Positions 1 through 64,000 of a stretch of 64,000 nt of DNA are shown in pieces. Below the pieces are notes generated by a model. That model was not told the DNA's origin. It saw nothing but the letters and a program-made list of their open reading frames with translations, and searched no databases. A program made the position numbers and the translations under genes. Positions within the stretch are counted from its first letter, which is position 1. The number at the start of each line of letters is the position of its first letter. Source of the DNA: Cognatiyoonia koreensis (GTDB lineage Bacteria; Pseudomonadota; Alphaproteobacteria; Rhodobacterales; Rhodobacteraceae); contig NZ_FOIZ01000003.1 of assembly GCF_900109295.1 (NCBI RefSeq), positions 1-64,000 on the forward strand. Reading direction: 5' to 3'.

Positions 1-2
1 TC

Positions 3-1178
3 ATGGCTAAGGCAAAGTTTGAACGTAACAAACCCCACGTTAACATTGGCACGATTGGCCACGTTGACCACGGCAAGACGACGCTGACGGCGGCGATCAC
101 GAAGTACTTCGGTGACTTCCAGGCCTATGACCAGATCGACGGCGCGCCCGAAGAGAAGGCCCGCGGCATCACGATCTCGACGGCGCACGTGGAATACGAG
201 ACAGAGTCGCGCCACTACGCGCACGTCGACTGCCCCGGCCACGCCGACTATGTGAAGAACATGATCACGGGTGCGGCGCAGATGGACGGCGCGATCCTGG
301 TTGTGAACGCAGCCGACGGCCCGATGCCACAAACGCGCGAGCACATTCTGCTCGGCCGTCAGGTGGGCATTCCGTACATGGTTGTCTACATGAACAAGGT
401 TGATCAGGTCGACGACGCCGAACTGCTCGAACTGGTCGAGATGGAGATCCGCGAACTGCTGTCGTCCTACGAGTATCCCGGCGACGACATCCCCGTGATC
501 CCCGGTTCCGCGCTTGCAGCCATGGAAGGCCGCGACGAGGAAATCGGCGAGCAGTCGATCCGCAAGCTGATGGAAGCTGTCGACACGTACATCCCGACAC
601 CTGCGCGTGCGGTTGACCTGCCGTTCCTGATGCCGATCGAGGACGTGTTCTCGATCTCGGGTCGTGGTACGGTTGTGACCGGCCGTGTGGAGCGTGGCGT
701 GATCAACGTCGGCGACGAGATCGAGATCGTGGGCATCCGCGACACCACCAAGACGACCTGCACAGGCGTCGAGATGTTCCGCAAGCTGCTGGATTCCGGC
801 GAAGCTGGCGACAACATCGGTGCGCTGCTGCGCGGTGTTGACCGTGAAGGCGTCGAGCGTGGCCAGATTCTGTGCAAGCCGGGTTCGGTGAAGCCGCACA
901 CGAAGTTCGAGGCAGAAGCCTATATCCTGACCAAGGACGAAGGCGGCCGTCACACGCCATTCTTCGCGAACTACCGTCCGCAGTTCTACTTCCGCACGAC
1001 CGACGTGACGGGCACAGTGAACCTGCCGGAAGGCACCGAGATGGTGATGCCGGGCGACAACCTGAAGTTCAACGTCGAACTGATCGCACCGATCGCGATG
1101 GAAGACGGCCTGCGGTTCGCAATCCGCGAAGGTGGGCGGACAGTCGGCGCTGGCGTTGTGTCAAAGATTATCGAGTAA
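3..1178 (+). CDS. tuf: Elongation factor Tu
   Basis: GTPase that delivers aminoacyl-tRNA to the ribosomal A site in the cytoplasm. At 391 residues it is full length. The P-loop GHVDHGKTT lies at residues 19-27, the DCPGH switch II motif near residue 80 and the NKVD guanine-specificity motif near 135, followed by the two beta-barrel domains. The ATG at position 3 gives the canonical MAKxKFER start, and its ribosome binding site lies outside the window. It precedes cspA and rpsJ, in line with the usual str-to-S10 order of Alphaproteobacteria. The TAA stop sits inside the 5' arm of a perfect 11-bp hairpin that opens the structured element at 1175-1255. Confidence 0.98.
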
Positions 1179-1255
1179 CTTCGCCCAGGCGAAGTTACCG
1201 GTGGGTGGCAGGGCCCTTTTCCCCCGATCAGGAAAAGGTCCCAAGAACCCACACC
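1175..1255 (+). ncRNA. Structured 3' element A downstream of tuf
   Basis: Two nested parts are visible. First is a perfect 11-bp hairpin (1175-1185 with 1188-1198), GTAACTTCGCC pairing over a CA turn, which contains the tuf stop codon. Second is a closing stem GGTGGGT (1200-1206) with ACCCACACC (1247-1255), which encloses an inner 12-bp stem (1211-1222 with 1231-1242). A second copy with different stem bases but the same architecture follows cspA at 1731-1817. I do not recognise a named RNA family. It may be a 3'-UTR regulatory, stability or processing structure. The folding is inferred by eye. Confidence 0.6.
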
Positions 1256-1293
1256 AACGTGATCTGGGTGCTACAACACCCACAAAACCAAAC

Positions 1294-1325
1294 AAGGCCG
1301 TCGCAGACATGCGGCGGCCTTCTTC
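1294..1325 (+). terminator. Intrinsic terminator after tuf
   Basis: The stem AAGGCCG ... CGGCCTT encloses CGC/GCG and is followed by TCTTC. It lies about 40 nt past structured element A and probably ends the tuf transcript. The rest of the stretch to 1522 is the presumed cspA leader, in which I see no clear promoter match. Confidence 0.7.
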
Positions 1326-1522
1326 ATTCGCCCATCGGCAGAAATCCCCGCTTTTGCAACACTAGCTGTTGCTAATTTCTGCAATACACGTCACTGCACA
1401 GGTGCGACGTTAACGCTATCTACGATATTGCTCCGAATTTTTTGGTTCAGTCTTGTGATCTTGCACTGACCGAGCTGACCTTCCGTACATGTGTGCGGAT
1501 CAAATATATTTGGAGAAATCAA

Positions 1523-1729
1523 ATGGCTAACGGCACCGTAAAATGGTTCAATGGAACAAAAGGCTTCGGCTTTATCGCACCTGATGGGGGCGGCAAGGAC
1601 GTCTTCGTTCACATTTCCGCAGTCGAGCAAGCAGGCCTCACAGGTCTGGCCGATGATCAGAAAGTGACTTTCGACATCGAAGCCGGCCGCGACAACCGCG
1701 AGTCCGCAACGAACATTAAACTGGCATAA
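1523..1729 (+). CDS. cspA: Cold shock protein, CspA family
   Basis: Small single-stranded nucleic-acid-binding protein of 68 residues, one cold-shock (OB-fold) domain. RNP1 appears as KGFGFI near residues 13-18 and RNP2 as DVFVHIS near residues 27-33. The start ATG at 1523 follows TTTGGAGAAATC, a good ribosome binding site, so an earlier in-frame start at 1442 is rejected. Proteins of this family melt RNA structure and often act as antiterminators or RNA chaperones. The gene stands alone between tuf and rpsJ, has a leader of up to about 190 nt, and carries a structured 3' element resembling the one after tuf. The symbol is generic, since several csp paralogues are usual in this family. Confidence 0.93.
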
Positions 1730-1730
1730 C

Positions 1731-1817
1731 GTAACTTTCGGCCCAGCCGAAAGTTAACGGTGGGATACGGCAGGGGCTTTTTGTATCTACAAAAAGCGCC
1801 CGAGAGTGTCCCACACC
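1731..1817 (+). ncRNA. Structured 3' element B downstream of cspA
   Basis: Paralogue of the element after tuf. A near-perfect hairpin, GTAACTTTCGGC (1731-1742) with 1746-1758, starts just after the cspA stop. It is followed by the closing pair GGTGGGA (1759-1765) and TCCCACACC (1809-1817), enclosing a stem GGGGCTTTTTGTA (1773-1785) with 1788-1801. Relative to element A the closing stem swaps T/A for A/T while staying paired, and the inner stem differs in sequence but is still paired, so structure is kept while sequence changes. Confidence 0.6.
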
Positions 1818-1829
1818 CATGACATACAG

Positions 1830-1858
1830 AAGGCCGCCCTACACGGGGCGGCCTTTTC
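1830..1858 (+). terminator. Intrinsic terminator after cspA
   Basis: AAGGCCGCCC pairs perfectly with GGGCGGCCTT over a six-base loop and runs into TTTTCC. It isolates cspA from the ribosomal genes. From here to the rpsJ promoter at 1977 I see no other feature. Confidence 0.85.
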
Positions 1859-1976
1859 CAATGTTTGCACCGCCATGAACCAAGTGCATCGCAGGCCAAT
1901 CAGCGCCACCCCACGTGGAAACAAGGCCCAGCATCCGGACCGCGCTGCGAAATGCGCAGTAACCTGCAAAAAAGCG

Positions 1977-2005
1977 TTGCATATACTCCCGACTCCCCCT
2001 AAACG
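1977..2005 (+). promoter_or_regulatory. Candidate sigma-70 promoter of the rpsJ operon
   Basis: TTGCAT at 1977-1982 and TAAACG at 2000-2005 are separated by 17 bp of C-rich sequence. The layout resembles the clearer promoters before rplB, rpmC and rplO. It would give a leader of roughly 120 nt. Confidence 0.5.
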
Positions 2006-2130
2006 CCCCCTATCCAACAGGGTGCACCCCGCGTGCGCCCTTTTCCGTTGGTATATAAAGACGCGATGAGGGGTGCCGATGAGCGGTACTCGTCCAATCC
2101 GATCTAGACCCTATGATAAAGGGTGATGAC

Positions 2131-2445
2131 ATGGCCGCACAAAGCCAAAACATCCGTATCCGCCTGAAGGCGTTTGATTACCGGGTGCTTGATGCAAGCA
2201 CGCAGGAAATCGTTTCCACAGCAAAACGTACTGGGGCCTCCGTTCGCGGACCGATCCCGCTGCCCAACAAGATCGAAAAGTTCACCGTTCTGCGTGGACC
2301 ACACATCGACAAGAAATCCCGCGACCAGTTCGAGATCCGCACGCACAAGCGTCTGCTCGACATCGTCGACCCGACACCACAGACCGTGGACGCGCTGATG
2401 AAGCTCGACCTGGCTGCTGGCGTTGACGTCCAGATCAGCGTGTAA
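2131..2445 (+). CDS. rpsJ: 30S ribosomal protein S10
   Basis: Component of the 30S head, also the NusE transcription antitermination factor. The 104 residues match the family length. The body contains [14 protein letters not shown] and the loop segment GPIPLP. I chose ATG 2131, preceded by AAAGGG, over the in-frame ATG at 2113, because homologues begin just before QSQNIRI. It is the first gene of the first S10-operon piece, followed 12 nt later by rplC. Confidence 0.96.
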
Positions 2446-2457
2446 GGAGGGTCACTG

Positions 2458-3306
2458 ATGCTCCGTACAGGACTTATCGCGAAGAAAGTGGGCATGACCC
2501 GCATCTTCCAGGAAGACGGACGGCAGATCCCTGTCACTGTTCTTTCCCTCGAAAACCTGCAGGTCGTCGCACAGCGTACCGCTGACAAGGACGGTTATAC
2601 CGCCGTTCAGCTGGGTGCCGGTGCCGCCAAGGCCAAGCGTACATCCAAAGCGATGCGCGGCCACTTTGCAGCTGCAAAGGTGGAACCAAAGCGCAAGGTC
2701 GCCGAATTCCGCGTTGCAGAAGAAAACATGATCAATGTCGGCGAGACGATCACGGCCAACCACTACTTCGAAGGCCAGTTCGTTGATGTGTCCGGCACAT
2801 CCATCGGTAAAGGTTTTGCCGGTGCGATGAAGCGTCACAACTTTGGTGGTCTGCGTGCCACGCACGGTGTGTCCGTATCGCACCGTTCGCACGGCTCTAC
2901 AGGCCAGTGTCAGGATCCGGGCAAAGTCTTCAAAGGCAAGAAAATGGCCGGTCACATGGGGTCAGCCCGTGTCACGACGCAGAACCTGCAGGTCGTCAAG
3001 ACAGATGCAGACCGCGGCGTCATCATGGTCAAAGGTGCTGTTCCCGGCTCCAAGGGCGGTTGGGTCACAATCAAGGATGCGGTCAAAAAGCCGACACCCG
3101 AGAACGTGATTTATCCGGCCGGTCTGAAATCCATGGCCGAAGAAGCCGAGCGTCTGGCCGCTGAAGCCGCCGCACAGGCTGCTGCTGAAGAGGAAGCTGC
3201 CGCAAAGGCCGCAGCCGAGGCAGAACAGGCCGCCATGGAAGCTGCTGAAGCGGAAGCCGAAGCAACCGATGCCCCAGAAGAAGGAGGCGAAAACAATGAA
3301 GGCTGA
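2458..3306 (+). CDS. rplC: 50S ribosomal protein L3
   Basis: Early-assembly 23S rRNA-binding protein near the peptidyl-transferase centre. The first 220 residues are a normal L3 core ([13 protein letters not shown] at the N-terminus; the central loop HRSHGSTGQ). Residues from about 224 to 282 form an extra Ala/Glu-rich, low-complexity tail that should be helical. Such tails occur in Alphaproteobacteria and are not part of the E. coli-type protein (about 209 residues). A GGAGG lies seven bases before the start. The end overlaps rplD by 11 nt, so the last residues and the rplD ribosome binding site share DNA. Confidence 0.96.
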
Positions 3307-3916
3307 TGCAATCAAACTTGACGGTGGCAAGGCCGGGTCCGTGGACCTTGACGACGCCATCTTCGGTCTGGAACCACGTGTGGACATCCTGCACCGTGTT
3401 GTCCGCTGGCAGCGTAACAATGCGCAGCAAGGCACACACAAGGTCAAGACCCGTCGTGAAGTGTCCTATTCCACCAAGAAGATCTATCGCCAGAAAGGCA
3501 CCGGCGGCGCTCGCCACGGCGCACGTTCTGCACCGATCTTCCGGTCCGGTGGTGTCTACAAGGGCCCGACCCCACGCAGCCACGGCCACGAGCTGACCAA
3601 GAAGTTCCGCAAACTGGGCCTGCGCCACGCGCTGTCCGCCAAAGTTGCGGCTGGTGAGCTGGTGATCATCGACAATGTCGACATCAAGGACGCAAAGACA
3701 TCCGCATTGGCCAAACAGGTCAATGATCGCGGCTGGAAGCGTGCCCTGATCATCGACGGTGCCGAAGTCAACGCAGACTTCAAGCGTGCCGCGGCCAATA
3801 TCTCAACTTTGGACGTGCTCCCTTCCGTGGGCGCAAACGTCTATGACATCCTGAAGTCAGACACGCTCGTGCTGACCAAAGCCGGTGTCGAAGCACTGGA
3901 GGCTCGCCTGAAATGA
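3296..3916 (+). CDS. rplD: 50S ribosomal protein L4
   Basis: Binds 23S rRNA and lines the exit tunnel with its extended loop. In many bacteria it also regulates the S10 operon. It has 206 residues. The loop region includes GTGGARHG and the RSGGVYKGP segment near residues 70-100. The start ATG 3296 follows GAAGGAGGCG inside the rplC tail, which favours it over the in-frame ATG at 3269. It is coupled on both sides: it overlaps rplC by 11 nt and rplW by 4 nt (ATGA). Confidence 0.96.
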
Positions 3917-4209
3917 GCACGAAAGCCGAACTCTACGACGTGATCCGCAAGCCGATCATCACCGAAAAAGCGACAATGGCATCTGACGCCAATGCAGTCG
4001 TTTTCGAAGTGGCGATCGACGCCAACAAGCCGACCATCAAGAACGCAGTTGAAGAACTGTTTGGTGTAAAGGTCAAAGCGGTCAACACGACAATCACCAA
4101 AGGCAAGGTCAAGCGTTTCCGCGGCCAGCTTGGCACGCGCAAAAACGTCAAGAAAGCCTATGTGACGCTTATGGAAGGCAACACGATTGACGTGAGCACG
4201 GGTCTCTGA
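3913..4209 (+). CDS. rplW: 50S ribosomal protein L23
   Basis: Exit-tunnel protein that docks trigger factor and SRP. Full length at 98 residues, from the conserved [13 protein letters not shown] start to the C-terminal TIDVSTGL. The start overlaps the rplD stop (ATGA). In most bacteria rplB follows directly. Here a strong terminator follows and rplB is 7 kb away. The 3' 60 codons plus terminator recur in altered form at 9423-9688, so this copy is the functional one and the other a remnant. Confidence 0.97.
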
Positions 4210-4228
4210 TCCATCCGACATGAATTGG

Positions 4229-4260
4229 AAAAGGCCCTCGCATATGCGGGGGCCTTTTTC
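4229..4260 (+). terminator. Intrinsic terminator after rplW
   Basis: AAAAGGCCC, CGC and GCG, GGGCC form a strong stem over a short loop, followed by TTTTTC. A very similar hairpin follows the rplW remnant at 9654-9688. From here to 4414 I see no further feature. Confidence 0.88.
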
Positions 4261-4414
4261 GTTTGGGGACGAACGTCTTGTGATTTCCGGCGCGGCGGTT
4301 CGCCTGGTCTATCAAACGAAATAGCGCGGCATTGGATGCAGTTCGGCGGGATAGTCTCTCCAACATATTCGGATTTCTCAAAACTGCATTATCGGGAATC
4401 GAACGGACAATGTG

Positions 4415-4443
4415 AGCGCTTGCAGGAATGAAATCCAAGCGCT
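4415..4443. promoter_or_regulatory. Paired AGCGCT sites upstream of hpsN
   Basis: Two 6-bp palindromes AGCGCT (4415-4420 and 4438-4443) lie 23 bp apart, each extended to AGCGCTT. They sit about 105-135 bp before the hpsN start. LacI- and some other HTH-type repressors use AGCGCT-centred operators. No regulator gene is adjacent, so the role is a guess. Confidence 0.3.
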
Positions 4444-4548
4444 TACGCTGGTCATCGATCCAGCATTCGGGACCTTTCCAACGCGTCCTGCAGCTGTCGC
4501 CTCTGGCGTTGCGATCCTGCCAGATATCTACCGTTAGGATTTCCGAAA

Positions 4549-5856
4549 ATGACACGTGATTACCTTAAGAAAGCGACGCTGACCGCAAAGTCGGACGCCA
4601 CGCAAGTCCACGACACCGTCAAGACCATTCTGGCCGATATCGAAGCGGGCGGCGATGCCAAGGCGATGGAATACGCAGCAAAGTTCGACCGTTACGAGGG
4701 CAATGTCCTGCTCACGGCCAAGGAAATTGAAGCCGCCATCGCGCAGGTGCCCGAAAAGCTGAAAGCGGATATCCGTTTCGCCCACGACAACGTGCGCCGT
4801 TTTGCCGAGTTGCAAAAGGGCACGACGACGGACGTCGAAATGGAAATCGCCCCGGGGTTTATCGCCGGTCAGAAAGTCATCCCCATCGACGCCGCCGGAT
4901 GCTACGTGCCCGGCGGGCGCTATAGTCACATTGCCAGCGCGATCATGACGGTGACAACCGCCAAGGTCGCCGGCTGCAAGCATATCACCGCCTGTTCACC
5001 GCCGCGCCCCGATGTCGGTGTCGCCCCCGCCATTGTCTACGCGGCGCATATCTGCGGTGCGGACAAGATCCTTGCCATGGGCGGGGTGCAGGGCGTTGCG
5101 GCCATGACGTTCGGGCTTTTCGGGTTGCCCAAGGCCAATATCCTTGTCGGCCCCGGCAACCAGTTCGTGGCCGAGGCCAAGCGCATTCTGTTTGGCCGTG
5201 TCGGGATTGACATGATCGCCGGACCGACGGACAGCCTGATCCTCGCCGACAAGGACGCTGACCCGCACATCGTCGCGACCGATCTCGTGTCGCAGGCCGA
5301 ACACGGGTACAACTCGCCGGTCTGGCTGGTGACGGATGATCGCACCTTGGCCGAAAAGGTCATGACGCTGGTGCCCAAACTGATCGACGATTTGCCCGAG
5401 CTGAACCGCGAAAATGCCTATGCCGCGTGGCGCGACTATGCCGAAGTCATCGTTTGCAAAGACCGAGAGGATATGGCGGCCTGTTCGGATGAATACGCGC
5501 CCGAACACCTGACGGTGCAGGCGGCGGACCTCGATTGGTGGCTCAATCGGCTGACCTGCTACGGCTCACTGTTTCTTGGTGAAGAAACAACCGTGTCCTA
5601 TGGTGATAAGGCAACTGGCACGAACCATGTGCTCCCGACGTCGGGCGCGGCCAGCTATACCGGTGGTCTCAGCGTGCATAAATACATGAAAATCGTGACA
5701 TGGCAGCGCGCAACCCGCGACGCCTCCAAAGCGGTGGCCGAAGCCACGGCGCGCATTTCCCGCCTCGAAGGCATGGAAGGTCACGCCCGCGCGGCTGACG
5801 TGCGTCTGGCCAAATACTTTCCCGGAGAAAACTTCGATCTGACCGCCGATGGATGA
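4549..5856 (+). CDS. hpsN: Histidinol-dehydrogenase-like sulfopropanediol 3-dehydrogenase
   Basis: Probable NAD-dependent oxidation of (R)-2,3-dihydroxypropane-1-sulfonate (DHPS) to (R)-sulfolactate. The 435 residues form a histidinol dehydrogenase fold. Likely zinc ligands Q249, H252, D353 and H412 and the catalytic pair E319-H320 (YAPEHL) are in place. The segment GDKATGTNHVLPTSGAA followed by YTGGLSV differs from true HisD (usually GDY...GYAR). Location beside comDE (sulfopyruvate decarboxylase) rather than his genes supports the HpsN reading. The ribosome binding site is weak (TAGGA, about 10 nt upstream). Alternatives are a real HisD or another HisD-like polyol dehydrogenase. Confidence 0.75.
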   Translation: MTRDYLKKATLTAKSDATQVHDTVKTILADIEAGGDAKAMEYAAKFDRYEGNVLLTAKEIEAAIAQVPEKLKADIRFAHDNVRRFAELQKGTTTDVEMEIAPGFIAGQKVIPIDAAGCYVPGGRYSHIASAIMTVTTAKVAGCKHITACSPPRPDVGVAPAIVYAAHICGADKILAMGGVQGVAAMTFGLFGLPKANILVGPGNQFVAEAKRILFGRVGIDMIAGPTDSLILADKDADPHIVATDLVSQAEHGYNSPVWLVTDDRTLAEKVMTLVPKLIDDLPELNRENAYAAWRDYAEVIVCKDREDMAACSDEYAPEHLTVQAADLDWWLNRLTCYGSLFLGEETTVSYGDKATGTNHVLPTSGAASYTGGLSVHKYMKIVTWQRATRDASKAVAEATARISRLEGMEGHARAADVRLAKYFPGENFDLTADG

Positions 5857-5946
5857 CCCGGACCGTTTCATTGAACTATTGTGCCATGACGCAACCGACC
5901 TTTTAAGTTATCGGGTCCTGACGAATTTCAAGGGGTTTATCGCAGA

Positions 5947-6927
5947 ATGAAAGCCTTGGTCTATGATGGTGTGGAACAACTGGGGTTTCGGGATGTCCCC
6001 GATCCGGTGCCTGCCGACGGCGAACACCTTGTCAAAATTCAAGCCGTGGGGATCTGCGGGTCGGACATGCATGCCTATCTGGGACATGACGCGCGCAGGC
6101 CAGCCCCGCTGATCCTCGGGCACGAGGCGGCAGGCACAATTGTAGGCGGCCCAAAGGATGGCACCCGTGTGACCGTTAATCCGCTTGTCGCATGTCAGAC
6201 CTGCCCGGCATGCAAGGCGGGGCGTGAAAACCTCTGCCCCAATCGCCAGATCATCTCGATGCCGCCGCGCGAAGGTGCATTTGCCCAGTATATCAGTATG
6301 CCCTTGTCGAACCTGGTCACGGTTCCGGACGATGTGCCGCTGGCCAAAGCGGCACTGGCCGAACCCTTGGCCGTCAGCTGGCACGCCGCAAGACTTGTGT
6401 TGGAGGCGCTGCATCCCAGCATGGACAAAACCGCGCTTGTGATCGGCGGCGGAGCCATCGGTCTTGCAGCCGCACTCGCCTTGCAGGCGATGGGGGTGAC
6501 GGATGTCACGATTGCGGAACCCAATGATGCCCGCCGGGCGTTTCTGATCAATACCTGCGGGCAAAGCACCGTTGCGCAGGCGCACGGGCAATGGGCCTTT
6601 GTCATTGATGCTGTCGGATATGCGGCAACCCGCGCTGCGGCCTCTGCTGCGGCGCAACCCGGTGGTGTCATTGCCCACATTGGATTGGGGCAGGATACCG
6701 GCGGGCTGGATGTGCGGCGGATGACGCTGCATGAAATCACGTTTATTGGTACATATACCTACACCGCGCAGGAATTTCGCGACACAGCACAGGCGATCTT
6801 TGACGGGCGGCTCGGGCCGCTGGACTGGACGGAAATCCGCGCGCTTGGCGACGGCCATGCGGCCTTTGAGGACCTGCATGCAGGCACCGTCGCGTCGCCG
6901 AAAATCATTCTGGATCCCTGGGCCTGA
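5947..6927 (+). CDS. Zinc-dependent alcohol dehydrogenase (MDR), candidate HpsO/HpsP-type
   Basis: Medium-chain dehydrogenase of 326 residues. GICGSD (catalytic Cys) lies near residue 37, GHE near 59, and a four-cysteine structural zinc loop of the CxxCxxC...C type near 81-95. The Rossmann glycine motif is GGGAIGL, near 162-168. It sits 90 nt downstream of hpsN in the same direction. MDR enzymes encoded beside HpsN in other DHPS users interconvert DHPS enantiomers by oxidation at C2, so that is the first hypothesis. Oxidation of sulfolactate to sulfopyruvate, needed to reach ComDE and otherwise missing here, is a second. The substrate cannot be told from sequence. Confidence 0.7.
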   Translation: MKALVYDGVEQLGFRDVPDPVPADGEHLVKIQAVGICGSDMHAYLGHDARRPAPLILGHEAAGTIVGGPKDGTRVTVNPLVACQTCPACKAGRENLCPNRQIISMPPREGAFAQYISMPLSNLVTVPDDVPLAKAALAEPLAVSWHAARLVLEALHPSMDKTALVIGGGAIGLAAALALQAMGVTDVTIAEPNDARRAFLINTCGQSTVAQAHGQWAFVIDAVGYAATRAAASAAAQPGGVIAHIGLGQDTGGLDVRRMTLHEITFIGTYTYTAQEFRDTAQAIFDGRLGPLDWTEIRALGDGHAAFEDLHAGTVASPKIILDPWA

Positions 6928-6955
6928 CGCGCCCGCATCACACAGGAGAGAGCAC

Positions 6956-7366
6956 ATGTACAAGAATATCCTCGTCCCTATGGCCCTCGACCACGACATA
7001 TCGCCCCGCACGCTCGAGATCGCGCATGCGCTTAGCGAAGACGGGGCAAAGATTACCGCGCTTCATGTCTATGAAGCACCGCAGGGCGTTGCTGCGGCCT
7101 ACCTCGATGCGGACACGGTCAAGAACGCCTATGAACGGGCCAAAGCCAAGCTGCATGAAAAGACAGCAGGGATCGCTGGTTTGGATGCACAGATCGTTCA
7201 GGGACACACCTATCGCACGATCATCGACTATGCCGGAGACAAGAAGATCGACTGCATCGTGATCGGGTCGCACAAACCGGGGCTGAGTGACTATCTGCTG
7301 GGATCGACGGCCGCGCGGGTTGTGCGCCATGCGCCTTGCGCGGTTCATGTGCACCGCAGCTCCTAA
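6956..7366 (+). CDS. Universal stress protein, UspA family
   Basis: Single Usp domain of 136 residues, with MYKNILVPMALD at the N-terminus and the ATP-binding-type motif GSHKPGLSDYLLGSTAARV near the C-terminus. The start at 6956 has AGGAGAG just upstream. A longer in-frame reading starts inside the preceding dehydrogenase gene and is rejected. Usp proteins of this short type often accompany transporters and catabolic operons and may sense ATP. Here it lies between the dehydrogenase and comD, apparently as part of the same transcript. Confidence 0.85.
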   Translation: MYKNILVPMALDHDISPRTLEIAHALSEDGAKITALHVYEAPQGVAAAYLDADTVKNAYERAKAKLHEKTAGIAGLDAQIVQGHTYRTIIDYAGDKKIDCIVIGSHKPGLSDYLLGSTAARVVRHAPCAVHVHRSS

Positions 7367-7414
7367 TCCAGAATGACGCGCATTCCCGCGCACTGATCGA
7401 AAGGCAAACCCGCT

Positions 7415-7921
7415 ATGAACATCGACAAGAAGATCACGGACGATCTTGTCGCGAACGACATCTCCTTTGTGACCACCGTGCCCTGCAAACAGCTGGCCGG
7501 TGTGATCGAGGAAGTGGACGCGCGCGAAGAGATTTTCCACATCCCGTCCAACAAGGAAGACGAAGGGATGGGCCTTTGTGCGGGGGCGTGGATGGGGGGC
7601 AAACGGCCCGCGATCATTATGCAGAACACGGCAATCGGTGTAACGATCAACACGCTGGCGACGCTGATCCAGTATTACCGGATGCCCCTGCCGATGCTGA
7701 TTTCCTATCGCGGCGAACTGCGTGAACCGGTGGCCTGTCAGGTTGAAATGGCGGTGCACACCAAGGGGCTTCTCGCGCAGATGAACATCCCGACCTATCA
7801 CTTCCACCACCAAAAGGACGTGAAAGAATTCGACATGATCCTGAAATACACCTTCATGTGCAACAAGCCGGTCGCGATCCTGACCGATGCCAACTTCTGG
7901 GGAGGCTACGGCGACCAATGA
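7415..7921 (+). CDS. comD: Sulfopyruvate decarboxylase, alpha subunit
   Basis: Thiamine-diphosphate enzyme subunit that with ComE converts 3-sulfopyruvate to sulfoacetaldehyde and CO2. The 168 residues correspond to the pyrimidine-binding (Pyr) domain, with the acidic segment NKEDEGMGLCAGAW that would supply the cofactor-activating glutamate. The separate small subunits and the ATGA overlap with comE match the two-subunit ComDE type rather than a full-length decarboxylase. Phosphonopyruvate decarboxylase subunits are close relatives and the main alternative. The hpsN neighbour favours sulfonates. Confidence 0.82.
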   Translation: MNIDKKITDDLVANDISFVTTVPCKQLAGVIEEVDAREEIFHIPSNKEDEGMGLCAGAWMGGKRPAIIMQNTAIGVTINTLATLIQYYRMPLPMLISYRGELREPVACQVEMAVHTKGLLAQMNIPTYHFHHQKDVKEFDMILKYTFMCNKPVAILTDANFWGGYGDQ

Positions 7922-8472
7922 TCCGTTCTGAAATCCTGAAAGAAATCGCCCCGATCCTGCGTGACCACCTGGTTGTCTGCAACATCGGTATCCCCTCACA
8001 AGAACTGCACGCGATCGACGACCAGCCGACCAATTTCTACATGCTGGGCACGATGGGGCTGTCCTCGTCCATCGGGCTGGGCCTTGCGCTGGCGCAACCC
8101 AAAACCGTCATTTCGATTGATGGCGATGGGTCGGTTCTGACGAACCTCTGCACGCTGCCGACCATCGCAAACAACGTGGCCGACAACTACATCCTGATGA
8201 TCATCGACAACGGGTCATACGGGTCCACCGGCGACCAGCCGACCTATACGGGCAAGAAAACCTCGCTTGCCGGGATGGCGCGTGCGGCGGGTTGCGACAA
8301 CGTGGTCGAAGTGCAGGACGTCGATACCGGCAAGGCGTTGCAAGCGGCCATCGACAGCAAGAAGATGACGGTGATGGTTGTGAAATGCGACAGCGGCAAC
8401 GCCAAGATGCCCGTCATCACGATGGACCCTGTCGTGATCAAGGACCGCTTCATGAAGGCGGTGCAAGCCTGA
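7918..8472 (+). CDS. comE: Sulfopyruvate decarboxylase, beta subunit
   Basis: Partner of ComD. It carries the ThDP diphosphate/Mg-binding domain, with the GDG...N motif beginning DGDGSVLTNL and ending IIDNGSYG. Length is 184 residues from the ATG overlapping the comD stop, and a longer in-frame reading that starts within comD is rejected. No xsc, pta or sulfo-lyase gene lies nearby, so the sulfoacetaldehyde made here must be handled by enzymes encoded elsewhere. Confidence 0.83.
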   Translation: MIRSEILKEIAPILRDHLVVCNIGIPSQELHAIDDQPTNFYMLGTMGLSSSIGLGLALAQPKTVISIDGDGSVLTNLCTLPTIANNVADNYILMIIDNGSYGSTGDQPTYTGKKTSLAGMARAAGCDNVVEVQDVDTGKALQAAIDSKKMTVMVVKCDSGNAKMPVITMDPVVIKDRFMKAVQA

Positions 8473-8516
8473 CATTCCGCCGCGCATCTGTCATTGGATG
8501 CGCGGCGACACCCATC

Positions 8517-8897
8517 TTACACCTGATCGCGCGTGCGCCCGATCCACAGCAGGATCAGCGCGATGGCTGACGGCACGGCCTGCACAAACAGGATGCGCCC
8601 GGATACGGTCGCCGCACCAAAGACACCAGCCGCAAAGACGAACAGCAGAAAAATGGTCGCGACGTTCAACTGCCACTTGCGATCGCCGATCAGCAAGGCC
8701 CAGATCAGCCCTGCGGCCAGAAACGCATTATAAAGCCCCTGGTTCGCCGCCATCGCGACCGTGGGGGTGAACAGATCGGCTGGCAGAACGGGAAACACCT
8801 CTGGCCCGCGCGTTTCCCAGGCGAAGATTTCGAAATAGGCGATATAGACATGGATCGCGGCGATTAGCGCGACAAGGACAAGGCCGACGAAACGCAT
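8517..8897 (-). CDS. DUF1304 membrane protein
   Basis: Small integral membrane protein of 126 residues with four predicted hydrophobic helices. The N-terminal pattern IHVYIAYFEIFAWETRGPEVF and the later NQGLYNAFLAAGL are typical of the DUF1304 family, which has no proven function. It is convergent with comE (about 45 nt apart) and transcribed away from the STAS-domain gene. The start follows GGAGG on its own strand. Confidence 0.85.
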   Translation of the reverse strand: MRFVGLVLVALIAAIHVYIAYFEIFAWETRGPEVFPVLPADLFTPTVAMAANQGLYNAFLAAGLIWALLIGDRKWQLNVATIFLLFVFAAGVFGAATVSGRILFVQAVPSAIALILLWIGRTRDQV

Positions 8898-9041
8898 GGA
8901 AACCTCCGTGTTTGGGAAAGGCTAGGGGGTTTCGGGCAAGCTGGCAAATCAGGGTGGTCCGGTGCCAGCGAAACTTGACAAAGGTCAATCCTGCGTGCGC
9001 CGATATGCTATGGTCCGCATGATCGAAAAGGGAGTTGCCAC

Positions 9042-9407
9042 ATGCTGAAAGTCACCAAAACCGGGGCCAACCGTCTGAACATCACGCTTGAAGGGACATT
9101 GGATTCCGACAAGATGCGCACGGGGCTGGACCACATGGCAGAGCTGTCACAGGACATCAACGCCGGGCGGATGCTCTACCGGATCAAGAATTTCCACATG
9201 CCCACGCTCGGGGCGATCGGGGTTGAATTCAGCTATTTGCCCAAACTTTTCAGCCTGATAGGACGCTTCGACAAATGCGCGGTCTGCTCTGACATCAGCT
9301 GGATCCGCACCGCCGCCGAAGTCGAAGGGGCACTGATCCCCGGACTGGAGATCAAGGCATTCGGACTGAAGGAAACAGACGCGGCTGAGGCGTGGCTGGA
9401 CGCTTAG
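9042..9407 (+). CDS. SpoIIAA-like (STAS/SEC14-type) protein
   Basis: Cytoplasmic protein of 121 residues resembling the SpoIIAA-like family: alternating strands and helices, with LEGTLDSDKMRTGLD near the N-terminus and the WIRTAAEVE segment near residue 90. Members may bind lipids or other small ligands, and function is unproven. It is the last intact gene before the rplW remnant, whose first codon lies 16 nt after its stop. A short ribosome binding site (GGGAG) precedes the start. Confidence 0.75.
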   Translation: MLKVTKTGANRLNITLEGTLDSDKMRTGLDHMAELSQDINAGRMLYRIKNFHMPTLGAIGVEFSYLPKLFSLIGRFDKCAVCSDISWIRTAAEVEGALIPGLEIKAFGLKETDAAEAWLDA

Positions 9408-9422
9408 GGGCAGCTTACGCTG

Positions 9423-9635
9423 ATGGAAGGGAACGCCATCGATGTGAACCGCAAACCAACCACCAATAAAGCAGTGGAAGAGCTGTTTGGTGTGAAGGTC
9501 AAAGCGGTCAACACGACAATCACCAAAGGTAAAGTGAAGCGTTTCCGCGGTTCCCTTGGCAGCCGTAAGGACGTCAAGAAAGCCTATGTGACGCTTGAAG
9601 AAGGCAACACAATTGACGTGAGCACTGGGCTTTAA
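9423..9635 (+). pseudogene. rplW: Partial second copy of rplW (L23) 3' end
   Basis: The reading frame has 70 codons. Residues 11-70 match residues 39-98 of intact L23 with 53 of 60 identities by eye, including the exact ending TIDVSTGL. Residues 1-8 (MEGNAIDV) match L23 residues 87-94, so the very end of one rplW copy abuts the second half of another. The N-terminal rRNA-binding half is absent, so it cannot replace L23. A terminator nearly identical to the rplW terminator follows. It looks like a recombination scar at the right edge of the hpsN-comDE block. Confidence 0.9.
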
Positions 9636-9653
9636 GCTGAGTGTAGCGAATTG

Positions 9654-9688
9654 AAAAAGGCCCTCGCTGAAAAGCGGGGGCCTTTTTC
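9654..9688 (+). terminator. Duplicated rplW-type terminator
   Basis: AAAAAGGCCC, CGCT and AGCG, GGGCC form a strong hairpin with a TTTTTC tail. It shares both arms with the terminator at 4229-4260 and differs mainly in the loop, confirming that the duplication includes the 3' flank of rplW. Confidence 0.88.
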
Positions 9689-9706
9689 GTGCTTATGCGC
9701 TGTTTT

Positions 9707-10009
9707 CTAGTTCGGACAAGAATAGGCGTCGCCCTGTGCAATCGATCCATCAAGCGATGAGGTCGTATTGCTGAGTACGAAAGCATTGCCTCCTCGATTG
9801 GCCGTTTCATTGCGGAGCTTGTTAAGAGCGCTGTTTGCGTCGTCAGCTACTGTTAAGCCAAGTAGTTCAGTGCCGGAAACTGGCCCCAAGAATTGGCATT
9901 GTTCTGTCATCTGTGGTGTTACTTGCCTTACTAGCTGAGCTTCTGGCGAGATTTCGGCGCTACAGGCGGCGATTGCAATAAGTCCGGTAAATAGTATTAG
10001 TTTGCGCAT
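9707..10009 (-). CDS. DUF4156-like lipoprotein
   Basis: Short secreted lipoprotein of 100 residues. The N-terminus MRKLILFTGLIAIAAC ends in a lipobox with Cys16. Two later cysteines (the QCQFLG segment and near the C-terminal YSCPN), the GPVSG step and the ALNKLRNETANRGGNAFVL stretch resemble the DUF4156 family, which has no defined role. It is convergent with the rplW remnant, and base composition is already lower in GC than the ribosomal genes. Confidence 0.7.
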   Translation of the reverse strand: MRKLILFTGLIAIAACSAEISPEAQLVRQVTPQMTEQCQFLGPVSGTELLGLTVADDANSALNKLRNETANRGGNAFVLSNTTSSLDGSIAQGDAYSCPN

Positions 10010-10276
10010 CTAGTGGTCCTTCTTTTCTAGTGATATCGGAGCACAACTAATGGTGGATCACAATCTTAAATTGTATCGCCCAAGATGGGCGCGCGCCAGC
10101 CAGTCGAGGCGGACCATCGCGCGCCCGGCCCCTTCAGCCTTATTCCGTGCGGGACGGCGCAAGCAGTTAGAAGTACAGAGCTCAGGAGGTCGCAGAATTT
10201 ATAATAGGAGACCCTCTTGGCAACAGGGAGCACTACTGTACTTTGGTTCATTCAATCACGCGGAAAGGAATTCTTG

Positions 10277-11137
10277 ATGATTGATTCAATTCCAGAATGG
10301 CTGACATATCCAGCCCTTACCACGACATTTATTATGCTTATTGGTTATCTCCTTAGGGGGCCTTTGACGTCGTACTTCGCAAAATCAGTCGAACATAAAT
10401 TCAATGCTCGGCTCGAAGAAACAAAGGCATCCATCCGTAAGAACGAAAGGGAGCTAGAGACTATAAACAACTTTCTTGCTGCTCGGCATAGCGACAGGCT
10501 TACTGCAATTGATGCAAAACGGTTGGAGGCGGCAGAGGAGCTACTAATAGCAACTAGAAATTTGGCCAATTTTACAATGTTCTTAGAGTTAATGAAAATA
10601 CTCAAGATTGAAGAGATTTCTAAAGGAAAGGTAGATCCGGAACTACAAGAGTTCTTTGAAATGCTAATGAAAACACTGAATTTCGATGAAAACATCGCGA
10701 AATTGGGCAAGCAAGACCTAACCAAATCGCGGCTATATTTGTCAGATGCTGCACTCAATAACTATGATTGTTACAGTGGAATTGTTATTCATGCCACGAT
10801 GTTTGCAAAGTCGATGAGCTTAGGCTTAAGCCCCTCGAAACTGTTGAATACTGACGCAATGAGCAAGAAGATCATTGAACTAGCACCAGTCACAAAAAGT
10901 GGCTTTGAAAAGTTTGGTGAGGGGTACGCGTTCTACTGGGCTCAATATTTCTATGACCAAGTTTTTAAGACGCTGAGGGCTGACGTGTCCGGTGAAACTG
11001 ATCAAGCGAGGGATGAAGCAACTGCTGTTCAGATAACAGCTTCTTCCATAAAGGCACAGAGTGAAGCACGTCAGCTTGTAGCGGCATCAGGATTGCCAAG
11101 TGACTTTATTAGGGATGACGTAGATAAACCTGTCTAG
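10277..11137 (+). CDS. Membrane-anchored coiled-coil protein of unknown function
   Basis: I do not recognise a named family. The 286-residue protein has one N-terminal membrane segment (about residues 8-28), a charged coiled-coil-like region (about 35-85, containing KFNARLEETKASIRKNE and DAKRLEAAEELL), then a soluble helical domain. The start at 10277 follows GGAAAGGA. An in-frame ATG at 10217 lacks this. The gene is clearly AT-richer than the ribosomal genes on both sides, with codons such as TTA, ATA and AGA, which suggests transfer. Orphans of this build occur in accessory regions. A defence or envelope role is only a guess. Confidence 0.7.
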   Translation: MIDSIPEWLTYPALTTTFIMLIGYLLRGPLTSYFAKSVEHKFNARLEETKASIRKNERELETINNFLAARHSDRLTAIDAKRLEAAEELLIATRNLANFTMFLELMKILKIEEISKGKVDPELQEFFEMLMKTLNFDENIAKLGKQDLTKSRLYLSDAALNNYDCYSGIVIHATMFAKSMSLGLSPSKLLNTDAMSKKIIELAPVTKSGFEKFGEGYAFYWAQYFYDQVFKTLRADVSGETDQARDEATAVQITASSIKAQSEARQLVAASGLPSDFIRDDVDKPV

Positions 11138-11212
11138 TAGGTTAGTCGTCTACAATTTCTTTGGGGTAAAACCTCGACCAACGACATCTTGCTAATGCTC
11201 GGCCAACACCCC

Positions 11213-11241
11213 TTGCCACACCCCTCCAACCCTTCTATACC
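11213..11241 (+). promoter_or_regulatory. Sigma-70-type promoter of the rplB operon piece
   Basis: TTGCCA (11213-11218), 17 bp, then TATACC (11236-11241). The C-rich spacer resembles those before rpmC and rplO. The expected leader of about 110 nt contains a 9-bp hairpin, CAGCCTCGG (11255-11263) with CCGGGGCTG (11270-11278). Confidence 0.7.
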
Positions 11242-11361
11242 CCGCCCATTCCTGCAGCCTCGGATTCGTCCGGGGCTGTGTGTTTTATCGAACCGGGCAC
11301 CTACGGGGGCCTCTCACATCAGGGTTCGCAAGAGCCCGCCAAGCAAACGGAAGAAGCTAAC

Positions 11362-12204
11362 ATGGCACTCAAGTCGTATAAACCGACGACGCCGGGCCAG
11401 CGTGGGCTGGTGCTGATCGACCGTTCGGAGCTTTGGAAAGGACGTCCAGTCAAGGCCCTCACAGAGGGTTTGACGAAATCGGGCGGCCGGAACAACACCG
11501 GACGGATCACCTCGCGTCGTATGGGTGGGGGCGCAAAGCGTCTTTACCGCATCGTTGATTTCAAGCGTAACAAGCTGGACATGTCCGCTGTTGTCGCACG
11601 GATCGAATATGACCCGAACCGCACTGCGTTCATCGCGTTGATCCAGTACGAAGACGGAACACAAACCTACATCCTCGCGCCGCAGCGCCTTGCCATTGGT
11701 GACAAGGTGATCGCGTCCGCAAAGGCCGACATCAAGCCCGGTAACGCAATGCCCTTCAGCGGCATGCCGATCGGCACAATCGTACACAACATCGAATTGA
11801 AGCCCGGCAAGGGTGGTCAGATCGCCCGTGCGGCTGGCACCTACGCCCAGTTCGTCGGTCGTGACGGGGGCTATGCCCAGATCCGTCTGTCATCCGGCGA
11901 ATTGCGTCTGGTTCGCCAGGAATGCATGGCGACAGTCGGTGCGGTGTCCAACCCTGACAACTCCAACCAGAACTTCGGTAAAGCCGGCCGCATCCGCCAC
12001 AAGGGCAAGCGTCCGTCTGTCCGCGGTGTCGCGATGAACCCGATCGACCACCCGCACGGTGGTGGTGAAGGCCGCACATCCGGTGGCCGGACACCTGTGA
12101 CCCCATGGGGCAAGGACACCAAGGGTAAGCGTACCCGCAACAAGAACAAGGCGTCTCAGAAGCTGATCATCCGCGCGAGACACGCCAAGAAGAAAGGCCG
12201 TTAA
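11362..12204 (+). CDS. rplB: 50S ribosomal protein L2
   Basis: Binds 23S rRNA at the subunit interface and is needed for peptidyl-transferase function. The 280 residues include the start [13 protein letters not shown] and the highly conserved [12 protein letters not shown] loop around residue 230. ATG 11362 follows GGAAGAAGC. A reading from 11278 extends into the leader and is rejected. It heads the second ribosomal piece and is followed by rpsS 3 nt after its stop. Confidence 0.97.
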
Positions 12205-12207
12205 GAT

Positions 12208-12486
12208 ATGGCACGTTCCGTCTGGAAAGGCCCGTTCGTCGACAGCTACGTCCTGAAAAAGGCCGAAGCCGTCCGCGAAGGCGGCCGCAACGAAGTGATC
12301 AAGATCTGGTCGCGCCGTTCCACCATCCTGCCTCAGTTCGTTGGCCTGACCTTCGGGGTCTACAACGGCAAGAAGCACATCCCTGTCAACGTCACAGAAG
12401 ACATGATCGGTCAGAAGTTCGGTGAATATTCGCCAACCCGCACCTATTACGGTCACGCTGCTGATAAAAAAGCGAAGCGGAAGTAA
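12208..12486 (+). CDS. rpsS: 30S ribosomal protein S19
   Basis: Head protein of the 30S subunit, interacting with S13 and 16S rRNA. The 92 residues begin with [11 protein letters not shown] and contain the conserved [12 protein letters not shown] and HIPV segments. It fits tightly between rplB and rplV, with gaps of 3 nt each side, as part of one transcript. Confidence 0.97.
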
Positions 12487-12489
12487 GCC

Positions 12490-12870
12490 ATGAGCAAGGA
12501 TAAGAATCCCCGCCGCGTGGCCGACAATGAAGCAATGGCAAAACTGCGCATGCTGAAAACGTCCCCGCAAAAACTCAACCTCGTTGCTGGCCTGATCCGC
12601 GGCAAGAAAGTCGAGCAGGCATTGACCGACCTGACTTTCTCCAAAAAGCGGATCGCCGTGGATGTGAAGAAATGCCTTCAGTCCGCAATCGCCAACGCCG
12701 AGAACAACCACAACCTTGACGTCGATGAACTGGTCGTCGCAGAGGCGTATGTCGGCAAGAACCTCACCATGAAGCGTGGACGCCCACGTGCCCGTGGCCG
12801 GTTCGGCAAGATCATCAAGCCGTTCGCCGAAATCACCATCAAAGTCCGTCAGGTCGAGGAGCAAGCGTAA
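12490..12870 (+). CDS. rplV: 50S ribosomal protein L22
   Basis: Exit-tunnel wall protein of 126 residues. The conserved core includes [18 protein letters not shown] and the tunnel beta-hairpin region ending [13 protein letters not shown]. The stop TAA shares its last base with the rpsC start (TAATG), indicating coupled translation. Start context is AAGTAAGCC. Confidence 0.97.
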
Positions 12871-13574
12871 TGGGTAATAAAGTCAATCCAATCGGCATGC
12901 GTCTTCAGGTCAACCGCACATGGGACAGCCGCTGGTACGCAGATACCAAAGACTACGGCGATCTTTTGCTGGAAGACCTGAAGATCAAGGACTTCATCAA
13001 GAAAGAGTGCAAGCAGTCTGGTGTCAGCCGCGTCATCATCGAACGTCCGCACAAGAAGTGCCGCGTCACGATCCACGCTGCCCGTCCGGGTGTGATCATC
13101 GGCAAAAAAGGCGCTGACATCGAAGGTCTGCGCAAGAAGCTGGCGAACCTCACCTCGTCCGAACTGCACCTGAACATCGTCGAAGTCCGCAAGCCGGAAC
13201 TGGACGCTGCACTGGTTGCCGAAAACATCGGTCAGCAGCTCGAGCGTCGTGTCTCTTTCCGTCGCGCCATGAAGCGTGCGGTTCAGAACTCGATGCGTAT
13301 GGGTGCCCTTGGCATCCGTGTGAACCTCGCCGGCCGTCTTGGCGGTGCCGAGATCGCGCGGACCGAATGGTATCGTGAAGGCCGCGTGCCTTTGCACACG
13401 CTGCGTGCCGACATCGACTATGCGCATTATGAGGCGATGACGCCTTACGGGATCATCGGCATCAAGGTGTTCATCTACAAAGGTGACATCATGGAGCACG
13501 ACCCATCCGCGCACGACCGTAAACATGCCGAGCTGCAAGAGGGTGCTATCCCTCGTGGCGCTGGCCGTCGCTAA
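12870..13574 (+). CDS. rpsC: 30S ribosomal protein S3
   Basis: Part of the mRNA entry site and helicase of the 30S subunit. In 234 residues it shows the start [19 protein letters not shown], a KH domain with the GXXG-type motif IGKKGADIE near residue 75, and a C-terminal domain with [13 protein letters not shown]. The end carries a short basic tail. One base overlaps rplV, and rplP follows after 12 nt. Confidence 0.97.
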
Positions 13575-13586
13575 GGAAAAAGTGAA

Positions 13587-14000
13587 ATGCTACAACCAAA
13601 GCGTACAAAACACCGCAAGCTGCACAAAGGCCGGATCCGTGGCGAAGCAAAGGGCGGGTCTGACCTGAACTTTGGCACCTACGGTCTGAAAGCGATCGAG
13701 CCGGAGCGTATCACTGCGCGCCAGATCGAAGCTGCCCGTCGTGCCATGACCCGTCAGATGAAACGTCAGGGCCGCGTCTGGATCCGTATTTTCCCGGACA
13801 CGCCTGTCACCTCCAAACCCGTCGAAGTGCGTATGGGTAAGGGTAAAGGTTCCATCGACTTCTGGGCATGCAAGGTCAAACCCGGCCGGATCATGTTCGA
13901 AATCGACGGCGTCTCCGAAGACATCGCCCGCGAGGCCCTGCGCCTTGCCGCGATGAAGCTGCCGATCAAGACACGGACCGTGGTTCGCGAAGACTGGTAA
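13587..14000 (+). CDS. rplP: 50S ribosomal protein L16
   Basis: Binds 23S rRNA close to the A-site tRNA elbow. The 137 residues cover the standard fold, from [15 protein letters not shown] at the N-terminus through [20 protein letters not shown] and the KGKG turn. In most bacteria rpmC follows directly. Here a strong terminator follows and rpmC is almost 12 kb away. Confidence 0.97.
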
Positions 14001-14023
14001 GCCGAACGTCGGTTTGAGAAATG

Positions 14024-14057
14024 AAAACCCCCGTCGCGAAAGCGGCGGGGGTTTTTC
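14024..14057 (+). terminator. Intrinsic terminator after rplP
   Basis: AAAACCCCCG, CGC, loop, GCG, CGGGGG then TTTTT. Strong stem with a T tract that ends the second ribosomal piece. Confidence 0.9.
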
Positions 14058-14508
14058 GTGAGAATGTCCGCTTTGCGGATCGCCGTTCATTGCTTTGAAG
14101 CGCAACGAGACGCTTTGTGCCGCAAACCAAGAAGGGTGGCGCTCAGCTCGCTTGGGTGAGGCTGGCGCACGTCTTAGGCGACGGGCGCAGAGCACATTCG
14201 AAAGCGGAATTGGTTTGCAACAGCCCAGACGGGACCGCCACGTTATGACTGGCCAAGCGAACCTGTGACGCTGGCTACCGTTTTGGTCTTATCGTCGCGG
14301 TCGACTTTGCCGCTTGCTTCGAGGGAAGTGCTGCCGCCCTTGTCCACATCACGTTATACCACCACCGGCGAGGCGGAAACCATTACCCCGGTTCAGCGCA
14401 TGGTGCCTGCCCATGCCGCATAGCGCAAACCACTTTCCGATGGCGCAGGGAAGGGCACCCGCGGTCATGAGGCAGAAAGTAACAGAACTGCGACTTGCCA
14501 GATCACAT
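14058..14508. other. Intergenic stretch between rplP and the copper locus
   Basis: About 450 bases with only poorly supported reading frames. I see no convincing RNA gene, repeat or coding remnant. The last bases contain TTGCCA (14495-14500) directly before the CsoR-like dyad and may hold the promoter of the copper operon. Confidence 0.4.
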
Positions 14509-14525
14509 ATACCCTATGTAGGTAT
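14509..14525. promoter_or_regulatory. CsoR-like operator, first copper arm
   Basis: ATACCCTATGTAGGTAT: a 17-bp dyad with ATACC/GGTAT arms, the same length and end bases as the better dyad at 17498-17514 next to csoR. It lies just upstream of the first gene of the DUF411-copCD operon. Confidence 0.5.
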
Positions 14526-14530
14526 ACCGT

Positions 14531-14845
14531 ATGGTTTTCGTCCGTATCCTAATGGTCGTCGTATTGACGCTGTCCGCTTCGCTCTCCAGCGCGATGTCCG
14601 CAGGACACACGCCTGTTGCAGACCATCAACACGCGAGTGTTGAGGTGATGGCAGATGAGCAACCCATGTGCTGTCAGGACGGAATGGACCGCGCGCAGAC
14701 CTGTCATGCTCTGTCGGCACTTCTTCCGGCTTCGGAATTGAGCGACGCCGCGCCCGCAAAGGGCAAGGACCTGTTCTGCACATCCGGCGTGCTTTTGACC
14801 GGTTTTGAACCATCCGGCCCTTTGGATCCGCCCCGCCCGGTGTGA
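14531..14845 (+). CDS. Small secreted Cys/His-containing protein, unknown
   Basis: A 104-residue protein with an N-terminal signal peptide (cleavage likely near residue 23, SAMSAG) followed by a short region rich in His and Cys (residues 25-60 include HQH, MCCQD and CHA), compatible with copper binding. I do not recognise a family. The first ATG is only 5 nt after the dyad, so the true start may be the in-frame ATG at 14552, or the message may be nearly leaderless. It heads the copper operon with DUF411, cytochrome c, copC and copD. Confidence 0.6.
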   Translation: MVFVRILMVVVLTLSASLSSAMSAGHTPVADHQHASVEVMADEQPMCCQDGMDRAQTCHALSALLPASELSDAAPAKGKDLFCTSGVLLTGFEPSGPLDPPRPV

Positions 14846-14951
14846 TGCCCGCTGTGCCTGTCCGTGGTGCAGCGCAGACCAGCAATCACATCAACGCGGG
14901 CCGTGCCCGATGCCCCGAAACTTGGGCGTTACCTTTTAAGAGGATGATCTC

Positions 14952-15446
14952 ATGAAACTTATCAAAACACTTCTGGCCTTCACACCTGTCATTGCACTTG
15001 CATTTGGAATGACGGTCTTTGGCTGGGCTGGCATGGCCGATGCCGACAGCCACGGGGCCATGTCCCATCACGGCACAATGCACGTCACCAAAAGCCCGAC
15101 CTGTGGCTGTTGCGGCGCGTGGGTCGCACTGGCCCGCCAGGAAGGCTACGATATCGCAGTGACCGACACAGCAGATGTGAGCACCGTGAAACTGGATGCA
15201 AATGTTCCCGGCCATCTGTGGGCTTGTCATACCGCGACGATCCACGGCTATGTCGTTGAAGGCCATGTTCCGTTTGAAGCGCTCGCAAAGCTGCTTGAGG
15301 AACGTCCTGACGTCACCGGAATTGCTGTCCCCGGTATGCCCGGCGGCTCGCCCGGTATGGGGAATGATCCAACCGCGCGTTACGACGTGATCGCCTTTGG
15401 TGGCGACGCGGGCGATGGCGAGGTGTTCTATCAGGCCGGTCTGTGA
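14952..15446 (+). CDS. DUF411 metal-binding protein
   Basis: Periplasmic protein of 164 residues: signal or membrane anchor at 1-30, then a His/Met-rich stretch (HGAMSHHGTMH) and the family hallmark SPTCGCCGAW near residues 54-63. A further WACHT and the Met/Gly-rich GMPGGSPGMG follow. DUF411 proteins recur in copper and heavy-metal resistance loci and are thought to bind copper. The ribosome binding site is AAGAGGATG. The stop overlaps the GTG start of the cytochrome gene. Confidence 0.88.
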   Translation: MKLIKTLLAFTPVIALAFGMTVFGWAGMADADSHGAMSHHGTMHVTKSPTCGCCGAWVALARQEGYDIAVTDTADVSTVKLDANVPGHLWACHTATIHGYVVEGHVPFEALAKLLEERPDVTGIAVPGMPGGSPGMGNDPTARYDVIAFGGDAGDGEVFYQAGL

Positions 15447-15907
15447 AACGGACGGTTCTGATAGCCATCGGTGGAGCGGCCCTGATCGGGGCCGCTCTCT
15501 ACGCTTTGAGCAATGTTTCGGCGCAAACCGACCGCATTGTCTTGCGGGACGCCGATCCTGAAACCGTCGCGCGTGGTGCCAGCGTGTACGCGGCAAACTG
15601 TGCCTCTTGCCATGGCGCCAATCTGGAAGGCCAAGCCAATTGGCGGTCTCCCGGTGAAGACGGGCGGCTTCCGGCACCGCCACACGATGAGACGGGACAC
15701 ACTTGGCACCATGACGGTGACACGCTATTCCGGCTGACCAAGTACGGAGTGGGCGCCTTGATCAAAGATCCCGACTACGCCACCAATATGCCGAATTATG
15801 AAGACGTTCTGAGTGATGAAGACATCATTGCCGTGCTAAGCTACATCAAATCGACCTGGCCAGAGGACGTCCGCGCCCGGCACAACGACATGGAAAGCAG
15901 ACAATGA
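15443..15907 (+). CDS. c-type cytochrome, copper locus
   Basis: Monohaem cytochrome c of 154 residues with an N-terminal signal anchor and the haem motif CASCH near residue 52. A distal methionine probably comes from the TNMPNY segment near 115, typical of small class I cytochromes with IIAVLSYIKSTWP at the end. It starts at GTG, overlapping the DUF411 stop (GTGA), and ends overlapping copC (ATGA), so the three proteins are translationally coupled. It may pass electrons during periplasmic copper oxidation. That role is inferred from context only. Confidence 0.87.
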   Translation: MKRTVLIAIGGAALIGAALYALSNVSAQTDRIVLRDADPETVARGASVYAANCASCHGANLEGQANWRSPGEDGRLPAPPHDETGHTWHHDGDTLFRLTKYGVGALIKDPDYATNMPNYEDVLSDEDIIAVLSYIKSTWPEDVRARHNDMESRQ

Positions 15908-16248
15908 GATTGATAACTTTTGCGCTTCTGGTGCTGGCCGCAACCTCGACCGGAGCTTTGGCACACTCCAAAGCCGAACAAACCACGCCTGCCAATGAAG
16001 CGACGGTCGCGTCCGTGGACGTCATCGAAATGCGCTTTGATGATCCGATGCGCGTGACCGCAATTTCGATGACCGGTCCTGATGGTGATGTGGCCATCGC
16101 GCGGGAAACCGGCATGGACGCCGTGACAGAGTTTCGCGCGCTGCCGCCTGCCGGCCTTCCGGACGGGGCCTATACGGTGGATTGGCGCGGTTTGTCTTCG
16201 GATGGCCATCCCATGCAGGGCACGTTTGGCTTTACGATAGCCGACTGA
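15904..16248 (+). CDS. copC: Copper resistance protein CopC/YobA type
   Basis: Periplasmic copper chaperone of 114 residues. The signal peptide ends ALAHS, leaving the mature N-terminal histidine that ligates Cu(II) in CopC proteins. The later residues MRFDDPM and the C-terminal SSDGHPMQGTFGFTI contain the second conserved histidine. It overlaps the cytochrome gene by 4 nt and is followed by copD 5 nt after its stop, the usual copC-copD pairing. Confidence 0.92.
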   Translation: MRLITFALLVLAATSTGALAHSKAEQTTPANEATVASVDVIEMRFDDPMRVTAISMTGPDGDVAIARETGMDAVTEFRALPPAGLPDGAYTVDWRGLSSDGHPMQGTFGFTIAD

Positions 16249-16253
16249 TCCTC

Positions 16254-17132
16254 GTGGAAGGTCTGGCACCAATCGACGGATGGGCCATAGCGGCCATCTT
16301 TGCAAAGGCGACTGGCTATGGCGCGGCGCTTTTGGCGATGGGCGGGCCACTATTTGTTCTGGCTTTTCCAAGCTCATCCGCGGATGTACGCCAACTGGCC
16401 CGGAAAATTGCCGTTATCGCCGCTTTCGTTGGACTTGTGGTGCTGGCGCTGCGCTTTGGAATCCGTGCCGCCCGTATATCAGGGATGGGTCTTCCGGGGG
16501 CCTTCGATCCGATGATGCTGGGCTTTGTCTGGGATAGCCCGCTTGGGGCAGCTGCCATCTGGCGCGGCGCGGGCGAGCTGCTGGTGCTGGCATTGCTGAT
16601 GAGAGGCGGCGTAGGGCTCTGGGCAGGGCTGATCGGTGCTTTGATGATCGCAGTGTCCTACACGTTCATTGGCCATTCTCTTGGTGATCCCCGCTGGCTG
16701 CTCGCGTCATTGCTGACCTTGCACTTGCTGGCAGCGGCGTTCTGGGTCGGCGCACTGGCCCCGCTGCGTCATGCGGTCGGCAAACCGGACGGGGCCGTGC
16801 TGCTCCATCATTTTGGAAACGTCGCCAGCGTAACAGTCCCACTCCTTATCGTCTTTGGCGTGATCTTTGCTTGGTTCATGACCGGATCACTTTCCGCACT
16901 ACTTTCGACAGCTTACGGCTGGACACTTCTTGCCAAGCTTGGCGTTGTGACAGGGTTGATGGCGTTGGCCGCGCTAAATAAATGGCGGCTGGTTCCGGCG
17001 CTCGCCTCTGGCGTACGCGCTGCCGAGACCCATCTGCGCCGGTCAATCCAGATCGAAGCCATGGCGGTCGTGCTCATCTTGCTGGCAACGGCAACGCTCA
17101 CCTCGATCACCACACCTCCGGTCAACCTGTAA
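16254..17132 (+). CDS. copD: Copper resistance protein CopD
   Basis: Inner-membrane protein of about 292 residues with around eight hydrophobic helices, partner of CopC in moving copper across the inner membrane. The CopD domain includes HLLAAAFWVGALAPL (residues near 155-170) with its conserved His and Trp. No ATG fits. I chose GTG 16254, which follows the copC stop, over an ATG inside copC at 16182. It is convergent with csoR. Confidence 0.87.
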   Translation: MEGLAPIDGWAIAAIFAKATGYGAALLAMGGPLFVLAFPSSSADVRQLARKIAVIAAFVGLVVLALRFGIRAARISGMGLPGAFDPMMLGFVWDSPLGAAAIWRGAGELLVLALLMRGGVGLWAGLIGALMIAVSYTFIGHSLGDPRWLLASLLTLHLLAAAFWVGALAPLRHAVGKPDGAVLLHHFGNVASVTVPLLIVFGVIFAWFMTGSLSALLSTAYGWTLLAKLGVVTGLMALAALNKWRLVPALASGVRAAETHLRRSIQIEAMAVVLILLATATLTSITTPPVNL

Positions 17133-17174
17133 AGCGGACCGTTCCAGCCCCTCCCGATCCCGTCAACGGCCCTG

Positions 17175-17447
17175 CTATTTTGACGCCTTCTGCAAAAGCC
17201 CGATCAGTTCGCCAAACTTGGCTCTTTGTTCTTCGGGATCGCCGCTTTGAATGGCCGTCTCGACACAGTGTTCCGCGTGGTTTTCAAGGATCAGCTTTTC
17301 AACACCCAGAATGGCGGATCGTATTGCTGCTGTTTGCGCCAGAATGTCCATGCAATAGCGGTCGGCCTCGACCATGCCCTTGACGCCGCGCACCTGACCT
17401 TCCAGCCGCGACAGCCGGTCCAATGTCTTTTGCTTGTTCGCCTTCAT
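17175..17447 (-). CDS. csoR: Copper-sensing repressor, CsoR family
   Basis: All-helical DNA-binding repressor of 90 residues. The Cu(I) ligand set is present as C32, H57 and C61, with the spacing of the CsoR signature, and RLSRLEGQVRGVKGM near the N-terminus. It lies between two copper operon arms, convergent with copD and divergent from the DUF305 gene, and the 17-bp dyad at 17498-17514 lies before both divergent starts. Copper would release the repressor. Sensing of another metal or sulfide by this fold is less likely given the His ligand. Confidence 0.92.
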   Translation of the reverse strand: MKANKQKTLDRLSRLEGQVRGVKGMVEADRYCMDILAQTAAIRSAILGVEKLILENHAEHCVETAIQSGDPEEQRAKFGELIGLLQKASK

Positions 17448-17497
17448 GCGGCTGCACTCCCCGATTTATGGAACCAAAGCACTGTTCTCCAAGTTGT

Positions 17498-17514
17498 ATA
17501 CCCCGTATGGGTAT
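17498..17514. promoter_or_regulatory. CsoR operator between csoR and the DUF305 gene
   Basis: ATACCC-CGTAT-GGGTAT is a perfect 6-bp dyad over a 5-bp spacer, of the kind bound by CsoR/RcnR-family repressors. It lies about 50 nt before csoR and 17 nt before the DUF305 start. Confidence 0.75.
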
Positions 17515-17531
17515 CAAGAAAGGATTTGTCC

Positions 17532-18086
17532 ATGACACACGCCGAAGACTCTACAACGCATGCACGCAGCGCGCATCACGATAGTCACGCACAAAGCGGC
17601 GGGGGCGGTTATGGTCGGTTTTTCGCGATGATCGGAACGTCGACCGTGGTGATGTACGGGCTGATGTATCTCAACACCTATGCGCTTGATCACGTCTTCT
17701 TTTCGCAGACGCGCATGTGGATGGCGTTGTATATGGGCGGGATGATGGCTGTGATCATGCTGGCCTTTATGCTTGGCATGTACTCTAATCGGAAAGCGAA
17801 TATCGCGATCTTTGCAGGCGCACTCCTCGCTTTTGCGGCAGGGCTTTATTTCGTTCGGTCCCAAGAGACGGTCGGTGACGTGGCGTGGATGAAAGCGATG
17901 ATTCCGCATCATTCCATCGCGATCCTGACAAGCGAACGTGCAAACATTTCCGATCCCCGCGTGCGCGCGTTGGCTGACGCGATCATCGAGGCGCAGCGCG
18001 GCGAGATTGCGGAAATGAAGCGATACATTGCAGATATCGAAGCCAACGGGGATGCCGCAGCAGGAACCGTCCGAACAGAACCCTGA
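17532..18086 (+). CDS. DUF305 membrane protein, copper locus
   Basis: A 184-residue protein: His-rich N-terminus (HARSAHHDSHAQ), three hydrophobic helices (about residues 30-55, 65-85 and 90-110), then a DUF305 domain with the motif WMKAMIPHHSIAI and a helix ending ISDPRVRALADAIIEAQRGE. DUF305 proteins are common in copper loci and resemble ferritin-like metal binders. The start 17532 follows AAGGATTTGTCC. Longer in-frame readings would run through csoR and its operator. It heads the second copper arm. Confidence 0.87.
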   Translation: MTHAEDSTTHARSAHHDSHAQSGGGGYGRFFAMIGTSTVVMYGLMYLNTYALDHVFFSQTRMWMALYMGGMMAVIMLAFMLGMYSNRKANIAIFAGALLAFAAGLYFVRSQETVGDVAWMKAMIPHHSIAILTSERANISDPRVRALADAIIEAQRGEIAEMKRYIADIEANGDAAAGTVRTEP

Positions 18087-18100
18087 TACAAAGGACAGTT

Positions 18101-18892
18101 ATGATGCCAAAGGACACCCGCGATGTCGCAGATGTGACAACCGACCCCGCCGCCGCCGCGACCGGAAAAACAGCCGTTCTTTACCGCATGGCCCTGCCAG
18201 ACCATTTGTGTCCGTCAGGGCAGAAGGCGCGTTGGCTTCTGGACCGTCACGGCTATGAAGTCGATGATCGTCTGTTCCGCGATCGGTCGGAAGTCGATGC
18301 ATTCAAGGTACAGCACGATGTTCCGACAACACCGCAGATTTGGATCGAAGGTGAGCGGGTGGGCGGCTATCAGGCCCTGCGCGAAAAACTGACCGGCTAC
18401 GACCCGAAGGCCACGACTTACAAACCGGTGATCTACCTCTTTGCCGTGGCCGCCGCGACAGCACTTGCGCTGTCGATCGGATTTCTCGGCACGATCACAT
18501 GGCAAACGCTGGGCTGGTTTATTTCGGTCTCGATGATCCTGCTGGGGATGCAAAAGCTTCGCGACATCGAAAGCTTTACGACGATGTTCCTCAACTACGA
18601 CTTGCTGGCACGTAAATGGGTGCCCTATGCCTATGTCTATCCTTGGGTCGAGACAGGGGCGGGCGTTCTGATGACCGGCATGTTGCTGACACCGCTTGCA
18701 GCCCCTGCGGCGCTTTTTATCGCCACGGTCGGCGCGATCAGCGTCTTCAAGGCAGTCTATATCGACAAACGAGAGTTGAAATGCGCCTGCGTCGGCGGCG
18801 GATCAAATGTCCCTCTCGGTTTCGTCAGTTTGACCGAAAACCTGATGATGATGGGGATGGCCATTGTGATGCTCGTGCGGATCGCAGGCTGA
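18101..18892 (+). CDS. Glutaredoxin-MauE/DoxX fusion protein
   Basis: A 263-residue fusion. The first part (about 25-105) is glutaredoxin-like: LYRMALPDHLCPSGQKARWLL has a single Cys where glutaredoxins have CPxC, then TTPQIWIEGERVGGYQAL with the cis-Pro. The second part has four membrane helices of the MauE/DoxX-like redox-associated group and a KCACVGG motif near residue 228. Such proteins are linked to disulfide or metal handling. It follows the DUF305 gene and shares one base with the DsbA-like gene (TGATG), suggesting a joint thiol pathway in copper stress. Confidence 0.75.
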   Translation: MMPKDTRDVADVTTDPAAAATGKTAVLYRMALPDHLCPSGQKARWLLDRHGYEVDDRLFRDRSEVDAFKVQHDVPTTPQIWIEGERVGGYQALREKLTGYDPKATTYKPVIYLFAVAAATALALSIGFLGTITWQTLGWFISVSMILLGMQKLRDIESFTTMFLNYDLLARKWVPYAYVYPWVETGAGVLMTGMLLTPLAAPAALFIATVGAISVFKAVYIDKRELKCACVGGGSNVPLGFVSLTENLMMMGMAIVMLVRIAG

Positions 18893-19668
18893 TGGCCACG
18901 GTTGCTGTCTGGAAGCGGCGGGCTTTGCTGGCTGGCGGAGCCCTTGCCGTTGCCGGGTGGGTGAAAGGCGTCCCGTATCTGGCATCGCTGCGGCAACCCG
19001 ACTTTGTATTCGAGGACATCCCCGACCTGTCGCCCTTCCGGCGGCTGAAGGGGGCTGGTGCATCGACACCGGGCGCTGGAATTTTTGCGGGTCTCGATAC
19101 TGACGAACCGGAAATCGACGCTGATGACGCACTGGCACAGTATGTCAGGGAAAACCCCTGTGAGGCCTTTTACGGCGAGGGGTCCAGGAACACGGTGTCA
19201 GTCGCGATGTTCTCCGACTTTGCATGTCCGATCTGTCGTGTGATGGATGATCGTCTGATTGATCTTGAAGCAAGTGACCCGGAATCCTTTCACATTGTCC
19301 GCCATCAGCTTCCGCTTTTGGGGGTAGCTTCGACAGTTGCCAGCCGTGCCGTGCTGGCGGCGGACCTGCAGGGCCGGTATCGCGATATGCATGCCCGCCT
19401 TATGCAAACACCCGCCGTCACGGATGAACGCTTTATCGCGGCAATCGCGCAAAATCTCGACCTTGACGCCGATAGATTGCTTGAAGACATGCAGTCTGAT
19501 GCCATCGACCGCCGCCTGCGGCTGACAGCAGCCATTGCAGATGTCTTCGGCTTTATCGGCACGCCCGCTTTCGCTGTCGGACGAACCGTGTTCATGGGGT
19601 CAATCCAGACAGGGGCGCTCCGCAAGCTGATCGCGGTCGAAAAAGCAAATCCTTGTATGACGGCCTAA
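18892..19668 (+). CDS. DsbA-like thiol oxidoreductase
   Basis: Secreted or membrane-anchored thioredoxin-fold protein of 258 residues. An N-terminal hydrophobic segment, preceded by WKRR (about 7-25), leads into a linker, then the redox site SDFACPICRVMD (CPIC, near residue 110) and a C-terminal IGTPAFAVGR cis-Pro loop, as in DsbA/DsbG relatives. The start overlaps the preceding stop by one base. Two further cysteines lie outside the active site (one near 87, one near the C-terminus). In this copper locus it may repair or form disulfides in periplasmic copper proteins. That is inference. Confidence 0.85.
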   Translation: MATVAVWKRRALLAGGALAVAGWVKGVPYLASLRQPDFVFEDIPDLSPFRRLKGAGASTPGAGIFAGLDTDEPEIDADDALAQYVRENPCEAFYGEGSRNTVSVAMFSDFACPICRVMDDRLIDLEASDPESFHIVRHQLPLLGVASTVASRAVLAADLQGRYRDMHARLMQTPAVTDERFIAAIAQNLDLDADRLLEDMQSDAIDRRLRLTAAIADVFGFIGTPAFAVGRTVFMGSIQTGALRKLIAVEKANPCMTA

Positions 19669-19833
19669 TTCATCGGCCCAGCGTGCAATCGCGAGGTTGT
19701 CTGCACTTTGCAGACGCGAACGCAGTGACTGCCGGCAATGCGGTCTGCGTTGCATCTTATGCCAGTTGCTGGACGGTCATCGGATGTCTGCTATGACAAG
19801 TGATAAGCAGCGTACGCCTCGCGCGTATCTTGT

Positions 19834-20781
19834 TTAGTGATCCCAGCTGAACCCTGTTGCTTCTTCGGACACGGCCCAAAGTTTTTCCATGACGGCCTTG
19901 TCGTAAGCGTGAGGATTGAGCGTGCCTTTGCCGACCGGTCCGACGAATTCCATCCGGCCCGTCGGGCCATAAAGCGCGCGCTGTTCCAGTCCGTCCTCGG
20001 TGGCACACATGACTTCGGGATAGGCACCCTTTTCGGCGGATTGCACCATCGGCGTAAGGGTCATCAGCCTGAAAAGCAGCCTGGTCAGCCAGTTGCCGCT
20101 GGTGGTAATCAGCGAGGTTGCCGAAGAGCCCGGGTGACAGACGTACACCGGAACGTCCTTATCCGTCCCTTGAAGGCGATCCTGCAGCTCGTATGCGAAC
20201 ATCATCTGCGCCAGCTTGCTCTGGCTATAAACCGGGTTGGCGCTATAGTTTTTGTCCCAATTCATATCGTCGAATTGGATCGTCTTGATCCCCATATTAT
20301 AGCCGAGGCTGGCGACGACAACTATTCGGCCTTTGCTCTGTTCGATCCGGTCGAACAGCATCCCGCACAGCACGAAATGACCATAATGGTTTGTGCCAAG
20401 CTGACTTTCGAACCCATCAACGGTGAGCTTTTGTGTCGGCACCTGTGCGATCGCCGCATTGCAGATCAGTGCGTCAATACGGGGAACGGTTTGCAGAACC
20501 TCATCTGCCGCTTTGCGGACGCTTGCCAGTTCGGACAGGTCCATGCGCACGAAGCTCACATCGGCCTTGGTGCCAAATTCAACTTTCAATTCCTTGATCG
20601 CAGCGGTCGATTTTTCGGCGCTGCGGTTCAACATCACGACTTTGGCACCCTTGGACAGAAAGATGCGTGTGGCTTGAAATCCAGCACCCGCGTTGGCTCC
20701 GGTGATGACGTATGTTTTGCCCGCAAGTGAGCCGAGGCGATCAGGTGTCCAGCCTTTGGCTCCGAAAGTTGTGTCTGGCAT
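19834..20781 (-). CDS. Short-chain dehydrogenase/reductase
   Basis: Classical-type SDR of 315 residues. The cofactor motif is TGANAGAGFQ near residues 28-37, the NAA motif (ICNAAIA) near 109, and the catalytic YxxxK is YSQSK near 185-189. The extended C-terminus is like retinol dehydrogenase/protochlorophyllide-type SDRs. The substrate is unknown. The gene is isolated between the copper locus and a broken AraC regulator that reads divergently. AraC-SDR pairs of this kind are common, so the regulator of this gene may have been lost. Confidence 0.88.
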   Translation of the reverse strand: MPDTTFGAKGWTPDRLGSLAGKTYVITGANAGAGFQATRIFLSKGAKVVMLNRSAEKSTAAIKELKVEFGTKADVSFVRMDLSELASVRKAADEVLQTVPRIDALICNAAIAQVPTQKLTVDGFESQLGTNHYGHFVLCGMLFDRIEQSKGRIVVVASLGYNMGIKTIQFDDMNWDKNYSANPVYSQSKLAQMMFAYELQDRLQGTDKDVPVYVCHPGSSATSLITTSGNWLTRLLFRLMTLTPMVQSAEKGAYPEVMCATEDGLEQRALYGPTGRMEFVGPVGKGTLNPHAYDKAVMEKLWAVSEEATGFSWDH

Positions 20782-20942
20782 TGTGTTGCTCCTTGTGGTG
20801 TCGGACTTGCGGCCGTGCGATGATAATTTCTGTCTTGGAAGAGTAAATAAATCTCAAGAGATGTCGAAAATAGGCTAGTTAGTCGCGAATACTTGCCTGA
20901 TTGTATCACCGCGGTTTTCATGGCTGACCGAGAAGGGTTAAC

Positions 20943-21159
20943 TTGGCCCCATGAGCAAAGTACAGATCAAACAGCTTATCGAAGACCGCGCCTCAACAGT
21001 GCTGCGATGAAGATAGCCGGTGGCATGACCGTAAACGAAGCAGCAATGGGCGTGGGCTATGTCAGCCCGTCTCAATTCAGCAGAGAGTTCAAACGCATGT
21101 ACGGGCAGTCGCCGCGACAATGGAGCGATGCGCAGCAATACTCACTGGCGATGAGTTGA
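20943..21159 (+). pseudogene. AraC-family regulator fragment, frameshifted
   Basis: Only the C-terminal HTH region survives. One frame from 20952 reads MSKVQIKQLIEDR, similar to the first part of the AraC linker helix. A different frame then continues RLNSAAMKIAGGMTVNEAA and GVGYVSPSQFSREFKRMYG, the second HTH. The shift lies near 20980-20995. The N-terminal effector domain is absent, so I call it a remnant, not a short regulator. It is divergent from the SDR gene. Confidence 0.7.
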
Positions 21160-21382
21160 GCCGTTGACCGTGCGACACCGCGCGCAACGACACATCATCT
21201 AAAAGCCGTTCACGCAGGCAGGATAATCTTAAACCTCATCGCCGCGATGGGGGTCGCTTTCCGCGATAACGCAACGCAAACCGAATGAGGTTGGCGCACG
21301 GTAGGTTCGATGGGCTGATGGCTTCTTCACAACCGGAGCGTCCCTCGTTACGCTCCTCTCAACCAGTTAGGGAGCCACCGCC

Positions 21383-21559
21383 ATGAAGCACGTCCCCAAG
21401 CCCACCACTGACGACGATCTTATCCAGCAATTCTTGAACAAAGGCGGCAAGGTCACGAAGGGCAAGACCAAACCCATGCCCGACGATCTGGGCCTGTCAA
21501 ACAACGTGTGGGGTAACAAGCTGACGCGCGAGGAAAAGGCTGCCAAGAAGGCGAAATAG
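21383..21559 (+). CDS. Small basic protein, 58 residues, unknown
   Basis: Short gene with a good start context (AGGGAGCCACCGCC before ATG). It encodes a charged protein beginning MKHVPKPTTDDDLIQQFL, with a Lys/Gly-rich middle and the end WGNKLTREEKAAKKAK. No membrane segment or known domain is seen. Codon use is that of the host and the sequence is not low-complexity throughout, which supports a real gene. It is followed about 100 nt on by a bidirectional terminator shared with the convergent DUF5872-like gene. Confidence 0.6.
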   Translation: MKHVPKPTTDDDLIQQFLNKGGKVTKGKTKPMPDDLGLSNNVWGNKLTREEKAAKKAK

Positions 21560-21659
21560 AACCGGCGTTGCCTGACAAACGGCGTCGTCCGATCAGTCCG
21601 CATGGGTCAATGCGCCCAGTCGAACCGGTCACACCGCAAAAAGTTTGTTTGAAAACCTA

Positions 21660-21692
21660 AAGGGACCAGCAACATTGCTGTTGCCGGTCCCT
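21660..21692. terminator. Bidirectional intrinsic terminator
   Basis: AAGGGACC, GCAAC, loop, GTTGC, GGTCCCTT, with A-rich sequence on one side and TTCT on the other. It lies between the 58-residue gene (+) and the minus-strand gene ending at 21713. Confidence 0.7.
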
Positions 21693-21712
21693 TCTGAGTT
21701 GTCAGCCGTCAC

Positions 21713-22354
21713 TCAATCGTCCGCGAGCGCGTCGACCAACTCGTCCTTTGTCATATCGGATCGTCCCTCGATCTCGCGCTCTTGCGCGACATCGTAGAGT
21801 TCGTCCTTTGACTTTGCTTCCAGCGCGGTCACAGAATTCTTGCCGCGTCCGTTCTCATCCGTGGCCTCTTCGATGGCCTCCAGCAGTTCATCCTTGTCCA
21901 TGGACGACCGGCCGGAAATATCGAGATCCTGCGCGCGTTCCATCAACATGTCCTTGGTCGGGCCGCCGTCCTTGATCTGGGCGACCTTTTCCTTCACATC
22001 GTCCGGCTGATCCACGAATTGTCTGGACCCGTCCTTTTTCTTCTGGGTCGAACGGGCATATTCATCTTCGGTCAGCAGCATGCGGACTTTCTTGGGAAGA
22101 TAGCGTTCGCCACTCTCGCCCGAGTCCTCGCCGGATTTCGTGCCCCAGTCTTCCTCGGTCCATTCATGCAGATCGGTTTCGTCCTGATCGGGGCCGTCAT
22201 CTTCATACTCGCCGCCACGCTTCTTGTATTCCTGCACGGCAAGCTGGGCCTTGCGGGCCGACCACTGGCCAGGCTCGCCGCCCTTGTCGCTTTGGGTGAT
22301 CTCTTCCTTGACCTCTTCCCAAAGCTCGGGGTCGCTTTTCTTGGCGGATGACAT
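21713..22354 (-). CDS. DUF5872-like protein with Rho-N/SAP-like repeats
   Basis: Very acidic, lysine-rich soluble protein of 213 residues. The N-terminal 50 residues contain GGEPGQWSARKAQLAVQEYK, which I associate with DUF5872 (from memory). The C-terminal half has two similar 30-residue helical repeats, each with a DISGRS- or EIEGRS-like turn followed by MDKDELLEAI or MTKDELVDAL, resembling Rho-terminator N-terminal or SAP domains that bind nucleic acid. It is coupled to the upstream DUF3140 gene by TGATG. Function unknown. Confidence 0.72.
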   Translation of the reverse strand: MSSAKKSDPELWEEVKEEITQSDKGGEPGQWSARKAQLAVQEYKKRGGEYEDDGPDQDETDLHEWTEEDWGTKSGEDSGESGERYLPKKVRMLLTEDEYARSTQKKKDGSRQFVDQPDDVKEKVAQIKDGGPTKDMLMERAQDLDISGRSSMDKDELLEAIEEATDENGRGKNSVTALEAKSKDELYDVAQEREIEGRSDMTKDELVDALADD

Positions 22355-22698
22355 CAGCTGTCCTCCTTAAGCGGGTCGTGGCCCCAGTTCATCAGCGAAT
22401 AGCGCCAGTCCGAGTTCTTGACATCGTCATCCGGTCCGCCCTGCGACAAATGACGTTTGATGTAACCGACGACGGTGGCCATATGGTCCCACTGATCGTC
22501 GGTCAGCTCGTCCTTGTTGGTGCGCTTGATCTTCACGATGCGCCGGCCCGATTTGTGACCCGTGCTTTCGCCGTCGTCATTGTCACCGACAGATTTGGAT
22601 TCCTCGGTGTCCAGCCAGTCTTCAAGCGTGGCCGGGGCCATGTTCACCAGATCGCGCCATTCGTCCCAGATCTGGTCATGTGATTTCGATGAGGACAT
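22354..22698 (-). CDS. DUF3140 protein
   Basis: Small acidic soluble protein of 114 residues. The pattern WDEWRDLVNMAPATLEDWL at the start, GRRIVKIK in the middle and the C-terminal WRYSLMNWGHDPLK is that of DUF3140, a family of unknown function in actinobacteria and proteobacteria. It is cotranscribed with the DUF5872-like gene. The pair resembles small DNA-associated stress proteins, but there is no direct proof. Confidence 0.8.
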   Translation of the reverse strand: MSSSKSHDQIWDEWRDLVNMAPATLEDWLDTEESKSVGDNDDGESTGHKSGRRIVKIKRTNKDELTDDQWDHMATVVGYIKRHLSQGGPDDDVKNSDWRYSLMNWGHDPLKEDS

Positions 22699-22826
22699 GT
22701 CTCACTCCGCTTGCGTTAAAGAGCAAACCGCCGAAACCGCGTTGGGTTCCATGCCGCACGCATTTCCATGTCTTGACAGTCGGCAGGCAAGCACATCAAA
22801 CAACGCCAAAAGCCAAAGGATCACCC

Positions 22827-23267
22827 ATGCCCCGCATCGTTCTTTCCAGCGATCACGCCGCCATCGCGCTGCGCCAGACCATCGCGACCCATATTGCAGC
22901 ACAGGGGCATGACGTGGTGGATATCGGCCCGACAACGCCGGAAAGCACGCACTACCCCAAGCACGGGCAGGCCGCGGCAGAGCGGGTGGCGTCAAAGGAT
23001 TGCGACCTTGGCATTATCCTCTGCGGAACAGGGCAGGGGATCATGATGGCCGCCAACAAGGTCAAAGGTATCCGCTGCGGTGTCTGTTCCGATACGTTCT
23101 CGGCCCGCATGATCCGTGCGCACAACGATGCGAATATGCTTTCGCTTGGTGCGCGGGTGATCGGTGAAGGGCTGGCGCTGGATATCGTGGATGCCTTTGT
23201 GTCCACAGCGTTCGAAGGCGGGCGGCATGCCGCGCGCGTCAACATGATCGAACCCGCCACGGACTGA
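22827..23267 (+). CDS. rpiB: Ribose 5-phosphate isomerase B
   Basis: Interconverts ribose 5-phosphate and ribulose 5-phosphate in the pentose phosphate pathway. The 146 residues show the RpiB/LacAB fold with SSDHAA near residues 7-12 and the active-site segment ILCGTGQGIMMAAN around residues 64-77 containing the catalytic cysteine. ATG 22827 fits the family start (MPRIVLSSDHA) and is preceded by AAAGGA. It is divergent from the DUF3140 gene. Confidence 0.93.
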   Translation: MPRIVLSSDHAAIALRQTIATHIAAQGHDVVDIGPTTPESTHYPKHGQAAAERVASKDCDLGIILCGTGQGIMMAANKVKGIRCGVCSDTFSARMIRAHNDANMLSLGARVIGEGLALDIVDAFVSTAFEGGRHAARVNMIEPATD

Positions 23268-23348
23268 TCCGCCGCGTTTGATCCAGAACAATCCGCGCTT
23301 TGGGCGCAGATGCTATCGTTTTCCTGCGCATCAATGCAGGAGGAGGCC

Positions 23349-23876
23349 ATGGCGGTTCTGATCGAATACGGCACGATCGAAGGGCAAACCGGAAAAATTG
23401 CAAACTTTATCGCCGACCATATCCAGAGCCTTGGGCAGGATGTGACGCTTGTGAACACCGGTGACCGCGCCGCGCCGCCGGCGTCCTTTGACGGGGTCGA
23501 CAAGGTGATCCTTGCCGCGTCCGTTCATGAACGGCGCCACCCCAAGATGTTTGAAACAACCATCGCCGCACAAAGGGATGATCTTGCCCAGCGGCCCACG
23601 TTGCTGCTGTCGGTCAGCCTGAACGCTGCTTTTCCCGAAGGCGTCGAAGAGGCCCAGGAATACGTCGAGGAAATGGAATTGCGCACCGGCCTCACCCCGA
23701 CCGAGGAAATGCTTGTCCCCGGGGCCGTGCACACAGACCGCTGTGATTATTATGCGCTACAAGTGCTGCGCCACGTCATCTTGCGCGGCAAGGATTACGA
23801 TCCGGCGCAAGGCACGCATGAGTTTACCGATTGGGATGCACTCCGCGACCGCGTCTCGGCCTTTGTGGCGGCCTGA
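23349..23876 (+). CDS. Flavodoxin-domain protein (HemG-like)
   Basis: FMN-binding protein of 175 residues. The phosphate loop is YGTIEGQTGKIA near residues 7-18. The later ASVHERRHPK and the PGAVHTDRCDYYALQVLRHVIL segments match the flavodoxin group that includes menaquinone-dependent protoporphyrinogen oxidase HemG. Start choice is supported by GGAGGAGGCC immediately upstream. The true electron acceptor is unknown. The next gene is convergent, its stop only about 10 nt away. Confidence 0.8.
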   Translation: MAVLIEYGTIEGQTGKIANFIADHIQSLGQDVTLVNTGDRAAPPASFDGVDKVILAASVHERRHPKMFETTIAAQRDDLAQRPTLLLSVSLNAAFPEGVEEAQEYVEEMELRTGLTPTEEMLVPGAVHTDRCDYYALQVLRHVILRGKDYDPAQGTHEFTDWDALRDRVSAFVAA

Positions 23877-23887
23877 CGTAGTGGCCG

Positions 23888-24496
23888 CTAGTCCCATTTG
23901 TAGTTGAAGCTGACCGAAATCCGTTCGTCCTCTTCGGACATGTTCATCGGCACCTCATGGCGCAGCCAACTTTCCCAAAGCAGCACCTCGCCCACTTCTG
24001 GTGCGATATAGACGAAGGGCTTCAGATGCTCTGGCGCATCCTTGGTGCGCGGCGGGGCGGCCATCATCATCTGCAGGCGCGGGTCTTCGAACTTGATCGC
24101 TGCAGAACCTTCGGGGAGCGCGACATAGGTCGTCCCGCTGATAACCGAGTGCGGATGGATGTGCCCCGTGTGGATGCCGCCGGGGGGCAGGATATTGATC
24201 CAAATGTCCTCAAGCTTCAGCGCCTTGTCCCCCAGATCGAAATGACAGTCCTTGGCGAAAGCCGCGACGTGTGTGTCCAGCGCTTTGACCACATCCGCAA
24301 AGATCGGAAACCGCCACGGCAGGTCGGACAGGGATGCATAGGAGGTATATCCTGGAAACCCGTTCGCCTCGCACCAGTCCTGCCCGGCCTCGTCGTCATC
24401 GGCGATGACAAGGCAGGATTGGGTGAGTTCACGCTGGTCGATGTCCGGGGACAAAGCCGCGCGGTAGAGCGGGGTGGTGAAGAGGTTTGTGATCAT
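23888..24496 (-). CDS. TIGR02466-type 2OG-Fe(II) oxygenase-like protein
   Basis: A 202-residue protein with a cupin-like double-stranded beta-helix. HTGHIHPHSVISGTTYV carries the likely iron ligands, EDPRLQMM follows, and the C-terminal LLWESWLRHEVPMN supplies the distal histidine and arginine-type 2-oxoglutarate site. This is the layout of the TIGR02466 family (putative 2OG-Fe(II) oxygenase, often phage- or cyanophage-related). I prefer the start at 24496. The extra codons up to 24514 overlap a 7-bp dyad, GAGTTGC/GCAACTC. Confidence 0.78.
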   Translation of the reverse strand: MITNLFTTPLYRAALSPDIDQRELTQSCLVIADDDEAGQDWCEANGFPGYTSYASLSDLPWRFPIFADVVKALDTHVAAFAKDCHFDLGDKALKLEDIWINILPPGGIHTGHIHPHSVISGTTYVALPEGSAAIKFEDPRLQMMMAAPPRTKDAPEHLKPFVYIAPEVGEVLLWESWLRHEVPMNMSEEDERISVSFNYKWD

Positions 24497-24514
24497 CAGA
24501 GTTGCATATCGCAA

Positions 24515-24899
24515 CTCGTGATAAGCAACCAGTGGGCGGCAGTCGCTTTTGGAACAAAAGCGATGAGAGCAGCACCCGGTAGCAATTAGAGCGCCTCACA
24601 ACACAAGGGCCGCGCCCGACCTGGAGGGCGTTTGCCCGTGTGGATCAGCGTCGCACCTCAAAGCATGTATGTCGGGTGTTTTGTGCGTGATATCGCCAAT
24701 GCGCCCTCCGGGGGGGGGCAAGCCGAATTGAAAAGGCCCAGTGGACCTATTCAGGCGCAGAACGGGCGGTGCCCAGTACGGGCGCGGCCTGGTTATGCCG
24801 GGCAACATCAATCCGCAGCGAGAGGGCAATTTCCTGTTTTTAGTTGTGGTTACTCGCGCTATGGATGAAATCCGTATCTTTGAATAATCGAGGTCAAAC
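24515..24899. other. Intergenic stretch before the AT-rich orphan
   Basis: No gene or RNA recognised. It contains a run of nine G near 24711-24719. Composition changes here from GC-rich to the AT-rich style of the next gene, a plausible edge of transferred DNA. Confidence 0.4.
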
Positions 24900-25721
24900 T
24901 TGTATCATTTAGTCGTTTTAGAAGGCTCGTTTTCTCAGAACCAAGTCAGCTGTGAATATGGACGGTTTCTAGAGTACACCTCAGAAGCAAATATAGAAAA
25001 ATTTAAAGACCTTACCGATCTAGAATTGCTCGAATACCCAGCAATTTTTATGGGGGAAGGCTATGATGACGAGCCTGCAAGAATTGGAAAGTTGATTAAG
25101 ATCAGCAAAGTAGGCCGAGAAGTCAAAGCCTACTACGTCGTCGATCCGGATCTACCGGCACTAACAAACCGGCAAATCTATGATTTGAGCGAAGAGCTTG
25201 ATATCGCGAGCTTTGAGTTTTCGAGAAATCACTGGGCATTGAAAGACGTAGATTTGTTTGAAGTCTTGTTGCGCGCTGGTGTCAGGCAACCCTTCCAGCC
25301 ATCAGTTTTTCGGCTGAGTCGCAATCCAGTTAAGAGTGATCTGATATCGGTCATGATGCCTTTCGATGCATCTTCAGACAAGGTCTATGCCAATCTAAAG
25401 AGAGCTATTGAAGGTGAGGGTTTGCGGTGCAATAGGGCCGATGACATTTGGAAGAATTCCCACATCATGGAGGACGTTATCGAGTTAATCTGTACTGCTC
25501 GTGTCGTTGTATGCGATCTGAGTGGCATGAATGCGAATGTTTTCTATGAAACGGGTATTGCGCACAGCTTGGGTAAGGAGGTCATATTGATTACTCAATC
25601 AATGGAACACGTGCCCTTTGACCTTCGTTCTCTTCGATGCGTTACTTATTTGAACAATGGCGAAGGCAGAGAGGAATTGGCCAAAAAAGTTGTTGCCCGG
25701 GTTAGAGACTTGATTGGTTAA
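24900..25721 (+). CDS. Orphan protein with deoxyribosyltransferase/TIR-like C-terminal domain
   Basis: A 273-residue AT-rich gene starting at TTG (GAGGTCAAAC before it). Residues 1-130 match nothing I know. Residues about 148-270 follow the nucleoside 2-deoxyribosyltransferase-like pattern: LISVMMPFDASSDKVYANL, then RADDIWKN, then VVVCDLSGMNANVFYETGIAH, then PFDLRSLRC. The acidic DLSGMNxNVFYExG step carries the candidate catalytic Glu. Domains of this superfamily act as N-glycosidases or NAD-binding effectors and are often found in antiviral or stress systems. That role is inference. Codon use (ATA, TTA, AGA) differs from the neighbours. Confidence 0.65.
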   Translation: MYHLVVLEGSFSQNQVSCEYGRFLEYTSEANIEKFKDLTDLELLEYPAIFMGEGYDDEPARIGKLIKISKVGREVKAYYVVDPDLPALTNRQIYDLSEELDIASFEFSRNHWALKDVDLFEVLLRAGVRQPFQPSVFRLSRNPVKSDLISVMMPFDASSDKVYANLKRAIEGEGLRCNRADDIWKNSHIMEDVIELICTARVVVCDLSGMNANVFYETGIAHSLGKEVILITQSMEHVPFDLRSLRCVTYLNNGEGREELAKKVVARVRDLIG

Positions 25722-25730
25722 ACAACCCTC

Positions 25731-25759
25731 TTGCCACATCCCGCCAACCCTCCTATACG
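25731..25759 (+). promoter_or_regulatory. Sigma-70-type promoter of the rpmC operon piece
   Basis: TTGCCA (25731-25736), 17 bp, TATACG (25754-25759). Almost the same as the rplB promoter: both run TTGCCACA, a C-rich spacer containing CCAACCCT, then TATAC. It starts 9 nt after the stop of the AT-rich orphan. Confidence 0.72.
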
Positions 25760-25837
25760 GCGCACTTCACCCACTCCACCGGGATTCGGGGTCACGCTTT
25801 TGCGGCCTGCCGGTGATGTTGATAAAGGAGCCGTCCG

Positions 25838-26044
25838 ATGGACGCCAAAGAACTGCGGGACAAGACACCCGATCAGTTGCGCGAGGAACTCGCCAACTTG
25901 AAGAAAGAAGCCTTTAACCTGCGTTTCCAGCAGGCCACAGGCCAGATGGAAAACACATCTGCGATGCGCCAGGCACGCCGGAACGCGGCCCGTGTCAAAA
26001 CCATTCTGAACGAAAAGGCGAAAGCCGCAGCAGGGGAGGCATAA
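25838..26044 (+). CDS. rpmC: 50S ribosomal protein L29
   Basis: Two-helix protein near the tunnel exit, 68 residues. It begins [18 protein letters not shown] and contains the conserved [13 protein letters not shown]. The ribosome binding site is AAAGGAG. It heads the third ribosomal piece, separated from rplP by the 11.8-kb copper-to-orphan block, and is followed by rpsQ after 4 nt. Confidence 0.96.
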
Positions 26045-26048
26045 GACC

Positions 26049-26279
26049 ATGCCTAAGCGTATCCTCCAGGGTGTCGTGACATCCAACCAGAACCAGCAGA
26101 CCGTCACCGTGTCTGTCGAACGTCGCTTCAAGCACCCGCTGCTGCAAAAGACTGTGCGTAAGTCCAAGAAGTACCGCGCACACGACGAAAACAACGCATT
26201 CAACGTTGGTGACACAGTCCGTATTCAGGAATGTGCCCCCAAGTCGAAAACCAAACGCTGGGAAGTGATCGCCAACTAA
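26049..26279 (+). CDS. rpsQ: 30S ribosomal protein S17
   Basis: Primary 16S rRNA-binding protein with an OB fold, 76 residues. Conserved segments are [16 protein letters not shown], the basic [12 protein letters not shown], and [18 protein letters not shown]. It is followed by a 77-nt gap with a CCTAGGG...CCCTATAGG-type pairing before rplN, unusually long for this operon. Confidence 0.96.
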
Positions 26280-26356
26280 GATCGCACCCGGTTCAACGAA
26301 ACCCTAGGGGCCCGGTCGGAAATCGGGATTGACCCTATAGGTCGGAAGGAAACCAA

Positions 26357-26725
26357 ATGATCCAGATGCAGACCAATCTGGATGTTGCTGACAACAGCGG
26401 CGCGCGCCGTGTTCAGTGCATCAAGGTTCTGGGTGGTTCTCACCGTCGTTACGCCAGTGTTGGAGACATCATTGTCGTTTCGGTGAAAGAGGCCATTCCA
26501 CGCGGCCGCGTAAAGAAAGGTGACGTCCGCAAGGCCGTCGTCGTACGCACCGCCAAAGAAGTCCGTCGCGCAGACGGCACAGCAATCCGTTTTGACAAGA
26601 ACGCCGCTGTGATCCTCAACAACAACAACGAACCCATCGGTACACGTATCTTTGGGCCGGTTGTGCGTGAACTGCGTGCGAAAAACTTCATGAAAATCAT
26701 CTCGCTCGCTCCGGAGGTGCTGTAA
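26357..26725 (+). CDS. rplN: 50S ribosomal protein L14
   Basis: 23S rRNA-binding protein at the subunit interface, 122 residues. It starts [19 protein letters not shown] and contains [11 protein letters not shown] and the C-terminal [19 protein letters not shown]. The ribosome binding site is GGAAGGAAACC. rplX begins 2 nt after its stop. Confidence 0.97.
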
Positions 26726-26727
26726 CC

Positions 26728-27033
26728 ATGGCTGCGAAACTCCGTAAAGGTGACAAGGTCATCGTGCTTGCCGGTAAGGACAAGGGCGTGACAGGCGAAA
26801 TCAAATCTGTTGATCCCAAGTCCGGCAAAGCTGTCGTTGACGGCGTCAACATGGCGATCCGTCACGAGAAGCAATCCCAGAACTCTCAGGGTGGGCGCAC
26901 GCCAAAGGCGATGCCGATCCAGTTGAGCAACCTGGCAATCGTAGATGCAAACGGCAAACCTTCGCGCGTCGGCTTCCGCATGGATGGCGACAACAAGGTG
27001 CGCTTTGCCAAGTCAACAGGGGATGCGATCTGA
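26728..27033 (+). CDS. rplX: 50S ribosomal protein L24
   Basis: Assembly initiator protein of the 50S subunit, 101 residues. The KOW motif is at the N-terminus ([19 protein letters not shown]), and the segment [17 protein letters not shown] follows. The stop shares a base with the rplE start (TGATG). Confidence 0.97.
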
Positions 27034-27596
27034 TGCTTGATACCGCAAACTACACCCCGCGCCTGAAAGCGCTTTATGCGGACACTATCCGCAAGGCGAT
27101 GAAGGAAGAGTTCGGCTACAAGAACGACATGCAGATCCCGCGTCTGGACAAGATCGTCCTGAACATCGGCTGCGGCGCAGAAGCTGTCCGTGACAGCAAG
27201 AAAGCCAAGACCGCGCAGGAAGACCTGACAACCATCGCAGGCCAGAAGGCCATGACGACCGTGGCAAAGAAATCCATCGCTGGTTTCCGCGTCCGTGAAG
27301 ACATGCCACTGGGTGCGAAGGTTACGCTGCGTGCCGATCGTATGTACGAATTCCTCGACCGTCTGATCACTGTTGCGATGCCACGTATTCGTGACTTCCG
27401 CGGCGTGTCCGGCAAATCCTTTGATGGGCGCGGCAACTACGCCACCGGCATCAAGGAACACCTCATCTTCCCAGAGATCAACTTTGACAAGATCGATGAG
27501 AACTGGGGTATGGACATCGTCATCTGCACCACCGCCACAAATGACGCTGAAGCAAAGGCACTGTTGAAGCACTTCAACATGCCGTTCAACAGCTAA
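27033..27596 (+). CDS. rplE: 50S ribosomal protein L5
   Basis: Binds 5S rRNA in the central protuberance. The 187 residues include [16 protein letters not shown] near residue 33, the [13 protein letters not shown] segment near 110, and the C-terminal [13 protein letters not shown]. One base overlaps rplX, and rpsN follows after 20 nt. Confidence 0.97.
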
Positions 27597-27616
27597 GCGC
27601 CAGGAGAGAAAAAGAT

Positions 27617-27922
27617 ATGGCTAAGAAATCCATGATCGCACGCGAACGTAAGCGTGAAAAGCTGGTGGCGCAGTATGCTGAAAAGCGTGCAGCACTGAAG
27701 GCAATCATCAACGACAAGGACGTCCCTGTGGAAGAGCGGTTCAAGGCAACCCTTGATCTGGCAAAATTGCCACGCAACTCCGCACCGACACGCTTGCACA
27801 ACCGTTGCCAGCTCACCGGGCGTCCACACGCCTACTATCGTAAACTGAAGATCAGCCGGATCGCGCTGCGGGACCTTGGTTCCAATGGCGAGATTCCCGG
27901 CATGGTCAAGTCAAGCTGGTAA
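27617..27922 (+). CDS. rpsN: 30S ribosomal protein S14
   Basis: 16S rRNA head protein, 101 residues, the longer zinc-free type: the CxxC pairs of the short zinc form are absent and the C-terminal half has [23 protein letters not shown] sequence (here [14 protein letters not shown]). The ribosome binding site is AGGAGAG. It is followed by rpsH after 12 nt. Confidence 0.96.
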
Positions 27923-27934
27923 GGAGAGCACATT

Positions 27935-28333
27935 ATGGCAATGAACGATCCTATCGGCGATATGCTCACACGCATCCGCAACAACCAGATGCGCGGCAAG
28001 CCATCGGTTGAAACACCGGCATCCAAGCTGCGCGCCTGGGTTCTGGACGTACTCGCAGACGAAGGTTACATCCGCGGCTACGAAAAGATCGACGGTAAGG
28101 ACGGCCACCCGGCCATCCGTATCGAGCTGAAGTATTACGAAGGCGAACCCGTCATTCGTGAATTGAAGCGGGTCTCAAAGCCCGGTCGCCGCGTCTACAT
28201 GGGCGCAAATGACTTGCCAAGTGTCCGTCAGGGCCTTGGTGTGTCGATTGTCTCGACCCCAAAGGGCGTGATGTCAGATGCAAACGCACGCGCAGCCAAC
28301 GTTGGCGGCGAAGTGCTCTGCACAATCTTCTAA
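27935..28333 (+). CDS. rpsH: 30S ribosomal protein S8
   Basis: Central-domain 16S rRNA binder and, in E. coli, regulator of the spc operon. The 132 residues start [16 protein letters not shown] and end with the conserved [25 protein letters not shown] stretch. The ribosome binding site is AAGGAGAG. rplF starts 10 nt later. Confidence 0.97.
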
Positions 28334-28343
28334 GGGGGCAAAC

Positions 28344-28877
28344 ATGTCTCGTATTGGTAAAAAACCGGTCGATCTGCCCTCTGGCGTCACAGCCTCGGTC
28401 AGCGGCCAAACGGTTGAAGTGAAGGGGCCGAAAGGCACCCGCAGCTTCACAGCCACCGACGACGTGACCATTTCGATGGGCGAAAACGCCATCAAGGTGG
28501 ATCCACGCGGCAGTTCAAAGCGCGCGCGCCAGCAGTGGGGCATGTCCCGCACGCAGGTGCAGAACCTTGTCACAGGCGTGACCGAAGGGTTCAAGAAAGA
28601 GCTTGAGATTTCCGGTGTCGGTTATCGTGCACAGATGCAGGGCAACGTCCTGAAACTGTCACTGGGCTACAGCCACGACGTGAACTTCGAAGTGCCGGAG
28701 GGTGTCACCGTGACAGCCGCCAAGCCAACCGAAGTCACTGTGGAAGGTATCGACCAACAACTTGTGGGTCAGGTCGCGGCGAACATCCGCGCTTGGCGCA
28801 AGCCAGAGCCCTACAAAGGCAAAGGCATCAAGTACAAGGACGAGTACATCTTCCGCAAAGAAGGCAAGAAGAAGTAA
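28344..28877 (+). CDS. rplF: 50S ribosomal protein L6
   Basis: Binds 23S rRNA near the elongation-factor site. The 177 residues contain two repeated domains, [14 protein letters not shown] at the start and the C-terminal signature [16 protein letters not shown] 28344 follows AAGGGGGC. An in-frame ATG inside rpsH is rejected. rplR follows after 11 nt. Confidence 0.97.
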
Positions 28878-28888
28878 GGACCAGCATC

Positions 28889-29254
28889 ATGGCAAACAGC
28901 AAGAGACAACTGTTTCTGAAGCGCCGTATGCGCGTTCGGAACAAGCTGCGGAACGTTACTGCAAACGTGGGTCGCCCCCGTTTGTCCGTGCACCGCTCCA
29001 ACAAGAACATCAGCGTCCAGCTGATCGACGATGCGAACGGGGTCACACTCGCATCCGCATCGTCGATGGAAAAAGATCTGGGCGTGGTCGGCAAGAACAA
29101 CATCGAAGCCGCTGCAAAGGTGGGCGCTGCAATCGCAGAGCGTGCCAAGAAAGCCGGCGTCGAACAGGCGTACTTCGACCGTGGTGGTTTCCTCTTTCAC
29201 GGCAAGATCAAGGCTTTGGCCGATGCTGCCCGTGAAGGTGGCTTGAAAATCTAA
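28889..29254 (+). CDS. rplR: 50S ribosomal protein L18
   Basis: 5S rRNA-binding protein, 121 residues. Conserved parts are [19 protein letters not shown] and the C-terminal [20 protein letters not shown]. The ribosome binding site is AAGGA. Its stop is followed by the hairpin AGGGCGC/GCGCCCT (29262-29268 with 29278-29284) inside a 113-nt gap before rpsE, which may process or slow the transcript. Confidence 0.97.
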
Positions 29255-29367
29255 GACTTGCAGGGCGCGCCAGTGGTGCGCCCTCGATGATCGAGGTCCC
29301 GGATCAGTTTCGGGACACTGCGATCGGACAATCGGGCCTTTCGCCCACAAAAACAAAGGGATGCCCC

Positions 29368-29946
29368 ATGGCAGAACGTGAAAATCGCGGCCGCGGCCGT
29401 AACCGTGAAGAACAAGCACCGGAATTTGCCGACCGTCTGGTCGCCATCAACCGCGTGTCCAAGACAGTCAAGGGCGGTAAGCGCTTTGGCTTCGCAGCCC
29501 TCGTTGTTGTGGGTGACCAGAAGGGCCGTGTCGGCTTTGGCAAGGGCAAGGCGAAAGAAGTGCCCGAAGCGATCCGCAAGGCGACAGAACAGGCCAAGCG
29601 CCAGATGATCCGCGTGCCGCTGCGCGACGGTCGTACACTGCACCACGACATCGAGGGCCGTCACGGCGCTGGTAAGGTCGTGATGCGCACGGCACCAGCC
29701 GGTACGGGTATCATCGCCGGTGGTCCAATGCGTGCCGTCTTCGAAATGCTGGGTGTGCAGGACGTCGTGTCCAAATCCATCGGTTCGCAGAACCCCTACA
29801 ACATGATCCGCGCCACGATGAACGGCCTGACGAAAGAGGCATCGCCTCGCTCTGTCGCCCAGCGTCGTGGCAAGAAAGTCGCTGACATCCTGCCCAAGCG
29901 TGACGAGGCCCCCGCGGCCGAAGCCGCTGCCGAAGCAGACGCGTAA
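29368..29946 (+). CDS. rpsE: 30S ribosomal protein S5
   Basis: Decoding-fidelity protein of the 30S subunit, 192 residues. It shows the N-terminal dsRNA-binding domain ([19 protein letters not shown]), the [18 protein letters not shown] motif, and a short Ala/Glu-rich C-terminal extension. ATG 29368 is chosen because AAAGGG lies upstream and the product begins [11 protein letters not shown] as in relatives. Confidence 0.97.
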
Positions 29947-29958
29947 GGAGACTGACAG

Positions 29959-30150
29959 ATGGCTAAGAAAACAATCGTCGTTAAGCAGGTGGGTTCCCCC
30001 ATCCGCCGCCCCGCCAAGCAGCGCGCAACGCTGATCGGTCTGGGTTTGAACAAGATGAACCGCACCCGCGAATTGGAAGATACTCCTTCCGTACGTGGCA
30101 TGGTTGAATCGGTGTCTCACATGGTCGAGATCATCGAGGAAAAGGGGTGA
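29959..30150 (+). CDS. rpmD: 50S ribosomal protein L30
   Basis: Small 23S rRNA-binding protein, 63 residues, with [22 protein letters not shown] and the ending MVEIIEEKG. It is the last gene of the third ribosomal piece. Its TGA stop lies in the outer arm of a nested inverted repeat. rplO, normally next, is 10.5 kb away. Confidence 0.96.
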
Positions 30151-30194
30151 ACACCGTCTAGGAATTGATCCAGTGGATCAATTCAGGTGTTCAC
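30147..30194 (+). repeat. Nested inverted repeat on the rpmD stop codon
   Basis: The outer arms GTGAACACC (30147-30155) and GGTGTTCAC (30186-30194) enclose a perfect inner palindrome, GAATTGATCCA (30162-30172) with TGGATCAATTC (30174-30184) around one base. The stop codon is inside the outer arm. As RNA it would be a long two-part hairpin without a T tract, so a stability or processing structure fits better than termination. Confidence 0.8.
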
Positions 30195-30248
30195 GGGCGG
30201 AGCCCCGGATCGGCAATTGATGCAGATTTGGAACCTGCCGTTGGAAAT

Positions 30249-30282
30249 TAAAAGCGCCTCGTGGGAAACTGCGGGGCGTTTG
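30249..30282 (+). terminator. Candidate terminator after rpmD
   Basis: AAAGCGCCTCG pairs with CGGGGCGTTT with one bulged base, then TGCAA. A moderate stem and poor T tract, about 100 nt after the rpmD stop. Confidence 0.5.
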
Positions 30283-30606
30283 CAATATTTTGGACCAGAA
30301 CATGCGTTAAACGTCAGGTTGAATTTGCGCAGAGGTTTCTTTGGTCACCCGCCATTTGCATATGACGACACCGGGCTAGCCACCCCGAGGTCAAAACGCG
30401 TGCGCCGTTGCGCGCTTGCGCCAACAGGCATCAGCCGACTAGTCCTGCCAGTCTTGAATTTGTTAGTGCAAATGACGCGCAACCAAGTCACGATCAGATC
30501 GGAAACAACTTGTTGGTGCGTAACAAAATCTGACGCGTTGCAAGATTGAAAAAGGCCACAGCCCGACGATGTGGTCGGAATTGGTATGACGAAGGGACCT
30601 CACAAC
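30283..30606. other. Intergenic stretch between rpmD and DUF2848 gene
   Basis: About 320 bases without a supported gene. A reading frame crosses it from 30187 but begins in the inverted repeat, has no ribosome binding site and a composition unlike coding DNA here. No RNA gene recognised. Confidence 0.4.
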
Positions 30607-31266
30607 ATGCGCGTTGATTTCAGCCTTGGCAACACGCCCCTCCCATTGGAAATCCAATCGGTTGTCATAGCCGGGTGGACCGGTCGAAATTTGCAGGCAG
30701 TCCAGCACCATATCGACGAACTGGCCATGTTGGGTATCGCGCCGCCAAGTCAGGTGCCCCTATATTACAGGGTCTCGCATACGCTTTTGTGCCAATCCGA
30801 GAGCATAGAGGTGCTGGGAACCGGCACATCGGGCGAGGTCGAACCTTTGCTGATCCAGCAGAACGGCAAACGCTACCTTGGTCTGGCTTCGGATCACACT
30901 GATCGGGATCTGGAACGCCACTCTGTTGCGGCTTCCAAACAGGCCTGTGCCAAACCTGTTGCAACCGCACTTTGGGATTTTGACGCTATCATGGATCACC
31001 TCGATCAGATCACCCTGAAATGCTGGATCGAAGAGGACGGGCAGGAGGTGCTTTATCAGGACGGAACCTTGGCCGGTATTCGCCCGCTGACGGACCTTTG
31101 CGAAGGGGCTGGTATGGCGGACGGGACGGCGATGTTGTGCGGCACGTTGGCGGCCATTGGCGGCGTGCGCCCGGCCCGGCAATACCGCATGGAAATACAC
31201 GATCCGACGACCGCAGACACGATCACGTTGTCCTACGACGTCAAAACGCTGCCGATCATCACTTAA
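30607..31266 (+). CDS. DUF2848 protein
   Basis: Soluble protein of 219 residues. The pattern VVIAGWTGRNLQAVQHHIDEL near the start, PLYYRVS, and YLGLASDHTDRDLERHSV are those of DUF2848, distantly like fumarylacetoacetase-type folds with the metal-ligand DHTDRDLE. Function is unproven; the family often lies beside amide or amino-acid catabolic genes. It is convergent with pxpC, stops 14 nt apart, at the end of the 5-oxoprolinase cluster. ATG 30607 follows AAGGGACC. Confidence 0.8.
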   Translation: MRVDFSLGNTPLPLEIQSVVIAGWTGRNLQAVQHHIDELAMLGIAPPSQVPLYYRVSHTLLCQSESIEVLGTGTSGEVEPLLIQQNGKRYLGLASDHTDRDLERHSVAASKQACAKPVATALWDFDAIMDHLDQITLKCWIEEDGQEVLYQDGTLAGIRPLTDLCEGAGMADGTAMLCGTLAAIGGVRPARQYRMEIHDPTTADTITLSYDVKTLPIIT

Positions 31267-31280
31267 GGCAGCACCTTGGT

Positions 31281-32285
31281 CTACTCATAGACGCAGCCAT
31301 GGATCAGGTTCTCGCGCATCAGGCGCTGGGCCAATGATCCGCGCGCCACTGCGATATCCTCAAGGTAGTGGCCCCTTTGTTTTTGAAAGGCCCTGAGCGC
31401 ATCAATCGCCTGCGGGCTGGAAATTGATGCGAACTTCACCGTGTCGCCCGCGCGAAATTGCGCCAACCGGTCGGTGTCACAGGAAATGACAGTGGCGATT
31501 TTCGGATAGCCACCCGTTGTCTGATGATCCGCAAGCAGCACCGTTGGAACGCCATCCCCGGACACCTGAACAGATCCGCGCACGATGGGTTCGGACGGGA
31601 TCGAAAGCGCCGCGTCAAGTTCTAGGGGGGGACCGCTCAATCGCATCCCCATGCGGTCATAGGCCTCTGTCACCTTGAAGGTGTCCGACACAAAACACGC
31701 AACAGCCCCGTCGGCAAAATACTGATCCTGTGGGCCTGTGACAACGCGGATCGGTCCGTCGGGCATGAAGTCGGGCCGTCGGATATCGCCCAGTCGATCT
31801 TCGCGGAGGGCGGCATCCGAAACCGTGATGGTTTGTCCCGCTTGCACGACGCCACCGCCAAAGCCGGAGGTCGAATGCGTTGCACGACTGCCCAGCCATT
31901 CCGCGGCGTTCAACGTGCCCGCAAAGGCCAGATAGGCCCAGCTTCCGGTCTTTCCGGCGCTGATCGACAGTTGTTCGCCTTTTTGGATGGTGAGGATCGT
32001 CCAAGACGCGGTTTTCTGCGCGCCGCGCTTGACGACAAAATCCCCGCCGGTGATCGCGACGGTGACGGCACCGGCCGTGCATTGCAGGATCAAACCGCCA
32101 AGCGAGATTTCGATGGCCGTCATTCCCGCCGCATTGCCAAGGGCCGCGTTGGCGGCATCAAAGGCCAGACGGTCCATCGGGCCTGACGTGGCCACACCAA
32201 AGCGCATGTTGCCGGGGCGGCCCGCATCCTGAAAGGTGACCAGTGGGCCAGCAAAGGAAACGCTGAAGGCTGCCTCACCCATCAT
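31281..32285 (-). CDS. pxpC: 5-oxoprolinase subunit C (biotin-dependent carboxyltransferase family)
   Basis: With PxpA and PxpB it forms the ATP-dependent prokaryotic 5-oxoprolinase that opens pyroglutamate to L-glutamate. The 334 residues match the YbgK/AHS2 domain: FSVSFAGPLVTFQDAGRPG, GVATSGPMDRLAF, and the later STSGFGGG and LLADHQTTGGYPKIATV. The start at 32285 (ATGATG) lies within the end of pxpB. A longer reading to 32354 would overlap pxpB by 80 nt. It is the last gene of the minus-strand operon. Confidence 0.87.
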   Translation of the reverse strand: MMGEAAFSVSFAGPLVTFQDAGRPGNMRFGVATSGPMDRLAFDAANAALGNAAGMTAIEISLGGLILQCTAGAVTVAITGGDFVVKRGAQKTASWTILTIQKGEQLSISAGKTGSWAYLAFAGTLNAAEWLGSRATHSTSGFGGGVVQAGQTITVSDAALREDRLGDIRRPDFMPDGPIRVVTGPQDQYFADGAVACFVSDTFKVTEAYDRMGMRLSGPPLELDAALSIPSEPIVRGSVQVSGDGVPTVLLADHQTTGGYPKIATVISCDTDRLAQFRAGDTVKFASISSPQAIDALRAFQKQRGHYLEDIAVARGSLAQRLMRENLIHGCVYE

Positions 32286-32970
32286 CGCGATCCCGATCCA
32301 GACGGTCGTATGTCGCGGTGTCGATCCGCTCGAAAGCGACGCGATCCCCGACATCGAACAGAAACGGATGTTCAGGGTCGCCGGTAAAGATCGGGGTTGG
32401 TGAGCCGCCGATAATCGACCAGCCTGTCGGCATAGTCAGGGTCGTGATCAGGCATTGTGCCCCTGCAATAATGACGCTGCCTGCCGGAACATCGCGCACG
32501 GGCTTTGGCTTGCGCGGCACCTGGATCTGCTTTTGCACGCCCGAAAGATAGGCATAACCGGGCGCAAACCCGTACATCAGAACCTGAAAATCTCCGGCAA
32601 GATGGGCGTTGATCACCGCCTCGGTCGTCAGGCCGGTTGCCGATGCAACAGCGTCCAGATCGGGCGCAAAAGGGGGCTCATAACAGACCTGCACATTGCG
32701 CTGGACGCCTGCCGACGCTTTTGTCTCCAACCCTTTCAGGCGGATGCGGACGTGCCCTTGCACGGTCACATGGTCCGTTTGTACCGGGTCGAACGACACC
32801 AGAAGGTTGACCAGCGCCGGCACCGTCTCGATCACACCGGTGGGGATGTCAGCACCGATCGCCTTGTCCAGCGCAACGACATGGGCATGTGCCGTGTCAG
32901 AAATGTCCTGCGCGAAACTGACCAGCAGCGCGTGATCGGCGATGGGCGTGAACTGGGGGTCCATTGGCAT
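32275..32970 (-). CDS. pxpB: 5-oxoprolinase subunit B (allophanate hydrolase subunit 1 family)
   Basis: AHS1-domain protein of 231 residues, partner of PxpC. Recognisable parts are the VETVPALVNLLVSFDP-like segment near residue 50, the YGFAPGYAYLSG motif near 135, and the GSVIIAG and PTGWSIIGGSP stretches near 165-190. The start follows the pxpA stop by one base (TGAGATG). Family members also include kinase-inhibitor KipI-type proteins, but the A-B-C order argues for oxoprolinase. Confidence 0.88.
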   Translation of the reverse strand: MPMDPQFTPIADHALLVSFAQDISDTAHAHVVALDKAIGADIPTGVIETVPALVNLLVSFDPVQTDHVTVQGHVRIRLKGLETKASAGVQRNVQVCYEPPFAPDLDAVASATGLTTEAVINAHLAGDFQVLMYGFAPGYAYLSGVQKQIQVPRKPKPVRDVPAGSVIIAGAQCLITTLTMPTGWSIIGGSPTPIFTGDPEHPFLFDVGDRVAFERIDTATYDRLDRDRDDG

Positions 32971-32971
32971 C

Positions 32972-33733
32972 TCAGGCCTTCGTAAATCCGGTGATCTGCA
33001 CGCCCTGTGCCGTCAGCCGGTTGCGGACCTCGCGCGCCATGGCGACAGCGCCGGGGGAATCGCCGTGCACGCAGATGGATTGCGCCGCAAGCTTGATCGG
33101 AGGTCCGTCAATGACCGGCATCAGACCGGTTTCAAGAAAGGACAGCAGCCGCGCGGTCGCTTGCCCGGCATCGTGGATCATCGCGCCGTCCTGATCGCGC
33201 GGGACAAGTTGACCCGATGACAGATACCCGCGATCGGCGAAGATTTCGGAAAAGACCGGGGCGTTGGCCGCGCGGGCGGCCTGTTCACTTTGCGTGCCCG
33301 AAATCGCAAGGATCGCAAGTTCGGGATCAATCGTCTGGACGGCTGCGACGATGGCCGCAGCGACCTCTGCGTCGCGGGCGGCAAGGTTGCCAAGCGCGCC
33401 GTGCGGTTTGACATAGGTTACGGGTACGCCGACCTGCGCGGCAATCCCCATCAGCGCACCAATCTGGGCGGCACACATCCGCCCGATCTCCGCGGGCGAC
33501 ATGGGGATGACACGCCGTCCGAACCCTTCACGGTCGTTGTATCCGGGATGCGCCCCCACGGTGACGCCGTTCTCTTTCGCAAGTGAAAGCGTGCGGAACA
33601 TCGTTTCCGGATCACCTGCGTGCCCGCCACAGGCGATGTTGGCAGAGCTTACAATCGACAGCATTTCAGCATCATCACCCATCGACCAGGGCCCGAAGCC
33701 TTCACCAAGATCAGAGTTGAGATCGATACGCAT
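32972..33733 (-). CDS. pxpA: 5-oxoprolinase subunit A (LamB/YcsF family)
   Basis: TIM-barrel-like subunit of 5-oxoprolinase, 253 residues. The signature MRIDLNSDLGEGFGPW at the N-terminus, IACGGHAGDP near residue 35, GAHPGYNDREGFGRR near 60, and YVKPHGALGN near 106 are all present. It is preceded by the TRAP permease gene at 12 nt, so uptake and hydrolysis are likely cotranscribed. Confidence 0.93.
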   Translation of the reverse strand: MRIDLNSDLGEGFGPWSMGDDAEMLSIVSSANIACGGHAGDPETMFRTLSLAKENGVTVGAHPGYNDREGFGRRVIPMSPAEIGRMCAAQIGALMGIAAQVGVPVTYVKPHGALGNLAARDAEVAAAIVAAVQTIDPELAILAISGTQSEQAARAANAPVFSEIFADRGYLSSGQLVPRDQDGAMIHDAGQATARLLSFLETGLMPVIDGPPIKLAAQSICVHGDSPGAVAMAREVRNRLTAQGVQITGFTKA

Positions 33734-33745
33734 CCTGATCGGACC

Positions 33746-35029
33746 CTATTGCAGGAAGTTCGGTAGAAAAAGCGCGATGCCGGGAAAGGCGATCAGCAGG
33801 AACGCCATGGCCAGCATGGTCAGGCAGTAGGGCAGCGCGCCCAGCATGACCTCGTTCAATGTCCCCGACTTGCGCGCGCCTTGCACGACATAAAGGTTCA
33901 GACCCACGGGCGGAGTGATCAGCGCCATTTCGATCAGCACGATCATCAGGATGCCGAACCAGATCACGTCATAGCCCTGCACCAGAACCATCGGCACGAT
34001 GATCGGGATCGTGACAACCATCAGCGACAGCGTTTCGATGAAGAATCCAAGCACAATGTAAAGCACGACAACCACAAGGATAAAGCCAAGGGGCGACAGG
34101 CCGAGCCCTTCCATAAAGGTCGTCAGTTCGCGCCCCAACCCCGCCGACGCCAGTGTGAAATTCAGAAACGAGGCCCCGATCACGATCAGCATGATCATTG
34201 AGGTAATTTTGACCGTGCCCGTCAGGCTTTGAGTCAGCATGTCCCAGGACACACCACCAAAGGCGAGGGCGATGGCGAAAGCGCCCGCAACGCCGACGGC
34301 TGCAGCTTCGGTTGGCGTGGCCCAGCCGCGATAGATCGACCCGACGATCAGGCCGAACAGGATCAGGATTGGTATCAGATCAATCAAGGCCCGGATCATC
34401 TGGGCGAAAGGAAAGGTCCGGCGAACGCCCCCCAGATCCGGGCGGATCAGGCAGATAAGGGCTGTGACCACCATAAAGGCGACGGCCAGGGCGATGCCGG
34501 GTATTAGACCGGCCAAAAACAGCTGCGGGATCGACGACTGTGTCAGGAACCCGTAGACGATCAGATTGATCGACGGGGGGATCATGATGCCCAGCGTCCC
34601 GCCAGCGGCAATCGCACCCGAAAACAGCTTGGGATCATAGCCCAGCTTTTCCGCTTGTGGCATGGCGACCGTGGCGACCGTCGCCGCTGTCGCCACCGAT
34701 GATCCAGAGGTTGCGGAAAACATGGTGGCTGTGGCGATATTGGCATGAACCAACCCGCCGGGCAGCCAGGACACCCACCGGTCAAGGGCTGCATAGGTGC
34801 GTGTTGCCACGCCGCTGCGCACCAGAATTTCGCCCAGCAAGACAAAGAACGGAATTGCGATCAGCGTCGCCGAATTCGATGACGACCAGACCATATTTCC
34901 AAGGCCGCGCGTCAGTGGAAAGCTGGAAAAGAACGTATCAATCCCAAAGCCCAGCAGAAACAACACGATGCCGACGGGAATGGACAGGGCCAGCAGGCCA
35001 AGAAGCCCGATTGAGACATATCCGATCAT
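33746..35029 (-). CDS. dctM: TRAP transporter large permease (DctM type)
   Basis: Twelve-helix-class inner-membrane permease of a TRAP transporter, 427 residues, using an ion gradient to import a carboxylate-type solute. Conserved parts are SATSGSSVATAATV near 110 and GGTLGIMIPPSINLIVYG near 145. It overlaps dctQ by 4 nt (ATGA). The symbol marks the family, not C4-dicarboxylate specificity. The context suggests 5-oxoproline, D-glutamate or a related amide. Confidence 0.92.
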   Translation of the reverse strand: MIGYVSIGLLGLLALSIPVGIVLFLLGFGIDTFFSSFPLTRGLGNMVWSSSNSATLIAIPFFVLLGEILVRSGVATRTYAALDRWVSWLPGGLVHANIATATMFSATSGSSVATAATVATVAMPQAEKLGYDPKLFSGAIAAGGTLGIMIPPSINLIVYGFLTQSSIPQLFLAGLIPGIALAVAFMVVTALICLIRPDLGGVRRTFPFAQMIRALIDLIPILILFGLIVGSIYRGWATPTEAAAVGVAGAFAIALAFGGVSWDMLTQSLTGTVKITSMIMLIVIGASFLNFTLASAGLGRELTTFMEGLGLSPLGFILVVVVLYIVLGFFIETLSLMVVTIPIIVPMVLVQGYDVIWFGILMIVLIEMALITPPVGLNLYVVQGARKSGTLNEVMLGALPYCLTMLAMAFLLIAFPGIALFLPNFLQ

Positions 35030-35574
35030 TGCAGTGTCTCCTGCTCGGCAAAGGCACCGACGATGGCTTCGGTTTCTTCATGACGTCGCTTCAGCAAAAG
35101 GCTAAGCGCCGCGAGCGTTGTGAGGGTCGACATGAGCGCAAACCAGACCCAGCCTGCGAACCATGGCAACTGCACCCAGGCCAGCGGCGTTTCCAGCGGC
35201 GTGTTGGCCCGCGACCCGTTGGCCAGGGACCGTTCAAGAACGGGCCATGCCTTGATCGCGATGGTGATGATCACACCAGACATGACGATCATCGAGAAGA
35301 CGTCGAACAAGGCGCGCGCAAAGCTTTGGAATCTGGATCGTAGCAGGTCAATCCGCACGTGGCCCAGTTCCAGCAACGTGTAGGACATCCCCCACGAGGT
35401 CGCGAGCGCCATGGCATAGCCTGCGATCTCTTCCGTGCCGCCAAGGGACGTACCAATCTGGCGCATGATGATATCCGTCAGAACAAAGGCTGCGCACAGC
35501 AGCAGGCCGAAACCGACGACCAGCGCTACCCCTTTGTTGATTGCCCGCAGGCTGTCTATCATCTTGCGTTCCAT
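35026..35574 (-). CDS. dctQ: TRAP transporter small permease (DctQ type)
   Basis: Four-helix membrane subunit of 182 residues that pairs with the large permease. Helices lie roughly at 15-38, 52-70, 92-112 and 135-158, with the GTEEIAGYAMALATSWG segment typical of DctQ. The in-frame ATG four codons downstream of the chosen start is an alternative. Confidence 0.88.
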   Translation of the reverse strand: MERKMIDSLRAINKGVALVVGFGLLLCAAFVLTDIIMRQIGTSLGGTEEIAGYAMALATSWGMSYTLLELGHVRIDLLRSRFQSFARALFDVFSMIVMSGVIITIAIKAWPVLERSLANGSRANTPLETPLAWVQLPWFAGWVWFALMSTLTTLAALSLLLKRRHEETEAIVGAFAEQETLQ

Positions 35575-35600
35575 GTGGTACGTCCCCTGATCTTGGTCTC

Positions 35601-36632
35601 TTAATTGATCGTGACACCGACAACTTTGCCGACGCTGTCGTTCCAGCGTGCAGCCCAGTCACCGCCTGCGCGCTCTGCCCATTCAGGAAGCACTTCGCTG
35701 GTCAGGATGTCGCGGGCACGTTCAAAGTCTGCGTCACTGACTTCAACCAGCGTCATCGAACGTGCTTCGCCCGACGGGCATTCGCCGTTGCCGGTCAGAC
35801 AGGCGATATCATTGACCAGCGCGTCCTGCGCACTTGCCCAAGCCGGGTCTTCAAAGCTTCTTTTGATCTCGCTTGTGATCAAATCCTGAGATTCCGCACT
35901 CAGCCCGTTCCACTTGTCCAGATTGATCGCCGTAACAACCGAATCCCAGCCACCAAGCGGTATCGGCAGCAAATGAGTGGACACTTCCCACCAACCAGCA
36001 CTGTAGCCCGAACCGGCACCTGTCACGGCGCAATCCACGACACCGTTCTGCAATGCGCCCGGCACCTCGGCGAAAGAGACGTTGACGCCTTCTGCACCCA
36101 GCGCCTCAAGCAGTTTCGCTGTCATGCGGCCAGAGGCACGGACTTTGAGACCTTCAAGGTCGGCAAGATTCGTGATCTCGTGGTTACAAAAGACGACCTG
36201 CGGTGGATAGGGCGCAATGGCCAAAACATGCGAATTGAAGCGGTCGCGATAGATGTCTGCAACCATCGGGCGGGCCGCGTCGACCATGGCACGGGCTTCG
36301 TCAGCCGACAGCGCGATCAGCGGCACGTCCAGCCCTTCAAGCTCTGGCGCATCGGCAACCGCGTAATCCGCAACGGTCATGGCCACATCGTACACACCCT
36401 GTCCCAGCAGCGGATAAATGTCGCCCAGACCAAGGCTCATCTGGTTGTGCGTGGTCAGCTCGACGGTGATGTCGCCACCGGACGCCTCGGGAAGGGTCGT
36501 GCTCCAGAACGGCGCTTCGTAGTCGTTGTGCAGCGGCAGGCTGGACCAGCTGCCGACGACGGATAGGTTTTCAGCGAACGCCGGCGCGGCAAGCGCTGTG
36601 CTGGCGGCTAGGATGGCAAGTGTATGTTTCAT
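35601..36632 (-). CDS. dctP: TRAP transporter substrate-binding protein (DctP type)
   Basis: Periplasmic solute receptor of 343 residues with a signal peptide ending PAFAEN. The DctP core includes HNQMSLGLGDIYPLLGQG, FCNHEITNLADLEGLKVRA with the conserved arginine that usually binds a carboxylate, and VDCAVTGAGSGYSAG. It is the first transporter gene, 26 nt after the DUF1445 gene. Confidence 0.9.
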   Translation of the reverse strand: MKHTLAILAASTALAAPAFAENLSVVGSWSSLPLHNDYEAPFWSTTLPEASGGDITVELTTHNQMSLGLGDIYPLLGQGVYDVAMTVADYAVADAPELEGLDVPLIALSADEARAMVDAARPMVADIYRDRFNSHVLAIAPYPPQVVFCNHEITNLADLEGLKVRASGRMTAKLLEALGAEGVNVSFAEVPGALQNGVVDCAVTGAGSGYSAGWWEVSTHLLPIPLGGWDSVVTAINLDKWNGLSAESQDLITSEIKRSFEDPAWASAQDALVNDIACLTGNGECPSGEARSMTLVEVSDADFERARDILTSEVLPEWAERAGGDWAARWNDSVGKVVGVTIN

Positions 36633-36657
36633 GATAGTGATCTCCTTGTTGGTCGTT

Positions 36658-37482
36658 TTAGGTCTTTGTCAGAATTGTTGTTTCAGCGTCTTCCGCCACA
36701 TCGCTGATCAGCATGTGACCGGGTGAATGGGTGATGCAGATCGGCAAGCCTGCATCCAGCAGGACGTTCTGGGGCGTGACACCACAGGCCCAATAGACAG
36801 GCACTTCACCGGATTTCATCTCGACCGGATCGCCCCAGTCCGGACGCGCCAGATCGGTGATCCCGATGTCTGCAGGATCGCCTGCCGCAATAGGGGCACC
36901 GTGGGCCTGCGGAAAACGGCGGCTGATCTCGCGGGCCTGTTCGACTTGCGCTTCGGGGATCGGTCGCATGGTCACGACCATCTGACCCCCAAACCGCCCC
37001 GCAGGGACCAGATCGATGTTGGTCCGGAACATCGGCACATTCAGTCCCGATTCCACATGCCGGACGGGAATACCGTTGCGCAAAAGCGCATTCTCGAATG
37101 TGAAGGAACAGCCAAGCGCGACTGTCACAAGATCGTCGGTCCAGACATCGGTGATATCCGTAACCTCTTCGCGCAGGGTGCCATTGCGAAACACCCGGTA
37201 CTTGGGAACATCTGTCCGGATGTCGATATCACGGCCCAGCGTCGGCAGGGTAGGATCGCCGCTGTCTCCAACACCGACAATCGGACAGGGCTTGGGATTG
37301 CGCTGGCAAAAGCGCAGGAAATCTAGCGCGTATTTTTCGGGGAGGATCGCAAGATTGCACTGCAGCTTTCCGGCGGCAAGGCCTGCCGTATGACCCGTGT
37401 AGGATGCGGTCCGAATGGCCGCCCTGACTGCCTCTGCAGACGTGCCGACCAGATCGGAGTGCTGGATTTCTGTTGGCGTCAT
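36658..37482 (-). CDS. DUF1445 putative hydro-lyase / D-glutamate cyclase-like protein
   Basis: Member of the DUF1445 (YcsI) family, 274 residues, with VRAAIRTASYTGHTAGLA near the start and the conserved ALGCSFTFENAL and MVVTMRPIP segments. The mammalian relative DGLUCY is a D-glutamate cyclase giving 5-oxo-D-proline. In bacteria the family sits beside pxpABC. Here it is the first gene after lysR and heads the TRAP-pxp operon, which supports a role in D-glutamate/5-oxoproline metabolism. ATG 37482 follows a run of G; a longer start at 37515 is less likely. Confidence 0.8.
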   Translation of the reverse strand: MTPTEIQHSDLVGTSAEAVRAAIRTASYTGHTAGLAAGKLQCNLAILPEKYALDFLRFCQRNPKPCPIVGVGDSGDPTLPTLGRDIDIRTDVPKYRVFRNGTLREEVTDITDVWTDDLVTVALGCSFTFENALLRNGIPVRHVESGLNVPMFRTNIDLVPAGRFGGQMVVTMRPIPEAQVEQAREISRRFPQAHGAPIAAGDPADIGITDLARPDWGDPVEMKSGEVPVYWACGVTPQNVLLDAGLPICITHSPGHMLISDVAEDAETTILTKT

Positions 37483-37530
37483 CTGGCCCCCCCAAACTAT
37501 GGGAAAGCTTTGCACGAGCCACCGACTTCA

Positions 37531-37550
37531 ATCAAATTATCAATTTAGAT
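37531..37550. promoter_or_regulatory. AT-rich dyad before the TRAP-pxp operon
   Basis: ATCAAATT-ATC-AATTTAGAT: an imperfect dyad in an AT-rich 90-nt gap between lysR and the DUF1445 gene, a plausible LysR-type binding region. A second small palindrome, ATTAT-TC-ATAAT, lies at 38455-38466 directly before the lysR start. Confidence 0.35.
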
Positions 37551-37573
37551 CAACTGTGATAGATTTCTTGAAT

Positions 37574-38452
37574 TCACATTGGATGTGTCTTTGTCCAAGC
37601 CTCGGCCACCTCGCGAGCGATATCCGCACTGTTTTCAACAAGAAAACTGCGCGGTTCGGACAGGTAAGACGCCGTGAATGACAGGGGCTGCGGCCGGAAA
37701 CCTGGATCAAATTCCACGATTTGACCGGCCTCCAGGAAATCATTGGCCAAGGCGCGAGGGTAAGGGCCGACGGCGATTCCCGCGGCGATCATCTTCAGAC
37801 TCGCCGACAAGGACGCCGAGGAATAGACACGCAGCTTCGGCCCGATCCTGCGCGACAGTTCTGACATCAGCTCTCGGTAGGGGCGGGTCTTACTCGAATA
37901 GGAAATAACGGGTATCTTGCTCAGATCCGTCTGCGCGTTTTCAGTGGACCGATACCAGTGCAGATCAAATGACGGCAGAACGACGTTCTCGACCGTAAAC
38001 TCGGACACAGGCCCCATCAAAAGCGCCAGATCAAGTTTGCGTTCCAGCAACTCTGCGCGCAGGTTCAGCGAGATATCGACAGTCAGATCTACATTCACGC
38101 GGGGATATTGCGCGCTGAACGCCATAAGAAAATCCGGCAACCATGCTTGCGCGATCGTCTCAGAGGCCCCAACGCGAAAGAGCCCTTCTGCTTCTGACGG
38201 GTTTGCGACGCGCTGCTTGATCTCTTCTTCCACAAACAGCATCTGCTCTGCATATGACAGCAAGAGCGTGCCGTGTTTGGTCAGGACCAGTTCGCCCGGC
38301 CCACGCGCAAACAGCGACACGCGCAACTCCTGTTCCAGATTGGCGATCCGGGTCGACACGGCCGGCTGCGAAAGATTAAGCCGGTCAGCTGCCTTGCGAA
38401 ATCCACCAAGCCGCGCGACCCAGAGGAAGGTTTTGATCTGATCGAATGTCAT
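37574..38452 (-). CDS. LysR-family transcriptional regulator
   Basis: Regulator of 292 residues. The N-terminal winged HTH is FRKAADRLNLSQPAVSTRIANLE (about residues 18-40), followed by a long helix and a periplasmic-binding-protein-like effector domain. It precedes the DUF1445-TRAP-pxpABC operon on the same strand, with 91 nt between, and is the likely regulator of that operon, with a ligand such as 5-oxoproline or glutamate by inference. Confidence 0.9.
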   Translation of the reverse strand: MTFDQIKTFLWVARLGGFRKAADRLNLSQPAVSTRIANLEQELRVSLFARGPGELVLTKHGTLLLSYAEQMLFVEEEIKQRVANPSEAEGLFRVGASETIAQAWLPDFLMAFSAQYPRVNVDLTVDISLNLRAELLERKLDLALLMGPVSEFTVENVVLPSFDLHWYRSTENAQTDLSKIPVISYSSKTRPYRELMSELSRRIGPKLRVYSSASLSASLKMIAAGIAVGPYPRALANDFLEAGQIVEFDPGFRPQPLSFTASYLSEPRSFLVENSADIAREVAEAWTKTHPM

Positions 38453-38466
38453 TCATTATTCATAAT

Positions 38467-38787
38467 CTGGATCAGGCGGGCCGAAAACCTATCAATATAC
38501 TTGTCGTGCGAGAGGGATCGGAACATGGGTGCGCAAAACCGATGAATTGGGTGCCCCGCGCGTCCTGGTCATGGCCAGATTTTTATGGCCCCGCCAAGCG
38601 GAGCAACGCCGGATTTGCCGCTGGGGATGGGGCGAAGGACGTGGTCTTCTGGGCTTGGGTCGTTGGGGCGGCCAGCGCCCCCCTTGTCGGGTGAAACGCC
38701 TCGCAATTGAATTCACGATACCGCCAAATTCTGACCAAGATTTTTCTGTATTCTTTGCACCGTGATAACGCAGCAGAGAGATACAAA
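38467..38787. other. Intergenic stretch upstream of lysR
   Basis: About 320 bases. A GC-rich part (38560-38690) with short G-runs and a GGGGCG...CGCCCC pairing is followed by an AT-rich part that probably carries the promoter of the small membrane protein gene. No gene or RNA family recognised. Confidence 0.4.
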
Positions 38788-39096
38788 ATGATCAAAGCAT
38801 TCCTGACCGGCCTTTCCGGATTCGTCCTTATTGTCGGTGTGCTGACACTCGGGGCAGGGACCGAAGACCTGATCGAGGAGTTCGACACCGTTCTTGCGAT
38901 CAAGCTCGGGATTGGGTCGCTTTTGACCGGTGCTGCGGCGCTGTATCTGACGCTCGCCTACAGGCCGTCCGCAAGGCGGGCGAAACTGACAGAGCTTGAA
39001 GGCTTCAAGGATGCCGTTATCGAACACCGTCTGTCAAAAGTCGTCATCCCACCCTATGACCCCGACGCAGAGCACCATCCTACGCCGCGAAGCTGA
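38788..39096 (+). CDS. Small membrane protein, unknown
   Basis: A 102-residue protein with two hydrophobic helices (about residues 5-27 and 40-60) and a charged C-terminal tail ending in DPDAEHHPTPRS. ATG 38788 follows GCAGAGAG. I recognise no family. The gene is single, with lysR upstream in the opposite direction and a threonine ammonia-lyase downstream across a repeat-bearing gap. Confidence 0.65.
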   Translation: MIKAFLTGLSGFVLIVGVLTLGAGTEDLIEEFDTVLAIKLGIGSLLTGAAALYLTLAYRPSARRAKLTELEGFKDAVIEHRLSKVVIPPYDPDAEHHPTPRS

Positions 39097-39170
39097 TCTG
39101 CGGCCGCCCTGTCAATCTGCGTTCCCCTTTCATGCCCCGCAAGCGTAACCCGCCCACGGCGCGAAAACCT

Positions 39171-39198
39171 GTGCACGCGCGGTGCACGCGCTGTGCAC
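39171..39198. repeat. Three 11-bp tandem repeats containing GTGCAC
   Basis: GTGCAC palindromes begin at 39171, 39182 and 39193, exactly 11 bp apart, each followed by GC. A fourth GTGCAC lies at 39271. They are located 125-150 bp before the threonine ammonia-lyase start, on one face of the helix. Confidence 0.6.
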
Positions 39199-39322
39199 GC
39201 CGATCACAACCCTAAAAACCCAGCAGTAACTGGCGTTAACTGAAGATTCGCGCCACAGGCCAGATCGGCTGTGCACAGCCTTACGCTTGACAACGCACCG
39301 GCACACCGCAACTCATGGCCTC

Positions 39323-40534
39323 ATGATACTGACCCTCGCCACCATCCAGCAAACGCATGACAAGATACGCCATGCAACGATGCTGACGCCGACGGTCTAC
39401 GCAGCGCGGCTGTCAAAGCAGCTTGGGATCGACCTTTACCTAAAGCTTGAAAATCTCCAGCATACCAATGCCTTCAAGGCGCGTGGGGCACTTGCAAAAC
39501 TGCTGACCCTGACCGAAGCGGAACGCGCGGCCGGTGTCATCGCCTGCAGCGCGGGCAATCACGCACAAGGTGTCGCCTATCACGCCGAACGCCTTGGAAT
39601 CAAAGCCACAATCGTCATGCCCGAAGGCACGCCGTTCAACAAGATCAAGCGGACAGAAGACTTTGGTGCCCATGTCGTCCTGCATGGCAAAGGCTTTGAT
39701 GACGGCGTGCAGTTTACCCACGACATGGCCGCCGATCAGGGGCTGACGATCATCCATCCGTTCGACGATCCCGTCGTCGCGGCAGGGCAGGGGACCGTTG
39801 CGATCGAGATGCTGGAACAGCAGCCCGACCTTGATGTGATTGTCGTGCCCATCGGTGGTGGTGGTCTGATAGCAGGCATGTCCGTGGCCGCGAAAGCCAT
39901 CAAGCCATGCGTCGTCGTGATCGGCGCGCAGGCCGAGACCTTTGATGCGGTCAAAGCGGCCGTCGAAGGCCACGCGCCGCACTTCGGCGGGCCGACTTTG
40001 GCCGAGGGCATCGCGGTCAAGGCCCCGTCAAAAGCCAACATAGAGATCGTAAAAGCGCATGTAGATCAGATACATACCGCATCCGAGGCAGAGATCGAGG
40101 ATGCTGTGTTCGATCTGCTTTCAAGCGAGAAACTGGTCGTGGAAGGTGCCCCCGGCGCGGGGCTGGCGGTCATCAAGAACAATCTTGCCGCGCTAAAAGG
40201 GAAGAAGGTCGGGCTTGTGATTTGTGGTGGCAACATCGACTCGCGCTTGCTGTCAACGCTGATCCTTCGTGGCCTTGTCCGAGACGGGCGCATCACCCGT
40301 TTGACGTTTGAAATTGACGATACGCCAGGGCAGCTATCGACCATCAGCCGGATCATCGGCGACGCCGGTGCCAATGTCGTCGAGGTAATCCACCAGCGGA
40401 TGATGCAGACCGTTGCCTTGAAGCAGGCGGAACTGGAAGTCGTGATCGAAGCGCGCGATGTCGCGCATACAAAGGACATCGTCGGCAAGTTGCGGGCCGA
40501 AGGTTTCCGTGTACGCACGGATAACGGACTCTAG
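39323..40534 (+). CDS. ilvA: Threonine ammonia-lyase, PLP-dependent
   Basis: Deaminates threonine (possibly also serine) to 2-oxobutyrate and ammonia. In 403 residues it has the PLP lysine motif NAFKARGA near residue 50, the phosphate-binding GGGGLIAG near 180, and a C-terminal ACT-like domain from about residue 325 ([17 protein letters not shown]). The single ACT domain and length fit the shorter TdcB-like class more than the long biosynthetic IlvA with two ACT-like domains, so the symbol is tentative. ATG 39323 is preferred over a TTG at 39287. Confidence 0.85.
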
Positions 40535-40546
40535 ACCGATCGTTTC

Positions 40547-40575
40547 TTGACGCACCATTTCCCCCCGTCTATACG
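40547..40575 (+). promoter_or_regulatory. Sigma-70-type promoter of the rplO piece
   Basis: TTGACG (40547-40552), 17 bp of C-rich spacer, TATACG (40570-40575). It is the third member of the promoter set, beginning 13 nt after the ilvA stop. Confidence 0.72.
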
Positions 40576-40668
40576 CCGCTGGTCGGTGCCTGCATCGATT
40601 CATATTTGAAACGCCGTGTGCTGCGTTCCCGTCGCTGGGTGCAGTTCTCCGGCAAAGGAGATAGCGAC

Positions 40669-41151
40669 ATGAAACTGAATGAACTTCACGACAATCCCGG
40701 TGCGACCAAGCCAAGAAAACGCGTTGGCCGTGGTCCCGGTTCCGGCACCGGTAAAATGGGTGGCCGTGGTATCAAAGGTCAGAAATCACGCTCCGGTGTG
40801 GCCATCAACGGCTACGAGGGCGGCCAGATGCCAATCTACCAGCGTCTGCCAAAGCGCGGCTTCAACAAGCCGAACCGCAAGACATTCGCAGTCATCAACC
40901 TTGGCCTGATCCAGAAATTCATCGATGCCAAGAAACTGGACGCCAAGAAAGACATCACCGAAGAGGCACTTGTCGCATCCGGTGCGCTGCGTCGCGTCAA
41001 GGACGGTGTCCGCGTTCTGGCCAAAGGTGAGCTGACATCCAAGGTGAACCTGACAGTGACCGGCGCATCTGCCGGTGCGATCGCCGCAGTCGAAAAGGCT
41101 GGCGGGTCATTGACTGTCACTGCCCCAAAGGCAGACGCCGCGGCTGAGTAA
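40669..41151 (+). CDS. rplO: 50S ribosomal protein L15
   Basis: Late-assembly 23S rRNA protein, 160 residues. The glycine-rich N-terminus [17 protein letters not shown] and the [18 protein letters not shown] segment are diagnostic. The ribosome binding site is AAAGGAGA. Its transcript seems to end soon after: a hairpin (41161-41178) and an intrinsic terminator follow before secY. Confidence 0.97.
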
Positions 41152-41160
41152 GACCTTGTG

Positions 41161-41239
41161 AGCGGCCAAGTGGTCGCTTACATAACTCCAAGTTTTCCCA
41201 AACGCCGCGATCGGGGAACCGAGACGCGGCGTTTTTTAT
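41161..41239 (+). terminator. Hairpin and intrinsic terminator between rplO and secY
   Basis: A first hairpin, AGCGGCCA with TGGTCGCT (41161-41178), lies 10 nt after the rplO stop. Then AACGCCGCG (41201-41209) pairs with CGCGGCGTT (41225-41233), followed by TTTTTT. The second is a textbook terminator inside what is usually one operon and may reduce secY expression relative to rplO. Confidence 0.82.
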
Positions 41240-41257
41240 CAGAAGAGATAGGCACGC

Positions 41258-42616
41258 ATGGCATCCGCAGCAGAGCAAATGGCCGCAAACATGAGTTGGG
41301 GCGCGTTTGGCAAAGCCACTGAGCTTCGCCAGCGCATCTGGTTCACGATCGGCCTTCTGATCGTTTATCGTCTTGGCACGTATATCCCCGTGCCGGGGAT
41401 CGACACAGAACAATTGCGTCTGTTCATGGAAGATGCCGCTGCGGGTATTGGTGGCATCCTGTCAATGTTCACTGGTGGTGCCTTGTCCCGTATGGGCATT
41501 TTTGCCCTTGGGATCATGCCTTATATCTCGGCTTCGATCATCGTGCAGCTTCTTGGTGCCATGTGGGAGCCGCTGAAACAGCTCAAGAAAGAGGGCGAAC
41601 AGGGCCGGCGCAAGCTGAACCAATACACCCGCTATGGCACAGTCGCCCTGGCCACGGCGCAGGCCTACGGTCTGGCCGCGAGCCTTGCGGCGGGCGGTCT
41701 GGCGACCAACCCTGATGCCTTTTTCTTTGCGTCCTGCATCATCACCATCGTCGGTGGCACCATGTTCCTGATGTGGCTGGGCGAGCAGATCACCGCACGT
41801 GGCATCGGCAACGGTATCTCATTGATCATCTTTGTCGGCATCATCGCTGAAATCCCCGCCGCCCTTGCCGGGTTCCTGTCACAGGGCCGGTCCGGCGCGA
41901 TCAGCCCGGCGCTGATTGTCGGTGTGATCGTCATGGTCATTGCTGTCTTGACCTTCGTCGTCTTCATGGAACGCTCTTTGCGGAAGGTTCACATCCAGTA
42001 CCCACGCCAGCAGCGCGGCATGAAGGTCTATGACGGATCATCGAGCCACCTGCCGATCAAGGTAAACCCAGCCGGTGTTATTCCTGCGATCTTTGCGTCG
42101 GCCCTGTTGTTGCTGCCGACGACGATCAGCACGTTCAGTGGCGGATCGACCAGCCCGTTCATGTCGGCCTTGCTAGCGTACTTTGGCCCCGGTCAGCCGC
42201 TTTACCTGATCTTCTTTGCGGCCATGATTATCTTTTTCACGTATTTCTACACCAAGGAAGTGGCGTTCAAGACGGACGAGGTTGCTGAAAACCTCAAGAA
42301 CCAGAACGGTTTTGTCCCCGGCATCCGCCCTGGCAAGAAGACGGCTGAATACCTTGATTATGTGGTGACACGCATTCTGGTCCTGGGGTCTGGCTATCTT
42401 GCGCTTGTCGCCCTGTTGCCGGAAATCGTTCGTGCGCAGGCCGGTATTCCCTTTTATTTCGGCGGAACATCCGTTCTGATTATTGTGTCGGTTGGTATGG
42501 ATACGATCCAGCAAATCCAGTCGCACCTTCTGGCCCATCAATATGAAGGCCTGATTGAAAAGTCGCAGCTGCGTGGCAAGCGTGGCGGCAAGAAGAAAGG
42601 GCCCGCGCGTCGATGA
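41258..42616 (+). CDS. secY: Protein translocase subunit SecY
   Basis: Central channel subunit of the Sec translocase, 452 residues with about ten membrane helices. Motifs include [12 protein letters not shown] near residue 45, [20 protein letters not shown] near 75-95, and the basic cytoplasmic loop with [11 protein letters not shown] near 250. The 4-nt overlap with adk (ATGA) couples the two genes. Confidence 0.97.
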
Positions 42617-43257
42617 ACATTATTCTGCTGGGACCGCCGGGGGCGGGTAAAGGAACGCAAGCACGCAAGCTGGTCGACGAACGCGACATGGTACAGCTGT
42701 CCACGGGTGATATGCTGCGGGCTGCCCGCACGTCCGGGACCGAGATGGGCAAGAAAGTTGCCGCCGTCATGGACGCTGGCAAGCTGGTCACCGACGAGAT
42801 CGTCATCGGCCTGATCCGCGAACAGCTTGAAGATACCTCTCATGCAGGTGGTTTCATCTTCGACGGTTTCCCGCGCACGCTTGCACAGGCCGATGCGCTG
42901 GGAGCCCTGCTGGATGATATGGGTCACAACCTTGATCGCGTGATCGAGATGCAGGTCGATGATGATGCGCTGGTCGCACGGATCACTGCCCGTTCCACCT
43001 GTGGTAGCTGCGGTGAGGTTTACAACGACCACACCAAGCCGATCCCGGCGGACGGCAAATGCACCAACTGCGGTGCATCCGATTTCCAGCGCCGTGCCGA
43101 TGACAACGAGGAAAGCCTCAAGACCCGTCTTTTGGCCTATTACAAACAGACATCGCCACTGATCGGGTACTACTATGCCAAGGGTGATCTGAAGTCTGTG
43201 GACGGCCTGGCCAGCATGGATGACGTTGCGAGCAGCATTGCGAAAGCATTGGCTTAG
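42613..43257 (+). CDS. adk: Adenylate kinase
   Basis: Converts AMP and ATP to two ADP. The 214 residues show the P-loop [10 protein letters not shown] at 7-16, the AMP-binding STGDMLR near 33 and DGFPRT near 85. The LID carries a zinc-type four-cysteine set ([10 protein letters not shown] and CTNCG), the long zinc-binding class. Standard position between secY and rpsM. Confidence 0.97.
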
Positions 43258-43460
43258 GACGTGATCCGCGTCTTGGGTTTTGGGGGCGGTTTTCTGATCG
43301 CGTCGATCATTTAGGCCTTCGGTTTTTTCGTCTGTTCTGTTCACGAAGCGGGCTTTGCGCAGGAGGTCTGCCACCCCAATTCCGACCCCAGCGAATTGTA
43401 CATCGAGGATGCCGCGGATCGGGAACTTGTGTGCAGTTATCTGAGGCGTTGAACAGAGGG

Positions 43461-43489
43461 TTGACCCCCCAACGAAACACTCCTAAAAG
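43461..43489 (+). promoter_or_regulatory. Candidate promoter of the rpsM operon piece
   Basis: TTGACC (43461-43466), 17 bp, TAAAAG (43484-43489), within a 378-nt gap after adk. A leader of about 140 nt follows. The earlier part of the gap (43258-43460) holds nothing I recognise. Confidence 0.55.
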
Positions 43490-43513
43490 CCACCATCCCG
43501 CAAGGGAATCGCA

Positions 43514-43579
43514 CGGGGTCGCGCCCCGATTGAATACCTCGATATGACTTGAGCCCGGCATCCGAAACGGTCCGGGCTC
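43514..43579 (+). promoter_or_regulatory. Two-hairpin leader of rpsM
   Basis: CGGGG/CCCCG (43514-43528) and GAGCCCGG/CCGGGCTC (43551-43558 with 43572-43579) would form stem-loops in the untranslated leader. This may be an autoregulatory or attenuation structure. rpsD, the S4 regulator of the E. coli alpha operon, is not in this operon, so the ligand would have to differ. Confidence 0.45.
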
Positions 43580-43635
43580 ACGTTGTGAAAAAAGGGTCTG
43601 GAATGACGGACCCGCAACGAAAAGGATATAGCACC

Positions 43636-44004
43636 TTGGCACGTATTGCTGGCGTGAACATTCCCACAGGGAAGCGAGTTCCAATCGCCCTCACCTACAT
43701 CACCGGAATTGGCAACGCCAAAGCCGAAGAGATTTGCGACGCTGTCGGCATCGACCGCAGCCGTCGCGTGAACGACCTGTCTGACGCGGAAGTGTTGAAG
43801 GTTCGTGAATATATCGACGAAAACCTGACTGTCGAAGGCGACCTGCGCCGCGAAGTCCAGATGAACGTCAAGCGTCTGATGGACCTTGGTTGCTACCGTG
43901 GCCTGCGCCACCGTCGTAACCTGCCTGTACGCGGTCAGCGGACATCCACAAACGCACGTACCCGCAAAGGCCCTGCAAAGGCCATTGCCGGCAAAAAGAA
44001 ATAA
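43636..44004 (+). CDS. rpsM: 30S ribosomal protein S13
   Basis: Head protein contacting P-site tRNA and the 50S subunit, 122 residues: [21 protein letters not shown] at the start, the [11 protein letters not shown] helix-hairpin-helix, and [15 protein letters not shown]. The start is TTG 43636, since homologues begin MARIAGV and AAAGGA lies 9 nt upstream. Earlier in-frame ATGs at 43549 and 43603 would add a tail unknown in S13. A TTG start on a highly expressed ribosomal gene is unusual. Confidence 0.93.
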
Positions 44005-44016
44005 GGAGGCACCATC

Positions 44017-44409
44017 ATGGCTCGTGATACACGTCGTGGGGGCAAGAAAAAGGTCTCCAAGAACATCGCTGCCGGGGTTGCACACGTCAATTCCAGCTTC
44101 AACAACACAAAGATCCTGATCTCGGACGTGCAGGGCAATGCGATCGCTTGGTCGTCTGCTGGCACAATGGGCTTCAAGGGATCGCGTAAGTCCACACCTT
44201 ATGCAGCACAGATGGCTGCCGAAGATGCGGGCAAGAAAGCACAGGAACACGGCGTCAAGACGCTGGAAGTCGAAGTGCAGGGTCCGGGTTCCGGTCGTGA
44301 GTCCGCGCTGCGTGCGCTGGCTGCTGTCGGGTTCAACATCACATCGATCCGTGACGTGACCCCAATGGCCCACAACGGCTGCCGCCCACCAAAGCGCCGC
44401 CGCGTCTAA
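44017..44409 (+). CDS. rpsK: 30S ribosomal protein S11
   Basis: Platform protein of the 30S subunit, 130 residues. Conserved parts are [18 protein letters not shown], the [13 protein letters not shown] segment, and the C-terminal [15 protein letters not shown]. The ribosome binding site is AAGGAGG. A weak GGGG-CCG...CGG-CCCC hairpin lies in the 111-nt gap before rpoA. Confidence 0.97.
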
Positions 44410-44520
44410 TTTACCAAACGTTTTGGGGACCGTGCCTTTGCGCGCGGCCCCCTTCCGTCATTTTGAAACCTCGGGCGTTTGCCTTTTGGACATGAAAGGC
44501 AGACAGGAATGGAGGGACAC

Positions 44521-45537
44521 ATGATCCACAAGAACTGGGCTGAGTTAATCAAGCCAACGCAATTGGAAGTCAAACCGGGCAACGATCCGCTGCGGAGCGC
44601 AACAGTCGTTGCCGAACCGCTGGAGCGTGGCTTTGGTCTGACACTCGGCAACGCGCTGCGCCGTATTCTGATGTCGTCTTTGCAGGGTGCTGCAATTACG
44701 GCTGTTCAGATCGACAATGTGCTGCACGAGTTTTCGTCCGTCGCCGGTGTACGTGAAGACGTTACCGACATCGTGCTGAACCTCAAGGGTGTCGCGATCC
44801 GCATGGAAGTCGAAGGGCCAAAGCGTCTTTCCGTTCAGGCCAAAGGCCCGGGCGTTGTCACTGCTGGTGACATCTCGGAAACTGCTGGGATCGAGATCCT
44901 GAACAAGGACCACGTCATCTGTCACCTTGACGATGGCGCTGACCTTTACATGGAACTGACCGTCAACACCGGTAAGGGCTATGTATCCGCAGACAAGAAC
45001 AAGCCAGAAGACGCGCCCATCGGCATGATGTCGATTGATGCGATCTATTCACCTGTGAAGAAAGTCTCTTACGACGTTCAGCCCACACGTGAAGGTCAGG
45101 TTCTGGACTATGACAAGCTGACCATGAAGGTCGAAACAGACGGTTCCATCACGCCGGATGATGCCGTGGCCTATGCCGCCCGCATCCTTCAGGACCAGCT
45201 GTCGATCTTCGTCAACTTCGACGAACCAGAGTCCGCTCAGCAAGGTTCCGACGACGACGGTCTGGAATTCAATCCGCTTCTGCTCAAGAAAGTGGACGAG
45301 CTGGAACTGTCTGTCCGTTCGGCAAACTGCCTCAAGAACGACAACATCGTCTATATCGGTGACCTGATCCAGAAGACCGAAGCCGAAATGCTGCGCACGC
45401 CGAACTTTGGCCGCAAGTCCCTGAACGAGATCAAGGAAGTGTTGTCGGGCATGGGTCTGCACCTTGGCATGGACGTCGAGGACTGGCCGCCGGACAACAT
45501 CGAGGATCTGGCGAAGAAGTTCGAAGACGCCTTTTAA
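44521..45537 (+). CDS. rpoA: RNA polymerase subunit alpha
   Basis: Dimerises to start RNA polymerase assembly. The 338 residues comprise an N-terminal domain ([20 protein letters not shown] near 38-57) and, after an acidic linker near 235-250, the C-terminal DNA-binding domain with [19 protein letters not shown] and [20 protein letters not shown] 44521 follows GGAGG. An in-frame ATG at 44479 is rejected. Confidence 0.98.
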
Positions 45538-45542
45538 GATTT

Positions 45543-45569
45543 CGGGGTGGGCCGCACAGGCCCATCCCG
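45543..45569 (+). other. Long hairpin between rpoA and rplQ
   Basis: CGGGGTGGGCC pairs over 11 bp (one G-U) with GGCCCATCCCG around a five-base loop, without a T tract. It sits 6 nt after the rpoA stop and 107 nt before rplQ. It is more likely a processing or stability element than a terminator. Confidence 0.55.
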
Positions 45570-45676
45570 CAAAAATGCCGGCAATGGCCGGGAACATCCG
45601 GGCAATTCTGCTCCAATAATACGGCTGGCACGCATCAGACCGTTGCACAAAGTATAAAGCACTAGGAGACACTCAA

Positions 45677-46099
45677 ATGCGTCACGCACGTGGTTACCGC
45701 CGCCTCAACCGCACACATGAGCACCGTAAGGCGCTGTTTGCGAACATGGCAGGCTCGCTCATCGAACATGAGCAGATCAAGACAACATTGCCGAAGGCAA
45801 AAGAACTCAAGCGCGTTATCGAAAAGCTGATCACGTTGGGCAAGCGCGGCGATCTGCACGCCCGCCGTCAAGCTGCAAGCCGTCTTAAGCAAGACATGCA
45901 CGTTGCAAAGCTGTTCGACGTTCTGGGACCACGCTATGCCGAACGTCAGGGCGGTTACGTCCGCGTGATGAAGGCTGGCTTTCGTTATGGCGACATGGCG
46001 CCGATGGCGATCATCGAATTCGTTGACCGTGATACGGATGCCAAAGGCGCAGCCGATCGCGCACGCCTTGAAGCAGAAGAAGTTTCCGTAGAGGAATAG
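45677..46099 (+). CDS. rplQ: 50S ribosomal protein L17
   Basis: Exit-tunnel-side protein, 140 residues. The start [20 protein letters not shown] and [19 protein letters not shown] are typical. The C-terminus has the longer acidic tail usual in Alphaproteobacteria. The ribosome binding site is AGGAGAC. It ends the ribosomal cluster. Confidence 0.97.
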
Positions 46100-46105
46100 A
46101 AATCG

Positions 46106-46153
46106 AATTGACTTTGCGTCAATTAAGGACCCCGCTTTCGAGCGGGGTTTTTA
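46106..46153 (+). terminator. Hairpin plus intrinsic terminator after rplQ
   Basis: A perfect hairpin, AATTGAC (46106-46112) with GTCAATT (46118-46124), lies directly after the stop. Then ACCCCGCT-TTCG-AGCGGGGT (46129-46148) runs into TTTTT. The second is a classic UUCG-loop terminator. Confidence 0.9.
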
Positions 46154-46159
46154 CTTTTT

Positions 46160-46309
46160 CTAATCTTCGTTTTCTGAATCTTCAATTTCGTCAATTTCTT
46201 CAGAAAACTTCTGTAAACTAGCGTCAGATTTTCCAAGGAATTCAAAGATGCGGCGGGCATCTTTTACCGACAACCCTTTCAGGTTTTCGGGGAAGTTCTT
46301 TTTCGGCAT
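46160..46309 (-). CDS. Small acidic protein, 49 residues, unknown
   Basis: Short reading frame with a good ribosome binding site (GGAGACACGCCG before ATG). The product begins MPKKNFPENLKGLSVKDARR and ends with an acidic SEEIDEIEDSENED tail. It has no membrane segment or known domain. It is divergent from the luxR gene, with its stop beside the rplQ terminator, which it may share. Longer in-frame starts would overlap luxR. Support is moderate. Confidence 0.5.
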   Translation of the reverse strand: MPKKNFPENLKGLSVKDARRIFEFLGKSDASLQKFSEEIDEIEDSENED

Positions 46310-46362
46310 CGGCGTGTCTCCACTCATGCGAATACGATTTACGGTTGACTGATTTCTGCACA

Positions 46363-46382
46363 ACTTGTCTAAAAGGACATGT
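46363..46382. promoter_or_regulatory. lux-box-like dyad at the luxR start
   Basis: ACTTGTC-TAAAAG-GACATGT: a 20-bp dyad with 6 of 7 arm positions paired, the size of a lux box. It overlaps the first possible luxR codon, and its right half includes the AAAAGGA that would be the ribosome binding site for a TTG start at 46385. Confidence 0.4.
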
Positions 46383-46990
46383 CTTTGCAGTCTGGTATTG
46401 ATCACTACACATCGCGCCTTTCGGATATGGCGCCCGGCGGATTCTTTTTTGCCCTGCATATCCGGTTCGCGATGCCATTGCTGCATCACCAGACATATCC
46501 CAAAGGCTGGACGGACTTATATACAGAGGAGGCATATGCGCTCCGTGATCCGATCATCGCCTGGGGGCTAAGCCAGATCGGAACACAGCGTTGGAGTGAG
46601 ATCGATATTCCGGACCCTTTCGGAATTTTGGACCAAGCGCGGGAATTTGGTATGCATTTTGGTTTCGCAGTGTCTTGTGGACCGATGAGCTCGCGCACGA
46701 TCGCATCTGCTGCTCGCGCAGATCGAGAGTTTACTGACGCTGAGATGGAGGCTTTTGCAAAGCTCATTTGCCAACTCCATAATATCACTGAGCCACCGGA
46801 ATCCTTAACGGATGCTCAAATCGAGGCCCTTCGCTGTATTGCTGAGGGAGATCGTCACGCTGCTGCTGCTGCGCGGTTGAATATTTCCGAGAGTGCCCTG
46901 AAAGCGCGACTCTCATCTGCCAGGGCAAGTCTGCTTGCCCGCACCACGGCGGAGGCCATTCAACGTGCACGGGATTATCGTCTGCTCTGA
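46379..46990 (+). CDS. LuxR-family quorum-sensing regulator
   Basis: Regulator of 203 residues, short for LuxR (usually about 240). The N-terminal autoinducer-binding region includes WTDLYTEEAYALRDPIIAWGL, with the aromatic and Asp positions that hold acyl-homoserine lactone. The C-terminal GerE HTH runs from LTDAQIEALRCIAEGD to the recognition helix SESALKARLSSARASL. The TTG at 46385 is an alternative start that fits the AAAAGGA better. It is followed by the luxI gene 63 nt on. Confidence 0.85.
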   Translation: MSLQSGIDHYTSRLSDMAPGGFFFALHIRFAMPLLHHQTYPKGWTDLYTEEAYALRDPIIAWGLSQIGTQRWSEIDIPDPFGILDQAREFGMHFGFAVSCGPMSSRTIASAARADREFTDAEMEAFAKLICQLHNITEPPESLTDAQIEALRCIAEGDRHAAAAARLNISESALKARLSSARASLLARTTAEAIQRARDYRLL

Positions 46991-47053
46991 CAGTCTCTCG
47001 GGAATATGCCGGAAGGGTTAACGAAACCTAAAATTCCTGCACCGGAGACACAC

Positions 47054-47644
47054 ATGCAAGGTACTACGCTGTCATTCGCAAATCTGCACAACCATGGGGA
47101 GTTGTTTGCGAATATTCTGCGCGCTCGGCGCGAGTCATTTATCGTCAGGAACCAATGGGATTTGCCCGAGACGATGGGGATGGAATACGACCAGTATGAC
47201 ACCCCGCAATCCCGCTGGCTGGCCGTCCACGACGACGATGGACGCGTTCTGGCCGGAGTTCGCCTGACCCCGACCACCGCACGCTGCGGCATCTATAGCT
47301 ATATGATTCGGGATGCGCAGAACGGCTTGCTCGACTCCATTCCTACTGATCTCTTGTACGAGGAAGCCCCCGTGCAGGAAGGCACCTGGGAGGTCACACG
47401 CGGTTTCGTTGCGGCCGGTATTCCTGCAAATATCCGTCACAAGGTCCGGATGCGCCTGGTCATGCAGATGCTGCGCACGTCGCGTGAAGAGGGCATTCGC
47501 ACCATGCTTGCGCTGCTTCCGTCGAATTGGGATCGCTGGGCCGCCCGCTGCAAACTTGATATGCGTGCTGCCGGTCGCAACATGAATATGGGTGGCATCG
47601 ACTATCAGGCCGTGTGGATTGATTTCTCGACGCAACTGCACTGA
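47054..47644 (+). CDS. Acyl-homoserine-lactone synthase, LuxI family
   Basis: Makes an N-acyl-homoserine lactone from S-adenosylmethionine and an acyl donor. In 196 residues the invariant positions are visible: RARRESFIVRNQWDL (Arg, Phe, Trp), MEYDQYDTP (Glu, Asp, Asp), and GVRLTPTT (the conserved Arg). ATG 47054 follows GGAGAC and is chosen over the in-frame 47006. It forms a cognate pair with the upstream luxR. The signal structure cannot be predicted. Confidence 0.88.
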   Translation: MQGTTLSFANLHNHGELFANILRARRESFIVRNQWDLPETMGMEYDQYDTPQSRWLAVHDDDGRVLAGVRLTPTTARCGIYSYMIRDAQNGLLDSIPTDLLYEEAPVQEGTWEVTRGFVAAGIPANIRHKVRMRLVMQMLRTSREEGIRTMLALLPSNWDRWAARCKLDMRAAGRNMNMGGIDYQAVWIDFSTQLH

Positions 47645-47680
47645 CTTCCATCGCGCTGGCGGGCAGCATAGGTTGCCCGC

Positions 47681-48985
47681 ATGGCTGATTTGTTCGACAC
47701 CTCTGCGACGCCCGCATCCACGGGGCCCCGACCGCTGGCAGACCGGTTGCGGCCCAAGACGCTGGCAGAGGTCATCGGGCAGGAACAGGTGCTTGGTCCG
47801 GAAGCGCCATTGGGGACGATGCTGGCCGCCGGGTCATTGTCGTCCCTGATCTTTTGGGGCCCGCCCGGCGTCGGCAAGACCACGATCGCCCGTTTGCTGG
47901 CCGACGAGACCGATCTGCATTTCGTTCAGATTTCCGCTATTTTCACGGGTGTTCCCGAACTGCGCAAAGTCTTTGAGGCCGCCAAGATGCGTCGCCAGAA
48001 CGGCAAGGGCACCCTGTTGTTCGTCGATGAGATCCACCGTTTCAACAAGGCCCAGCAGGATGGTTTCCTGCCGCATATGGAGGATGGCACCATTCTGCTT
48101 GTCGGGGCCACCACCGAGAACCCCAGTTTCGAACTGAACGCCGCTGTTCTGAGCCGGTCGCAGGTTCTGGTTTTGCAGCGTCTGTCGCTTGCCGATCTGG
48201 AACGCTTGGCACAGCGGGCCGAGAAAGAGTTGGGCAAGGCCTTGCCGCTGGATGGCCCCGCCCGCGAAGCCCTGCTGGAGATGGCCGATGGTGATGGCCG
48301 TGCTTTGCTGAACCTGATCGAGCAGGTTGCTGCCTGGTCCGGTGACAAGGTCGGAGTGGACCAGCTTGCATCCCGCCTGATGAAGCGTGCTGTCAAATAC
48401 GACAAGGGCGGCGAGGAACATTACAACCTGATTTCCGCCTTGCACAAATCGGTGCGGGGGTCGGACCCGGATGCCGCCCTTTACTGGTTCGCGCGCATGC
48501 TGGCTGGCGGTGAAGACCCACGCTTTCTCGCCCGCCGCATCACCCGCATGGCGGTCGAGGATATTGGTCTGGCCGACCCGCAGGCACAGGCCGTCTGCCT
48601 TCAAAGCTGGGAAACCTATGAACGGCTTGGATCGCCCGAAGGCGAGCTGGCTTTGGCGCAGGCGGTGACCTATCTTGCGCTCGCCCCGAAATCGAATGCC
48701 ACCTATGTCGCCTACAAGGCTGCCGTCAAAGCCGCAAAGCAAACCGGATCAGAACCGCCGCCCAAGCATATCCTGAATGCACCGACGTCCTTGATGAAGG
48801 ATCAGGGATATGGGGCCGACTATGCCTATGACCATGACGCGGAAGACGGGTTCAGCGGGCAGAACTACTTTCCCGACGAGATGAAGCGCGGTGTCTATTA
48901 TATGCCTGTCGATCGTGGGTTTGAACGCGAATTGAAGAAGCGCGTCGACTACTTTGCAAAGCTGCGAACCAAGCGGAACAATTGA
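47681..48985 (+). CDS. rarA: Replication-associated recombination protein A (AAA ATPase)
   Basis: Clamp-loader-related ATPase acting at stalled forks, 434 residues. It has Walker A GPPGVGKTT near residue 64, Walker B LFVDEIHRF near 115, sensor segment GATTENPSFELN near 142, and the C-terminal tetramerisation domain with KYDKGGEEHYNLISALHKS. It follows luxI by 36 nt. Confidence 0.95.
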   Translation: MADLFDTSATPASTGPRPLADRLRPKTLAEVIGQEQVLGPEAPLGTMLAAGSLSSLIFWGPPGVGKTTIARLLADETDLHFVQISAIFTGVPELRKVFEAAKMRRQNGKGTLLFVDEIHRFNKAQQDGFLPHMEDGTILLVGATTENPSFELNAAVLSRSQVLVLQRLSLADLERLAQRAEKELGKALPLDGPAREALLEMADGDGRALLNLIEQVAAWSGDKVGVDQLASRLMKRAVKYDKGGEEHYNLISALHKSVRGSDPDAALYWFARMLAGGEDPRFLARRITRMAVEDIGLADPQAQAVCLQSWETYERLGSPEGELALAQAVTYLALAPKSNATYVAYKAAVKAAKQTGSEPPPKHILNAPTSLMKDQGYGADYAYDHDAEDGFSGQNYFPDEMKRGVYYMPVDRGFERELKKRVDYFAKLRTKRNN

Positions 48986-49016
48986 CAAGACCGGCGCAAG
49001 AGGCCAAGGCGTGCCC

Positions 49017-49394
49017 ATGTTCATGACAACGCTTTATGTCGCCCTTGGTGGGGCTATCGGTGCCGCCCTGCGTTTTCTGACGGGGGTCTTGCTGATCCGT
49101 GTTTGGGGCGAAGGGTTCCCGGTCGCGATCATTGCGGTCAACGTGATCGGATCGTTCATCATGGGTGCGTTTGTGGTGTGGTCATTCCAGAAAGGGATGA
49201 CCCATTTGAACCCATTTGTGATGACCGGTGTTCTTGGCGGATTTACAACGTTTTCGGCCTTTTCACTGGAAGCTTTTACATTGTTTGAAAGAGGTCAGTC
49301 TGGCGCGGCGCTGGCCTATGTCGCATTGTCTGTTGTCCTGTCCCTTGCGGCCTTGGCGGCGGGCGTGATGCTGGCCAGAGGGATTTACGCATGA
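49017..49394 (+). CDS. crcB: Fluoride channel FluC/CrcB
   Basis: Small dual-topology membrane protein exporting fluoride, 125 residues with four helices. It has GAIGAALRFLTG near the start, NVIGSFIMG near residue 42, and the GGFTTFSAFSLE filter region near 75. The ATG at 49017 or the one two codons later is the start. Its stop overlaps the rluC start (ATGA). Confidence 0.93.
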   Translation: MFMTTLYVALGGAIGAALRFLTGVLLIRVWGEGFPVAIIAVNVIGSFIMGAFVVWSFQKGMTHLNPFVMTGVLGGFTTFSAFSLEAFTLFERGQSGAALAYVALSVVLSLAALAAGVMLARGIYA

Positions 49395-50443
49395 GTGGTG
49401 TTCAAACCCGGACCATCGGCCCAGATGACGCGGACCAGCGGCTTGACCGGTATCTGCGCCGTCTGTTTCCGCATCTGACCCAGGGGCGGATCGAGAAGAT
49501 GTGCCGCAAGGGCGAGTTGCGCGTCGACGGTGGCCGCGTGAAATCCAACACCCGGCTGGACGTGGGACAGACCGTCCGCATTCCGCCGCTGCCAAGCGAG
49601 GCGGATGTCGAAGCGTCCCGTGCGTTGCTGAAGCACGGCGTCACAAAGGCCGATGCCAAGCTGATCCAGTCCTGTGTGATCTACAAGGACGACCATATCA
49701 TCGCAATCAACAAGCCCGCCGGCTTGGCGACGCAGGGTGGCACCAACACCACACGTCACGTGGACGGGTTGGCCGAAGCCCTGATGTTCGATCTAGAGGA
49801 AAAGCCACGACTGGTTCATCGGCTTGACAAGGATACGTCCGGTGTCTTGCTGTTGGCGCGCACACGCCTTGCGGCCAAGGGGCTGACCGAAAACCTGAAG
49901 CATCGCGAAACCCGTAAGATCTATTGGGCTGCCGTCGCTGGTGTCCCGCATCCACGTGCGGGCACAATCAAGTACGGTCTTGTGAAATCGGGCGGCGGAC
50001 GCGGTGGCGAGAACGAGCGCATGCGCTGTGTGCATCCTCGCGATATCGACAGCACCGAAGGCGCGAAACGTGCCGTCACTGATTATGCCGTAATGGATAA
50101 ACTGGCGAGCCGTGCTGCTTGGGTCGCGCTTGTGCCGATTACCGGTCGCACGCACCAGCTGCGTGCCCATATGGCAGAGCTTGGCCATCCGATTGTGGGT
50201 GATGGCAAGTATGGTGGCCAGAGCCAAGAGAACCTTGGCGATGGTTGGGGTGCCGGGATGGGCGAAGAGATCGGCCGCCGGATGCACCTGCACGCGCGTT
50301 CGCTGACCATCGAACATCCGATGACCGGGGCGATCCTGCATCTGACTGCGCCATTGCCGCCGCATATGGAACATACGTGGGATTTCGTCGGCTGGCACGT
50401 CAGTCACGCGCCGGTCGATCCGTTCAACATGCCGGAAGAGTAA
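49391..50443 (+). CDS. rluC: 23S rRNA pseudouridine synthase, RluA/RluC family
   Basis: Isomerises uridines in 23S rRNA. The 350 residues carry an N-terminal S4 RNA-binding domain (DQRLDRYLRRLFPHL, about residues 15-75) and the RluA catalytic domain with HRLDKDTSG near 140 (Asp is the nucleophile) and GRTHQLRAHM near 250. RluC or RluD specificity is not certain. Confidence 0.9.
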   Translation: MSGVQTRTIGPDDADQRLDRYLRRLFPHLTQGRIEKMCRKGELRVDGGRVKSNTRLDVGQTVRIPPLPSEADVEASRALLKHGVTKADAKLIQSCVIYKDDHIIAINKPAGLATQGGTNTTRHVDGLAEALMFDLEEKPRLVHRLDKDTSGVLLLARTRLAAKGLTENLKHRETRKIYWAAVAGVPHPRAGTIKYGLVKSGGGRGGENERMRCVHPRDIDSTEGAKRAVTDYAVMDKLASRAAWVALVPITGRTHQLRAHMAELGHPIVGDGKYGGQSQENLGDGWGAGMGEEIGRRMHLHARSLTIEHPMTGAILHLTAPLPPHMEHTWDFVGWHVSHAPVDPFNMPEE

Positions 50444-50445
50444 CC

Positions 50446-51156
50446 ATGAGCGAATGGGCCGCAAAACGTTTCTGGAAGTCCGCAGAGGTTGTTCCTGCTG
50501 ACGACGGATTTTCCGTCTCGCTGGACGGGCGCATGGTCAAGACCCCTGCAAAGGCAGCACTGATTGTGCCCACCCAGAGGATGGCGGATGCGATTGCGAT
50601 CGAATGGGATGCGCAGACCGACAAGATCAATCCCCAGAGCATGCCGGTGACTCGCGGCGCGAACGCAGCGATCGATAAAGTCGCACACCAGAAAGCCGAA
50701 GTGGTGGAGATGTTGGCAGCTTATGGCGACAGCGATCTGCTGTGTTACCGCGCAGCAGGTCCTGATGCGTTGATTGGATTGCAATGTCAGGCGTGGGATC
50801 CTTTGCTGGATTGGGCCGCGACCGAACTGCGCGCGCCGCTTGTCAGTGCGGAGGGTGTCATGCATGTGCCGCAGGATCCCGTGGTGCTTGACCGATTGAC
50901 GCAAGAGGTCGCTGCACAGACGCCTTTTCAGCTGGCTGGATTTCACGATTTGGTCAGCCTGTCAGGTTCGCTGGTGCTATCGCTCGCTGTCATTCGCGAA
51001 CACCTGTCGCCGGATCAGGCATGGGCGGTCTCGCGCGTTGATGAAGAATACCAGATCAGCCAGTGGGGCGCGGACGATGAGGCGACCGATTTGGCCGAAA
51101 CAAAACGCGCGGCCTTCGTGCAGGCTGCCGATTTCTTCAGAATGTGCTTAACTTAG
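50446..51156 (+). CDS. ATP12 family F1-ATPase assembly chaperone
   Basis: Chaperone for F1 alpha-subunit assembly, 236 residues. The typical start is KRFWKSAEVVPADDGFSVSLDGRMVKTPAK, followed by IAIEWDAQTDKINPQSMPVTR and QAWDPLLDWAATEL near 125. ATG 50446 is 2 nt after the rluC stop. Longer readings run into rluC. Confidence 0.93.
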   Translation: MSEWAAKRFWKSAEVVPADDGFSVSLDGRMVKTPAKAALIVPTQRMADAIAIEWDAQTDKINPQSMPVTRGANAAIDKVAHQKAEVVEMLAAYGDSDLLCYRAAGPDALIGLQCQAWDPLLDWAATELRAPLVSAEGVMHVPQDPVVLDRLTQEVAAQTPFQLAGFHDLVSLSGSLVLSLAVIREHLSPDQAWAVSRVDEEYQISQWGADDEATDLAETKRAAFVQAADFFRMCLT

Positions 51157-51370
51157 CGTCAGGCAGACCTCGGTCTTAAATCTAAAGAAAATTTACGTTT
51201 TTTAAGGTGTGAATGGCTGGATTCCGGCCACTTCGACTTGACGAGGCGCGGTGATTCCGCACAGTCTGTGCGCGATGGGGGGGAACCCCTCTCGAAAATA
51301 GGGAGCGCTGGTCGAACGGCGTAAAAATACCGCGCTTTCACTTGGCGTGGAAACTCAGGAAGAGGTAAAC

Positions 51371-52390
51371 ATGAAAAAAACCGTATTCTTCGGCGTACTG
51401 GCAGCTGCTGGTCTGTCCGCTGCAGCGGCATCTGCTGCAACACTTGACGACGTCAAAGCACGCGGATCGCTGAACTGTGGTGTGACAACTGGTCTGACCG
51501 GTTTCGCCGCACCCAACGCATCTGGCGTATGGGAAGGCTTTGACGTCGGCGTATGCCGTGCCGTTGCTGCCGCCATCTTCGGTGACCCGACAGCAGTCGA
51601 GTTCGTTCCGACAACTGGCCAGACGCGCTTTACAGCGCTTGCATCCGGCGAGATCGACATGCTGGCACGTAACACTACATGGACGTTCTCTCGTGATACC
51701 GACCTGAAATTCGATTTTGTTGGCGTGAACTACTATGACGGTCAGGGCTTCATGGTTCCGTCCGCGCTTGGTGTTTCCTCGGCAACGGAACTGGACGGCG
51801 CGACTGTCTGCATTCAGACAGGTACAACGACCGAACTGAACCTTGCTGATTTCTTCCGCACCAACAACATCTCTTACGAGCCGGTGCCGATTGAAACCAA
51901 CGCCGAGGCACAGCAGCAGTATCTGGCTGGTGCATGTGACGTCTACACGACTGACGCATCCGGTCTGGCTGCGACACGTGCGACATTCGAAAACCCGGGC
52001 GAGCACGTGCTGCTGCCCGAAATCATTTCGAAAGAGCCACTCGGACCGCTGGTCCGTCATGGCGACAGCGAATGGGCTGACATCGTGCGCTGGACTTTGA
52101 ACGCGCTGATCTCTGCTGAAGAACTGGGCGTATCGTCTGCGAACGTTGCAGAGCTTGCTGCTGCAGCTGGCAACAACCCTGAAGTGAACCGTCTTCTGGG
52201 CACCGAAGGTGAGCTGGGCGCGATGATCGGTCTGGAGCCAAACTGGGCGGTCAATGCGATTGCTGCTGGCGGCAACTACGGCGAGCTGTTCGAAAAGAAC
52301 ATTGGTGAAAACACACCAATCGGTCTTGCACGTGGTCTGAACGCACAGTGGACAGAGGGTGGTCTTATCTACTCTCCACCGTTCCGCTAA
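51371..52390 (+). CDS. bztA: Amino-acid ABC transporter substrate-binding protein (BztA/AapJ type)
   Basis: Periplasmic receptor for glutamate, glutamine, aspartate and asparagine, 339 residues. The signal peptide ends SAAAASAAT. The binding domain has RGSLNCGVTTGLTGFA near residue 35, GFDVGVCRAVAAAIFGD near 60, and the RFTALASGEIDMLARNTTWT stretch near 90. The ribosome binding site is GGAAGAGG. A hairpin terminator separates it from bztB. The long leader (51157-51370) contains a hairpin CGCACAG...TGTGCG. Confidence 0.92.
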   Translation: MKKTVFFGVLAAAGLSAAAASAATLDDVKARGSLNCGVTTGLTGFAAPNASGVWEGFDVGVCRAVAAAIFGDPTAVEFVPTTGQTRFTALASGEIDMLARNTTWTFSRDTDLKFDFVGVNYYDGQGFMVPSALGVSSATELDGATVCIQTGTTTELNLADFFRTNNISYEPVPIETNAEAQQQYLAGACDVYTTDASGLAATRATFENPGEHVLLPEIISKEPLGPLVRHGDSEWADIVRWTLNALISAEELGVSSANVAELAAAAGNNPEVNRLLGTEGELGAMIGLEPNWAVNAIAAGGNYGELFEKNIGENTPIGLARGLNAQWTEGGLIYSPPFR

Positions 52391-52406
52391 GATCTGATCC
52401 AAAGGC

Positions 52407-52434
52407 AAGGGCCCGGTCTGATGACCGGGCCCTT
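52407..52434 (+). terminator. Internal terminator between bztA and bztB
   Basis: AAGGGCCCGGT pairs perfectly with ACCGGGCCCTT around CTGATG, ending in TTT. Such partial terminators after the receptor gene raise its level over the permease genes. Confidence 0.82.
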
Positions 52435-52535
52435 TCCCAATAAGTACTTTGTTACGAAAAAGGCGCTTCCCGCGCGTGCTGACATTCGAAAAATCGAAGC
52501 GCACGCAACGCTGAACGGGAGCCAGGGAGATATAT

Positions 52536-53915
52536 ATGTCTACGTTGACAGACCCGCCGAAAGGATCATTTCGGCCGAGCCAGCTTTTATATGATACCCG
52601 CTATCGATCGATCACGATCCAGGTCATCGCTGCCATTCTGATCCTTCTAGGTATGGGATGGCTTGTGAACAACACGATCGACAACCTTCAGGCGCTGGGC
52701 AAAGACTTCAATTTCGGGTTCGTTCGCAGCGTCGCGGGTTATGACATCAACCAGATGCTTGTCGACTACGACAACCAGCAGACACACGGGCGCGCGGCGC
52801 TTGTCGGCATTCTCAACACGCTGCTGGTCGCGGCACTTGGGTGCATCACCGCCACCGTTCTGGGTGTGATTGCCGGTGTTCTGCGCCTGTCCAAGAACTG
52901 GATCGTCAACAAGCTGATGGCGGTCTACGTCGAAGGCTTCCGCAACGTGCCATTGCTGCTTTGGATTATCCTGATCTTTGCAATCATGACCGAAAGCATG
53001 CCGGCACCCAATAAATTCCGGGGTGATAACCCAGAAGCGAGCATGTCGCTCTTTGACTCGGTCGCGGTGACGAACCGTGGCGTCTATATCCCGGCACTTC
53101 TGTTCGCGAATGGTCCGTCCACCACATTATCGGCCTCTGAAACCGTCGCCAATCTTGATGCCTGGAAAGATCGACGCCGCGCTGAAGTGCGCGATGATGG
53201 AATTCTCGTGCGCACGTGGATGTCATTCACCACGCTGCCCGCACGGACCTATGTTGCCGCTGTTCAGTCCGGATTTATCGACTGGATGGTCATACTCGGC
53301 ACCTTGGCCATCTCCTTTTTCGGGGCAAGGGCCGTGAAACGAAGGGCCTTGCAGACCCAGATCGACACTGGCGTCCTGCCGACGACATGGCACATTCGCC
53401 TTGCCATCTGGGTCATTCCGACCGCTATCGCGATGTACCTGATGGGCGCAACAATCAACTATCCTTCACTGAGCGGTTTCAACTTCAGTGGCGGGATGCA
53501 CCTGCGCAATTCGCTGATCGCCCTTTGGCTTGCATTGTCGCTTTATACCGGCGCGTTCATCGCCGAAGTGGTGCGGGCCGGTATTCTGGCAGTCAGCAAG
53601 GGCCAGACGGAAGCTGCCTTTGCGCTGGGTATTCAGCCGAGCCGGACGATGAACCTTGTGATCCTGCCACAGGCATTGCGGGTCATCATTCCACCGCTGA
53701 TTTCGCAGTACCTGAACCTGACCAAGAACTCATCACTGGCGATTGCCGTAGGCTACATGGACGTGCGCGCCACTTTGGGCGGGATCACGATCAACCAGAC
53801 CGGTCGTGAGTTGGAGGGCATGCTGCTTTTGGGCCTGTTCTATCTGACGCTGTCCCTGCTGATTTCAGCCGTGATGAACATCTACAACAACTCAACCCAG
53901 CTTCAGGAGCGGTAG
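52536..53915 (+). CDS. bztB: Amino-acid ABC transporter permease (BztB type)
   Basis: Membrane subunit of 459 residues. The long periplasmic insert between the N-terminal helices and the permease core, and the EAA-like loop EAAFALGIQPSRTMNLVILPQALRVI near residue 370, match the BztB/AapQ type. It follows bztA across a terminator and precedes bztC by 1 nt. Confidence 0.92.
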   Translation: MSTLTDPPKGSFRPSQLLYDTRYRSITIQVIAAILILLGMGWLVNNTIDNLQALGKDFNFGFVRSVAGYDINQMLVDYDNQQTHGRAALVGILNTLLVAALGCITATVLGVIAGVLRLSKNWIVNKLMAVYVEGFRNVPLLLWIILIFAIMTESMPAPNKFRGDNPEASMSLFDSVAVTNRGVYIPALLFANGPSTTLSASETVANLDAWKDRRRAEVRDDGILVRTWMSFTTLPARTYVAAVQSGFIDWMVILGTLAISFFGARAVKRRALQTQIDTGVLPTTWHIRLAIWVIPTAIAMYLMGATINYPSLSGFNFSGGMHLRNSLIALWLALSLYTGAFIAEVVRAGILAVSKGQTEAAFALGIQPSRTMNLVILPQALRVIIPPLISQYLNLTKNSSLAIAVGYMDVRATLGGITINQTGRELEGMLLLGLFYLTLSLLISAVMNIYNNSTQLQER

Positions 53916-53916
53916 G

Positions 53917-55230
53917 ATGTCAGAGACACACGCACAAACCGTTTCATACGTTCGTGACACGATGTTGCCGGAAGCGGCACCACCGGTCACCGAAGTCGGC
54001 GTTATAAAGTGGATGCGCGAGAGCCTGTTCTCCAGCCCGTTGAACGGCCTGCTGACGCTGATTTCGCTGTATGTGATCTATTGGGTCGTGATCCACATCG
54101 GCCCCTGGCTGATGAACGGGATCTGGGATGCCGGATCGCTGAGCGAATGCCGTGAAATCCGTAATGCCACGATTGGCGAGGATGCATCGGCTGCCTGTTT
54201 CGCTGTTTTGACAGATCGCTGGCAGCAGTTGATTTTCGGATTCTACCCCAGTGATGCCTATTGGCGTCCGGTTCTGGCGCTTATCGTCTTTCTGGTGGGC
54301 ATCGCGCCTGTCCTATTCGACAAGCTGCCACGTCAGATGATGATTGGCACGCTGATCGCACCGTTCCTGATGTACATGCTGCTTTGGGGCGGGTCGATCT
54401 GGGGACCGATTGTCGTCGGGCTTGGGTTTGTCCTTGGGTATGTCGCCATGCGCTTGCTCTCTCAAGTGAGCAGTCTGCTGGGGACGCTTGCAGCCATTCT
54501 GGTCCCGATCCTGTTCTTTTTCACGCTTGCCGGACCACTCATTGGCCTTCTGAACATGCTCGCACCCATCGGTCTGGAGTTTGTCCAATCCAAGGACTTT
54601 GGCGGGTTTACCCTGTCAGTCGTCATCGGGATCGCGGCGATCATTCTGTCATTGCCGCTGGGTATTCTGCTTGCGCTTGCGCGCCAGTCCGACCTGCCGA
54701 TCATCAAGTATTCGGCGGTCGTCTTTATCGAGGTTATCCGGGGCGTTCCGCTGATCGTCTGGCTGTTCACGGCGTCGCTGCTGCTGAACTATTTCTTGCC
54801 ACCTGGCACGAACTTTGACCTGATGCTGCGCGTGATCATCATGGTGACGCTCTTTTCGGCGGCCTATATCGCCGAAGTTATCCGGGGTGGTTTGGCGGCC
54901 TTGCCAAAGGGCCAGTACGAGGGTGGCGACAGTCTTGGTCTGAATTACTGGCAGTCCATGCAGCTGATCATCCTGCCGCAAGCGTTGAAAATCTCGATTC
55001 CAGGCATCGTGAATACCTTCATCGGTCTGTTCAAGGATACGACCCTTGTGCTGTTCATCGGTCTTCTTGACCCGATTGGTCTGTCGAATGCGATCCGTGC
55101 GTCGACCGACTGGAATGGCATTTACTGGGAATTGTTCCTCTTCATTGGCGTCATGTTCTTTATCTTCTGCTTTAGCATGGGCCGTTACTCACTCTGGCTG
55201 GAAAGAAAACTCCAGCGCGAAAACCGTTAA
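53917..55230 (+). CDS. bztC: Amino-acid ABC transporter permease (BztC type)
   Basis: Second permease subunit, 437 residues with several extra N-terminal helices. The EAA loop is [24 protein letters not shown] near residue 330, and the [20 protein letters not shown] segment is typical of His/Glu/Gln/Arg-type permeases. bztD starts 14 nt after its stop. Confidence 0.92.
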
Positions 55231-55244
55231 GGGAGGCATGTGAA

Positions 55245-56036
55245 ATGTCTGAACTCGTAACCGATCGTCAAATTGATCGTTCGAACATGCAAGTCTCTGA
55301 CGAGATTGCCATCCAGATCAACCAGATGAACAAGTGGTACGGCACCTTCCATGTGCTGCGCGACATCAATCTGACCGTGAACCGAGGCGAGCGTATCGTT
55401 ATCTGTGGTCCCTCTGGTTCGGGTAAGTCCACGCTGATCCGCTGCATTAACCGTCTGGAAGAACATCAGTCTGGCCAAATCATCGTGGATGGCACCGAAC
55501 TGTCGTCCGATCTCAAGAATATCGACAAGATCCGGTCGGAGGTTGGCATGTGCTTTCAGCACTTCAACCTGTTCCCGCATCTGACCATTCTTGAGAACTG
55601 CACGCTTGCCCCGATCTGGGTGCGCAAGACACCCAAAAGGGAAGCCGAGGAAATCGCGATGCATTTCCTTGAGAAGGTGAAAATCCCCGAGCAGGCTGAC
55701 AAGTATCCCGGCCAGTTGTCCGGTGGCCAGCAGCAGCGTGTCGCGATTGCCCGGTCGCTGTGCATGAAGCCGCGCATCATGCTGTTCGACGAACCGACCT
55801 CTGCGCTTGACCCCGAGATGATCAAGGAAGTGCTTGATACGATGATCGAGCTGGCCGAGGAAGGCATGACCATGTTGTGCGTCACGCACGAGATGGGTTT
55901 TGCCCGTCAGGTCGCCAACCGCGTCATCTTTATGGACCAAGGCCAGATTGTTGAGCAGAACGAGCCGGAAGAGTTCTTTAACAATCCTAAGTCCGAGCGC
56001 ACCCAGCTCTTCTTGAGCCAGATCCTTGGGCACTGA
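55245..56036 (+). CDS. bztD: Amino-acid ABC transporter ATP-binding protein (BztD type)
   Basis: ATPase subunit of 263 residues: Walker [13 protein letters not shown] near 51-60, Q-loop [12 protein letters not shown] near 103, signature [15 protein letters not shown] near 155, Walker [15 protein letters not shown] near 178 and the switch His in VTHEMGF near 210. It completes the bzt operon and is followed by a bidirectional hairpin. Confidence 0.96.
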
Positions 56037-56061
56037 TCCACGCGCCAAGTGACACAATCAT

Positions 56062-56088
56062 GGGCCGTAGCGCGATGCTGCGGCCCTT
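56062..56088. terminator. Bidirectional terminator between bztD and sixA
   Basis: GGGCCG-AGC and GCT-CGGCCC form a hairpin over GCGAT. It lies in the 50-nt gap between the convergent genes and its right arm touches the sixA stop. Confidence 0.65.
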
Positions 56089-56578
56089 AGTCTGTCAAAT
56101 CGCGTGGCACGGTGAAATCGATGCAGGTTCCCTGGTTCACGCGGATGTCGCCTTCAAAATCAATGACAGTCGTCGCACAGGTCGGATAGTCGCTGAAACG
56201 GCTGTGGCGTGGCCGCGTCCTGACCAGCCCGTGGGCGGCCATTGCGATCCCCGGGTTGTGAGCGATCACTGCAATCGTTTCGTCTGGCTGACGCATGGCA
56301 AGATCGAGGATCGTGTCGGGTGCCGCGTGATAAAGCGTAGGATGAAACGAGGTTTTCGGGGTCTGTCCCAGCCCGTCGCAAATGTGCCTGTGCGTTTCAA
56401 CAGTGCGCGCCGCGTCAGAGACCAGCATGACATCCGGCACATATCCCTGCGCCGCGAGCCATTCACCGATTGACTTTGCGGCAGTGCGCCCGCGTTCTGT
56501 CAGCACCCGGTCGTGATCGTCGGCCATGGGATCATCCCAGCCGGATTTGGCGTGGCGTATCAGGATCAGGCGCTTCAT
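56087..56578 (-). CDS. sixA: Phosphohistidine phosphatase, SixA family
   Basis: Histidine phosphatase of 163 residues. The catalytic RHG-type motif LILIRHAKSGW is at residues 3-13, and the second conserved His lies in VIAHNPGI near 105. SixA enzymes remove phosphate from phosphorelay histidines. Specificity here is unproven. The start overlaps the preceding ferredoxin gene (ATGA). Longer readings run back through that gene. Confidence 0.85.
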   Translation of the reverse strand: MKRLILIRHAKSGWDDPMADDHDRVLTERGRTAAKSIGEWLAAQGYVPDVMLVSDAARTVETHRHICDGLGQTPKTSFHPTLYHAAPDTILDLAMRQPDETIAVIAHNPGIAMAAHGLVRTRPRHSRFSDYPTCATTVIDFEGDIRVNQGTCIDFTVPRDLTD

Positions 56579-57192
56579 CGAAAAGCCTCCATATGGAATT
56601 GGGCTTGGGCAGGTGGGCGGTTGCCTTGGTAGACGGGGCAGGCGCGCCGCGCCCGGCAGCCGTCGGTAATGCAGTCGCGCCCTGCGGGGCTGTTGATATG
56701 CGCCTTGCAGGCAGCGACGTTGTAGCCGTCCGCGAACGCTCCGACGGGGCAAGCGGTCTTGCAGGGTGCCGCGCAGGGGGAGCAGGGGTTTTGGCCGGGC
56801 GAGGCAGACACGGTTTCGGGCAGCAGAACAGCCCCGCGGAAAGAAGCGAACAATCCCCGCGTTTCGTGGACCAGAAAACCGATCGGCGATGTGAAAAACC
56901 GCCCGGTTTCCAGCGCCCAGCTTTGAAACGGGTGATAGGGTGGCCCGCCGAAGGGGAAGTAGACTTCGCCTTCAAGGTCCTGCGCTATTGGCGGCAGCAC
57001 CCGTGTAGACCAGCGATCCAGCGCGTGCGCCTGACCATCAGTGTATTCCGCGCTTTGCGTGAAATGGTCCCAGAACGTCGGTTCGTCGGGGCCGATCAGC
57101 ACCAGCGTCCCGTCTGCATGCTGTGCATGTCCGAGAGCGATCAAATGATGCGGTGCGAGCGCCTGAGAGAGTGCGGAGAGTGTCACACGCAT
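56575..57192 (-). CDS. 4Fe-4S ferredoxin-type protein
   Basis: Iron-sulfur protein of 205 residues. The C-terminal third holds cysteine motifs CSPCAAPCKTACPVGAF and CITDGCRARRACPV, enough for two clusters though spacing is not that of a simple ferredoxin. The N-terminal 130 residues are unlike QueG and have no family I can name. ATG 57192 (MRVTLSALSQAL) is chosen over a longer reading. It is translationally coupled to sixA. Confidence 0.78.
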   Translation of the reverse strand: MRVTLSALSQALAPHHLIALGHAQHADGTLVLIGPDEPTFWDHFTQSAEYTDGQAHALDRWSTRVLPPIAQDLEGEVYFPFGGPPYHPFQSWALETGRFFTSPIGFLVHETRGLFASFRGAVLLPETVSASPGQNPCSPCAAPCKTACPVGAFADGYNVAACKAHINSPAGRDCITDGCRARRACPVYQGNRPPAQAQFHMEAFR

Positions 57193-57229
57193 CAGCGTAT
57201 GCGCACCCTTTGTCAGTGACCAGTCACAT

Positions 57230-57730
57230 TCAGCGGAAGCGTCGCCAAATGCGCGGGATCGATCCAAGCTGATCGGCTTCGAATGACATGGAGGTAGCGT
57301 CGCAACTGTATGTGCCCTGCGATGTGCCCCAGCTGCCACTTGCCGAGGTTACAGGGATTTCCATGCGTTCGCCCAGCACGTTTGCCGACCCAACCAGAGA
57401 GTATTCCGGCGCGTTGGCGACGTAGGTGCGCCCGTCTTCAGCGTTCATCGCGCCCTGCGCATAGCCGGTCACGGTCACGTCGATTGCGGGCATGTTCGCC
57501 ATCTGCACGGCAAAGGTCATGTCCTCTGCCAGCAGTGTCATGACCCCGGTGTCGGTGATCTCAAGGCTCGCCCGTCCTGCGATGTGTGTCGCACCGCCAC
57601 CCATCTGCGTGGCCATCACCGCGGCCATATCCGCGCCGTCCGCTTCCCATGTGCCAACCATGCAGCTGTCCACGGCAAGAGCCGGTGTAGAGCCAAGCGT
57701 GACGAGTAGTGCTGCGGTGCGAAACATCAT
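57230..57730 (-). CDS. Secreted protein of unknown function
   Basis: Exported protein of 166 residues with a signal peptide ending TPALAVD, two cysteines (the DSCMVGTW near the mature start and the TYSCDATS near the end) that could form a disulfide, and a beta-rich middle. It has no family I recognise. It stands between the ferredoxin and argB genes on the same strand. The start has a GGAG on its own strand. Confidence 0.72.
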   Translation of the reverse strand: MMFRTAALLVTLGSTPALAVDSCMVGTWEADGADMAAVMATQMGGGATHIAGRASLEITDTGVMTLLAEDMTFAVQMANMPAIDVTVTGYAQGAMNAEDGRTYVANAPEYSLVGSANVLGERMEIPVTSASGSWGTSQGTYSCDATSMSFEADQLGSIPRIWRRFR

Positions 57731-57793
57731 CGGTTTCTCCTCAAGTGGCGCATGCTAACCGTTGCATATCGAAGACAGGACGTCAGGTCGGGC

Positions 57794-58660
57794 CTATCTT
57801 GGTGTGCGGATGAGCGATCCTGCGCCGTGATCTGTGAACAATTCCAGCAGGCACGCGTTTGGTGCCCGCCCGTCAAGGATGACCACACCCCGCACGCCTT
57901 CTGCAATCGCCGTGGTTGCGGTTTCGGTCTTGGGGATCATGCCACCTGCAATCGTCCCATCCGCGATCATCGCCGCGATCTGGCCTGCGTCAATTTCGGT
58001 CAGCACTTCGCCGTCCTTGTTCTTGACGCCACTTACGTCTGTGAGCAGCAGCAAGCGGTCTGCCTTCAAGGCCCCGGCAATGGCACCGGCGGCGGTATCG
58101 CCGTTGATATTGAAGGTTTCGCCATTCCGCCCCATCCCAAGAGGCGCAATGACTGGAATTGCCTTGGCTGCGTGCAAATCGCGAATGATGGTCACGTCAA
58201 CCTCTGTCGGTGTCCCGACGAGCCCGAGCGCGGGGTCGGTTGTTTCGCAGATCATCAGGTTGGCGTCCTTGCCGGACACGCCGACCGCCTTGCCGCCTTC
58301 TTCGGAAATTGCTTGCACGATGCGGCTGTTCACGCTGCCGGCCAGTACCATTTCCACGACTTCGATCGTCGCTTCGTCCGTCACCCGTTTGCCGTTCACG
58401 AATTCGGATTTGATCCCCAGCTTGTCGAGCATCTGATTGATCATCGGCCCGCCGCCGTGCACCACCACCGGATTGACGCCGACCTGCTGCATGAGGGCGA
58501 CATCGCGGGCAAAGCTGTGCATGCCTTCATCGCTGCCCATGGCGTGCCCGCCCAGCTTGATGACAACGGTCGCGCCCTTGTAACGCTGCAGATAGGGTAG
58601 TGCGTTGGATAGTGTGGCGGCGGTGCCGATCCAGTCGCGGTTCATGTCTTGCGTCCTCAT
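57794..58660 (-). CDS. argB: Acetylglutamate kinase
   Basis: Second step of arginine synthesis, phosphorylating N-acetyl-L-glutamate. The 288 residues contain [12 protein letters not shown] near 32, the substrate loop [13 protein letters not shown] near 66, and [14 protein letters not shown] near 230, in the amino-acid-kinase fold. An N-terminal helix of about 25 residues precedes the core, as in arginine-sensitive hexameric forms. Its start overlaps the engB stop (ATGA). Confidence 0.96.
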
Positions 58661-59307
58661 CCTTCGATCCCTGCAATGACTGCGCGCAGCGTGGCGATCC
58701 CGATCCCCTTGTCAGAACTGGTCAGGATCAGCTCCGGGTAGGCGGCCGGGTGCTTGGCCAATGCCGCACGCGTCTTGGCCAGCGATTCATCAAGCGCTTT
58801 GCCTTTGACCTTGTCAATCTTGGTCATGACGACCTGAAACGTCACCGCAGAGGCATCGAGCAGCGACATGATTTCTTCGTCCACCGCCTTGGCCCCGTGC
58901 CGGGCGTCAATCAAAACGAAAACACGGCGGAGCGTTTGTCGCCCTTGCAGGTATTGTTTCAGCAGACGCTGCCATTTTTCGACAACAGCAACCGGCGCAT
59001 TCGCAAAACCGTAGCCCGGAAGGTCAACGACATAGATGTCGCCGGCGGTAAAAAAGTTGATTTCTTGCGTGCGTCCCGGTGTGTTGGACGCGCGCGCCAG
59101 TCCCTTGCGCCCTGTGAGCGCGTTGATCAATGACGATTTCCCGACGTTCGAGCGACCGGCAAAGCACACTTCGACACGGTCCGGATCGGGCAGGCCGTCC
59201 ATCGCCACCACGCCTTTGATGAATTCCGTCTCACCCGCAAAAAGAAGCCGACCCTTTTCAAGGCTGGCATCATCTGGTGTTTCGACTTCGGGGAAGGGAA
59301 GTTGCAT
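58657..59307 (-). CDS. engB: Ribosome biogenesis GTPase EngB/YsxC
   Basis: Essential GTPase in 50S assembly, 216 residues. G1 is [11 protein letters not shown] near residues 48-58, G3 DLPGYGFA near 95, and G4 TKID near 160. ATG 59307 (MQLPFPEVE) is preferred over upstream codons inside the MOSC gene. It overlaps both neighbours. Confidence 0.95.
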
Positions 59308-60062
59308 CAGAGAACCTCTGCTGTGTCGCCAAGGCTGACCTTGCCGCTTTGGATGACGGTGCAGTAGACGCCGAAATCGGTGTGGTCCCAGCCATTTCTC
59401 AGCGCAGAAAGCGTATCGATATCCCGCAGACCGGTGACCGGATTCGCCTTTGTGTGGTTGCAGCGGGTGCAACGATCTTGGACGTGCAGAACAGCGTCGC
59501 CGATGGCGATGTCCTTACCGATCCAGTCCCATTCGGCCCATGCATCTGGTCCATCCAGCCAAATATTTCCCCGCCAGCGTTCGAATTCGAGGTCTTGGCC
59601 GATCTTGTCGCCAACGGCGCGGTGGCTGGCCATGTTCATGATCGACACGGATGGAAAGGGCGTGTCCGTCATCCCGCGTCCGGGGGTGGAAACGAGGTTG
59701 GTCGGTTTGGCGGACACATGCGACGTCAGCGGGGCGACCCAATTCAGGAACGCGGCGGTCCCATCGGCCGTATCGGGGTTGAAGCTGATCGTGCCCAGAT
59801 CGACGTGGCGCAGTTCCATGACGTTTGTCGCGTCATCCAAGCGCGCCCAGATACCCGCCAGCCCCGGAACAAGTGTGCCGATCATGAAATTCCGGCACTT
59901 TTCCCACTTGGGATCTGCGGAATCAAAGTGCGTTTTTTCATGTGTCACCGCCCAGTGCCTGTCAAAAGGCATGGTCTGTCCCTGCAACAGCGTCACGCTT
60001 TCAAGTGCCTCGCGACCGTGGCTCTTGATCGGGTGCCGCCAGAGGGAGGCGACAGTGATCAT
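59307..60062 (-). CDS. MOSC-domain protein
   Basis: Protein of 251 residues with an N-terminal MOSC beta-barrel (VASLWRHPIKSHGREAL) and the MOSC domain whose conserved cysteine appears in DRCTRCNHTKANPVTG near residue 198. Such proteins transfer sulfur or bind molybdenum cofactor. The exact reaction is unknown. TGATG overlap with engB, and the start lies directly after the yidC stop. Confidence 0.87.
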   Translation of the reverse strand: MITVASLWRHPIKSHGREALESVTLLQGQTMPFDRHWAVTHEKTHFDSADPKWEKCRNFMIGTLVPGLAGIWARLDDATNVMELRHVDLGTISFNPDTADGTAAFLNWVAPLTSHVSAKPTNLVSTPGRGMTDTPFPSVSIMNMASHRAVGDKIGQDLEFERWRGNIWLDGPDAWAEWDWIGKDIAIGDAVLHVQDRCTRCNHTKANPVTGLRDIDTLSALRNGWDHTDFGVYCTVIQSGKVSLGDTAEVL

Positions 60063-61853
60063 CTATTTGTCCTTGGCCGCTTCGGCTTCTTTCTTTTTGT
60101 TGAAACCGGATTTGATGTTGCCGAAGACGTCAGGCTTGGCACCGTGGCTGCGCATGATGGCGTACTGCTGGATGAACGTGATCGTGTTGTTCGCAATCCA
60201 GTAGATGACCAGACCGGAGGCAAAGCTGCCCAGCATGAACATGAAGACCCACGGCATCCACGCAAAGATCATCTGCTGTGTCGGGTCGGTGGGGGCCGGG
60301 TTCAGCTTTTGCTGGAGCCACATCGAAATACCCAGCAGGATCGGCAGGATCCCGATGAAAATGAGCGACAGGAACGAATCCTGCGGCAGCGCATCCCACG
60401 GCAGAATGCCGAACAGGTTGAAAATCGTTGACGGGTCAGGCGCTGACAGGTCTCTGATCCAGCCGAACCACGGCGCGTGGCGCAGTTCGATGGTGACGAA
60501 GATCACCTTGTAGAGCGAGAAGAAGATCGGAATCTGGATCAGGATCGGCAGACAGCCCGCCGCCGGATTGACCTTCTTTTCCTTGTAGAGCTTCATCATG
60601 CCCTGCTGCATGGCGGTGCGGTCTTCGCCATGCTTTTCCTTCAGGGCTTCCATTTCGGGCTGCAGTTCCTTCATCCGCGCCATGGAGACGTAGGATTTAT
60701 AGGCCAGCGGCAGCACGATTGCCTTGAGGATCACGGTCAGCGCGATAATCGCCCAGCCCATGTTGCCGATGACGGCGTTCAGCCAATGCAGCAGCGCGAA
60801 GATCGGCTTGGTCAGGAAGAAGAACCAGCCCCAGTCGATGCTGTCGATGAACCCGTCGACGCTTTCATCGTTCTGGTATTCGCGGATGGCTTCCCATTCC
60901 TTTGCGCCAGCGAACAGGCGGGTCGTGACCGTTGCAGAGGCACCGGAGGCCACGTCCTGTTGCGGCATGATCGCTTCTGCCTGATAGATATCGCGGCTTT
61001 CGAAATAGCGCACGTTCGCGGTGAACGGGGCACTTTGATCGGGGATCAGCGTTGTCATCCAATAGTGGTCTGTCCAACCGATCCAGCCATTTTCAGAGAC
61101 ATCGACCTTGGCTTCGTCAGCGCTGCGGCCAAAGTCCACGACGTCGTCATAATCGACCTCGGTCAACTCGCCGTCCGCCATCCGCACAAGACCTTCGTGC
61201 AAAATGAAGAAGTTCTTGAGGTTGTCGGGTTCGGAATGACGGCGCAGAAGGCCATAGGGACGCGAGGAGAAGGTCGCCTCAGCGGCGTTTGCGACGCTTT
61301 GCTCGTACGTGAACATAAATGTTTCATCGACCGAGATTTTTGTCGTGAAAACCTGCCCTTGCCCGTTGTCCCACGTCAGTGTGATCGGGGTATCCGGCGT
61401 CAGTGTTTCGCCTTCGGAGAGGGTCCAAATGGTTTCATCGTTTGGCACGACGTCGGCGTCACCTGTCCAGCCGAAGACGGCGGAATAGGCATCGTTTTCG
61501 CCCACGGGTTTCAGCAGGCGCACAATGTCAGAATTCGGTTCGATCGTCTGGCGGTAGTTCGTGAGCGACAGATCGTCGATCCGCGCACCTTGCAATGATA
61601 CGGAACCGGTGAATTCCCCGGTTTCGACGGCGACGCGAGGTGCTTCTGCGGCTTCGCTGGCCGTCGGCGCGACAGTTTCACTTGTCGCCTCGTTGGTGGT
61701 TGCTGTCGGCACGGCCGGGTCAAGCTGCTCTGTCGCGGTGTCCCCGGCGACCGGTTCAACCGGTTCTTCGGGTGGAAACAGCCAGAACCAGACGAGGATC
61801 ACAAGGAAACTCAACGCTGTCGCGAGGATCAGGTTTCTATTTTGCTCGTCCAT
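60063..61853 (-). CDS. yidC: Membrane protein insertase YidC
   Basis: Inserts and folds inner-membrane proteins. The 596 residues comprise an N-terminal helix (about 8-22), a large periplasmic beta-domain with a Thr/Glu/Pro-rich linker before it, and a C-terminal five-helix core. The core includes the KPIFALLHWLN helix near 345 and the cytoplasmic loop MKELQPEMEALKEKHGED near 395, then TPI-like helices to the end KKKEAEAAKDK. The usual Gram-negative long form. Confidence 0.97.
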   Translation of the reverse strand: MDEQNRNLILATALSFLVILVWFWLFPPEEPVEPVAGDTATEQLDPAVPTATTNEATSETVAPTASEAAEAPRVAVETGEFTGSVSLQGARIDDLSLTNYRQTIEPNSDIVRLLKPVGENDAYSAVFGWTGDADVVPNDETIWTLSEGETLTPDTPITLTWDNGQGQVFTTKISVDETFMFTYEQSVANAAEATFSSRPYGLLRRHSEPDNLKNFFILHEGLVRMADGELTEVDYDDVVDFGRSADEAKVDVSENGWIGWTDHYWMTTLIPDQSAPFTANVRYFESRDIYQAEAIMPQQDVASGASATVTTRLFAGAKEWEAIREYQNDESVDGFIDSIDWGWFFFLTKPIFALLHWLNAVIGNMGWAIIALTVILKAIVLPLAYKSYVSMARMKELQPEMEALKEKHGEDRTAMQQGMMKLYKEKKVNPAAGCLPILIQIPIFFSLYKVIFVTIELRHAPWFGWIRDLSAPDPSTIFNLFGILPWDALPQDSFLSLIFIGILPILLGISMWLQQKLNPAPTDPTQQMIFAWMPWVFMFMLGSFASGLVIYWIANNTITFIQQYAIMRSHGAKPDVFGNIKSGFNKKKEAEAAKDK

Positions 61854-61915
61854 TCGGAATGCCGTCCATCTGCCTAAAAACGTGGGGTTGGTTCAACCTG
61901 CTGGGGCGGGAAAGG

Positions 61916-62758
61916 TCAAGCGGATTCGGGGGAATTGTGACCAAGTGTCAGACCGGCGAAATCGAACAGTTTCGGGTCCAGCAGGTGGCTGGGCCGCGCA
62001 TTCATCAGGCTGCGGAACATGACCTGCCTGCGTCCAGGGGAGTTCTTTTCCCATCCGTCGAGGATTTGTTTGACCTGTTGGCGCTGCAACCCGTCCTGAG
62101 ACCCGCAAAGGTCACAGGGGATGATCGGGTAGTTCATCGCCGTCGCAAATTTTTCGCAATCAACCTCTGCCACATGCGCGAGCGGGCGGTAAACGAAGAG
62201 GTCACCTTCCTCGTTTACCAGTTTTGGTGGCATCGTCGCGAGACGTCCGCCGTGGAAAAGGTTCATGAAGAAAGTTTCAAGGATATCATCGCGATGATGG
62301 CCAAGTACGACGGCGCTGCACCCTTCTTCGCGTGCGATCCGGTAGAGGTTTCCACGCCGCAAACGCGAGCAGAGTGCGCAGAATGTGCGCCCTTCGGGCA
62401 CCTTGTCCATGACGATGGAATAGGTGTCCTGATATTCGATCCGGTGCGGGACGCCCATCTTTTCAAGGAATTCCGGCAGGACCGTCGCCGGAAATCCCGG
62501 CTGTCCCTGATCCAGATTGCAAGCGAGCAGGTCAACGGGCAACAGGCCGCGCCATTGCAGTTCGTACAACACCGCAAGCAGCGTATAGCTGTCCTTGCCG
62601 CCTGACAGGCACACCAGCCAACGGGCATCACGTTCGATCATACCGTATTGCTCGATCGCCTCGCGGGCATAGCGCACGATCCGTTTGCGGAGTTTCTTGA
62701 ACTCTGTCGTTGAAGGTGCCCCGTGAAAAAGCGGGTGAATTTCGTTATCATCAAGCAT
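61916..62758 (-). CDS. ttcA: tRNA 2-thiocytidine biosynthesis protein TtcA
   Basis: ATP-dependent thiolation of cytidine 32 in tRNA, using an iron-sulfur cluster. The 280 residues carry the PP-loop [11 protein letters not shown] near 50 and the two CxxC pairs CALC (near 128) and CDLC (near 217) that bind the cluster. The segment [20 protein letters not shown] is diagnostic. Located upstream of yidC, same strand. Confidence 0.94.
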
Positions 62759-62806
62759 GTTTCATGCCCTAGCTTTCATTTCATCCATCGCCAAGGAGAT
62801 TTTTCC

Positions 62807-63364
62807 ATGCAGTGCTTTGTCGGCCCGATTCATCGCGAAAACCCCTATCCGGAGGGGCGCGTCAGGATCACGAACCTTACATTCGTGGACGATCTGATCT
62901 TGTTTCGTCCGCAAGAGGAGTTGCTGAACCGCAAGGATGATATGGATGTCTATCTGCTGGGTGCCGATAAGACTGTTCATTGGGAATCCGACGATGGTGA
63001 CTGCGGGATCGTCACTGTGCCCTTTGGTTTTATCACCGATCTGACAAGCGTGCCATGGGTGTTCCGTCTGTTCGTGAGCCGCGCCGGACCTTGGCTGGAG
63101 GCCGCTGTGGTGCATGATTACCTGTATGTCGCCTGGAACGAGGTGGAGGGTGCGCGCCCCGATCCCAAGGATCGCAAGTTCGCGGATGACATCATGTTCG
63201 CGGCGATGACGACTGCCAATGTCGGCGCAATTCGCAAATGGGCGATTTATGCGTCCGTGCGCCTGTTCGGTGGCTGGACATTTGGCCGGGATGATCGCTG
63301 CAACTACGGTGATCAGACCGATCCGCGACTGCTTTATCTGAAAGACGTGCCGAAAGTGGTCTGA
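62807..63364 (+). CDS. DUF1353 protein
   Basis: A 185-residue protein with the DUF1353 pattern: VPFGFITDLTSVPW near residue 73, then AAVVHDYLYVAW near 104, and the RKFADDIMFAAM helix near 128. The family has phage-derived members and no proven function. ATG 62807 follows AAGGAG and is chosen over an in-frame ATG at 62723. Its stop codon is the first base triplet of a nested inverted repeat (63362-63399). Confidence 0.85.
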   Translation: MQCFVGPIHRENPYPEGRVRITNLTFVDDLILFRPQEELLNRKDDMDVYLLGADKTVHWESDDGDCGIVTVPFGFITDLTSVPWVFRLFVSRAGPWLEAAVVHDYLYVAWNEVEGARPDPKDRKFADDIMFAAMTTANVGAIRKWAIYASVRLFGGWTFGRDDRCNYGDQTDPRLLYLKDVPKVV

Positions 63365-63399
63365 TCCAAGTAACCTTCCGTAGAAAGGTAAAAGGATCA
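63362..63399 (+). repeat. Nested inverted repeat on the DUF1353 stop codon
   Basis: The outer arms TGATCC (63362-63367) and GGATCA (63394-63399) enclose ACCTT (63373-63377) and AAGGT (63385-63389). The TGA stop is part of the outer arm, as for rpmD. The right side also carries the AAAGG that serves as ribosome binding site for the next gene, so folding could affect its translation. Confidence 0.55.
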
Positions 63400-63403
63400 C
63401 GCC

Positions 63404-63943
63404 ATGCGCATTCTTGCCCTACTTTCTTTTCTGTTCATCGCGGCCTGCACGGGTAAGCCATCGTTCGATGATCCGACGCTGTCATCGCAGAAACTGGACC
63501 TTGAAGAATTCTTTGACGGGGAATTCGTCGCGTATGGCCAGTTTCAGGACATCCTTGGCACCGTGCGCCGCAGCTTTGAAGTCAGAATCGTGGGCGACTG
63601 GGATGGGGAGCGCCTGCGACTGGTAGAAGACTTCGTTTATGAAGACGGCGCAACCGAACAGCGGGTCTGGACGCTGGTGAAGACCGGCGAAGACACCTGG
63701 CAAGGCACCGCACCTGGTGTGATTGGTGTCGCCAATGGTGTTGAACAGGACAATCGCTTCAATTGGAAATACGAGATCGATTTGCCGGTTCCGAGCGCGG
63801 ACGGCACAGTTGAAACGTTGCGCGTCCAGTTTGACGACTGGATGTGGCTGCAGTCAGAGGACCGTTTGCTGAACCGTGCCTATGTGAAACGTTATGGAAT
63901 TGATATCGGCGACGTCATCATCAGTTTTGAAAAACTGAACTAG
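63404..63943 (+). CDS. DUF3833-like lipoprotein
   Basis: Lipoprotein of 179 residues: the signal ends FLFIAACTG with the lipobox Cys15. The mature part is beta-rich with LDLEEFFDGEFVAYGQFQD near 33 and the C-terminal VQFDDWMWLQSEDRLLNRAYVKRYGIDIG, as in DUF3833. Function unknown. The start has AAAGGATCACGCC before it. The remaining bases to 64000 hold no complete gene. Confidence 0.85.
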   Translation: MRILALLSFLFIAACTGKPSFDDPTLSSQKLDLEEFFDGEFVAYGQFQDILGTVRRSFEVRIVGDWDGERLRLVEDFVYEDGATEQRVWTLVKTGEDTWQGTAPGVIGVANGVEQDNRFNWKYEIDLPVPSADGTVETLRVQFDDWMWLQSEDRLLNRAYVKRYGIDIGDVIISFEKLN

Positions 63944-64000
63944 GGTTTCCCTGACTTTCGTGAACCGGCCCACCCCGTCTAGACTGCTCTGCATTTCAGG

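Follow-up and report, generated by a model that had tools for sequence, protein, structure and literature searches.

The structures that follow tuf and a cspA-like cold shock gene in the analysed window (the whole stretch of DNA under study, 64,000 nucleotides from Cognatiyoonia koreensis) are, with a probability of roughly 60%, gene-end members of a dispersed, mobile, REP-like family of hairpins in the Rhodobacteraceae. On this reading the element is a conserved fold and at the same time belongs to a mobile family of small REP-like hairpins, one that apparently has no name. Where labels are needed, G000 is the source genome, G001 and G002 are genomes of the same genus, G022 is from another genus, and L numbers denote fetched loci.

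A first-pass annotation of the window had placed two-part folded structures after both genes, and the sequence, the predicted folds and the z-scores against shuffles all agree with it. The features concerned are as follows (R1 and R2 are covariance models described below).

3..1178, + strand: tuf (EF-Tu), host gene of the first element (open reading frame; NCBIfam TIGR00485 EF-Tu, 731 bits)
1175..1198, + strand: tuf hairpin 1, with a 10-bp stem and the loop CCAG, overlapping the stop codon (sequence, fold)
1201..1255, + strand: tuf hairpin 2 including the trailing ACC (fold; match to R1 at 46.1 bits, this copy having been held out of R1)
1294..1321 (approximate ends), + strand: terminator-like hairpin 3' of the tuf element (fold; absent from the consensus terminator scan)
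1523..1729, + strand: cspA-like cold shock gene, host of the second element (open reading frame; NCBIfam Csp models, all under their cut-offs)
1731..1758, + strand: cspA hairpin 1 (sequence, fold)
1760..1817, + strand: cspA hairpin 2 including the trailing ACC (fold; among the sequences from which R1 and R2 were built)
1830..1856 (approximate ends), + strand: terminator-like hairpin 3' of the cspA element (fold; absent from the consensus terminator scan)

The whole two-hairpin element spans 1175-1255 at tuf and 1731-1817 at cspA. Hairpin 1 of tuf (1175-1198) has the arms GTAACTTCGC/GCGAAGTTAC and encloses the stop codon (1176-1178). Hairpin 2 of tuf consists of an outer stem GUGGGU/ACCCAC (1201-1206/1247-1252), a 4x4 internal loop (GGCA 1207-1210/AAGA 1243-1246), a triplet (GGG 1211-1213/CCC 1240-1242) followed by a C.U mismatch, an inner stem CCUUUUCC/GGAAAAGG (1215-1222/1231-1238) and an unpaired ACC tail (1253-1255). 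In cspA hairpin 2 the outer stem is GUGGGAUAC/GUGUCCCAC (1760-1768/1806-1814), the internal loop is GGCA (1769-1772)/GAGA (1802-1805), the triplet is GGG (1773-1775)/CCC (1799-1801), the inner stem lies at 1776-1784/1789-1797 with a bulged G1798, and the tail is again an unpaired ACC (1815-1817). The "extra AC" previously described in the right closing arm makes better sense as part of an ACC left unpaired beyond the outer stem: G022 keeps ACACC although its left arm cannot pair there. Including the terminators, the 3' regions fold with z-scores of -8.3 (tuf) and -8.9 (cspA) against dinucleotide shuffles, and 0 of 200 shuffles folded as well in either case.

Stable hairpins just past stop codons might be ordinary intrinsic terminators or long terminator stems. 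This explanation is very improbable: no U tract directly follows either element (sequence past 1255 and 1817), separate terminator-like hairpins come later, and the unpaired core letters are conserved. The first-pass annotation had given each copy its own ordinary terminator. A terminator-like hairpin is indeed seen after each copy, by eye and in the folds, but a simple terminator scan lists neither, so that "ordinary terminator" is something we infer.

Two covariance models were used to look for homologues. R1, built from three hairpin 2 copies (those of cspA, of the second tuf gene and of tuf in G022), recovered the held-out first tuf copy (46.1 bits); at E<=1 its matches extend to 23 of 394 family genomes, with the source genome among them. 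R2, a hairpin 2 model from 22 parsed mixed copies (alignment A5, which leaves out tufA with its extra C, L106 without the bulge, L113, L114, L115, L116, L117 and near-duplicates), matches 114 of the 394 Rhodobacteraceae genomes at E<=0.1, 100 of these at E<=0.001. Among 190 class-wide alphaproteobacterial genomes, four matched R2 at E<=0.001: the source genome, one more member of the Rhodobacteraceae and two from other families. Listed genomes hold 1-10 copies each in the R2 search, the filters of which lose weak matches; such low numbers are not typical of REPs and weigh against a REP-like nature. A strict pattern derived from the two window copies proved too strict, giving two matches in the source genome and none in 100 relatives; blastn of the tuf copy against 60 relatives and the source genome found the other tuf copy of the latter and nothing clear elsewhere. 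A similar-looking long hairpin 3' of tuf in G002 (L037, L059) gave no R2 match and was not counted as a copy.

The 22 mixed copies show two-sided changes in 13 of 15 modelled pairs (shuffled mean 8.5), with 96.1% of cells paired and a covariation score of 0.62, against 0.095 for the best slid control and equalled by none of 500 shuffles, in an alignment that, like the next, was parsed by hand around the core in a way that favours structure; the slid controls keep the relatedness of the copies and not that bias. For 27 mRNA 3'-end copies (alignment A9, which leaves out tufA, L106, L113, the first tandem groEL copy of G001, the groEL copies of L135 and near-duplicates), the corresponding values are 13 of 15 pairs (shuffled mean 9.5; 1 of 500 shuffles as high), 92.8% paired and a score of 0.60 (best slid control 0.101). 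In the core of hairpin 2, a GRCA/GARA internal loop adjoins three base pairs, in most copies with a bulge of a single base on the 3' side; the stems vary with their pairing kept. Unpaired letters are thus fixed within freely changing stems, which suggests that something reads the folded strand. The conserved RNA fold with paired changes that had been postulated from the window is confirmed by homologues in other genera and by covariation in both sets, and the covariance model and search that had been proposed as a check yielded homologues in 114 of 394 genomes. Two copies alone, as in the window, are weak evidence of covariation, which the wider set supplies.

The annotator had known no family with this pattern, and Rfam 15, run over the whole window, assigns none to the element at gathering cut-off; at E<=10 over 1100-1900 there are sub-threshold matches only. 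Neither of the two outcomes named in the annotation as refuting it has thus occurred. Among the latter, the cspA thermoregulator (RF01766; 54.4 against a cut-off of 78) covers 1405-1759, i.e. the cspA leader and part of the coding sequence, and ends in hairpin 1. The single Rfam hit of the whole window at gathering score is the L2-Alphaproteobacteria ribosomal protein leader at 11295-11359. In those parts of the literature open to full-text searching, no description of the element was recognised.

A feature shared by tuf and cspA had been proposed, and both genes do carry the element. It is not private to them: the family is dispersed, and copies also lie beside tRNA, 5S and RNase P RNA genes and in transposase genes. 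Among the fetched loci (a set biased to high scores, so that all context tallies are descriptions of that set and no census), the element follows tuf, cspA, groEL, lepA, rpmE, rplP and a tctC-like gene, always in sense orientation. By tblastn, 27 of 79 core matches were assigned to a gene (tuf 15, groEL 7, csp 2, lepA 2, rplP 1; the other 52 unassigned); the copies at lepA of G002, at rpmE and at the tctC-like gene come from a separate reading of those loci. Each of the 27 assigned mRNA copies lies downstream of its gene in sense orientation, in a count that takes near-duplicate tuf copies within a genome individually. Further copies lie near tRNAs in 16S-23S spacers (L153, L154/L161, L159, L136/L160, L168), before 5S (L101, L111, L116), inside or just before RNase P RNA matches (L104, L112, L130) and after a tRNA (L127). 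Copies before such RNA genes are antisense and copies just after them are sense, a rule that is partly a tautology between two tRNAs. As hairpin 1 is on the 5' side of the element, this means that hairpin 1 adjoins the RNA gene.

The source genome has copies beyond the two described above. Its second tuf gene is followed by one that is 94% alike to the first, with GTCA/GAGA and a clean bulge, and another lies 3' of rpmE (named by profile), the gene before which may be rplS. The assembly is broken at the duplicated tuf genes: the end of contig C2 and the starts of C3 (window position 1) and C4 all fall inside tuf or the tuf 3' end. The window itself contains one more candidate:

24532..24574, + strand: weak hairpin 2 copy without bulge (R2, 20.9 bits, E 0.023; sequence)

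This copy has a hairpin on its 5' side (approximately 24499-24517) and lies 5' of, and antisense to, a minus-strand 2OG-Fe(II) oxygenase gene (Pfam PF13759). Its core resembles that of the rplP copy of G001.

Comparison within the genus shows both retention and turnover. G001 has copies after groEL (L329; two unlike copies in tandem, of which R2 finds one and the core pattern both), a csp gene and rplP, plus two weaker R2 matches; G002 has a single weak copy, after lepA. The csp copies of G000 and G001 can be aligned end to end, and they are very probably orthologues because csp and rplP have the same order, strand and distance (approximately 12.2 kb) in the two genomes. Judged by eye, about seven pairs are changed on both sides between them (two in hairpin 1, five in hairpin 2); no triplet or inner-stem pair is broken, and G001 does not retain the two outermost pairs of the G000 outer stem. 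At rplP, G001 has a two-hairpin element between the stop codon and a terminator-like hairpin, whereas in G000 the terminator-like hairpin alone follows the stop. The cassette therefore comes or goes between stop and terminator. The tuf tree (in which row G022b is mislabelled as lacking the element) is poorly resolved and does not distinguish vertical inheritance from repeated gain.

These observations bear on a purely functional explanation, in which the element would be a conserved cis-acting 3'-UTR structure of translation-related genes, bound by a protein or RNase or released as a small RNA, and the copies in insertion sequences (IS; see below) would be mere lookalikes. The uniform placement of the 27 assigned mRNA copies, the strong covariation inside the mRNA 3'-end set, the compensatory pairs by which the orthologous csp copies keep their fold and the predominance of translation and chaperone machinery among host genes all agree with this. 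It is nevertheless unlikely, given the antisense copies beside rRNA, tRNA and rnpB, the presence and absence at rplP inside one genus, the very similar core after rplP of G001 and at a different, antisense place in G000, and the same core in the IS insertions. With antisense copies before RNA genes and both orientations in IS, a one-strand RNA function cannot explain the whole family.

The IS form is a single hairpin of approximately 39-43 bp with the same core as hairpin 2, located inside IS transposase genes. A pattern scan of genome contigs, with a pattern that itself favours this form, matched at least 119 stretches; among the matches listed (80 titles), nearly all are from Rhodobacterales or unplaced alphaproteobacteria, and one is from Rhodospirillaceae. 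The consensus of 126 parsed matches (124 distinct) is CRTC, then C R Y T G CCC GGCAG ... CCGAGAG GGG; most outer stems have three pairs. On the 5' side, positions -12 to -9 are C in 60%, R in 85%, T in 65% and C in 76% of the 124 distinct copies, and empty-site alignments put this CRTC outside the insert, as target. The two forms are linked by R2: although no copy of known IS location went into it, the model detects IS-form copies, with approximately 33-45 bits for the main ones. On plasmids the form was found in 65 of 72,556 records, the matches listed being from genera that we take to be Rhodobacterales; it had no match in phages, and blastn of plasmids with one 60-base gene-end copy gave no match either.

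Open pieces of at least 60 aa lie beside 121 of the 126 matches, and 119 of these were scanned with profiles (two from already represented loci were omitted). Among the first 25 of 28 Pfam and 25 of 31 NCBIfam families, almost all are transposases or integrase cores of many IS families; those listed include IS3 (28 members), IS5 models (12, 10 and 8) and IS1182 (7), where one member may match several models, and the non-transposase families listed are an acyltransferase, an H-NS-like protein and a phage integrase. Of ten hand-picked open pieces, four matched transposases and six matched nothing; these six could be wrong frames or other contexts.

Three genes were compared with intact relatives. 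An istB gene has two clean hairpin inserts (43 and 41 nt), part of an IS3 gene has two (42 and 39 nt), and an IS5 gene (L151) has one family insert and an unrelated palindrome of approximately 38 nt. No target duplication is visible in any of the three, the breakpoints being ambiguous by 1-2 bases. An IS3 gene of G117 (L315) contains six hairpin inserts: five belong to the family and lie in both orientations, and the sixth has other core letters. Both the L151 and the L315 transposase genes thus have other palindromic inserts of approximately 38-43 nt, with different core letters, beside the family inserts.

The three copies of the G117 IS3 are 97.8-99.1% alike in aligned blocks, share a frameshift, and one of them is internally deleted. 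That interrupted IS occur in several closely similar copies per genome could mean that the inserts are taken out during RNA processing or translation, as mini-introns or translational bypass elements. We regard this as extremely improbable and dropped the idea after the G117 comparison: one and the same gene holds hairpins in both orientations, inserts of 39-43 nt do not all keep the same frame, no hairpin explains the G117 frameshift, and one of the three copies carries the deletion.

The two forms differ at their 5' side, where most gene-end copies have a further hairpin of variable sequence. A perfect stem of at least six pairs ending at most six bases from the outer stem is found in 27 of 36 gene-flanking and 2 of 24 IS-form copies, a regrouping by context in which the IS context is confirmed for only some of the 24; in the unregrouped bins, split by outer-stem letters and mixed in context, 22 of 33 and 7 of 27 have a stem of the hairpin 1 type. 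Hairpin 1 and IS-like outer stems occur together in two rRNA spacer copies (L154 and L168), a further link between the forms. As the IS form is without hairpin 1, the gene-end and IS forms could, instead of being one element, be distant relatives that have a recognition motif in common.

The clean inserts in transposase genes, of which one gene may hold several in both orientations, together with the antisense copies near stable RNA genes, would also be expected of neutral, selfish DNA with no host role, the pairing of which is kept for a mobilising enzyme or through template switching of imperfect palindromes. We consider this account on its own somewhat unlikely. It leaves the uniform sense orientation after the mRNAs examined and the retention of the orthologous csp site through divergence of the stems to be explained, and template switching alone would not fix the unpaired GRCA/GARA letters.

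We return to the mobile REP-like family with gene-end members. The two orientations in IS genes and the short 5' target fit a DNA-level inserter acting on folded single strands, and the sense-only position between stop and terminator of genes for abundant products fits an mRNA 3'-end barrier, processing site or insulator. A protein would recognise the folded strand through the GRCA/GARA core, and the two-hairpin unit would come and go as a cassette behind highly expressed genes. In the mRNA, the element would probably form a barrier at the 3' end, or serve in processing there, upstream of the terminator; such a role is likely for the gene-end form, and some copies may be kept because this action helps. 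Hosts may also use the hairpin inserter to disable insertion sequences. A bolder proposal is a new class of mobile folded-strand element with its own recognition protein, in which the loop module would be a transposition or recombination site and the two-hairpin form a 3'-end element of translation mRNAs and of tRNA, rRNA and RNase P loci; we find this unlikely.

As to the enzyme, per-genome presence of Y1_Tnp in the 394 genomes pointed to no transposase or recombinase tied to the element. Y1_Tnp occurs in 31 of the 394, including 14 of the 114 element genomes (approximately 9 expected), and is absent from the other 100 and from G000; a resident Y1 transposase is therefore not needed, and it was dropped as the present driver. 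Movement may have taken place in the past by an enzyme since lost.

The closest published system found, as far as the accessible text of the source goes, is that of the CGTC-tagged REPs, including the Rickettsia RPE: small palindromic repeats, mostly of alphaproteobacteria, often downstream of genes and sometimes inside them, without a dedicated transposase, with stems of 8-9 bp, loops of 4-5 and tails that are mostly CCA, and whose mode of movement that text gives as open (PMC3733652). Rhodobacter, Roseobacter, Dinoroseobacter and Paracoccus are not named in its main text, figures excluded (word search). The likeness lies in small, gene-downstream and intragenic palindromes of alphaproteobacteria, the IS form usually standing after CRTC. 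Peculiar to our element, by comparison with that text, are the 4x4 internal loop, three pairs, bulge and variable inner stem, the second hairpin at gene ends, the low copy number and the many copies in transposase genes. It does not have the combination of 8-9 bp stem, 4-5 nt loop and CCA tail. The unpaired terminal tag of that super-family is CGTC, TGTC or CCTC, with which the CRTC beside the IS form may be compared. Judged from sequence, the element is REP-like in behaviour and, by anatomy, not a member of the CGTC family.

IS200/IS605 elements insert at a specific short target without duplication. With these and with the GTAG REPs and their RAYT transposases (PMC3733652), the element has in common a folded hairpin and fixed unpaired letters, and may share a specific 5' target without duplication; unlike them, it has no GTAG tag, and 100 of the 114 element genomes are without a Y1 transposase. 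Integron attC sites consist of an outer stem, an unpaired spacer, a short stem with an extrahelical base and a variable end stem. The element resembles them in this layout, and would differ in having no fixed letters of the R/L boxes. The puf intercistronic hairpins of Rhodobacter are 3' hairpins that set mRNA stability between genes; the copy after the tctC-like gene (L126), with another open reading frame downstream, may be comparable in placement. The L17 downstream element, of which no match is listed in the Rfam scan of the window, is a motif with RNA structure in what is presumed to be the 3' UTR of a gene for a ribosomal protein, in the accessible text of PMC2864571; it resembles our element in this respect and belongs to another gene.

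One family, with a covariance model, thus takes in the hairpins at the ends of genes for ribosomal proteins and of tuf, groEL and cspA in a group with many marine members, and connects these gene-end hairpins with a tiny insert of which transposase genes accumulate copies. A protein that reads the core, if there is one, would join the control of mRNA 3' ends to the spreading of very small repeats. With its sharp empty sites and its target sequence, the element offers a testable case of the question of mobility that is also posed by the CGTC repeats.

Several gene-end loci show rearrangements around the element. Two tuf copies of one genome (L102 and L122, G415) have the same flanks (the tuf end and the start of the downstream terminator region), between which the stems of hairpins 1 and 2 are wholly unlike; a swap of the two-hairpin unit, or its very fast evolution, would give this picture. 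A tuf 3' tail, often degenerate and separate from the complete upstream tuf end, stands directly before the element in L098 (G285), L099/L121 (G115) and L113 (G381), and a tail was read from the preceding letters in L156 (G291) and L176 (G414); these extra tails look as if they were recombination duplicates or came from attachment-site use. In L127 (1832-2143, G419), a tRNA gene 3' end with the element is repeated approximately 170 bp further on, somewhat like the attachment repeat of an integrated element. After groEL in L172 (G211; 1043-1160), the element stands in tandem through a direct duplication of 75 bp.
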